Shown in pieces: positions 1 to 30,815 of a DNA stretch of 30,815 nt (the stretch's first letter is position 1; each line of letters starts with the position of its first letter). This DNA is from a virus: positions 1-30,815 of the IMG/VR virus record IMGVR_UViG_3300003690_000180; one strand, given 5' to 3'. A model generated the notes under the pieces. The model ran no database searches. It saw only the letters and a list, made by a program, of their open reading frames with translations, and was not told the DNA's origin. The translations under genes were made by a program, and so were the position numbers.

Positions 1-180
1 AAGTTTGACATTAAATGTTTCGCCATCATGTTTTACATACATGTATAGACTACCCTTTCTCATTCTATATTGTACCTGACCGTCTCGCATTTCTGTCTTT
101 TCTGGTCTTCCTTCTTCAACCTTATGTTTTTCTGGTTGCTGTTTCTTTTCATAATTTATTTCTGGTATAGGTATAGCCAT
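1..180 (-). CDS. Unknown protein, 3' end cut by window edge
   Basis: An open frame begins at the ATG at 180 and runs without a stop to the left edge, giving at least 60 residues. The start lies 7 bp after the stop of the tail protein upstream, in the same direction, so it is probably the next gene of the late operon. The visible part is highly charged (many Lys, Glu, Arg) with a short amphipathic segment near residues 40-60 and no membrane segment. No clear SD is seen before the ATG; translation may be coupled to the preceding stop. I do not recognise the family. A small virion or tail accessory protein would fit the position, but that is inference from context only. Confidence 0.65.
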   Translation of the reverse strand, partial: MAIPIPEINYEKKQQPEKHKVEEGRPEKTEMRDGQVQYRMRKGSLYMYVKHDGETFNVKL

Positions 181-186
181 AATCTA

Positions 187-2340
187 TTACGTGAGCGATG
201 CGCCCGTATCCGTAACTTGAGGTTTTAGTACCCTGTACTCAATAGCAATATCATTTATAGCCATATTATGGGTTTTAGATGGTAGATTACTGTCCTTTAT
301 TCTAATCTTTACAGATTGACACCTAACAGGTGATTCTGATAATGTGAATACTCCTCTAGCCCACTGGTCTAATCCAACATCATAAAATTGCCCATCTGCC
401 GCTTGTGACCACGAATCTAGTCCATCAATAGAGTACGATAAACTCGGCGGTCCCTCTGTAAGCGTACCCTTGTACGTAATATATACTTTGTACAATTTTT
501 TAAATATAGATGGGTCTTCAAAATCTATATCTCTAGTCTCTAAAGACGGAGACTTAGTAGCCCCTTCTACTCCATTAATACAATAAAATGTCCCAGTAGT
601 ATTATTGCCTGCAAATATTAAATTTCCATTATTATCTATTATAAAATTTGTTTTATCATTACTGTCTAATTTCTGATATGCATATACCCATGATTCAGTG
701 TTCATATCATATATATACATATTTCCAGAAGATGTAGTATCTAATGCAGAGTCTACAACAAATATAAAATTCTTTTGTGGAACATAGCCAACCTGTGAAT
801 TATCATTGATAAAATTTGCCCATACTCCTAAATCTATTTTATATCTATTTTCCTTTACATCTATAAGTAAATTCCTTATTCCCTTTCCATCGTATACATA
901 GCACCCCATATCATTAATAAATATAACACCTCTTTCTGTGCGTATACTTGAGGCAGGATTTTTTATACCCATTAAAGGATGCGCGCTTTTCAGAGATTCG
1001 CCCCTGCCACCGCCAGAATCTATAACATATAATATATTTTTCTTGAACTGTAATATGTTATCCGCAAATTCTTCTAATTTAACAATATCGTCACCATCTT
1101 CTACTACAACATCCAAATAACCTGATTTCGTAAATAAATCTGGTTTAGCTGGTTTAGATTTAAGTATTCTGTCCTTGTGGATATGCACTGAGCCATCTGA
1201 CTCTGTATATTTAACATGCCCTAAATATGTTGTCCTATTTAATACAACGGCAGATTTAAACATAGGTATAAATTCAGGCTTATTTCTCTCCCGATACCTT
1301 CTGGTAGCATCAACGTCTCCTTTAAACACATAACCAACCTTATGTATAGATGGATTCATCATAGCAAACCTTGCTGTAGTCGTTCCAAACGAAATAGGCT
1401 GTCCTATAACAGTCCCAGAAGCATTTGTAGCTCTCAATCTATAATAATATGTTCTATCATTAATTAAAGAAGTAAGGGCAACAGTTACATTTGTTGAACC
1501 GCTATTACCTGTGATTTGCACAACTGTTGTATCTGTTCCGAAATCAATAGTTGTACCCCATTCAAAATGATAATTAATAGTCCCAGAATCAATATGGTCT
1601 ATCCTGCCATTTATGGTAGCAGATGTAGCGGCTTCATTAGTTGCAACCAGTGTAGTCACCGTAGGTAAATTAGGTTTAGTGACCTCAGTATCTGCCGAAC
1701 TTGACGTTGTTGCGCTAGTAGCATTTACAGTAGCTACTATCTGCCAATAATAAGTAGTATTTGCATTTAATCCATCTATAGTAGCAGTTTTTGCTATAGC
1801 AGACGTTGTTAGAACGTCCGTTAATGTGCTATAAGTATTGGTTATCGCACCAGAACTCGTTCCATATTTTAATGCTAGACTACAATGATTCCCATTTGTG
1901 TCTACAGAATATCCTATGCCTATAGAATCTGTATCTACAGAGCTACTAGTAATAGAAGAATATGCTATTGTTGTCGACTCTGCTGTAGTAAGCGTACCAA
2001 GAGCACCAGACCCAGAAGAATGATATGTTATAGTACTACCGTCGGTTTTTTTCAGCCATAACCTATATGAATAAAGTGTATTAGCTGTAAGCGATGTTAC
2101 TACTATTCCTATATCAACCGCTCCCTGTCCTGACGCAATAGAGGTATGAGCTGTAGAAGTTCCACCACTGCCATTGGTATCATTTACTATCGCAGTAGTG
2201 TTGCCAGTTAAATAAGTAAACCACCATTCAAACTGAACACCATTTGGTGGAGTGTTAGGATTAACCAAGCCATTTAGCTTAGCACCAGTATTATGTATAT
2301 TTGTTTCTTCGCTTAATTGAGCTGATGGGAGAAATGGCAT
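187..2340 (-). CDS. Tail nozzle-like protein with N-terminal FN3 repeats
   Basis: The 717-residue product has two halves. Residues about 1-330 hold three consecutive beta-rich repeats of about 110 residues with fibronectin type III hallmarks (ATSATINGRI, YYYRLRATN, GTT linkers). Residues about 335-700 look like the beta-propeller part of phage tail nozzle / tail tubular protein B-type proteins: a KLEEFADNILQFK strand, an YDGKGI turn, a YIYDMNTESWV blade and a closing SLSYSIDGLDSW region. An AAGG SD sits before the ATG, and the start overlaps the end of a -1-shifted upstream frame as TAATG. The amino-terminal part of a normal nozzle is encoded separately upstream, so this protein looks like the C-terminal half of a split nozzle with surface FN3 modules added. 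Expected role: short-tail nozzle or receptor-proximal virion protein. Family assignment is by sequence pattern only. Confidence 0.72.
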   Translation of the reverse strand: MPFLPSAQLSEETNIHNTGAKLNGLVNPNTPPNGVQFEWWFTYLTGNTTAIVNDTNGSGGTSTAHTSIASGQGAVDIGIVVTSLTANTLYSYRLWLKKTDGSTITYHSSGSGALGTLTTAESTTIAYSSITSSSVDTDSIGIGYSVDTNGNHCSLALKYGTSSGAITNTYSTLTDVLTTSAIAKTATIDGLNANTTYYWQIVATVNATSATTSSSADTEVTKPNLPTVTTLVATNEAATSATINGRIDHIDSGTINYHFEWGTTIDFGTDTTVVQITGNSGSTNVTVALTSLINDRTYYYRLRATNASGTVIGQPISFGTTTARFAMMNPSIHKVGYVFKGDVDATRRYRERNKPEFIPMFKSAVVLNRTTYLGHVKYTESDGSVHIHKDRILKSKPAKPDLFTKSGYLDVVVEDGDDIVKLEEFADNILQFKKNILYVIDSGGGRGESLKSAHPLMGIKNPASSIRTERGVIFINDMGCYVYDGKGIRNLLIDVKENRYKIDLGVWANFINDNSQVGYVPQKNFIFVVDSALDTTSSGNMYIYDMNTESWVYAYQKLDSNDKTNFIIDNNGNLIFAGNNTTGTFYCINGVEGATKSPSLETRDIDFEDPSIFKKLYKVYITYKGTLTEGPPSLSYSIDGLDSWSQAADGQFYDVGLDQWARGVFTLSESPVRCQSVKIRIKDSNLPSKTHNMAINDIAIEYRVLKPQVTDTGASLT

Positions 2341-2419
2341 TATGCTAACCTTATCCAGCTAATTTGTTTAGGATATTTAAACCCAATCTTAATATGTTTA
2401 GGTTTCATTAGCTTTGACT

Positions 2420-2659
2420 TTAACTTATTAAGTTTTCTTTTTTTCCAGTGCTTGTTTTGCCTTTAATTAAGTTCAATACCTGCTCGTATTCTGGTTCAGT
2501 AGCGTCATCCTTTGGTACTATAAAAATATCATAATCATTTGGAGGATTAGACTCATTTCTTGCCCCACTACCAACATATATATACTCAAACTTATCAGCA
2601 AATACATCCACCGCGTCACTTACCCTATTTAAGACATCTGAAAACATATTAATAACCAT
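2420..2659 (-). CDS. Small nucleotidyltransferase-like protein within tail module
   Basis: The frame is also open to an ATG at 2743, but the ATG at 2659 gives a short overlap with the upstream stop and is preferred (79 aa). After a predicted helix comes YVGSGARNESNPPNDYDIFI, which fits the minimal nucleotidyltransferase signature hG[GS]-x(9-13)-Dh[DE]h (GS, ten residues, then DYD). The third catalytic acidic residue of that fold is not evident. The frame ends at 2420 just after a run of seven A (plus-strand T7 at 2438-2444). A -1 shift at this A AAA AAA heptamer would add about 30 basic residues and end at 2340, overlapping the next start as TAATG. The extended form fills the gap neatly. Function in the tail region is unknown; it could be an inactive domain or a morphogenesis factor. 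Confidence 0.55.
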   Translation of the reverse strand: MVINMFSDVLNRVSDAVDVFADKFEYIYVGSGARNESNPPNDYDIFIVPKDDATEPEYEQVLNLIKGKTSTGKKENLIS

Positions 2660-3650
2660 AGCTTTCATATTCTGTTGCATCGCCTTGGTCAGACGCTTCT
2701 GCTGGTTCTGCTGCTCCACTGTCTGAAATTGTAAAGTCGGCATCTATCGAATCTACTTCGCCAAATGCCTCATCTAGCAATGTTACTTTATAATTAGAAG
2801 TACCAGTGGTGGTATTCTTCAGGCTTATATTTACCGTATATGGACTATTATCGTCCATCTTAAAATCTTGATATATTGGCGTATAATGTGCTCCTTCAAG
2901 CCTTAAAGTCATATCTCTTTCTGGTGTACCAGATTCGCCAAAACCAACCCCACTATTAACGTTTACAGTAACTGGTAATATAGCTGTTTTATATGATGTG
3001 CTAGGGGTCAAAGTGCCTAAAGTCAAACTTCCTATCCATTTACCAAATAAACTTTCAGCGGAACTATATGCTTTCCAATGATATTTATCACCGCTTTGCA
3101 TATCAAAATATTTTAAATGATACCAAACCTCTTGAGCATAGTGTCTAAAATAGCAATTTATCCCAATAATCCTATCGTCTGTAAGAATATGATTGGTTTC
3201 TGCTGTAAGAGTTTGAACAGAAGCCGTACTTAAAATTAACTGCAACATCAGAGTTCTATCGTAAAATGCTCTCATAGTTTTACCAGTAGAAGTTTCAACA
3301 AGGGTAATTGGTCCTTCTTGCTTGCCACTATATACTGGACTTAGTCCAAATTCGTATTGACCATTAAACTTCCCACCCTTTTGACTCCAATATACCAGCA
3401 ATATTCTATTTTGTGCACTGAGTATAGCACTGCTTGGCAATGCGTTATAGAATGAATAACTCCAGAATCGACACATCGTGCCAAGCTCCTCAAAGCTTTT
3501 TAATTTCTGGTCTCCAGTAGACCATCTTGATATTGGATGTAACGATGTACCAGCATCATCAGTTTGAAATAACCTATTTTCTACATATCCATGATACTGA
3601 TTAACGCTATTATCTCCAATGGTACTAAATCTGATTTGTCGCCACTGCCG
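2649..3650 (-). CDS. Nozzle protein, second fragment (needs -1 shift from upstream frame)
   Basis: The first ATG in this frame is at 3476 (275 aa), but the frame is open from 3650 and the residues before that ATG (IGDNSVNQYHGYVENRLFQ and on through GTMCRFW) read as normal protein. It is therefore best understood as the continuation of the frame that starts at 4030, joined by a -1 shift between 3650 and 3584. The joined product would be about 460 aa. It has aromatic-rich beta strands and ends with an Ig/FN3-like segment (PYTVNISLKNTTTGTSNYKV) and an acidic tail. It corresponds to the middle of P22-gp10-like/TTB-like nozzle proteins, whose C-terminal part is encoded at 187-2340. Whether the break is an assembly indel, a mutation or programmed is undecided. 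Confidence 0.6.
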   Translation of the reverse strand, partial: RQWRQIRFSTIGDNSVNQYHGYVENRLFQTDDAGTSLHPISRWSTGDQKLKSFEELGTMCRFWSYSFYNALPSSAILSAQNRILLVYWSQKGGKFNGQYEFGLSPVYSGKQEGPITLVETSTGKTMRAFYDRTLMLQLILSTASVQTLTAETNHILTDDRIIGINCYFRHYAQEVWYHLKYFDMQSGDKYHWKAYSSAESLFGKWIGSLTLGTLTPSTSYKTAILPVTVNVNSGVGFGESGTPERDMTLRLEGAHYTPIYQDFKMDDNSPYTVNISLKNTTTGTSNYKVTLLDEAFGEVDSIDADFTISDSGAAEPAEASDQGDATEYESYGY

Positions 3651-4030
3651 TCATATAAATTAATTCTATCATCGTACCAAGTGCCCCGATTTACTGGAAA
3701 TGCATCTATTGTCATATCTGTTGGGTCTGATTTAAATATCCAGTATTCACCAGTATCAGCAGCTGAAGCATTCATATCACCATATCTATGGTCTGTACCA
3801 TGAGCAAATAATCCATGATTCGGTATAATTTTAGAAGCGCTCTTAGCTGTAGGTAAATCAGTATCTACACTATTGGCTGTTGGCGTATCAGCTAGCGTTC
3901 TCATCTGACCTTGTCTATTTACAAGCCAATTCTGTATATCTACGAATTGATTTTCTTTTATATCTCTAGCATCATCATAATTATTAATGCCACCGCTAAA
4001 ATCTTTAATTATTTGCCTTACTTTTCCCAT
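3581..4030 (-). CDS. Nozzle protein, N-terminal fragment
   Basis: Starts at ATG 4030, overlapping the upstream stop as TAATG. The 149 residues begin with the motif DFSGGINNYDDARDIKENQF, characteristic of the N terminus of packaged-DNA-stabilisation/tail nozzle proteins of podoviruses, followed by FVDIQNW and a glycine- and tryptophan-containing strand (GEYWIF). The frame closes at 3581 after a short unnatural tail, whereas the -1 frame stays open and continues sensibly for a further 300 residues. The candidate indel positions are the short T and A runs at 3627-3629 and 3635-3637. The protein should sit at the portal-proximal end of the short tail and close the DNA channel. Confidence 0.62.
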   Translation of the reverse strand: MGKVRQIIKDFSGGINNYDDARDIKENQFVDIQNWLVNRQGQMRTLADTPTANSVDTDLPTAKSASKIIPNHGLFAHGTDHRYGDMNASAADTGEYWIFKSDPTDMTIDAFPVNRGTWYDDRINLYDGSGDKSDLVPLEIIALISIMDM

Positions 4031-4830
4031 TATTGTTGCTGTGCGCCTCCAGCCGCCTGTGCTGTTGGACCACCCTGAATCTGTGCGCCAATATATGGTT
4101 GTAATGCTTTCTGATATTTTTCTCTAAAAATTGCCAGCTCTAACGACATGTTTTTATATTTATTACCATATGCTGTTACTTGAGAACCGTAGTCCTGAAT
4201 CTCCATTGATATTTTACCAGACTCAGAACCAGCTAACTCAGTATCTTCTTCTGTTCTTATATATGTTTCTACCTGAGTAAACGATGGCGGAGTTGGTATT
4301 CCCGTAGAGGTAAAATTGCCCAACTGTTTAATCCTAACCCTGATAGCAGTTCCATAAACAAGGGCAGTGTCTAATTCAACAGGAAACACTCCAGTCCCAG
4401 ATGAATCATTATATGCCACCGTTGGATAAACTACTAAATTTATCTTTACTTTTGCGCTTGCCGCCACAACATTACCGCCATATACATATATATAATTATT
4501 TTTTATAAAATATAATGGTTCTCTATCTGAAGGATAAAAAACACTGTCTATATTCTGTATTTTTTGCTCATACTCAAGACCAACCTCTTTAGCCTGACGA
4601 TATATACCATCATTGTCTTGTTTGCTTACATTTAATAATCTTGTAGAAGATAACTTATATCCATTTGTTATAATATCTGTTACTTCAGAACTAAATAAAT
4701 ATAAATAAGTAGGGTCTAATAAGTTTATAATCTCATGCGCAGTATCTGTAAGCACATCTGTGTAAAACTTAGGGTCACTTTCTTCTCCACACAGGCTTTC
4801 TATTTTAAAATAATATAAATTGCTAGCCAT
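4030..4830 (-). CDS. Virion structural protein between adaptor and nozzle
   Basis: A 266-residue protein whose start overlaps the adaptor stop as TAATG and whose stop overlaps the nozzle start the same way, so the three genes are translationally coupled. The N-terminal half is helical with a YLYLFSSEVTDIITNGYKLS segment. The middle is beta-rich with YFIKNNYIYVYGG, and the C terminus is a helical region ending in an Ala/Gln/Gly-rich tail. No catalytic motif is visible. In marine and freshwater podovirus-like genomes an uncharacterised protein of this size regularly sits between the head-tail adaptor and the nozzle; a second adaptor/connector ring is the likely role. That role is inferred from position. 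Confidence 0.65.
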   Translation of the reverse strand: MASNLYYFKIESLCGEESDPKFYTDVLTDTAHEIINLLDPTYLYLFSSEVTDIITNGYKLSSTRLLNVSKQDNDGIYRQAKEVGLEYEQKIQNIDSVFYPSDREPLYFIKNNYIYVYGGNVVAASAKVKINLVVYPTVAYNDSSGTGVFPVELDTALVYGTAIRVRIKQLGNFTSTGIPTPPSFTQVETYIRTEEDTELAGSESGKISMEIQDYGSQVTAYGNKYKNMSLELAIFREKYQKALQPYIGAQIQGGPTAQAAGGAQQQ

Positions 4831-5729
4831 TAGATAAAGTCAGGTAATGGGTTAGGAAGAACATCCATCATCGCCTCTCTGTTTCTGTCTGTTACTAAAT
4901 AATCAGCTTCGTGCTGTGCGCCAATTTCGCGATGCGCAGATGCTTGTTTAAATTTTCCATCTATATTCATTAAATCGCTTATTGAATAGTGCATTGCGGC
5001 TCGTACTAATCTTTCTGGAACATCTACAATATCGTCTAGTTTCACACGCGCGCGCGGGCGCGCATAATAAGTAACATTTAATGTACTGTCGCCATCTGTT
5101 GTAGATACTGCCTTATGTAATATAATTTTTCTAGTATCCTGTTGAAAATTTCCACCTGCTGTTGCTACAGATGTAGAACCAGAATTATGAACAATTGTAA
5201 ATGTATCTGTTGTTACTTCCGTTACTTTATTCCTTGTCCCCTCTAAAGATAAAACCTCTGGCACATTTACTGGTGGGGTAGAATTGTCAATAGCGACCAG
5301 CTCTCTTAATACTACATAATCTCCTACCGCCAAACCATGACCTGCTGAAGTAAATATTGTATTAGTAGCGCTAACTGCTATTGTGCCTATATCTCCATAT
5401 AAGCTCACATATTCTCTATAATAATATCCAGCGTAATCGTTTAGTTCGTCTGGATTTGTAACCAATGTTTCTGGAACAAATGGTAATACCCTAGTTCCTA
5501 TAATAACACGATATATTTGATTTGTAACGTCGTTATTTGCAAATATATATTCTTTTGTAGTTGACGCTACTGTAAACTCCTCTGTTTTTAACTTTCTCAC
5601 ATACCTTTTCCCAAGCGCTTCTACATTATCATCAAACATCTTATTTTTGATAGTAGAGGTAATTGGAAAGGTTGGGCTTATCGCAACCATTGCCGCGTCT
5701 ATTAGCTCGTATACTTCTTTGTATCTCAT
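4830..5729 (-). CDS. Head-tail adaptor-like protein
   Basis: The ATG at 5729 has an AAAGGA SD 7 nt upstream. The frame is open to an ATG at 5774, but those extra residues would be read from a perfect hairpin, so the inner start (299 aa) is chosen. The N terminus (MRYKEVYELIDAAMV...) and C-terminal helices (VPERLVRAAMHYSISDLMN, then ASAHREIGAQHEADYLV) match the all-helical bundle of phage adaptor proteins (DUF6682-like by pattern). A beta-rich insert of about 100 residues occupies the middle, with SAGHGLAVGDYVVLR resembling a small barrel seen as an insert in adaptors. It would bind below the portal. It is the first gene after the capsid hairpin. Confidence 0.65.
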   Translation of the reverse strand: MRYKEVYELIDAAMVAISPTFPITSTIKNKMFDDNVEALGKRYVRKLKTEEFTVASTTKEYIFANNDVTNQIYRVIIGTRVLPFVPETLVTNPDELNDYAGYYYREYVSLYGDIGTIAVSATNTIFTSAGHGLAVGDYVVLRELVAIDNSTPPVNVPEVLSLEGTRNKVTEVTTDTFTIVHNSGSTSVATAGGNFQQDTRKIILHKAVSTTDGDSTLNVTYYARPRARVKLDDIVDVPERLVRAAMHYSISDLMNIDGKFKQASAHREIGAQHEADYLVTDRNREAMMDVLPNPLPDFI

Positions 5730-5747
5730 ACTTAATCCTTTAGCGTA

Positions 5748-5773
5748 TGAGGGGTGAGCGAACTCACCCCTCA
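5748..5773 (-). terminator. Perfect hairpin with UUCG loop after the capsid gene
   Basis: On the minus strand an 11-bp perfect stem (TGAGGGGTGAG / CTCACCCCTCA) closes a TTCG tetraloop 13 nt after the capsid stop. No U-tract follows, so it is more likely a partial terminator, RNA-stabilising or processing hairpin that raises capsid mRNA over the downstream tail genes than a full intrinsic terminator. It lies just before the SD of the adaptor gene. Confidence 0.7.
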
Positions 5774-5785
5774 ATCAACCATTCG

Positions 5786-7165
5786 TTATACGAGTTTCAG
5801 AATCGCGTGAGTCTGTTCGTTACGAATTTCTGGTCCACCTTCGTAGAGCCATTCATCCGTTGAACCGTCCTGCCCGCTTTTCACAATATCCTTACGCAAT
5901 TGCATATCGGATTGTGAGAGTGCGCGCATCTCAGCGTTACCAAAATCCACAATCAGAGCATAGTCTTCATGCACATCATTCAAATAAGGATGCTGAATAA
6001 AGTCTACCTGACCAATCGGTCCCATGTAAGAACTTACACGTAACCCAGCCTTGATGTCTTTACCCATACCTGACTCGAATTGAGCTCCAGCGCTGGCGCG
6101 TACAGCCTTAACAAGCTCTTTCATCCATTTATTTGAACAAAAAGCCGTTTTAACCATACTTCCAGACAACTGGTCTACAAAGATATTCGCTACAACACGG
6201 TCGAGGTCGTCGATACCGTCGCTGAAGTCCCATTGAAAATCGGAACTTCCCCTGCCGTCATTGGTCTGAATTAAACCCGCTCCCGCGGCTTGACCTACAC
6301 CAAAAGCAGAGAATCTACGCCGCGGCATTTCAGCCGATGCGTCTGCATCTCCAGCTCCATTGGTTAATAGTGCCCACTCAATATCTCCCTTAATCTTAGC
6401 AAGCTTTCTAGCTTGTAAGCGTGCCATTTCCTGTTCACCATACTGCTTGGAAACCCGAGCAGTACGTGTGATGTTATATGGTTCACGAAAGATTTGAGTA
6501 TAATTCGCCAATCTGCGAACTTTCTTTGTTGACATTCCTGCAACATCTGCACCTTCAGCATATCCTTGCTTAGCTCCGTGTACGTTATGCACACTAGCGT
6601 TAGTAGCATTTCGGACAGCGTGTCCTACAGTGCCTAGATATTCAAACTGAACTTCTCCAACCTCACTTGCCGATAAAGCAAACACTGCTGCAGTGGTACT
6701 AAATGTAAATACAGAATCATCTGAGTTCATTGTACCTTTACCAAACTTAACAGACAGCGGGGAATCTGCCCCAGCCGCTGTTTGACCATGGTCCAGTACA
6801 ACAAGTATTGCCGCAACTCCAGCGCTGCCGCCGTTTATCCTAGCAATTCCAGAACTGTCTGGAGTTGCTTTGTAAACGTTGCCAACCTCTATGCCTTCCA
6901 TCTGCGCCTGTCTATTCATTTTTGCGTATGCAGTATCAGTTTCAACTGCCGCAAAAGTGATTTTCATAGAGCGCTTCAAGAAATGCTCGTCTTCCATCCA
7001 CTCAAACTTTGGCACAGGTGTAGACCTTTTGCTTATTCGTCCAAGCAATGTAAACAGAGGAGTAGCGGAGGGATTGTAGTAATGTACTTTATTACCTAAC
7101 TCAAGAACATGTTTGGAATCGCCTGAGGTGAATTTTGTTAATCCACTTCCATAATTATCAGCCAT
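5786..7165 (-). CDS. Major capsid protein
   Basis: A 459-residue protein with a GGAG SD 8 nt before ATG 7165. It follows a scaffold-like acidic gene and the portal, the usual place for the capsid gene. The C terminus (QSDMQLRKDIV ... DEWLYEGGPEIRNEQTHAI) and the central TQIFREPYNITRTARVSKQYG segment match the HK97-fold major capsid group known as DUF5309/SU10-type by pattern. An insert of about 100 residues (around 95-195) holds a beta-rich domain with no Cys. No N-terminal scaffold/protease domain is fused. GC content is higher than in the flanking tail genes, consistent with a highly expressed product. Confidence is high for capsid and moderate for the exact family. Confidence 0.85.
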   Translation of the reverse strand: MADNYGSGLTKFTSGDSKHVLELGNKVHYYNPSATPLFTLLGRISKRSTPVPKFEWMEDEHFLKRSMKITFAAVETDTAYAKMNRQAQMEGIEVGNVYKATPDSSGIARINGGSAGVAAILVVLDHGQTAAGADSPLSVKFGKGTMNSDDSVFTFSTTAAVFALSASEVGEVQFEYLGTVGHAVRNATNASVHNVHGAKQGYAEGADVAGMSTKKVRRLANYTQIFREPYNITRTARVSKQYGEQEMARLQARKLAKIKGDIEWALLTNGAGDADASAEMPRRRFSAFGVGQAAGAGLIQTNDGRGSSDFQWDFSDGIDDLDRVVANIFVDQLSGSMVKTAFCSNKWMKELVKAVRASAGAQFESGMGKDIKAGLRVSSYMGPIGQVDFIQHPYLNDVHEDYALIVDFGNAEMRALSQSDMQLRKDIVKSGQDGSTDEWLYEGGPEIRNEQTHAILKLV

Positions 7166-7180
7166 TTTCCATCTCCGTCA

Positions 7181-8122
7181 TTATGTATTCTTGTTAAATT
7201 GCATCAAACTCTTAAAAAGGTCTTCTTCTTCAAGGTTTGTTGTGGGACTAGGCGGTGTAGTACCGCTAATCGCCGCCGCTGAAGGAACTTCCTTTCTCTC
7301 TTTCCCAACTTTGGGTAAGTTTGATTCATTTTCAAGGTGTTGTCCAGTTAAGGCTCTCCAAACACCTACCATATTTTTAGTCGTGACGTTTTCATCGTTT
7401 GTCATAAACTCAAGGTACTGTTCTATCTGACCATCAGACATGTTCTCTTCTTTTCTCAAATAATCAATGTATTCTGCTTGTTCATGGTTTTCTTGTACTT
7501 GTGAATCTCTAGCATGAAGTTCGCCGCGAACAGCATTTACAACTTCACTGATTATTTGTTTCCGTTCGAACTGTTTTTGTTCCTTGTACCATTCATTAGT
7601 TGGAGTGCCCTCGGCATAAATATCCATAGAATCAAAATCCTCTGGAACTTCTGGAGGGTTAACTTCTTTATTTTTCTTATCGACGGTTTTTTGAATAGCT
7701 TCAACGGCTTCTGGATTTTCGCGTAAAAATGAAACAATTTTTTCGCTTTCTACAGAATTTGCCGATAAAGTTTCTATTTCGTTACGAGTCTTGTCATTCT
7801 GACTTTGCATTTCCTTGTAGGACTTTGCAAGTTGTGAACGACCTTCGTCGTCATCTCGAAATTTGCCGTCAATAAGCCAACTAACGTCAGACTTAGTTTC
7901 TGGTTCTGGTTCTGGTTTATCCTCTTCTGGGACACCTTTGGATTCTGCCTTTTCAACTTCGACAGGTTCATCTTTAGAGCCTTCTTCAATTTGCGGTTCT
8001 TCTTCAGAGCTTTCAGCGTTAAACGCCGTCAATTCATCAATTACATCCACATCTGATTTCTGGTTATCTACAGTTACTACTTCTTCGTTTACTTGCTTAT
8101 CCTTCTGTTCTTCTTGTGCCAT
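7181..8122 (-). CDS. Scaffolding-like protein
   Basis: A 313-residue, very acidic protein (long Glu/Asp/Pro-rich N terminus to about residue 80, then helices with coiled-coil character around 90-150 and 180-240). A conserved-looking VSWLIDGKFRDDDEGRSQLA element is followed by a helical C terminus ending in a short basic/aromatic tail. Position between portal and major capsid and overall composition are those of phage scaffolds. A GGAG SD precedes ATG 8122. No protease motif is visible. The product is expected to be inside the procapsid and lost on maturation. Confidence 0.72.
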   Translation of the reverse strand: MAQEEQKDKQVNEEVVTVDNQKSDVDVIDELTAFNAESSEEEPQIEEGSKDEPVEVEKAESKGVPEEDKPEPEPETKSDVSWLIDGKFRDDDEGRSQLAKSYKEMQSQNDKTRNEIETLSANSVESEKIVSFLRENPEAVEAIQKTVDKKNKEVNPPEVPEDFDSMDIYAEGTPTNEWYKEQKQFERKQIISEVVNAVRGELHARDSQVQENHEQAEYIDYLRKEENMSDGQIEQYLEFMTNDENVTTKNMVGVWRALTGQHLENESNLPKVGKERKEVPSAAAISGTTPPSPTTNLEEEDLFKSLMQFNKNT

Positions 8123-8144
8123 ACGATGCTCCGTTACTTATGAG

Positions 8145-10178
8145 TTACCCTTGTGCATTCTGGGGCTCTTGTTTGATTGAGTTAATCATATCACGCGCTT
8201 TGTTTGATGCAATTTTAGTAGCATCGCGCTGGCGCGCCTTTTCAAGTTTTTCACTAGATTTGACATTTGTAACAGCCTGCTGTACACCCTTAGTGGCTTC
8301 AGATATTTCAGCTCTCATATTTGCATGAAACAATTCTCTTTCGCGAGTTTGCAGGTCTCCGCCGAGCTGTTTTATTTGCTCTTCCATCTGTTGTACCTGT
8401 CCTTGCAATTGTTGAATTGTTCCCATACGCTTTATAAGTGCGCCTTTGTCAACATCTGTCTGCATATTTAATATGACTTGTTCCTTGTCATATATGCCAG
8501 CCTGCATTAGACCTATATCTCTTTGCAGGTCTGCCATTGGATTTTTAGCTTTTGTAGAACCTGCCAATACTTCGACATCTACATCTGCTGTTACTATGTC
8601 ATTCATAATTCTTATAGCACCCTGTCCATGGTCATCAACGGGAAGATTCAATTGTACTTCCTTCTCATCGCCTACAGGGTTTACTAATCTTAAAATTCTT
8701 TGCTGGTCATATACTTTTGGTATCCATTGTACGGCTACTTTCCCTAGCGCTGTCAAACAATCAGATATTGGAAGTATTTTCCAATTCTGCTTTCTTGATA
8801 CAGCCTCATCTATTAATGATGCTTCACCAACAGTTCCGGGCGTAGCGGCTGGATTACCCTGTTGAAATTTATATGAGCCAAATACCTGCTCAATATCAAC
8901 TTCATATCTTTGTTTTTCATTATATAGCGCACTAGATACTGAAGGAGGAACAAATTCTTTTATTTTCTGCTCTTTCAGCGCATTCGGATTAGCCCTTATT
9001 ATCGCATTGGGAATATGCCACTTCGCCAGTTCTTCAGGGTCTAACGCACCATCTTCATATATAAGTTTAAAATTTGTCGTAGCATTTGTGTGCGCTATAA
9101 TTAGTGCTTCGGTCCTATTTAACATTCTCTGTGGAGACTTAGCATGCCTAACATCTCCAGATGGAAATGGATTTCCAGCATGTTCATTACAGGCTGGCAC
9201 TATAGGATAATTAGATATTGGTATTATTTCATCATATGCAACAGCGTCTCCAATAACACAAATTTCCCTTATTCTTCTTACATATACTTCTTTTAACTGT
9301 ACAGCCTCATTCCCAGCATATTCTCTAAATTTTTCATCCTTCTGCAACTCCTTGTATTCGTGTCTATCATACATTTGAGTATATTTAGTCATTGGGTCAG
9401 TAAGCCTTATCATGGGAATAACAATTCTTTCCCAACGTACAAATTTTCTTACTTTAGGCAACATTCCTTCATCTGGTACGTCTGCGCGATGTATTACATA
9501 GTCCCTATTGTATTTATCTGTAGATAATTCATTTTTATAGTAATCTTCCTTAGCATCTTCAATTTCTTTTTTATATTGAGGAAATGCATTTTTTAAATGC
9601 TCCTTTGTATGCAAATCAGAATACACAACGCTTGCCGCATCAGAGAAGTCTGGTAGAGATGAATTTGGGTCTATAAACACTGATTCGGTTGGCATTTGTT
9701 TAATGCGTAATGCTCCAAGACCGTTTTCTGCCGCCCAATCTGGATAGACATATAAATAAGCAAGACCTTTTACAATAAAAGTCTTAACTGCGTTCCTAAA
9801 ATGTACATTTGCCTGTGAATCTGCCCAAACACGTTCAAGTATCTGCGAATATATCCAAGCAATCTCTGAATCTGTCTTCCCAACTGGATGAACTTGCCAC
9901 GAAGGTGGCGCGGCGGCGACATTTGCCAATATTTGCTCCACCGCTGGTCTAATCTTATTATTAGACTCTGGTGGCTGTCCTACACTAACTAAATATTCTT
10001 TTTGCTTTACAGAAAGCTGAGAGCCTAAATAAAACTCCCAATCTTCAGCCATTTGGTATCTATATTCGCTAGAAGCGCTTTCATACCTCTGATATTCTTC
10101 TCTTACGTCATCTGCGCTAATATCAGGATAATCTGTAGATTTTTCTATATTCGGTATAGAGCCGTACTTTTTAGCCAT
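8145..10178 (-). CDS. Portal protein (P22-type)
   Basis: A 677-residue protein right after the large terminase. The N-terminal part (REEYQRYESASSEYRYQMAE, DWEFYLGSQ, NNKIRPAVEQILANVAAAPP) and the central DPNSSLPDFSDAASVVYSDL block are typical of P22-like portals. The C-terminal third is a long Gln/Glu-rich helix from about 590 on (QQLQGQVQQMEEQIKQLGG), matching the barrel/coiled-coil crown. It forms the dodecameric DNA channel at one vertex and binds the terminase and then the adaptor. The SD is weak (AGG). Length fits the family (600-750 aa). Confidence 0.85.
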   Translation of the reverse strand: MAKKYGSIPNIEKSTDYPDISADDVREEYQRYESASSEYRYQMAEDWEFYLGSQLSVKQKEYLVSVGQPPESNNKIRPAVEQILANVAAAPPSWQVHPVGKTDSEIAWIYSQILERVWADSQANVHFRNAVKTFIVKGLAYLYVYPDWAAENGLGALRIKQMPTESVFIDPNSSLPDFSDAASVVYSDLHTKEHLKNAFPQYKKEIEDAKEDYYKNELSTDKYNRDYVIHRADVPDEGMLPKVRKFVRWERIVIPMIRLTDPMTKYTQMYDRHEYKELQKDEKFREYAGNEAVQLKEVYVRRIREICVIGDAVAYDEIIPISNYPIVPACNEHAGNPFPSGDVRHAKSPQRMLNRTEALIIAHTNATTNFKLIYEDGALDPEELAKWHIPNAIIRANPNALKEQKIKEFVPPSVSSALYNEKQRYEVDIEQVFGSYKFQQGNPAATPGTVGEASLIDEAVSRKQNWKILPISDCLTALGKVAVQWIPKVYDQQRILRLVNPVGDEKEVQLNLPVDDHGQGAIRIMNDIVTADVDVEVLAGSTKAKNPMADLQRDIGLMQAGIYDKEQVILNMQTDVDKGALIKRMGTIQQLQGQVQQMEEQIKQLGGDLQTRERELFHANMRAEISEATKGVQQAVTNVKSSEKLEKARQRDATKIASNKARDMINSIKQEPQNAQG

Positions 10179-10222
10179 TAATTCGCCTAATTTATCCCTT
10201 AATATTACTAAACATTAGATAT

Positions 10223-11872
10223 TTATGCATATATGTATTCTCCCGTCTGCCAATCAACACCAGTAAATCCTTTAGCGTCTTCTGTCCACACTCCATCTTT
10301 CAGTTTTAAATGAGGAGCAAAAACATCTTCAGTTGCCCATCGCAGTGCATCTAGCGTATCTTTTTTAAATTGACCATGCTCTTTAAACGATAATAGCTCC
10401 GATTCTAGTTCATCATGGTCATCTTTTATAAACATCGCCTTTGAAGCAAATAATGGTTGCATCTCTTTAATTCTATAATATTTAGCCTTAATTGCATCTT
10501 TTGGACTTATATTTAGGAATCTACCAGTTCTCTTTGATTCTCTAATAAGATAATCAGCTAACATGACATGACCTGTTTTTTCTACCCTTATGTCTCTGGG
10601 GTGATATTTATCGGCATATTCCATTATTTTTGCAGCCCCATCCATTGGAGCAACCTGTCCCCTAAAATAGTCTACTACATATATATTATACTCTGGGTCA
10701 ACAGCAATACACATTACTACAGTATAATCAGCTTTAACATTTTCACTTGAGGCTGGGTCAACGCCAATAAACATATTAACTGGCAATTTTTCTCTTTTTC
10801 CGCCCTCTGTCCTTATGAGAAAACTCTTTTCATCCTCATATAAGTACGTTCCTGACCAATACTGTATATGTTCTTTCTTAAAGACTCTAAATGCATCGTC
10901 CATCGGTATATTCTGATATTCTTGATAAAAATATGCAACATCACCCTCTGATATTAACCTCTGTTTTTCTGCCAGAAGCCATTTGTAAGGTCTTCGCGAA
11001 TGCCACAACACCTCAGGTGTTTTACTATTTTTGTATACTTCTTTACCTTCGCTAACAAATAAACCCTTTGGCGTATCCTGTATAATTGATTGATAAAATA
11101 ATGATTTCCAGCCCTTTACTTTATAATTGCCATGCTTATTATAGGCTTTTGGACCAGCTATTCTATTCAAATATGCTTCTTCATCAACAATTGTTCCTAT
11201 AAAACACAACTTTGCATCTCCAGAAGCTGGAATAACAACAGCATTCAGCCATCGCCTAAATTTATCACGCGCTAGAGGTGTGTTTGAATTAGCCTCGCCC
11301 TCTCCATCGTCAATTATTGTCAATGTTGGACGATATGCTCCATATTTCAAGCCACGAACCTTTTGTCCAGTTCCGCGAATTAAGCATTTACACATAATGG
11401 AAGGTTTTCCGTCCTCATCGTACCTTCCTATAATCTCTTTTTCTTCTTTTCCCCATATAGAGCCCATTCTATTGCCAAAAAAGTAGTGTATCTTTGGATT
11501 ATACTCTACTTCGTTACCAAGCGTCTCTAAATTGTACTTAGACTGCATTTCAGACTCTGAAATAAGGAGAATAAACCTTTCTTCTCCGAATAATATTCTA
11601 TGCAATGGATATATAAGGTTAATAAATGTTGACTTAGCATGGTCGCGAGGCGCAACAACAGCCAACTTATCTCCAGCCTGCATTTTTAATAAGTGTTGAG
11701 CAACCTCGCGATGAAATTCTGGCGATTTATTCCTTATATGATAATGCATTGAATTATCCTTGTCGCCAAATAATATATCTGAAAAAACAAATATATCCAT
11801 ATACATTGCTTTTAACAAATCCTGCTTTTCTTCATTAGACAGGTGTTTTAATTTTTTATCTTCTTTAATCAT
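10223..11872 (-). CDS. terL: Terminase large subunit
   Basis: A 549-residue packaging motor. The ATPase domain has a Walker A variant APRDHAKST (Lys at residue 80), a Walker B LTIIDDGE (Asp 188-189, Glu 191) and the coupling motif FIGTIVDEEAYL. The C-terminal RNase H-like nuclease shows GVDPASS, then VEKTG, then KDTLDALRWA, supplying the expected acidic residues. It cuts concatemers and pumps DNA into the prohead through the portal. Its start overlaps the stop of the small 66-aa gene as ATGA. Length and motif order are normal for the family. The packaging strategy (cos or headful) cannot be told from this window. Confidence 0.93.
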   Translation of the reverse strand: MIKEDKKLKHLSNEEKQDLLKAMYMDIFVFSDILFGDKDNSMHYHIRNKSPEFHREVAQHLLKMQAGDKLAVVAPRDHAKSTFINLIYPLHRILFGEERFILLISESEMQSKYNLETLGNEVEYNPKIHYFFGNRMGSIWGKEEKEIIGRYDEDGKPSIMCKCLIRGTGQKVRGLKYGAYRPTLTIIDDGEGEANSNTPLARDKFRRWLNAVVIPASGDAKLCFIGTIVDEEAYLNRIAGPKAYNKHGNYKVKGWKSLFYQSIIQDTPKGLFVSEGKEVYKNSKTPEVLWHSRRPYKWLLAEKQRLISEGDVAYFYQEYQNIPMDDAFRVFKKEHIQYWSGTYLYEDEKSFLIRTEGGKREKLPVNMFIGVDPASSENVKADYTVVMCIAVDPEYNIYVVDYFRGQVAPMDGAAKIMEYADKYHPRDIRVEKTGHVMLADYLIRESKRTGRFLNISPKDAIKAKYYRIKEMQPLFASKAMFIKDDHDELESELLSFKEHGQFKKDTLDALRWATEDVFAPHLKLKDGVWTEDAKGFTGVDWQTGEYIYA

Positions 11873-12069
11873 GCTTCCCCGTGTCCTACATGCATAAAAC
11901 TCAATTGTTCATTCAATTGCTCAACTTCAGCTAGTAAATCCAAGATTATACCAGCAACCCTGCCAGAAACGTCATGTTTCTCTCCATTAATAACAACAAA
12001 TCCTGATTCGTCCCTATTAATCTCTAAATCAATCTTTTGCAGTAATGCTTTTTTTATTACCTGTTCCAA
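11869..12069 (-). CDS. Small protein between terminase subunits
   Basis: A 66-residue protein with AAGGA SD 6 nt before ATG 12069. It overlaps the small-terminase gene by 41 nt at its start and terL by 4 nt (ATGA) at its end. Residues 15-35 form a short beta segment (GFVVINGEKHDVSG) and residues 38-57 a leucine-rich helix (IILDLLAEVEQLNEQL) that could be a coiled coil. No family is recognised. Tight overlap on both sides argues for a real, coupled gene, possibly a packaging accessory protein; that role is inferred from position only. Confidence 0.65.
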   Translation of the reverse strand: MEQVIKKALLQKIDLEINRDESGFVVINGEKHDVSGRVAGIILDLLAEVEQLNEQLSFMHVGHGEA

Positions 12070-12826
12070 TGTATTCCTTGTCTATATATTTTCTTCTTAA
12101 TCCAGACAATTGCTTTATTTGACCGTCTGACAAAGCAAAAAATCCTTCTATATGCTCTTCTTTGGTTTCTTTAGCGTTATGACCAAGCATCTCGCTAACT
12201 TTATTAACAGCGTTTAACCTAGTAGCCGCTGGAGTTTCTAATCCCTCAGCCAAATCTCTATATTTTTCTACTACCCAGTCATCATCAAGACCGCTTTCTA
12301 CGAATTTATCTCTCATATTCATTATTATTCTCTTTTTAATATAGTCACGTTTGAGTAAAGCCATGCCACGTTGAAGTGCTTGGGTAGGGTTGTTGTCTGA
12401 ATATATAGACTGGTAGGCTTCCACGATGCTGTTGGAAGTCCACATACCGTAGTCATTGACACTTCCACATTGAGTGAGATTGTCAGCAAAGGCTTTTTGC
12501 AGTTCTGTTGGCTTGACATTTCTTATCAATCCCCTTCCTTTGTAATAGTGTTCTTCATTCCAATCTTTTTGCTTAGACGCATAAATATGCTTTTTGTACG
12601 TCGCGCGCGCGCCATAACCCGTTCTAATATAGACAATCGGCTTTCTCGATGTCTTTGGATTCTTTTCATTTCTGCCAGTAACTTTAAGTACCTTATCGTC
12701 ACATGTTTGAATCCAATCTCCTTTATTAGCATCGCGCCAATTAAGAACAGGAATAATGCCAGCACTATGACATTCATTGACATCGTAAAGTTTAAATTCT
12801 TTGCCTCTGCATTTTATTATTTTCAT
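12029..12826 (-). CDS. terS: Terminase small subunit-like protein
   Basis: A 265-residue protein directly upstream of the 66-aa gene and terL. The C-terminal two thirds look like a small-terminase: a KPTELQKAFADNL helix followed by an HTH-like NSIVEAYQSIYSD region, a helical DKFVESGLDDDWVVEKY segment, and ATRLNAVNKVSEMLGH, the usual oligomerisation helix before the C-terminal tail. The first 90 residues are an extra beta-rich domain with basic patches (GRNEKNPKTSRKPIVYIRTG) of unknown role. It should recognise the packaging site and load TerL. The assignment rests on gene order plus pattern. The start overlaps the previous stop by 4 nt. Confidence 0.65.
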   Translation of the reverse strand: MKIIKCRGKEFKLYDVNECHSAGIIPVLNWRDANKGDWIQTCDDKVLKVTGRNEKNPKTSRKPIVYIRTGYGARATYKKHIYASKQKDWNEEHYYKGRGLIRNVKPTELQKAFADNLTQCGSVNDYGMWTSNSIVEAYQSIYSDNNPTQALQRGMALLKRDYIKKRIIMNMRDKFVESGLDDDWVVEKYRDLAEGLETPAATRLNAVNKVSEMLGHNAKETKEEHIEGFFALSDGQIKQLSGLRRKYIDKEYIGTGNKKSITAKD

Positions 12827-14727
12827 GGCTTGTCAACTCGCCCATCCCAATCAGCAACACCATACACATTATCTAGTGAGTCCTCAACAACATAATGTGC
12901 CTCAAATTCTTCTGTAAGGGGTTCGCCTAGCCAACCTAGTCTTGTTTCTGGATTATATTCAATCCAATCTGTTTCTACTCCTTGCCATGTATTGCCTCCT
13001 AGTAGCGTCTGCCTAACAGAAAGAGGTGGTGGAGTCTTATCTGGATATTCATTACCTGCAGTATCTACCACAACTTCTTTACCATCTATTATTTTAACCT
13101 CATAATGCGGATACTTGAGCCCTGTTGGAAAAAAGAGACCTTCGCTTTCGAAACCATATGTATCTTCACCATAATCTTTGGTTTCTTGCCGTGCGCTTTG
13201 ATTGATGTTTATTATTCTACTGTTCCAATCTTCTGTGCTTTCATTTTCTTTTCTGGCAAATTTTATCGCATGACTAGATTCCGCTATAAAATGTTCCTCT
13301 AGTTTATGGTCGAATATAGTCATTCGTCCCCTTGGCGGTTCTAATCCTAAAGCACTAGGCTTCTGTGAAATCGACGCTCTGTTCTTATTGTCTTTCTTTC
13401 TAGTCCTTCCCATTTCACCTTCTTTGCGAATTTCAATTTCTAATTTTCCACCTGCTACCCAAAACTCTTCTAGCTTTTTCTTTTTATATGCTGAAATATT
13501 AGGTAGCCTACTTAGAAAACTATCAAATGATTGTTGAGCTCTTTCTTCGTCATCAATATTTGATATATATGTAGATGTTTTGTCTGGCTCTGCTGTAGAC
13601 AGAAACATTTTGTCATAATCCGTAGCGCCCATCTCATCATAGTCTCCTGACAGCATACTCTCCTGTATATTGCCACCAGTTGTTGTTGGCAATGTTTGAT
13701 TTTTTCTTGGGCGAATGTTCTTACGGACTAAATCGCCCTCTTGCATCTTCTGCGCAGAAAATAAAGCTTCTAAACCTAGCTTTATCTTTTGAAATAATGT
13801 TTTTTTCTTTTTTGGCGATTCATCTTGAAAATCAAAAAAATCAGGATTATTCAATAACCATCTAATTGATGATTCAATATCGAGGTGCGCCTCGCGTTCA
13901 CCAGTCACATCTGGTAGTTGTTTACCGTAAACTCCCTCTCCGTACTTAAAAATGCTAGTGGGTCCATACTTTCTATACTCCTTTCCGAATTTCCTATGTA
14001 GAGCATCTTTTTCTTCAGGAGTCAAGCCTGCAAACTGTATAGCATGAGATAATTCAGATATTACTGAATCAGCCTTTTGTCGCTCTGAAAAATTCTTACG
14101 CGCCTTTGTTACTGAGCGGTAGTCTTCGCTGGTTGGGTCGAGGTTAAGCCCAAATTCTTTTTTTTCGGTGTCTGTAAATAAATGTGGGAATGTTTCTATG
14201 TTATCTAAACGCCTATCTACCTTATTCTTCCCGGTTTCAGTTAAATAGTCTTTAACCATTAAAGCGTTCGGTCCAACTTCATATAAAGCCCCAGCGGGTC
14301 TATCTTGTCCTGTTAGGCTTCTAAATACTGCTGGGTCATTGACTTCATATATAGCTGGCTTATTAGCTGCCCTATATATAGCTAATGCTGCCTTATTAAA
14401 AGACTTCTTATCCCTATCGCTAGGAGGCTCTTTCCAATACGCTGGATAACCTGAATATACAGTACTCTCAGGTAAAAGAGACGCTTTAGATATAATATCT
14501 AAAAATCTCTGTTTTTGCCATTCTGGGTCTGGAACACCCTTTATTTTACCTGTCCAATCCCTATCTCTAGGCAACTTTTTATATTTCGCTATATAATCGT
14601 CATGCTTTTTCTGCGCTTCGGTCTTCTTTACTTCACCGCCTTCTTTATATTTATTCTCCCAACGCTTAGCCATGGCAGGCTCATTCATATGCATCCACCT
14701 ACGCTGTTTATCTGACTGAAATGGCAT
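12823..14727 (-). CDS. Large virion-associated protein with two ExxHA...EAHxxxE modules
   Basis: A 634-residue protein that starts with a basic tag (MPFQSDKQRRWMHMNEPAMA, then KRWENKY and GGEV) often seen on uncharacterised phage virion proteins. Two modules share a motif pair: ISELSHA (E225, H228) with EAHLDIE (H281, E285), and IAESSHA (E483, H486) with EAHYVVE (H611, E615). The ExxH plus HxxxE pattern could form a metal site like a degenerate zincin peptidase, but no classical HExxH is present. The linker (300-470) is basic and low in structure. The gene precedes the terminase genes and starts 3 bp after the preceding stop without a good SD, so it is probably coupled. It may be an internal, ejected or maturation protein; this is inference. 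Confidence 0.6.
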   Translation of the reverse strand: MPFQSDKQRRWMHMNEPAMAKRWENKYKEGGEVKKTEAQKKHDDYIAKYKKLPRDRDWTGKIKGVPDPEWQKQRFLDIISKASLLPESTVYSGYPAYWKEPPSDRDKKSFNKAALAIYRAANKPAIYEVNDPAVFRSLTGQDRPAGALYEVGPNALMVKDYLTETGKNKVDRRLDNIETFPHLFTDTEKKEFGLNLDPTSEDYRSVTKARKNFSERQKADSVISELSHAIQFAGLTPEEKDALHRKFGKEYRKYGPTSIFKYGEGVYGKQLPDVTGEREAHLDIESSIRWLLNNPDFFDFQDESPKKKKTLFQKIKLGLEALFSAQKMQEGDLVRKNIRPRKNQTLPTTTGGNIQESMLSGDYDEMGATDYDKMFLSTAEPDKTSTYISNIDDEERAQQSFDSFLSRLPNISAYKKKKLEEFWVAGGKLEIEIRKEGEMGRTRKKDNKNRASISQKPSALGLEPPRGRMTIFDHKLEEHFIAESSHAIKFARKENESTEDWNSRIININQSARQETKDYGEDTYGFESEGLFFPTGLKYPHYEVKIIDGKEVVVDTAGNEYPDKTPPPLSVRQTLLGGNTWQGVETDWIEYNPETRLGWLGEPLTEEFEAHYVVEDSLDNVYGVADWDGRVDKP

Positions 14728-14730
14728 TTA

Positions 14731-15051
14731 TTAACTAGACTCTGGTGAAATAAGTTGTATTACTATCGCGTCATGCTCCTTTTGCCATCTGCGTACAGTG
14801 TCTTTTATATGTGAAGGCATCTCTTTACCATCATACCTGTCTTCCATCTTCCATATCATCTCCTGTAAATAATCAGCCTTGTCACGTAAAATCTTGTTCT
14901 CTAGCCTCTCGTCTACAGCTTTTATATCTTTTTTAATGTCCTGAACTTGAGATTGTTTCGCGTACCTGCTGTCTATAGCTAAAACAGAACCCAGCACTGT
15001 AGAGATACCAATTGCAAAGGCTATATACGTATTAACCTTATTCAAATGCAT
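14731..15051 (-). CDS. Small membrane-anchored coiled-coil protein
   Basis: A 106-residue protein with one N-terminal membrane segment (residues about 8-27, YIAFAIGISTVLGSVLAI) followed by a charged helical region (DIKKDIKAVDERLENKILRD) likely to be a coiled coil. It is the first gene of the leftward late operon, with only a short leader from the AT-rich candidate promoter and no SD. Such proteins occur among spanin/holin-like or virion accessory proteins; nothing here decides between these. Confidence 0.6.
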   Translation of the reverse strand: MHLNKVNTYIAFAIGISTVLGSVLAIDSRYAKQSQVQDIKKDIKAVDERLENKILRDKADYLQEMIWKMEDRYDGKEMPSHIKDTVRRWQKEHDAIVIQLISPESS

Positions 15052-15078
15052 ATGCTAAAATTAGTTAAAAATATATAA

Positions 15079-15108
15079 TCTATACAATACTATATATATA
15101 CTATTGAA
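15079..15108 (-). promoter_or_regulatory. Candidate late promoter, leftward
   Basis: On the minus strand a TATAGA -10-like box (15084-15079) lies in an AT-only stretch, with a weak TTCAAT -35-like box 18 nt upstream (15108-15103). A start near 15072 would leave a leader of about 20 nt before the first late gene. The -35 match is poor (3 of 6), so a phage-modified or alternative polymerase is possible. Confidence 0.35.
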
Positions 15109-15138
15109 ATAGAAGTTGAAGATGAAGAGCCATTGAAT

Positions 15139-15455
15139 CGCATTGCGTTCGCATTGGCTTACCTATACTCAAAAATAGTGCGTAATTTGTCCGATACGTT
15201 GCGTAATGGACACCGCCCCCCTCGCGAATCGCGTTCGGTTTCGGTTTTTCGTTGAGTGCGTGATTCACTTTGCCTACGCGCGGAGTACGCGCGGGCGCAG
15301 TGCGCGCTTGGGTGCGCGCGGTGAACGCACTTGGGCAAGCGCATGCGTGCGCTGTGCGTGCGCATAGGCAAGCGCATGCGAGAGCCTATGCCGTCGGTAT
15401 AGCTCAAGTATCGCTTGCACTAGCTCAAGTCATGCCGTATATTCAGGTCATGCCG
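15139..15455. repeat. Divergent control region with phased direct repeats
   Basis: No convincing gene lies between 15052 and 15519. The stretch holds pairs of direct repeats spaced mostly by whole helical turns: CGCATTG at 15139 and 15150 (11 bp), TGCGTAAT at 15179 and 15200 (21 bp), TACGCGCGG at 15275 and 15286 (11 bp), GGCAAGCGCATGCG at 15334 and 15367 (33 bp), TAGCTCAAGT at 15400 and 15421 (21 bp), and GTCATGCCG at 15429 and 15447 (18 bp). The core 15270-15395 is very GC-rich with alternating CG/TG steps, flanked by an AT-rich island at 15060-15110. This arrangement fits protein binding sites at a divergent promoter or an origin; which one is not shown by the sequence. Confidence 0.6.
15415..15443 (+). 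promoter_or_regulatory. Candidate early promoter, rightward
   Basis: TTGCAC (15415-15420), a 17-nt spacer and TATATT (15438-15443, 5 of 6 matches to the -10 consensus). The second TAGCTCAAGT repeat fills the spacer and GTCATGCCG copies overlap the -10 and lie just downstream, which would suit operators. A transcript from about 15450 would carry a short leader before the first rightward gene. Confidence 0.4.
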
Positions 15456-15488
15456 ACGGTGAGCCGTTGGCTCGACACCCTCACACAT

Positions 15489-15512
15489 GCTCGCGGGGAG
15501 CGAGCGAAGGAG
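15489..15512 (+). promoter_or_regulatory. Hairpin immediately followed by a strong SD
   Basis: GCTCGC (15489-15494) pairs with GCGAGC (15500-15505) around a GGGGA loop, and the next bases are GAAGGAG, the SD of the gene starting at 15520. The same layout (GC-rich hairpin abutting GAAGGAG) recurs before the next two genes. Confidence 0.6.
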
Positions 15513-15519
15513 TAACATC

Positions 15520-15795
15520 ATGCAACACAGCACACCAACACCAACAACACCGAACGCGTACTTCATAGACGCATACGAACTGCAAATCGTCGACGCGTAC
15601 ATAGACGCGTGGCTTAACATCGACGAAGTTATCGACGCTGACATAGCCCTCGCGTACGAGGTCTACGTCGAAGACTTGCGAATCGACCTTGCAGAACGCG
15701 CTTATAATAGCGCGGACGAAGCTGAGCTAACTACGCAAGCGCAGACGCACATGGATTCCTACGGAATCGACTTCAGTGAGTTTGATACTCCCTGA
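15520..15795 (+). CDS. Small highly acidic early protein
   Basis: The ATG at 15520 follows AAGGAG at 15507-15512 with a good spacing, giving 91 residues. An in-frame ATG at 15487 lies before the hairpin and is rejected. After a Thr/Pro-rich start the protein carries about 20 Asp/Glu, only two Arg and no Lys, mostly helical (AYELQIVDAYIDAWLNIDEV). No family is recognised. A strongly acidic small protein as the first early gene is typical of DNA-mimic or host-takeover factors, but there is no motif to prove this. GC content is clearly higher than in the late genes. Confidence 0.75.
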   Translation: MQHSTPTPTTPNAYFIDAYELQIVDAYIDAWLNIDEVIDADIALAYEVYVEDLRIDLAERAYNSADEAELTTQAQTHMDSYGIDFSEFDTP

Positions 15796-15820
15796 ACGCG
15801 CGTAATATAAACGCTAGCGA

Positions 15821-15854
15821 AGGGTAGCGGGCGGTTCGACTCCCCTGCTACCCT
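15821..15854 (+). other. tRNA minihelix-like hairpin
   Basis: A 7-bp stem (GGGTAGC 15822-15828 with GCTACCC 15847-15853) is followed inward by a 5-position stem with one mismatch and a 7-nt loop TTCGACT, i.e. the acceptor plus T-arm geometry of a tRNA without D and anticodon arms. No CCA follows. It may be a tRNA-derived remnant, a tRNA-like regulatory hairpin, or chance. It sits in the 194-bp gap between the first two rightward genes. Confidence 0.4.
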
Positions 15855-15926
15855 CTATCCTCGACACGAATAGAGGAACAGTGCGCAGATACACAGGAAA
15901 AGAATGCATGCATTTTATGCATTCTT
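15852..15926 (+). other. Further hairpins in the 15796-15989 gap
   Basis: Two more hairpins follow. CCTCTAT (15852-15858) pairs with ATAGAGG (15870-15876), partly competing with the minihelix-like hairpin. AAGAATGCAT (15900-15909) pairs perfectly with ATGCATTCTT (15917-15926) over a 7-nt loop. With the hairpin at 15963 the gap is nearly all structured RNA; no open frame is supported. Confidence 0.55.
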
Positions 15927-15962
15927 CAGGGCGCAGAGACAACACCAACCAAACAACACCAA

Positions 15963-15983
15963 GCGCTATAATAGCGCGAAGGA
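15963..15983 (+). promoter_or_regulatory. Palindrome GCGCTATAATAGCGC plus GAAGGAG leader
   Basis: A 15-bp inverted repeat (15963-15977) abuts GAAGGAG, the SD of the gene at 15990. It contains a perfect TATAAT, but transcription from it would start inside the SD and no -35 is present, so a leader hairpin or operator is more likely. TATAATAGCGC also occurs at 15703 and 16427 inside coding sequence. Confidence 0.55.
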
Positions 15984-15989
15984 GAAACC

Positions 15990-16511
15990 ATGTTCAAAAC
16001 ACTCAACTACGGTGAAACCGTAGAGTATGAAAGCGTCATCAGCAACAGCAAAGGCTGTTTTGTGCGGTTTGACGGAAGCACCGAGTTCATCTGTAGCCTC
16101 GGCAACAGAGAAGCAATCAATCTCTTGAGCTATGCTCAAGTTCAATTAGCTTGTGACCTCCTATCCACTTCGTGGATAGAGACTCACGAAGATAACCACC
16201 TCTGTCACGACATGGAGAATTATTACATAGTCGACGGCTATGAGTTCTTCGCTGAAGAGTGCGTAATGATGCCACAATTCAACGCGGAGTGCGGACAGTG
16301 GCGCGTAGCTCTAATAAACACCCTCGGGCAGAGAATCTATCTCGACGAGGATAGCCAAGAGTTTCACTTCATTTCGAGCCCTGACCTACAAGTAATCGAA
16401 GATTACTGGGACTGTGAAGGGAAAACTATAATAGCGCACGAAGATTTAATGAGCTGTCGGTTCATTGATTACTTCGGCGAACTAATCAACACTCAAACAA
16501 ACAGCGCTTAA
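15990..16511 (+). CDS. Unknown acidic early protein
   Basis: A 173-residue protein with SD GAAGGAG 7 nt before ATG 15990. It is acidic overall, with several Cys (CFVRF, FICSLG, CDLLS, CHDME, ECVMM, AECGQW, DCEGK) and an aspartate/glutamate-rich second half (YLDEDSQEFHF). No membrane segment, signal peptide or catalytic signature is seen. Its stop codon lies inside the palindrome that precedes the next gene's SD, so the two are probably co-translated. It belongs to the first early cluster and may act on the host, which is inferred from position. Confidence 0.75.
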   Translation: MFKTLNYGETVEYESVISNSKGCFVRFDGSTEFICSLGNREAINLLSYAQVQLACDLLSTSWIETHEDNHLCHDMENYYIVDGYEFFAEECVMMPQFNAECGQWRVALINTLGQRIYLDEDSQEFHFISSPDLQVIEDYWDCEGKTIIAHEDLMSCRFIDYFGELINTQTNSA

Positions 16512-16526
16512 ATAAGCGCGAAGGAG
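16504..16526 (+). promoter_or_regulatory. Palindrome GCGCTTAAATAAGCGC plus GAAGGAG leader
   Basis: A 16-bp inverted repeat (16504-16519) overlaps the stop codon of the previous gene and abuts GAAGGAG (16520-16526). It is the third copy of the hairpin-SD layout and marks the start region of a gene whose frame is interrupted just after the ATG. Confidence 0.6.
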
Positions 16527-16537
16527 AGCGAACGACT

Positions 16538-16830
16538 ATGACGAGTACGTTAAAGTACAGACACGCATAAGGGTAATCGCAAGCGGTGGAAGTGTAACTA
16601 TCCCGCAAACCGAGGAAACCTTCGGCGTTAATGAAGAAGGAAATGGCGAACATTACACTATAACTCATGCGCTAGCTGACTATCTAAAGGCGTGCTCATA
16701 CGAAGAAGCTGACGACGAACTCAATCGCGGTGCTTCGTGGGTGCGCGGTGCAGTGTACGAAGCCATCAAATGTATCAATTTCTTTGAAATTGCAGAGAAT
16801 TTGATTGAGATGGAAGCCGACGACGACTGA
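16538..16830 (+). CDS. Small acidic early protein, start frame interrupted (-1 shift)
   Basis: The strong SD at 16520-16526 points to ATG 16538, but that frame stops after 10 codons. The -1 frame is open to TGA 16830 and clearly coding (VQTRIRVIASGGSVTIPQ, HALADYLKACSYEEADDEL, WVRGAVYEAIKCINFFEI), ending in EMEADDD. It has no ATG, GTG or TTG of its own near the start. One extra base near 16541 or in the AAA at 16553-16556 would give an intact protein of about 97 aa with 19 acidic residues. An assembly indel is the simplest explanation; a pseudogene or frameshifted expression are alternatives. The family is unknown. Confidence 0.6.
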
Positions 16831-16838
16831 ACGACGAA

Positions 16839-16888
16839 CCTTAATATACTCCTTTCCCATACGTAAGTATGGAAAGGAGTATTTAAGG
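16839..16888 (+). promoter_or_regulatory. Long SD-sequestering hairpin with GNRA-type loop
   Basis: About 22 base pairs with two one-base bulges (T16845, C16856) close a GTAA loop: CCTTAA, ATACTCCTTT and CCATAC pair with GTATGG, AAAGGAGTAT and TTAAGG. The AAGG at its 3' foot is the SD of the membrane protein at 16896, and a second AAAGGAG is buried in the stem. It lacks a U-tract, so translational control or RNA stability is more likely than termination. Confidence 0.7.
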
Positions 16889-16895
16889 AATATTT

Positions 16896-17024
16896 ATGAG
16901 GAATCACAAACCGACAAAATTTGAGCAAACACTTGACATTCTGTCAAGCAACACGTTCGCGAAGTGGATTATAGTCTCGTCAGTACTATATCTGATGTGG
17001 CAAATGTTCATTCGTGGACACTAA
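16896..17024 (+). CDS. 42-residue single-span membrane protein
   Basis: ATG 16896 follows AAGGAA with 5-7 nt spacing and the frame runs to TAA 17024. The N terminus is basic (MRNHKPTKFEQ), and residues about 24-38 (WIIVSSVLYLMWQMF) form a membrane segment near the C terminus, ending in RGH. The SD lies at the foot of the long hairpin upstream. It could be a small holin, antiholin or membrane-targeted takeover factor; none is proven. Confidence 0.6.
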   Translation: MRNHKPTKFEQTLDILSSNTFAKWIIVSSVLYLMWQMFIRGH

Positions 17025-17052
17025 CACCTAAACCGACAACGTAGGAGGAAAA

Positions 17053-18339
17053 ATGAACTACGACAAATGGTCAACCAAAAAACTGCGCGGTGAGTGCATA
17101 TACATCTGTAAACGCGGAGGAGTTCGTAGCGGATGGATTAAGAACGCCCGCAAGAACGAATGCCTATTGTTTCTTAATGACGGCAAGAAGTCAGCTAGAC
17201 TCGACGACAGGTGCAAATGCTACTATATGGAGCATGCTAGCCAGACTAACGGCTGTGGATTAGAGAACATTACGTACATGTTCTCACATTCGTCATCGGC
17301 TGAAGACAGTCGAAAGGCAAAAACACCCAAACTGAAGTCTAGTGCCGACGGTCTAGAGGGAATCCTCATAAATGCCGTAATGGAGACCATTAGCCGAGAC
17401 GTAAATGATACGATTAGCTCGGCTGTGGAAGATGCGCACAGTGCGCTCATGCAGACGTTCGAAAACTCATCTGCCGACATTCTATCCGAGGTAGAGAAGA
17501 AAATAAGCGAACTGCGCAAACCGCTACATATCACCGTCGGGGATAAGCCGACTGTAAAACTGGACGGAGCAATAAATCACCCATTACTGCCCGATGTAAT
17601 CGAGGCTTTACATTATCGTGATAAAGTGCTCCTCGTAGGTAAGGCGGGTACTGGCAAGAGCACGATGATTAAACAAGCGTCGTCGGCACTTGGCTATGAC
17701 ACTTCTGGCAAAACACACGAATATGTCTACATGTGTGGCACAGCGGGAGTGACTGAAGGGCACTTAACAGGTCGAATGCTGTTCAATGGCGAGTATCGTA
17801 ACGGACTAGCTGTTCCGCCGTTCGAACGTGGCGGTGTGCTATGCGCTGACGAGTTCGACGGATTCGACGAGAATTGCGCACTGGTATTCAATGCCATGCT
17901 CGATGACCAAGGGGTATTAGCTATCCCTAATAGACCTGACAATCCTGTGGCGATTCGACATGAAAAGTTCAAGTTCGCAGGGTGCGCAAACACACACTGT
18001 GACGGTGCGGACTTCTCATACTCGGGGAGAAATCAGCTAGACAGAGCAACGCTCGACAGATTCGGTGACGTAGTTATCGAAGTGGATTATGACAAAGCTC
18101 TGGAACGCGCATTAATAGGCGAGTTCAGCGATACTGCTCACATGCTCTGGAGTCTGCGCAAGAACGTAGAGAGAGAGCGAATTGAACGAATAGTGTCGAC
18201 GAGACTATTCAAATCTGCGCAAACATGGCGCAAACTAGGCAAATCTAATGCATGGTTTCTCGAGAGAATCACTACTTCTTGGACTGCCGAAGAAAAAGAC
18301 AAAGTCGGATACAACGACATTGTATCGGAGGTCAAATGA
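17053..18339 (+). CDS. MoxR/CobS-like AAA+ ATPase
   Basis: A 428-residue ATPase with SD AGGAGG before ATG 17053. Residues 5-40 look like a SAP-type nucleic-acid-binding element (STKKLRGECI ... KNECLLFL), and a helical linker spans 100-155. The AAA+ domain has Walker A GKAGTGKST (K202), a pore-type EGHLTGRM loop, Walker B GGVLCADEFDG (D266, E267), sensor 1 FAGCANTH and an arginine-finger region ATLDRF. This is the CobS/MoxR clade pattern, whose members usually remodel a partner together with a VWA-domain protein. The downstream gene overlaps it (ATGA) and looks like that partner. The target in the phage cycle is unknown. Confidence 0.88.
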   Translation: MNYDKWSTKKLRGECIYICKRGGVRSGWIKNARKNECLLFLNDGKKSARLDDRCKCYYMEHASQTNGCGLENITYMFSHSSSAEDSRKAKTPKLKSSADGLEGILINAVMETISRDVNDTISSAVEDAHSALMQTFENSSADILSEVEKKISELRKPLHITVGDKPTVKLDGAINHPLLPDVIEALHYRDKVLLVGKAGTGKSTMIKQASSALGYDTSGKTHEYVYMCGTAGVTEGHLTGRMLFNGEYRNGLAVPPFERGGVLCADEFDGFDENCALVFNAMLDDQGVLAIPNRPDNPVAIRHEKFKFAGCANTHCDGADFSYSGRNQLDRATLDRFGDVVIEVDYDKALERALIGEFSDTAHMLWSLRKNVERERIERIVSTRLFKSAQTWRKLGKSNAWFLERITTSWTAEEKDKVGYNDIVSEVK

Positions 18340-19229
18340 CTCCCGTAACGAACACAATCACAGACATGTACACAGACCACGTTTTGAGAGACGGCACAAA
18401 GGTTGGCATTGTCAGATTTAAAGACATGCGCGCCGAGCTACGTGCCGTAGAGGAACTAAACCTCTACTGCGATGTCGCGGACATACAAGGTTCGTGGACG
18501 TATGGCAGTGACTTCCCTACTCGAGAAGACACCGTTGGCGCTCTGAAATCTGGACGAATAGTGCAAGGTGTATTGAAGGAATACGACAGACAGCGAGCAT
18601 TAATTGAGAAAGCTGTCGGAATTTCGAAGTTTCTCGGAAAAGGGCTCTCATGTAAACGCAAGCGCGTGCCCGCTGACGAAGGTGACGAGTTATCCATGTC
18701 CCGAATAATGTCGGGAAGTGATACATACTGGATGCGCACCGAGAGGAACAGCAAACGCAAGAACGTCCGCATAGGTGTGAACTTCTCACTTGCTTGTGGG
18801 AATCAAGACAAGGACTTTGCAAGGCTCGGCGGTACATTGGCACTGCTTTGTGATATATGCTACAAACTCGGGTTCAGCGTGGAAGCGCATGGCGTAGGCG
18901 TGACTGACTACGAAGGCTCGAGAGGGTATGGCTACATTGTCACTGACACGATAATCAAAAAGCCCGCAGAGAGAATGGATATTCAGCGCATACTGTCGGT
19001 AATGCATAAAGGACTACACCGCGATATATGGTTTGGGCTGAAGGACAAGCTCTTCGATATAAACAAAAGTTCGTACGGACGACAGACGCAAACGAGTGAC
19101 GAACTGCGCGACCTCATAGGATTGGACTATGTAATCGAGCAACATAGCATCCGACGAGACGAACAACTCACTGGATTCTTCGAGGACATGATACACAGGC
19201 TCGTAGACAAGAAGGAGTACCTGCGATGA
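18336..19229 (+). CDS. DUF7192-like, VWA-like partner of the AAA+ ATPase
   Basis: Start at ATG 18336 (297 aa) overlaps the ATPase stop as ATGA and has GGAGG 6 nt upstream; an in-frame start at 18252 would lie inside the ATPase gene. The central part reads DEGDELSMSRIMSGSDTYWM, then a strand NVRIGVNFSLACG followed by a long helix (LGGTLALLCDICYKLGFSVE). This is the pattern I associate with DUF7192 phage proteins and resembles a VWA core that has lost the canonical DxSxS. The C-terminal 80 residues are helical and charged. Tight coupling to a MoxR-like ATPase supports a two-component chaperone. Fold and name are inferred from pattern. Confidence 0.7.
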   Translation: MTPVTNTITDMYTDHVLRDGTKVGIVRFKDMRAELRAVEELNLYCDVADIQGSWTYGSDFPTREDTVGALKSGRIVQGVLKEYDRQRALIEKAVGISKFLGKGLSCKRKRVPADEGDELSMSRIMSGSDTYWMRTERNSKRKNVRIGVNFSLACGNQDKDFARLGGTLALLCDICYKLGFSVEAHGVGVTDYEGSRGYGYIVTDTIIKKPAERMDIQRILSVMHKGLHRDIWFGLKDKLFDINKSSYGRQTQTSDELRDLIGLDYVIEQHSIRRDEQLTGFFEDMIHRLVDKKEYLR

Positions 19230-19378
19230 AAAATCATTCAAGGCGCGACAGGGCTCGGAAAAAGCGTGCGCAGATACGCAAAGACATCGCAAGAGAAAGC
19301 GACAACGTCTGGCGAGGTTCTGCCGAGTACATAGAACAGTACCAACAACAGAGGGCAAAGGTAAACGAGCCACATTAA
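19226..19378 (+). CDS. 50-residue basic protein coupled to the ATPase operon
   Basis: ATG 19226 overlaps the previous stop (ATGA) and has GAAGGAG 8 nt upstream; the frame ends at TAA 19378. The protein begins MKNHSRRDRARKKRAQIRKD, very rich in Arg/Lys, and ends with a Gln-rich helix (EYIEQYQQQR). It is probably helical and nucleic-acid binding. It follows the AAA+/VWA-like pair in one transcript and precedes a hairpin, so it may be the last gene of that unit. Confidence 0.65.
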   Translation: MKNHSRRDRARKKRAQIRKDIARESDNVWRGSAEYIEQYQQQRAKVNEPH

Positions 19379-19395
19379 CACAATAAAGACTCAAC

Positions 19396-19428
19396 GGTAA
19401 TCCCCCAACACGAAGTGTGGGGATTACC
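19396..19428 (+). terminator. Strong hairpin after the AAA+/VWA-like operon
   Basis: GGTAATCCCC (19396-19405) pairs with GGGGATTACC (19419-19428); an inner ACAC/GTGT pair closes a GAA loop, and an outer GACTCA/TGAGTC extends the base. No run of T follows, so it may be an attenuator, RNA-processing or Rho-linked site rather than an intrinsic terminator. Confidence 0.5.
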
Positions 19429-19468
19429 TTGTGAGTCACTTAAACAATCGCTAGAAAGGAGCACAGTA

Positions 19469-20071
19469 ATGACATCAGAAAAGAAAAAGTTCAACTTTAA
19501 GGCACTGCAAGTCGGTATCAACGACGAGCGCGATGGTGTGTCTGCAAGACTAGGCGCGAATATGGTCGAAATGCCCGACAGATTCGTAAGATTTGCGGAA
19601 AAATCGCAAAAACGCGGTGGTTTTGACGGTAAGCACACCCAAGTGGATGAGGCACTCGTCTGCGTCTACCTAGTGGAAGCGTTCGAAAGGATATTTGACC
19701 GTTCGACCGAGGCGTTGAATTACGTCACCAATCTAATAGCCAACACTATTAGTCTGTGTGATGATAGAGAACAGCGCGTCAAAATGGCGACGGCATTTAT
19801 CACTCACATGAGCGAGCACTTTGAATCGTGGAACGCAGATTCAATCAACACGTTTGCGCACCAAACAAATATCATCGACAAGGATAAGCACAAGTTCGTG
19901 TTAGAATGGGAAGACGACGATAATACGTCTGGCACTATGAGCATCATAGATAGGAAGTCTGGCGAAATTATCATGCATGGCATTTTCGGTAAATTGAGCG
20001 AGGGCGAAGGAAATGATGCGCTCGCGAAGGCAATCGCCGAAGGTTTCTCGGGAAATCGAGGTGACGCGTGA
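19469..20071 (+). CDS. Unknown soluble protein, 200 aa
   Basis: The ATG at 19469 has AAAGGAG 6-7 nt upstream; an in-frame start at 19415 lies in the hairpin and is rejected. The basic N terminus (MTSEKKKFNFKALQVG) is followed by a helical middle (VDEALVCVYLVEAFERIFD, VTNLIANTISL) and a C-terminal beta-hairpin (HKFVLEWEDD / GTMSIIDRKSGEIIM) with an acidic tail. No catalytic residues stand out. It overlaps the next gene by 4 nt and is part of the rightward early transcript. The family is not recognised. Confidence 0.75.
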   Translation: MTSEKKKFNFKALQVGINDERDGVSARLGANMVEMPDRFVRFAEKSQKRGGFDGKHTQVDEALVCVYLVEAFERIFDRSTEALNYVTNLIANTISLCDDREQRVKMATAFITHMSEHFESWNADSINTFAHQTNIIDKDKHKFVLEWEDDDNTSGTMSIIDRKSGEIIMHGIFGKLSEGEGNDALAKAIAEGFSGNRGDA

Positions 20072-20340
20072 CCATTAAGACTAACGACATTAAAAAAGGC
20101 ATGCGCATTCAGTCTAAACAGCTCGGCACTCTAACGTCGGGAATAATGATGGACAACTTGAAAGGCAACACGCGCCTTGTCGACGTTAAGGGTTCTGAAA
20201 TAGGAATGTTTGACGAAATTGGCTCGGTATACTCACACGACATCATGCTTGTGGAAGTGGATGGCACGTGGGTTGCTGTTGAGCACACCGATGCGCAGAA
20301 ACAACTGGAAATCGACGCTAACGATTTCTTCAACCAATAA
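20068..20340 (+). CDS. Unknown small beta-rich protein (GTG start)
   Basis: A 90-residue protein starting at GTG 20068, overlapping the previous stop as GTGA with GAGGTGA as SD. The N-terminal IKKGMRIQSKQLGTLTSGIM and GNTRLVDVKGSEIGM segments look like a small SH3/KOW-type barrel, such as occurs in nucleic-acid-associated phage proteins. The C terminus is acidic and helical. Function is unknown. It lies directly upstream of the PC4-like gene. Confidence 0.7.
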   Translation: MTIKTNDIKKGMRIQSKQLGTLTSGIMMDNLKGNTRLVDVKGSEIGMFDEIGSVYSHDIMLVEVDGTWVAVEHTDAQKQLEIDANDFFNQ

Positions 20341-20352
20341 CCATAAGGATAA

Positions 20353-20583
20353 ATGTACACAATGGTATACAAGGAAATAGCGAAAACTGATAAGACTAAA
20401 ATTCTTATTAGTAAAGACACCGTAAATGGTGTCGAGTTCGGGCAGATACGCATTTGGACTAAAGTCAATGGCGATTTGATACCCACTAAAAAAGGTGTAT
20501 CATTCGCACTGGCTCTAATCCCCGATATACAGCTTGCGCTTGAGCACATGGCGCAAGATGACGGTGATTCAGGAGTCGAATAA
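20353..20583 (+). CDS. PC4-like ssDNA-binding protein
   Basis: A 76-residue protein whose core (VNGVEFGQIRIWTKVNGDLI then PTKKGVSFALALIPDIQLAL) matches the PC4/p15 fold: a four-strand sheet with IRIW, the basic PTKKGVS turn and a C-terminal helix. PC4-type proteins dimerise and bind single-stranded DNA, acting in transcription or DNA protection; phage members are known (for example in T5). The gene is last before the intrinsic terminator. The SD is weak (AAGGA, 20345-20349). An acidic tail (DDGDSGVE) follows the helix. Assignment is by motif only. Confidence 0.68.
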   Translation: MYTMVYKEIAKTDKTKILISKDTVNGVEFGQIRIWTKVNGDLIPTKKGVSFALALIPDIQLALEHMAQDDGDSGVE

Positions 20584-20611
20584 GGCTTTAGCCGAGTGCG
20601 CGTAACGAAAG

Positions 20612-20636
20612 CGGGGCAGAATAACTGCCCCGTTTT
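20612..20636 (+). terminator. Intrinsic terminator
   Basis: CGGGGCAG (20612-20619) and CTGCCCCG (20625-20632) form a perfect 8-bp stem around AATAA, followed by TTTT (20633-20636). It closes the transcript that includes the ATPase operon and the PC4-like gene. Confidence 0.9.
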
Positions 20637-20752
20637 CTCAACACCCAAACGCGTAATAAGGAGTACCCACCATTGAGGAGTTGGTGGGCATTATGCTATT
20701 TTGGACTATCAAATTACTATTAATCAACACATTAACGCAAGAGGTAAATGCA

Positions 20753-21052
20753 GTGGAAAAACAAGATGTAGTAAGAATACAGGTTAAACTGTTACCCGAC
20801 GAGTATCAATCTTTTTTGAATATTCTCGAGGACGCTAGCGCGGAAAATTTGCTCACATTATTCGAGGTGCGCAAAATATATCCCACTAGCCTGTGGGGCA
20901 AAGCGACGCGGTGGCTAGAAGGCGAAATTGCAAGTGGCATTGACGAAGACGATTGTCAAACTGTCGACGATTACGTAGTGCTAGGAAGGAAAGAGTGCGC
21001 AGAAAATCTACTTGAATACATAGAAAGGGAGACAAATAATGAAACTGTATGA
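20753..21052 (+). CDS. Unknown small protein (GTG start likely)
   Basis: The frame is open from 20660 on. The best start is GTG 20753 with GAGGT 7 nt upstream (99 aa). ATG 20693 would add a hydrophobic stretch (MLFWTIKLLLINTL) and has a poorly spaced GAGGAG inside the loop of a small CCCACC/GGTGGG hairpin (20666-20688). The protein is acidic and helical (LPDEYQSFLNILEDA, CAENLLEYIERE), with a conserved-looking RWLEGEIASGIDEDD middle. Family unknown. It is the first gene after the terminator, so a separate promoter is expected, though none is clear between 20640 and 20750. Confidence 0.62.
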   Translation: MEKQDVVRIQVKLLPDEYQSFLNILEDASAENLLTLFEVRKIYPTSLWGKATRWLEGEIASGIDEDDCQTVDDYVVLGRKECAENLLEYIERETNNETV

Positions 21053-21269
21053 ACAAATATCAGACGAAACCTATTCTTGCGGAATATGTTCGCATAAAGT
21101 AAAAAAAGGCGAATACCATCATAATCACGACAATTTTATTAATGGTAGGCTGTGGGGTTGGGATGCATTAAAAAAGTGGCGACCTTACTGGAAAAAGACA
21201 CGTACGCATAAAATGCAACATATGAAAGAGAATCCTAAAACTAAAGAAGAAAGATATGAGGACAGATAA
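21039..21269 (+). CDS. Small Cys/His protein, possible zinc-binding
   Basis: A 76-residue protein with SD AAGGGAG before ATG 21039, overlapping the previous gene by 14 nt. Residues 14-30 contain CGICSHKVKKGEYHHNHDNF, a CxxC followed by His residues that could make one zinc site resembling an HNH or zinc-ribbon start, but no second CxxC or complete HNH motif exists. The rest is strongly basic with Trp (GRLWGWDALKKWRPYWKK). Possibly a nucleic-acid-binding protein. Confidence 0.65.
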   Translation: MKLYEQISDETYSCGICSHKVKKGEYHHNHDNFINGRLWGWDALKKWRPYWKKTRTHKMQHMKENPKTKEERYEDR

Positions 21270-21272
21270 ATA

Positions 21273-21527
21273 ATGGCTAAAAACAACATCACAATAGAAC
21301 AACTTGCAAGAGAATTTCTTGTTGTTAAAGAGGCTGTCGTTGTCAATAGACAGCAAAATGTAAACAATTTGAAAAAGATTGTCGGCATTAAAGAGGATAT
21401 GCTTAAATTAATTAAGGCGTTAGATGTGTGTGCGCAAGCAATTATAAACACAAACGCGAAACTACGATTAGATAAGAAATATGCTAATAATGGCAAGGAG
21501 AAAAGTGTTCGAAAAACCAAAAAATAA
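21273..21527 (+). CDS. Small helical protein
   Basis: An 84-residue protein starting 3 bp after the previous stop. It is almost wholly helical with heptad-like spacing (VVKEAVVVNRQQNVNNLKKI, LKLIKALDVCAQAII) and ends in a Lys-rich tail. It may form a coiled coil. No strong SD is seen, so coupling to the gene before is likely. The last 38 nt overlap the next small gene; a one-base shift in the AAA near 21477-21479 would instead end it at TAATAATG, but this is only a possibility. Confidence 0.6.
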   Translation: MAKNNITIEQLAREFLVVKEAVVVNRQQNVNNLKKIVGIKEDMLKLIKALDVCAQAIINTNAKLRLDKKYANNGKEKSVRKTKK

Positions 21528-21657
21528 ACGCAAGCGCTACATAAATAAACGTAGGTGGTGCAAGAAATTGTTACGTGACGCGCGTGATGGGGATAAGTCC
21601 GCCAAAGACTGCCTACAAAAGTATTTTAAAATAAAGGTAACTATCCATGACTGTTAA
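21490..21657 (+). CDS. 55-residue very basic protein
   Basis: ATG 21490 to TAA 21657. The product starts MARRKVFEKPKNKRKRYINK and continues with RRWCKKLLRDARDGDKSAKD and a short C-terminal helix/strand with two Cys. Its Arg/Lys content suggests nucleic-acid binding. It overlaps the preceding gene and has no good SD, so it is likely read by coupling. The assignment as a real gene rests on composition and continuous coding potential. Confidence 0.5.
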   Translation: MARRKVFEKPKNKRKRYINKRRWCKKLLRDARDGDKSAKDCLQKYFKIKVTIHDC

Positions 21658-21898
21658 GCCACATACGTTTAGGTCTGCGCTCGGGGGCGTGGTCAAGCAT
21701 TTATATTTCTCTAGATTCATGCTTGCTATATATTACCCGATTCCACAGGAGAAGTTTATGCTTTACAGGCTCGGGTTTCCCGCGCGCCTTCCCTTCGGAG
21801 AGTGTCGGTGGGTTGAGGTTTTTTGCGCACCGTCGCTTTTACATTTTCATACAACCTACTCGAAAAGACTAGAGCACATAATCCACTCTGGAACGTAA
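21647..21898 (+). CDS. Doubtful ORF before the convergent junction
   Basis: An 83-codon frame at ATG 21647 with a weak AAAGG SD; an internal ATG at 21758 has a better AGGAG SD and would give 46 aa. The product is unlike its neighbours: not charged-helical, rich in Phe, Tyr, His and Cys. The DNA contains hairpins such as GGCTCGGG/CCCG (about 21770-21785) and CGGTG/CACCG (21806-21832). It may be a small gene or only a structured 3' region. Confidence 0.3.
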   Translation: MTVKPHTFRSALGGVVKHLYFSRFMLAIYYPIPQEKFMLYRLGFPARLPFGECRWVEVFCAPSLLHFHTTYSKRLEHIIHSGT

Positions 21899-21922
21899 AA
21901 GTGCGCAGATAGTATATAAATA

Positions 21923-21965
21923 TTCTAATTGCTAGTAAATGGAAACCCATTTAAAGCAATTAGAA
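21923..21965. terminator. Hairpin between convergent transcripts
   Basis: TTCTAATTGCT (21923-21933) pairs with AGCAATTAGAA (21955-21965), and an inner AAATGG/CCATTT pair closes an AAAC loop. Located where the rightward block meets the leftward block, it would act in both directions. The 113 bp between 21899 and 22010 hold this hairpin and no gene. Confidence 0.6.
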
Positions 21966-22010
21966 GAAAAAGTGCGCATAAATTATAGGGTTTATCCAAT
22001 ATTTCCCTCC

Positions 22011-22367
22011 CTAGTCTAGCATATTTTTGCGCAAATCTGATGCAGTTGGAGAGACTTCGTCGGCATCTGACTTTGTTATTATATATCTTACATCTTCCTT
22101 CCTGTATTTCCACCACACCTCATCATCATACAGGTTCATAGGCGAATACGCGTATGATTCTTTCGCGGGTATCTTCATCCACTCCCGCAAATCTTCTAGG
22201 TCAGACCAAATATCATACAAACAATCGAGTGTGTTATTGTTTTTTGAAATACACTCGTCTATTTTGTCTTCTATTCGCGTGCATATATCAATGACGTGAG
22301 AACATGTGTTTTTTAAGTGACCACCTAAATGGTCACGCTGTTCGAATATGTGTTTCTTTTTTATCAT
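22011..22367 (-). CDS. Unknown protein, last gene of the leftward early block
   Basis: A 118-residue protein with GTGGAG SD before ATG 22367. The basic His-containing start (MIKKKHIFEQRDHLGGHLKN) is followed by an amphipathic helix with Cys (CTRIEDKIDECISKNNN), then an acidic/aromatic stretch (CLYDIWSDLEDLREWMKI) and a Trp-rich segment (DDEVWWKYRKEDVRYII). No motif is recognised. It is separated from the ParB-like gene by a 113-bp structured spacer. Confidence 0.68.
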   Translation of the reverse strand: MIKKKHIFEQRDHLGGHLKNTCSHVIDICTRIEDKIDECISKNNNTLDCLYDIWSDLEDLREWMKIPAKESYAYSPMNLYDDEVWWKYRKEDVRYIITKSDADEVSPTASDLRKNMLD

Positions 22368-22384
22368 AATGACTCCACGTGTTT

Positions 22385-22471
22385 AATACTGCGGTGGCGC
22401 GCTCTACGCTGTTGGTGGACATGAGCGATGAGGTAAGGACGCGCAGTGCGCACCGCTGAATCCGCAGTATT
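22385..22471 (-). other. Structured intergenic element with alternative pairings
   Basis: The spacer between two leftward genes has a perfect 10-bp outer stem (AATACTGCGG 22385-22394 with CCGCAGTATT 22462-22471). A competing stem is also possible: GCGGTG at 22391-22396 can instead pair with CACCGC at 22451-22456, extended by GCGC. The middle has smaller inverted repeats including GTGCGCAC. The two pairings cannot both form fully, which suggests an attenuator-like or small structured RNA; it does not fold as a tRNA. Confidence 0.5.
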
Positions 22472-22480
22472 CCGTTCAAT

Positions 22481-23278
22481 TTAGAAGAATCTCAACTTGT
22501 TGCTATTCTTATAATTATAAATGCTTTCTAGCATTTTTAAGTACTCTTCGTTTCGCCCACATGTATGTAGCTCGCTTTGGCGCAACTCCATTTTATGTAA
22601 CATTACACTGTTATCATATTCATCGTTCTTGAATACGTGCAACATAGCAAGGATGAACGAGCGCGTTCTGAAAAACGGGCACATATCCTTAAAGCTGAAT
22701 ATCATGTCCGCTACTCTTTGACACTCTACAAGCTTGTCAGTGATGTTAAGCTCACCATTTCTAAACTTCAGAGTGGCGTAGCCTCCCGCGCTACCTGTCA
22801 CTATTGTTAGCGCACCGCCCGCAGTTAGATTATAAGTAGTCATAAATCCCGAGAATACTTGATATTCGTGGAACTTTTCATCACAGTAGTAATCTAGATA
22901 GTCGGTTAACTTCCAAGCCCTGTGGGATGCGTTATATATCGGAGTATCCGTCGTAGTCATGTCCGAAAATATGTAGTGAATTGGCAACCCTAGCTCCATC
23001 AAAGCTAACATCTTGTGCTGACCTTCGCGGATTGTGTAGTTCGACGTAACGCGCACTGGCGATTCGGCGTTTAGGTTCTTTGCTTCTATGCGCTTCTTCA
23101 GGAATTGCACGTGCTTGTCGTCTATCCTTCTGTTTTCGTTAAAAACAAAACGCGCATAATCGTCGGTTATGAAGATTTGCTTGTCTGCCAGCCGGTCGCC
23201 CAGCGGTGTTTGCGCGCCAGTCGTAATTGGGGCTGTTTTTTTGCCGTTATTCGTGTTTGTAACTGTTAATCTAGCCAT
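22481..23278 (-). CDS. ParB-like nuclease-domain protein
   Basis: A 265-residue protein with SD GAGGAG. Residues 40-105 follow the ParB/Srx N-terminal pattern: NENRRIDDKHVQFLKKRI, then SPVRVTSNYTIREGQHKMLA, where EGQHK stands for the usual DGxHR. The remaining 160 residues are helical and resemble the C-terminal half of phage ParB-domain proteins of unknown role (YLDYYCDEKFHEYQVF, FFRTRSFILAMLHVFKN). Phage proteins of this type are thought to be DNA-binding or nuclease accessory factors in replication or host takeover. A partition partner (ParA) is absent. Confidence 0.72.
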   Translation of the reverse strand: MARLTVTNTNNGKKTAPITTGAQTPLGDRLADKQIFITDDYARFVFNENRRIDDKHVQFLKKRIEAKNLNAESPVRVTSNYTIREGQHKMLALMELGLPIHYIFSDMTTTDTPIYNASHRAWKLTDYLDYYCDEKFHEYQVFSGFMTTYNLTAGGALTIVTGSAGGYATLKFRNGELNITDKLVECQRVADMIFSFKDMCPFFRTRSFILAMLHVFKNDEYDNSVMLHKMELRQSELHTCGRNEEYLKMLESIYNYKNSNKLRFF

Positions 23279-23307
23279 TATTATTGACTCCTCTTGTTTG
23301 GTTGTTA

Positions 23308-23445
23308 TTATAAACGCTTATATTTGCAGTGTTCTATTGCGTGTTTAGCCAATATAACGCCTACTAACGCGCTTACAACGATTAATACGAGACCTATTCC
23401 ACCAATGAATAAGCTTCCCGCAATTTTTATTAACGCTTCTACCAT
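23308..23445 (-). CDS. 45-residue membrane protein
   Basis: ATG 23445 has AAGGA 8 nt upstream and the frame ends at TAA 23308. Residues about 6-34 are hydrophobic with glycines (LFIGGIGLVLIVVSALVGVI), long enough for one span, followed by a basic C terminus (KHAIEHCKYKRL), giving a probable N-out, C-in topology. It fits tightly between the 79-aa gene and the ParB-like gene in the leftward operon. Function unknown. Confidence 0.62.
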   Translation of the reverse strand: MVEALIKIAGSLFIGGIGLVLIVVSALVGVILAKHAIEHCKYKRL

Positions 23446-23457
23446 TTATTCGCTTCC

Positions 23458-23697
23458 TTATAAGTATGATAACACTTCGCGAGCATACTTGCCCCTATCG
23501 TGCATGATTTTTCTAGTGTCAGACTCCACATTCAACACATAATTCTCATCATCCGCGTAAAACTCTAACACTTTGCGCATTTCATCAATGGTGTCCCCTA
23601 TCTTCTTGTTGTCTTGCATCGTGTTTTCCCACGAAGTAACAAGGGCTTCGTTGTCTGTGCGCAACTTTTCTATAACGTCATGTATTTCGTTATCCAT
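23458..23697 (-). CDS. Small conserved-type phage protein
   Basis: A 79-residue acidic helical protein overlapping the DUF1376 gene by 8 nt. Its C-terminal half (EMRKVLEFYADDENYVLN ... DRGKYAREVLSYL) matches a short motif common in small phage proteins, often written LxFYAdxxxY...DxGxxAreaL, of unknown function. The N-terminal half is a likely coiled coil. Confidence that it is a gene is good; function cannot be told. Confidence 0.7.
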   Translation of the reverse strand: MDNEIHDVIEKLRTDNEALVTSWENTMQDNKKIGDTIDEMRKVLEFYADDENYVLNVESDTRKIMHDRGKYAREVLSYL

Positions 23698-24598
23698 TAG
23701 CTTCTTCCTCTTTCATGTCCTTTATATATTCTTGTACGTGTTTCATCGCTAATTCATCCTCGGGCAACATCCTTATACGCTTATGTTTATTCTCGCAAAA
23801 CGTCCACGTCTTTCGGTCTCTTTCCACCTTCTTATCACATAGCGGGCATGTAAATATATCTTGTGCAACACCAATGGGAACTCCGTTCTTCTTTGAATCT
23901 GTAACTTCGTCCGTCCACCTTTCTCCGTTCAGCCACGTAGACGGATGCGGGCAATATTTTCCACCTTCTTTACACCATTCGACGCTGTTAGCTTTCAACT
24001 GCTTCAAATAACTTTTTATTATTACATCAACGCTGACTATTTTAATAGCACTGTTGAAAGCTTTAAGCGCACGCTTCTTATCTACTTTGTATGGAATAAT
24101 TTTCCAAAATTTATCAAATTCATTATCGTCGTTTCTTTTCTCTTTGGAAAACGCAGTTTTATTTCTTTTTTCTTTTGAAGTAGTAATAGTAGTAGAAGAG
24201 CTATGGCTCGAGGATTGCTTGCGCATTGCGGTGGCAAAGTCGGCATCGGGACTAGCGCCTCCTCCCCATCTGGCTTGCGCACCGGCTTTACCTGCTTTTT
24301 TGCGAGACTCAATGTACGTTTTCAACTGACTGCGCTCGAGCTCCATTCTTTCGTTATAAAGCTTACCATCCTCGCCAATCAGGAAACATTTGCGCACTTC
24401 TGCCCAGATTACCTCCCAATCAGGTGGATTTCCACATATGCGCGCAAGCATACGCGCATCCTCTGGCAGCCCGATTTCTAACCATGCGTGCGCAAGTAAA
24501 GTTATATATACTCCTCGCGCTTCCATGCTCATAACCGCAACCTTGTAATCAGTCAGGAAGTCTGACGCGTAAAATTGGAACGCGGGTGGCTTACTCAT
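23690..24598 (-). CDS. DUF1376 protein with C-terminal zinc ribbon
   Basis: A 302-residue protein with SD AGAGGAG before ATG 24598. Residues 1-95 are a DUF1376 (YdaU-type) domain: FQFYASDFLTDYKVAVMSME, RGVYITLLAHAW, then LARICG. A Ser/Thr/Lys-rich linker (about 125-155) leads to a replication-protein-like segment (FDKFWKIIPYKVDKKRALKA and CPHPSTWLNGERW). The C terminus has CPLCDKK ... CENKH, a probable zinc ribbon. Proteins of this build commonly sit where phage replication initiators or helicase loaders are found. No ATPase is seen in it. Confidence 0.78.
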   Translation of the reverse strand: MSKPPAFQFYASDFLTDYKVAVMSMEARGVYITLLAHAWLEIGLPEDARMLARICGNPPDWEVIWAEVRKCFLIGEDGKLYNERMELERSQLKTYIESRKKAGKAGAQARWGGGASPDADFATAMRKQSSSHSSSTTITTSKEKRNKTAFSKEKRNDDNEFDKFWKIIPYKVDKKRALKAFNSAIKIVSVDVIIKSYLKQLKANSVEWCKEGGKYCPHPSTWLNGERWTDEVTDSKKNGVPIGVAQDIFTCPLCDKKVERDRKTWTFCENKHKRIRMLPEDELAMKHVQEYIKDMKEEEANG

Positions 24599-24809
24599 TT
24601 GAATTCTCCTCTGGGCTTGTTAATAATCGTTTAAGTGTTGATAATTTTACTGCTACGTGTCCTTTTTTTGCGCCCATCTGCATTTCTACGTACGCAAGAG
24701 CTCTGTCTGGTGTAATGGACGTTACCTTTCCCGCTTGCCACGCACTTCCACTAGAGTCTTCAGTGGGCACTGCAACTAAATCGCCTACTTTAATTTGCAC
24801 TGTGGGCAT
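24591..24809 (-). CDS. Small SH3/KOW-like protein
   Basis: A 72-residue protein overlapping its neighbours by 8 and 25 nt. The first 50 residues form a small barrel pattern (IKVGDLVAVPTED, WQAGKVTSITPDRALAYVEM, KKGHVAVKLSTLKRL) reminiscent of SH3/KOW or Tudor-type domains that bind nucleic acid or protein. The C terminus is acidic. No known family is claimed. Confidence 0.65.
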   Translation of the reverse strand: MPTVQIKVGDLVAVPTEDSSGSAWQAGKVTSITPDRALAYVEMQMGAKKGHVAVKLSTLKRLLTSPEENSNE

Positions 24810-25027
24810 TTTCTTCTAGCCTTTCCTATCGTGGGGAAGTCTTCATAAATTATAAAATTATAAAACCTGTCATATCCACCTTTCTTATTTTTATCGCCAT
24901 AAGCAAATACTCTTTCCCAACATTTTCTACACGTCCTACAAAAATATAAAGACTTATCTACTTCCCACACGCCATCTTGTCTCTCGTCTCTGTACATTAC
25001 TCCCACTCGATACTCCTTTGAATGCAT
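24785..25027 (-). CDS. Small zinc-ribbon protein
   Basis: An 80-residue protein with CRTCRKC at residues 29-35 and CPQC near the C terminus, the two Cys knuckles of a zinc ribbon, separated by a basic/aromatic beta segment (YGDKNKKGGYDRFYNFIIY). It starts at ATG 25027, overlapping the resolvase-like gene's stop. Likely nucleic-acid or protein binding within the recombination operon. Confidence 0.7.
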   Translation of the reverse strand: MHSKEYRVGVMYRDERQDGVWEVDKSLYFCRTCRKCWERVFAYGDKNKKGGYDRFYNFIIYEDFPTIGKARRKCPQCKLK

Positions 25028-25335
25028 TATTTTATTACATCAAGAAATTTATCCAATTCTAGAATTATTACAGGCTTGCGTCTGTCCATTTTCACTATAT
25101 GCGCATCAACTTTATCTGTGTCAGGCATATATAGCTTTCCAATCTTTTTCCTTGCCTTAACCTGAATGCGAAAATTGTGCGTTTTTATATGGGCAACACA
25201 GTCGACTTCAGCATCATAGCCTAACGATACTCCGTTAGAGCCCCATGCGCGCTTGGCATCTATACCGCGCTCCTTGAAATAGTTCACAACTTCTCTCTCA
25301 ACCCTGTTGCCCTTTATTCTTTCTTTCGCAGACAT
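25027..25335 (-). CDS. Holliday-junction-resolvase-like nuclease
   Basis: ATG 25335 overlaps the previous stop as TAATG and gives 102 residues; an in-frame start at 25380 would lie inside the neighbour. The protein matches the archaeal Hjc/phage PD-(D/E)xK resolvase pattern: GNRVEREVVNYFKERGIDA, a conserved Ser in RAWGSNGVS, then DAEVDC and IQVKARKK with the catalytic acid/Lys set (E13, D45, Q58, K60). It would cleave branched DNA during recombination or before packaging. Small size is normal for the family. Confidence 0.78.
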   Translation of the reverse strand: MSAKERIKGNRVEREVVNYFKERGIDAKRAWGSNGVSLGYDAEVDCVAHIKTHNFRIQVKARKKIGKLYMPDTDKVDAHIVKMDRRKPVIILELDKFLDVIK

Positions 25336-25679
25336 TATTTGAATATCTCCCTCTGTACGTTTTTGCTTCTTATGTTCCAATCCTTAATCAAATGCGCAAT
25401 TTGCTTCCCGTGTCCTCTGTTGATTTTAAATCCTTGCGCCATTATGGTGTTTATGTGGGATTCATAGACAGTGCCCGTTTCTTTGTCCTTGATGCGCACT
25501 ATTTCTGCTCCCTCTCTAAAGGCATCGTGTAATGATTTAGAATCAAATGCAATCGAAGGCGGGACTTGTAGAAAGTGCTTACTTCCAGACAGTACTTTAT
25601 AGAACACATTTCCAACAACGTGCCCCACTACTCTGCCATGATTCCCCATTATTGGCATGCGCGCTTTTCGTGTAGCCAT
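25335..25679 (-). CDS. Unknown recombination-operon protein
   Basis: A 114-residue basic protein starting at ATG 25679, overlapping the previous stop as TAATG, and ending within the resolvase-like start. Beta-rich N-terminal half (MGNHGRVVGHVVGNVFYKVL) and helical C terminus with His/Lys (GHGKQIAHLIKDWNI). The order between an ssDNA-annealing protein and a resolvase suggests a DNA-processing role, but there is no recognised motif. Confidence 0.65.
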   Translation of the reverse strand: MATRKARMPIMGNHGRVVGHVVGNVFYKVLSGSKHFLQVPPSIAFDSKSLHDAFREGAEIVRIKDKETGTVYESHINTIMAQGFKINRGHGKQIAHLIKDWNIRSKNVQREIFK

Positions 25680-26395
25680 TAGAACGGCAAGTCCTTGTCT
25701 TCTTCACTGAAAAGAGAATCCATTACTTCTTTCTCTCTTTCTTCGCTTACGGCTGTGGAAGGGGTTTCTTCAATAGCGGGCGGTTCTTCTATAACGAGCG
25801 CTACTTTTTTTGCGATTTTGTGTCTTGCCTCAAGCGTTCTTACCGCCATCGCTACTGCACCTTTAGGCACTCTATCCGCACTGGCGCTCGTAGCTAACCA
25901 ATCTAGATAGTCCATGTCTATATCAATCCAAGCAGTCCCTTTGTGCTTGCCAAAGCTAATCTCGTCATCGAAATTCGCACTTGTTACGCTTTTTGCGCTC
26001 CCAGTTGCGCTATTTTTCTTGTTACTGGTTGGTATTTTGCTCTGCTGTTCTAGCGCACCAACTAGTTCGTCTGCTGATGCAAACTCGCTACCCGAATAGC
26101 CCGCAGACGCAAGAGCGCGCCCAATCGCAGATGTTTCTGCATTTTCCAATGCGCTTGTCTTATTTATTGTGCTGTCGCCAATCTCTTCGTAGGCATGACC
26201 TGTGAAGTGACCTACTGGCTTGTCGTATTCAGCAAACGTAGTGATTTCTGCCTTCATAACGATTACGCCCGCAGTGAGCCAATCGTGGTTCACTATCTCT
26301 GTTCTTATAGTCAGCGCCCCCTTGTGGTCTTTGTGCGCGTCAGACAGGCGTTCTGCGACTGTGCGGTACATTCTGCCATGTATTTCTACTGCCAT
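25679..26395 (-). CDS. ssDNA-binding/annealing-type protein with SSB-like tail
   Basis: A 238-residue protein. Residues 30-105 hold the pattern typical of phage single-strand annealing or SSB-type proteins (FTGHAYEEIGDSTINKTSAL then ENAETSAIGRALASAGY). Residues 145-170 (FGKHKGTAWIDIDMDYLDWL) match the small DUF3820-type module found in some exonucleases. The protein ends in EEDKDLPF, close to the acidic SSB C-terminal tip that docks host repair proteins. The link 115-140 is Ser/Lys/Thr-rich. It likely coats or anneals ssDNA in the recombination module. The exact family (ERF/Sak-like or other) is open. Confidence 0.7.
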   Translation of the reverse strand: MAVEIHGRMYRTVAERLSDAHKDHKGALTIRTEIVNHDWLTAGVIVMKAEITTFAEYDKPVGHFTGHAYEEIGDSTINKTSALENAETSAIGRALASAGYSGSEFASADELVGALEQQSKIPTSNKKNSATGSAKSVTSANFDDEISFGKHKGTAWIDIDMDYLDWLATSASADRVPKGAVAMAVRTLEARHKIAKKVALVIEEPPAIEETPSTAVSEEREKEVMDSLFSEEDKDLPF

Positions 26396-26398
26396 AAT

Positions 26399-26935
26399 TT
26401 ACTCCTCTGTTGTTGTGTTGTTATTGTATTTACAGGAAAACGACGTAGAGCGTTCGCTCCTATACCCTGCGGGATAGTCTCCTGTGCTTTCAATGTATTC
26501 GATTACTGCTTTCTTGTCAATCTCCTCACTGTGCTTAACGCGTAATGGAATATTGTTATCATTGCAGAATCCTAAAATATCCTTCTCTGCTATGTCCGAC
26601 CATATATGTCTGGTTCGCGTTGTGGTGCGCACCGTACCGTTTGGTGTCGAGAGCGTTTTCTTCTGTACAGCTTCCATGTAATTTCGGAGGATGTTCTCAT
26701 GGTAATCCATTTGCGCTTGCAGTTTTTCTATCTGTCCATCATAGAAGTCCTCTGCGATTTTTTTCACCTCTTCGCGCTCGTTCATTTTGTCTTGCAACTT
26801 TTTCATGCGCCATATTATTCTATCGGCAGAATGGTCATTTCCAACCATTGTTGGTGAAAGAGACTCTGTCAGACCTTCAACAGCGTTAACCTCTTCACTC
26901 GTCGACAATTTCGAATCTAATCTTATCGCTATCAC
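26399..26935 (-). CDS. Gam/Gp157-like protein
   Basis: A 178-residue protein starting at GTG 26935 with AAGGAGG 6 nt upstream. A long coiled coil (residues about 40-95) precedes a compact domain: LSTPNGTVRTTTRTRHIWSD, DILGFCNDNNIPLRVK, then KKAVIEYIESTGDYPAGYR. This layout matches siphophage Gp157 and Mu Gam-like proteins, which bind double-strand ends or inhibit host nucleases. Neighbours (annealing protein and resolvase) support that. Distinguishing Gam from Gp157 would need profile comparison. Confidence 0.62.
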   Translation of the reverse strand: MIAIRLDSKLSTSEEVNAVEGLTESLSPTMVGNDHSADRIIWRMKKLQDKMNEREEVKKIAEDFYDGQIEKLQAQMDYHENILRNYMEAVQKKTLSTPNGTVRTTTRTRHIWSDIAEKDILGFCNDNNIPLRVKHSEEIDKKAVIEYIESTGDYPAGYRSERSTSFSCKYNNNTTTEE

Positions 26936-27092
26936 TTTTTCCCTCCTTTTTTGGGTGGTAGGTTATTTGCTCCTTCTGTTCCTTTATGTGAAATATTTTC
27001 ACGCCGTTCATGTTGTGAAGTGCTTTTATTATTATTTTTCTTACTTTTTCTAGCTGTTGCGAGGTTTTCGCCTCTATTCTCATGCTTATCAT
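26895..27092 (-). CDS. Small protein overlapping its neighbours (65 aa)
   Basis: ATG 27092 has a strong GAGGAA SD just upstream. The product (MRIEAKTSQQLEKVRKIIIK, NGVKIFHIKEQKEQITYHP, KIRFEIVDE) has a regular strand-helix-strand pattern and reads as a genuine protein. The overlapping stretch of the 137-codon frame (26932-27345) is low-complexity and basic instead. It would follow that gene with an ATGA overlap if the upstream gene shifts -1 at the A AAA AAG heptamer. It overlaps the Gam/Gp157-like start by 41 nt. Confidence 0.55.
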   Translation of the reverse strand: MISMRIEAKTSQQLEKVRKIIIKALHNMNGVKIFHIKEQKEQITYHPKKEGKSDSDKIRFEIVDE

Positions 27093-27345
27093 ATTTCCTC
27101 TTTTTTACTTCAGTGTTCGGTGAAATGAGCTGTCGAACATTACTGCGCATTTCTGTACTGCCGTCGGAAGTAATGTTTTTAAACTCATGCCAAATTACAG
27201 TAGTAGAGCCGACTGATTGCGCAACTACTGTTCCGTAACCTCTCGACGATATAAACGGCTCTCCCACAGGGACAGATTTCAAATACATATTTCCTTTCGA
27301 CGGCTTCCATTTAAAAAGTGGCTTTATTTTTTTTTGTTGTACCAT
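26932..27345 (-). CDS. Small basic protein; true end probably near 27089
   Basis: ATG 27345 opens a 137-codon frame. The first 80 residues look like a folded beta-rich domain (KPLFKWKPSKGNMYLKSV, GEPFISSRGYGTVVAQSVGS, TTVIWHEFKNI). After residue about 83 the sequence becomes Lys/Asn/Arg-rich without structure and overlaps the well-initiated 65-aa gene. At 27101-27106 (minus-strand A AAA AAG in frame) a -1 shift gives the ending KKEEI and a stop at 27089, overlapping the next ATG as ATGA. This is the dnaX-type slippery heptamer, but a missing A in the assembly explains it equally. Its SD lies in the 27348-27392 hairpin. Confidence 0.6.
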   Translation of the reverse strand: MVQQKKIKPLFKWKPSKGNMYLKSVPVGEPFISSRGYGTVVAQSVGSTTVIWHEFKNITSDGSTEMRSNVRQLISPNTEVKKRKYDKHENRGENLATARKSKKNNNKSTSQHERRENISHKGTEGANNLPPKKGGKK

Positions 27346-27347
27346 GT

Positions 27348-27392
27348 ATAATTATTACTCCTTTCACTTTTAGTTCAAGGAGTAATAATTAT
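27348..27392 (-). promoter_or_regulatory. 16-bp hairpin sequestering the SD of the next gene
   Basis: On the minus strand ATAATTATTACTCCTT pairs perfectly over 16 bp with AAGGAGTAATAATTAT around a 13-nt loop. The AAGGAG is the only SD for ATG 27345, and the stop of the excisionase-like gene (27389) is at the other arm. A ribosome finishing that gene would open the stem, so it looks like translational coupling control. No U-tract for termination. Confidence 0.65.
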
Positions 27393-27577
27393 AATCCTAT
27401 AGCATCCACGACTGACTTTTGGACAAACTTTTCCAAATCAGCGCGATGTATTCTTAAACTTCTTTCTCCCAACTTATGTCCTTTTAAATGTCCCGCATTA
27501 ACCCACAATCTTATTGTGGCGGGCGTAACATTCAAAACTTTAGCGACTTCCTTCGCTGTAAAATAGGTTTCTTGCAT
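27389..27577 (-). CDS. Excisionase/MerR-like HTH DNA-binding protein
   Basis: The frame is open to 27658, but that lies upstream of the predicted transcript start. ATG 27577 (62 aa, AAAGGGAG SD) and ATG 27625 (78 aa, AAAGGGAG SD) are both possible. The product YFTAKEVAKVLNVTPATIRL then WVNAGHLKGHKLGERSLRI is a classic winged HTH of the excisionase family (HTH_17): helix-turn-helix, wing, and LEKFV end. It could be an Xis-like factor or, since no integrase is seen, a transcription regulator of its own operon. It is the first gene after the TTGACA promoter. Confidence 0.82.
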   Translation of the reverse strand: MQETYFTAKEVAKVLNVTPATIRLWVNAGHLKGHKLGERSLRIHRADLEKFVQKSVVDAIGL

Positions 27578-27656
27578 AGTGTTGGTTCTCCCTTTGAGTG
27601 CATCTATTGCTCGATTAAAAAACATTTTGGCGTAATTCTCCCTTTGTTTATATAAC

Positions 27657-27685
27657 AATTTAAAGCTATCAATTGTTTATGTCAA
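27657..27685 (-). promoter_or_regulatory. Sigma-70-type promoter of the leftward early block
   Basis: On the minus strand a perfect TTGACA (27685-27680), a 17-nt spacer and TAAATT (27662-27657, 4 of 6). The start near 27650 would give a short leader to the HTH gene and drive the recombination block. The region 27578-27715 has no other gene. Confidence 0.7.
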
Positions 27686-27715
27686 GCTCTATTTTCGTTA
27701 ACAGTGAAAAATATA

Positions 27716-29140
27716 TCAAAAACTCCAACCCATGCTTTCGTTTACTATCTCATTTATGTCTGCTCTGCTTGATAGCAACTCTTCGGCATGCACAACCATT
27801 CCGTCATTAATTGAGTGCGGAGTTATATTAAACATACCATTTCCTGTCTCAAAATCAACTATTCCGAATGCTTGTTGCCAATCGTTTTTACTCTTCGTCG
27901 CAGGTACTATTCCCGCATCTATGCGCGCAATAGTGCCAGCGCTGTACGCAACATAACTTTTTGCACCTCTGCGCGGATGCACTGTCTTGACTGCGTACTC
28001 ATGTCGATGTATATGACCAACAATTTCTGAATTTCTAGCATCGCGAAGGATTGCTTTTACAGAATCACCGCTACCAGTTCGAGCGAGCGTTCCATGTGAA
28101 CAACGCAAGTTATCGTTCAACCAATATTCACCATTTGGATAAGAACCTTTGTATTCAACACCGAGCTCATTTAAACCTAATAAATGTGGTACACTCATTG
28201 ATGGGTCTGCTTTTTCTGGAGCATTGGCTGGCTTTATATTATATGCGCTTATAAGATTTGTCATTACTGCGCGAGTAAGCCTGAACTCATGGTTTCCTTC
28301 TATATATACAATCTTTGCACCTGTATCGCGCAATTGACATATCCACCAGTAAAGCTCGTTGATTGCTGGCTGTGTTGTGAAATAAAACTCTGGACTTTTG
28401 AGAAATTTATCGGTCCAGTCTGGCATATCCAACATATCACCAAGCAATATGATAATATCAGGTTTGATTCTTTGCGCAACTTGTAAACATATATCCCACG
28501 CTCTTCTGTCGTGAAACGGGTCTAGTTCTCCAGTATTTAGGTCGCGCCTGTACCCGTTTTGCGAGTCTGGTATGATTAAAGCCTTGTTCAGTGCGCGTTT
28601 TACGCTGCGCTTCGCTGCTAGCTTGCGCACGTTGGTGCGCACCGAGGAGATAGTGGGGAACTCTTGCTTAATTGGAACGTGTCTTATCAGCCAAGCCTTA
28701 ACTTGAAACAAGGGTCTGTGAACCACCTTGTCAGCAACGCGCATGGCTACCTCCCATTTATTGACTATATACCTGTCAACTTTCCATAGTTCTGTATCAA
28801 CACCGCATACAGACAGCAGTTCTTCTAATGTTTTGGGATTTTCTGTGGTTTTATATTCTAAAGTAGCAGTATTGCCGTCATCATTAAATGTTACCTCGTC
28901 TTTTTCGCTCTTTATAATCTCCTCACCTATTTCATCGAGCTCAGTGGTTACAAAAGCTGGCTCTAACCTACCGCATCGTTTCTGATAGCGCACCATCTCT
29001 GCGCTAATAATTTCGAGACCAAAACGATTACGCATCGCTTGCGCAACTTCGTCATATGTCATGTCCCGCTGTAGGCAATCCTCAGCAAAGCCGTACATTT
29101 TTTTAGTCCATGTCAACTTTGCTCCGCCAACTTTACTCAT
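27716..29140 (-). CDS. Calcineurin-like metallophosphoesterase
   Basis: A 474-residue protein. An N-terminal HTH-like region (residues 10-60, MTYDEVAQAMRNRFGL) is followed by an acidic linker and then the phosphoesterase domain. Metal motifs in order: ALIIPDSQ (D192; the usual His is Gln), LLGDMLD (234-238), YIEGNHE (282-285), SHGT near 350 and VGHIHRHE near 380. Enzymes of this clade hydrolyse phosphodiester or phosphomonoester bonds with two metals; phage members near replication or lysis genes have unproven substrates. It is the last gene of the right-hand leftward unit, just before the early promoter at 27685. Confidence 0.85.
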   Translation of the reverse strand: MSKVGGAKLTWTKKMYGFAEDCLQRDMTYDEVAQAMRNRFGLEIISAEMVRYQKRCGRLEPAFVTTELDEIGEEIIKSEKDEVTFNDDGNTATLEYKTTENPKTLEELLSVCGVDTELWKVDRYIVNKWEVAMRVADKVVHRPLFQVKAWLIRHVPIKQEFPTISSVRTNVRKLAAKRSVKRALNKALIIPDSQNGYRRDLNTGELDPFHDRRAWDICLQVAQRIKPDIIILLGDMLDMPDWTDKFLKSPEFYFTTQPAINELYWWICQLRDTGAKIVYIEGNHEFRLTRAVMTNLISAYNIKPANAPEKADPSMSVPHLLGLNELGVEYKGSYPNGEYWLNDNLRCSHGTLARTGSGDSVKAILRDARNSEIVGHIHRHEYAVKTVHPRRGAKSYVAYSAGTIARIDAGIVPATKSKNDWQQAFGIVDFETGNGMFNITPHSINDGMVVHAEELLSSRADINEIVNESMGWSF

Positions 29141-29143
29141 TAT

Positions 29144-29629
29144 TTAGTCCAATCTAGTTTTAGATGACTCGATAAAATGGTCTATAGTTCCCTTTCCTAA
29201 GTGCGTATTGTATACTTTTTTCCACATGTGCGCCATACCACCAATCTCAGACACCGATGGCAGAGGTAGTGGTGACCTTCGATATGTTAATCTACACATA
29301 GCGATTGCTAAGCCCATATTCATCCACAACATCCTGCGCATTCTGTCTTCTGTTGGCTTGAGTAAGTATCTTTTATTTACATAGACACTGCTTGCAACAT
29401 TAGATAAAAGAGTTCTGCGATATGCTAAATAGTTCGTGCATATATCAACCGCAGACGCTGGTTCTATTTGGAACACCGATACAGCAGGTCCATTACCTAA
29501 TTGTTTTATATATTTGTACTTACTTTCTACAAGACCAGTGAGGAAGACGAGCTCTTCGGCTTCTTTTGACCACAGACCTATTTTTTTTAACACCGAGCGA
29601 ATCAAAGCTCTGGCTTGTTTGTGTTCCAA
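29144..29629 (-). CDS. Lysozyme/transglycosylase-like endolysin
   Basis: A 161-residue protein. Residues 29-60 (LTGLVESKYKYIKQLGNGPA then SVFQIEPASAVDI) match the SLT/lysozyme-like core, with catalytic Glu at position 35 and the conserved G...FQxEP turn. The remainder is helical (MLWMNMGLAIAMCRLTYRR) and basic, as in small phage transglycosylases. No signal peptide is present, so a holin would be needed for export. Three small membrane genes lie just upstream, as expected for a lysis cassette. The start at ATG 29629 is the only good one; the SD is weak. Confidence 0.78.
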   Translation of the reverse strand: MEHKQARALIRSVLKKIGLWSKEAEELVFLTGLVESKYKYIKQLGNGPAVSVFQIEPASAVDICTNYLAYRRTLLSNVASSVYVNKRYLLKPTEDRMRRMLWMNMGLAIAMCRLTYRRSPLPLPSVSEIGGMAHMWKKVYNTHLGKGTIDHFIESSKTRLD

Positions 29630-29654
29630 AATATATTATTTTTTAAATAAGCCG

Positions 29655-29948
29655 TTAGTTATCTGAACGTAGACCACGAACAAATTCTTGTATACCATGA
29701 GCTACTATATTATCAATAGCATCGACAATATATGGCTCTATCGTTTTATTGTAAACTTTCTTTGTCCATTTAAACTTTGCCAATCCTAAAGTACAGGCAA
29801 CTCCTGCACCATACATCAGCATACCAAACTTTGCTTTAATTGTAGCGTTTGGTATTTTTTTCAATGCCCATGCAACTCCAACAGCTACTGCACCCCCTGC
29901 TGCATACTGAGCAGCTGATGCTCCAAGTTTTGCCGCTAACCATTCCAT
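29655..29948 (-). CDS. Holin-like membrane protein
   Basis: ATG 29948 has TAGGAG 8 nt upstream and overlaps the previous stop as TAATG (97 aa); an earlier in-frame start at 30020 would sit in the upstream gene. Two hydrophobic glycine/alanine-rich spans (QYAAGGAVAVGVAWALKK about 14-31, and MLMYGAGVACTLGLA about 42-56) are followed by a soluble amphipathic C terminus. Two-span proteins next to an endolysin are usually holins. It could also be an internal virion protein, so the role is inferred. Confidence 0.65.
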   Translation of the reverse strand: MEWLAAKLGASAAQYAAGGAVAVGVAWALKKIPNATIKAKFGMLMYGAGVACTLGLAKFKWTKKVYNKTIEPYIVDAIDNIVAHGIQEFVRGLRSDN

Positions 29949-30148
29949 TATAATACTCCTATTGCTATTGTTATTATTATGACCAGCATCGCCATGCCAC
30001 CAGCCATCCAATTTCTCCAACCTTCAAGTTTTGTAGTGCGACTATTAATTTTACAAAGCTCTTGTTCGCTTCGTTCTACTATAGTCTCAATTCTTACAAC
30101 TCTACTGTGTATGTCATCTCTATATTCTTTTAATGCTTTATGGTTCAT
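29948..30148 (-). CDS. XhlA/spanin-like small membrane protein
   Basis: A 66-residue protein with a charged coiled-coil N terminus (residues 1-45, IHSRVVRIETIVERSEQELC) and a C-terminal membrane span (AGGMAMLVIIITIAIGVL). This is the layout of haemolysin XhlA-type and some holin-associated proteins. Its start overlaps the upstream gene by 4 nt (ATGA) and its stop the next start (TAATG). Role in host lysis is inferred from layout and neighbours. Confidence 0.62.
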   Translation of the reverse strand: MNHKALKEYRDDIHSRVVRIETIVERSEQELCKINSRTTKLEGWRNWMAGGMAMLVIIITIAIGVL

Positions 30149-30393
30149 TTTGAACTCATTTTTCCACTTAAGTAACTTACTTTATCAGTAAGGTCTGCGA
30201 CTTCTTTCATTAAGTCTTCATGCCTTCTATCTCTAGCTTCATCACTACGATTCCATCTATCGATTAATTTTATAGTCATATCTTCAATCTCTCTAAGCTT
30301 TGACATCAGCGATGTCTGCAAGAACTTTATCATACCTACAAACAACAGTACTAATACTGCTGTAATTCCATACTCTGAATATATCTCGACCAT
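30145..30393 (-). CDS. N-terminally anchored coiled-coil protein (lysis cassette)
   Basis: An 82-residue protein with a membrane segment at residues 9-26 (GITAVLVLLFVGMIKFLQ) and a long charged helix afterwards (LREIEDMTIKLIDRWNRSDE), a probable coiled coil. It is the mirror image of the XhlA-like gene that follows it. Rz/i-spanin-like or accessory holin are both possible; no lipoprotein partner is visible. SD weak, probable coupling. Confidence 0.62.
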   Translation of the reverse strand: MVEIYSEYGITAVLVLLFVGMIKFLQTSLMSKLREIEDMTIKLIDRWNRSDEARDRRHEDLMKEVADLTDKVSYLSGKMSSK

Positions 30394-30399
30394 CCATCT

Positions 30400-30488
30400 T
30401 TACCAAAAGTTAATAGCGAACGGCTTTTGACAAGCACCTATCAGTGCCATCATCATCGTCGTCCAATCGTTGAAAAAAGCCGTCGCAT
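30400..30488 (-). CDS. Tiny protein hidden by a -1 frameshift at T6
   Basis: ATG 30488 follows a good AGAGGA SD but its frame ends after 11 codons. With one more T in the T6 run (plus-strand A6 at 30473-30478) the frame runs to TAA 30400, giving 29 residues (MRRLFFNDW ... MMMALIGACQKPFAINFW) that fill the gap between the DUF1617-like gene and the coiled-coil membrane gene. The hydrophobic ALIGAC part could be a small span or a truncated lipobox. Otherwise the 96-bp gap has only an imperfect CGACGGCTTTT/AAAAGCCGTTCG inverted repeat. Confidence 0.42.
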
Positions 30489-30489
30489 T

Positions 30490-30815
30490 TTATTCCTCTA
30501 TAAGCCAGTCCAATGAAGATATTTCCTGTGCTGTCATTTCAGCATTGGTCAGTAAGTTCAATGGAATCTTCTTTATAGATACGTCTACTTCTTCTTCAAG
30601 CACAGCTTCAATCTCATTAATATAAGTCTTGAAGGATTTTGATTTAGGTTCGATAGAATAGCCTTCGCCATTCTTTGTACCGTGCTTCTCAAGAAGCTCT
30701 TGTTGTATCTTTCTAAAGGATTCCAAATGAGGGCTGACTTGATTGACAACTTTTGCAAGTCTAAAAGATGCTTTTGCTTTCATCTTTTGATTAGCAAGTT
30801 CTGCCAATGCAGGTT
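30490..30815 (-). CDS. DUF1617-like protein, 5' end cut by window edge
   Basis: The frame ends at TAA 30490 and is open to the right edge. The first in-window start-like codon is a TTG at 30807 preceded by sense codons (Pro-Ala), so the real start is probably outside. Helical charged sequence: ASFRLAKVVNQVSPHLESFR, KIQQELLEKHGTKNGEGYSI, then EEVDVSIKKIPLNLL and LDWLIEE. This matches the DUF1617 phage family pattern, small proteins found near lysis or tail genes with unknown function. Confidence 0.65.
   Translation of the reverse strand, partial: PALAELANQKMKAKASFRLAKVVNQVSPHLESFRKIQQELLEKHGTKNGEGYSIEPKSKSFKTYINEIEAVLEEEVDVSIKKIPLNLLTNAEMTAQEISSLDWLIEE

Follow-up and report, generated by a model that had tools for sequence, protein, structure and literature searches.

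The window, by which we mean the whole 30,815-base stretch of DNA analysed here, is a virus record in which terminase, portal and major head protein are encoded leftward, and a rightward early block runs from about 15.5 kb, after a GC-rich divergent intergenic region. The GC content is about 45–50% over most of the rightward block (approximately 15050–21600), compared with about 33–47% in most leftward modules, and both GC and AT skew are reversed there relative to the leftward modules. The divergent region carries a 17-nt imperfect palindrome, CTATGCCGTCGGTATAG (15386–15402; this and all following window features are given on the plus strand), and an exact scan found it in 11 viral contigs, several of which were syntenic relatives. 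The early block opens with gene 1 (15520–15795), which encodes an acidic protein of 91 aa, and gene 2 (15990–16511), which encodes an acidic protein of 173 aa, followed by an acidic open frame of 96 codons (16540–16830). A long near-perfect hairpin (16846–16882) then stands upstream of the gene for a 42-aa probable membrane protein (16896–17024) and of the AAA gene, which belongs to a pair of an AAA_5 ATPase and a DUF7192 protein (17053–19229) that is kept across the phage group. Comparable long hairpins of unrelated sequence were seen by eye before the AAA gene at three other loci (L076 near 11370, L077 near 11900 and L078 near 4800), and short proteins of a kind similar to the 42-aa one are encoded directly before it in L094, L100 and L114.

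The sequence GCGAAGGAG was found in the window at 15504, 15976 and 16518 only, and these three copies compare with a mean of 0.20 expected, a number that none of 100 shuffles reached. Every copy is abutted by an inverted repeat. The first-pass annotation of this DNA had described inverted repeats that directly abut GAAGGAG, and this was borne out three times: GCTCGC-ggggA-GCGAGC (15489–15505) abuts GAAGGAG at 15506 before gene 1, GCGCTATAATAGCGC (15963–15977) abuts it at 15978 before gene 2 and holds a −10-like TATAAT, and GCGCTTAAATAAGCGC (16504–16519), which overlaps the end of gene 2, abuts it at 16520. A sequence said to recur three times in about 730 bp was counted correctly, as TATAATAGCGC has exactly 3 copies in 735 bp (15703, 15967 and 16427; 0.02 expected), but two of the three copies lie inside genes 1 and 2, outside the leaders. 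The description of three genes behind hairpin leaders holds for genes 1 and 2 and fails for the third. The ATG at 16538, where gene 3 had been placed, opens only 10 codons (MTSTLKYRHA) before a stop, and the acidic frame 16540–16830 follows a stop at 16513 and does not open with an ATG, GTG or TTG in frame. This makes gene 3 a frame that is broken, frameshifted or mis-assembled. A sequencing indel, a pseudogene or a frameshift is possible for this acidic frame (16513–16830), which stands behind a good leader.

The gene 1 leader of the window, taken alone, exceeded its shuffles in stability by only a little (z −1.85, with 4 of 100 shuffles as stable), and the strength of the case lies in the comparison with relatives. 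A sigma-70 scan of the window region gave a number of sites no higher than in shuffles. The leader pattern GCGCTN{3,10}AGCGCGAAGGAG was also tried on viral contigs and rejected, because its 54 stretches were chance-like and had no similarity to the window's genes.

The DNA of 14500–18000 had no match among 50,697 GenBank phage records, a protein search of GenBank phages with gene 2 gave no match, and gene 2 or the AAA protein of the window, used as single-sequence queries against viral contigs, gave no relative. Searches with alignments gave 49 loci for the AAA protein encoded downstream of the early genes (the aligned relatives being 44, 42 and 33% identical) and 45 loci for the terminase. 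The terminases found were mostly 70–76% identical to that of the window over the best segment, three were 84–85% identical and one (24%) lay outside, and from these identities we placed the phages in the same group as the window. A portal query gave contigs (L003, L006 and L007) with portal and terminase 71–85% identical to the window's, and the contigs of L006 and L007 extend into the divergent region and show a small acidic gene 1 after a hairpin and Shine-Dalgarno.

The survey of leaders took in each ATG that has a Shine-Dalgarno-like motif and opens a frame of 35 codons or more, false starts included, and only identical 40-nt leaders were merged, so that homologous leaders are not independent in the counts. 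Perfect hairpins that have four or more GC pairs and end within 4 nt of the Shine-Dalgarno-like motif were present at 20 of 186 early-region starts, against 0.45 expected from shuffles, downstream of the AAA gene at 5 of 242 starts (0.85 expected) and at none of 119 leftward, structural-side starts (0.05 expected). Looking at gene 1 only, 22 of the 28 distinct leaders have a perfect stem of 5 bp or more whose end lies no more than 20 nt from the ATG; the leaders of L095, L099, L100 and L140 have longer imperfect stems, the hairpin of L097 is 25 nt away and that of L071 has 4 bp. The median z of the 28 leaders against shuffles was −3.4. It was weaker than −2 in seven of them (L085, L092, L097, L006, L007, L071 and the window), and the leaders of the window, L006 and L007 were individually non-significant (z −1.85, −0.47 and −0.64). 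In gene 1 leaders the ribosome-binding site after the hairpin is free. The arms vary by lineage (CGCGAAGG, ACGCGTAGG, GCAGG, TCTCGC, GCGAAC, GCTCGC, TCGCCC, ACGCG) yet remain complementary. At L078, hairpins of the form GCCGNC...GNCGGC or CTCGTC...GACGAG recur in front of four early genes, ahead of a purine-rich Shine-Dalgarno-like motif, which, judged by sequence, is the hairpin habit of the window in other letters. Gene 2 of the relatives is mostly without a leader hairpin, and few starts other than those of gene 1 were among the hairpin leaders. CCTTCGCGAAGG overlaps the Shine-Dalgarno in 14 of the 28 leaders (CTTCGCGAAGGAG; counted by eye), so an alternative, weak hairpin that masks the Shine-Dalgarno could be conceived. 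The hairpin before the gene 1 Shine-Dalgarno is thus conserved in related phages, where it recurs with arms that are changed and still complementary, so the lack of conservation named as a ground for refuting the first-pass reading was not seen, and the first-pass suggestion that a common leader means shared control is supported both by the 28 distinct gene 1 leaders and by the early-region enrichment.

Shared control could also act at the DNA level. The leader repeats would then serve the early genes as operators or promoter parts to which a repressor or a phage factor binds, with the RNA hairpins being incidental. The best promoter-like match in 10 of the 28 leaders has its −10-like box just upstream of the repeat, ending 31–40 nt before the ATG, and a transcript from such a box would therefore start inside the 5′ arm, which keeps this explanation alive. 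One of the ten, L110, has a perfect promoter, TTGACA-N16-TATAAT (12 of 12 consensus letters; L110:5090–5137 and upstream), that ends 40 nt before the gene 1 ATG. The TATAAT within the gene 2 repeat of the window, the threefold recurrence of TATAATAGCGC, and arms CGCGAAGG/CCTTCGCG that are kept as sequence in many loci point the same way. However, the repeats stay close to the Shine-Dalgarno, although an operator has no need of such proximity, the leader arms change together between lineages, and similar repeats precede genes inside the operon in L078 and L116–L119; the promoter scores, moreover, stand without a control. We therefore regard operators as unlikely, though they are the strongest competitor to a role of the hairpins in RNA.

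The proteins behind these leaders are acidic. Gene 1 of the window has 20 D/E and 2 K/R in its 91 residues (net charge −18), as first reported, and acidity is a trait of the family, because the mean net charge was about −13 over 31 distinct gene 1 products (30 relatives, which were chosen for carrying the RNA element described below, and the window). Gene 1 products share patterns in subsets, such as ALxxYEExFR and EEAWLxAxDG, and the family comes first in the early operon of the relatives. The window's gene 1 matches the family profile weakly (hhalign P 0.025), and its assignment as a divergent member, which is probable to us, rests mainly on position and leader. Gene 2 has 30 D/E and 8 K/R in 173 residues and matches ten relatives with an hhalign P of 2.7e-5, and the alignment shows an invariant DME and conserved W, N and GQ positions in the relatives. 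Genes 1 and 2 thus appear to belong to unnamed acidic early protein families of related uncultured phages, and neither had a meaningful match to any Pfam, PHROG or PADLOC family. Acidic early proteins can be DNA mimics that block restriction or other host defence, and the strong acidity of the gene 1 products, the first place of gene 1 in the early operon and fast divergence would fit such a role. However, there was no family hit that would tie the two proteins to anti-restriction mimics such as ArdA and Ocr, and the AlphaFold models (pLDDT 60.8 with two helices for gene 1 and pLDDT 50.3 for gene 2, both of low confidence) are too poor for the charge layout to be judged. The first-pass idea of DNA mimicry is thus without positive evidence, and we regard it as improbable.

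Between genes 1 and 2, 39 related contigs carry a covarying tRNA-like RNA, which the first-pass annotation of 15489–16830 had missed. The element was searched by a strict T-arm with a matching acceptor stem and by a pattern scan, which gave 36 loci on 36 contigs. A model of it also matched in L094 and L097, neither of which was used to build it (48.8 and 31 bits), and in the contig of L103 (76 bits). The plan of the element is a 7-bp acceptor stem, a linker of mostly 5–8 nt with GG, a 7-bp middle arm and a 5-bp T-arm. The T-arm is perfect with the loop TTCGANT, the loop of the middle arm is mostly 3 nt (TTT in 12 of 20 rows), and the GG was present in the linker of 21 of 21 distinct elements. 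There is no D-stem, no anticodon loop and no CCA, so the element is not a canonical tRNA with a D-arm cloverleaf and a 7-nt anticodon loop; ARAGORN called no tRNA at the phage elements of the group and no tRNA gene in the window. In an alignment of 20 sequences, 96.3% of the cells pair and changes on both sides are seen in 12 of 19 pairs; none of 500 shuffles reached any of the covariation measures. Because pairing of T-arm and acceptor was the basis on which the sequences were selected, these two helices lean towards structure. The middle arm lay outside this selection, and 90.6% of its cells pair and two of its pairs change on both sides, so that covariation is present in all three stems. 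The middle arm of the L076 element is a stem with CCGTCGG, which is similar to CTATGCCGTCGGTATAG.

The place and orientation of the element are fixed. It follows the gene 1 stop at a distance of 17–47 nt in 30 relatives, and the reading frame directly before it encodes a small acidic protein in the carrying loci. When the source contigs of the terminase search were scanned, 25 of 43 carried it, one copy each, on the strand opposite to the terminase, which is the early strand; weak matches on the other strand at the same places arise because the stems are palindromic. We inspected 14 terminase loci without the element: three show gene 1 and end before the place where the element is expected, and gene 1 was not found in the other eleven. 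Some AAA relatives (for example L082, L116 and L128, whose contigs were checked) reach the early region yet lack the element. The bases after the acceptor stem were TCTA in 12, TCAA in 9, CTAG in 1 and GACT in 1 of the 23 distinct elements with flanks, and CCA in 0 of 23, which means that recognition by bacterial RNase P would be weakened. With one pattern for the T-arm, cellular genomes gave 22 matches on 21 stretches and no element of this type. ARAGORN called an ordinary tRNA at 18 of the 22, and the other four (L197, L205, L214 and one of two in L208) were set aside because they look like truncated copies of the same tRNA-Arg(CCT).

The window itself has a reduced form. An acceptor/T-arm minihelix with the T-loop UUCGACU lies at 15821–15854, 26 nt after the gene 1 stop, and the middle arm and the GG are lost, so that only acceptor and T-arm remain. 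It is more stable than all of 200 shuffles (z −4.5) and is the most stable of the 52 TTCGANN sites in the window (−23.1 kcal/mol, with the next at −13.0 kcal/mol). None of 1351 TTCGANN sites in 54 unrelated viral loci (498,855 bases) was as stable, and one reached −19.9 kcal/mol. The full model R1 did not find the reduced element in the window, and Rfam reported no tRNA type at the minihelix. From its place, loop and stem we call it a putative reduced form of the relatives' element. A second strong hairpin, AAGAATGCAT...ATGCATTCTT (15900–15926), also lies between genes 1 and 2.

A trivial origin of the element, as a decaying tRNA gene or the remnant of an attachment site without function, is very improbable. 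Its T-arm and the 3′ half of its acceptor do resemble ordinary tRNA genes, and tRNA fragments derived from integration are described as common (PMC9897764), but decay is hard to square with the covariation of its three stems, with a single copy per genome whose place and strand do not vary, and with the canonical T-loop and GG that it keeps. At the gathering score, Rfam gave nothing in ten loci scanned. With lowered thresholds the best match of the L095 element was mascRNA-menRNA (RF01684), with tRNA-Sec next; at 25.0 bits and E 0.0025 it falls short of the cut-off of 42.5, so the element is not a member of that family by gathering score, and the match does not imply common descent. The plan of a mascRNA-like mimic, namely acceptor and T-arm, elbow GG, reduced D region, long anticodon-like stem and compact loop, is nevertheless present in the relatives.

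According to PMC11693755, mascRNA is cut from animal MALAT1 by RNase P and RNase Z, keeps the acceptor, the T-arm and two D-loop guanines with a small D region, and has a long middle stem, the compact loop of which tends towards UUU. The phage element shares with mascRNA and menRNA, which form at the 3′ ends of MALAT1 and MEN-beta, the acceptor stem, the T-arm, the two elbow guanines, the shrunken D region, an arm at the anticodon position with a longer stem and a compact, often UUU, loop, and a place at the 3′ side of another transcript. Unlike them, it lies between two protein genes of DNA phages and has no D-stem at all, and its processing is our proposal. The tRNA-like domain of tmRNA has an acceptor and a T-arm with a D-loop that lacks a stem. 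The phage element likewise has acceptor and T-arm without a D-stem, but it has no mRNA-like domain or tag, and its middle arm is closed by a triloop. Known substrates of RNase P include the phage M3 RNA, C4 RNA and the T4 gene 32 mRNA (PMC11143913). These substrates, and a polycistronic mRNA that RNase P also cuts, resemble our case in having a tRNA-like or stem structure within a polycistronic or phage transcript; the element described here, in contrast, imitates the elbow, is conserved across a phage group and is known from sequence. We found no account of such a tRNA-like element in phages in the literature searched, which left most subscription papers and preprints outside its reach.

The leaders also have known counterparts. 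Stem-loops are among the features said to protect bacterial mRNAs (PMC7509114). In the RiboJ insulator, the hairpin is described as leaving the ribosome-binding site exposed and perhaps stabilising the message (PMC6206723). Like ompA-type 5′ stabilising stem-loops and RiboJ, the phage leaders have a stem-loop immediately before an exposed ribosome-binding site. Unlike them, the phage hairpin is natural, repeated and lineage-specific, with a putative stabilising effect. L076 has a candidate type II hammerhead (RF02276; L076:12002–12072, minus strand, in L076/L085) with intact core letters, which scores 26.8 bits (E 0.01), below the gathering score of 37, and lies directly upstream of a hairpin and Shine-Dalgarno leader, an arrangement like that of RiboJ. 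The type II hammerhead is absent from the window. Type II hammerheads with a pseudoknot from loop I to the tail have been described (PMC3088659). Three hammerhead look-alikes upstream of hairpin leaders (L116:4680–4760, L117 near 2465 and L121 near 881, with GUCGAAA and CUGANGA) were rejected, as they have an extra base beside the core and Rfam did not report them at E up to 1.

Our preferred reading, which we hold tentatively and at somewhat less than an even chance, is that the hairpins both insulate and protect each ribosome-binding site and that the tRNA mimic is where the early transcript is cut, downstream of gene 1, by RNase P and RNase Z of the host. The interval opens the rightward early operon of an uncultured tailed phage, and each leader would form an RNA stem-loop directly upstream of the Shine-Dalgarno, which would keep the ribosome-binding site single-stranded and give cover to the 5′ end of the message. 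At the tRNA-like element the transcript would be cut by RNase P of the host, probably together with RNase Z, so that the gene 1 message is parted from what follows, and the downstream hairpins would then cap the freed messages. The sequences themselves show the leaders and their recurrence, the tRNA-like structure with its covariation, and its fixed place and orientation, while the transcription start, the cleavage and the effects on stability and translation are inferred. We propose cutting by these enzymes because the phage element shares the mascRNA plan, RNase P cuts phage RNAs, and the elbow is what such enzymes grip.

The element might instead be freed as a small, stable RNA with a function in trans, for example by acting as a decoy for factors of the host or of a defence system that recognise the tRNA elbow and acceptor. 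It keeps exactly this surface (T-arm, GG and acceptor) and drops the anticodon loop, the elbow is described as gripped by RNase P, RNase Z, the CCA-adding enzyme and others (PMC4810234), and there is one element per genome, in the early region. Its fixed place 17–47 nt after gene 1 speaks for a role in cis, however, and the window carries the reduced form only, so that we think a decoy rather improbable. Cutting and action in trans could also be combined: DNA phages would have evolved, independently of animals, a mascRNA-like mimic that RNase P and RNase Z release and that acts in trans, its excision also setting the ends of the gene 1 message. The released RNA would then be stable and act on host or defence factors that bind tRNA. 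We give this wider scenario a similarly low chance.

Returning to cutting in cis as the preferred reading, early genes behind RNA hairpins and a tRNA-shaped RNA beside gene 1, in a little-known group of phages, suggest that host enzymes which normally cut tRNAs are put to use by the phage in trimming its messages. The original observation on the leaders is right in essence and conserved, and the neighbouring tRNA mimic is the surprising part. The early region would show a natural operon of hairpin-capped ribosome-binding sites, such as synthetic biologists build with RiboJ, and the 21 distinct elements, together with the minimal minihelix of the window, would make a compact natural set of substrates for the requirements of RNase P and RNase Z. 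Should the element be processed in this way, DNA phages would have arrived by convergence at one trick with the long noncoding RNAs of animals, in which a tRNA mimic of elbow plus acceptor, without a full D-arm, puts RNase P and RNase Z to use in ending a message.
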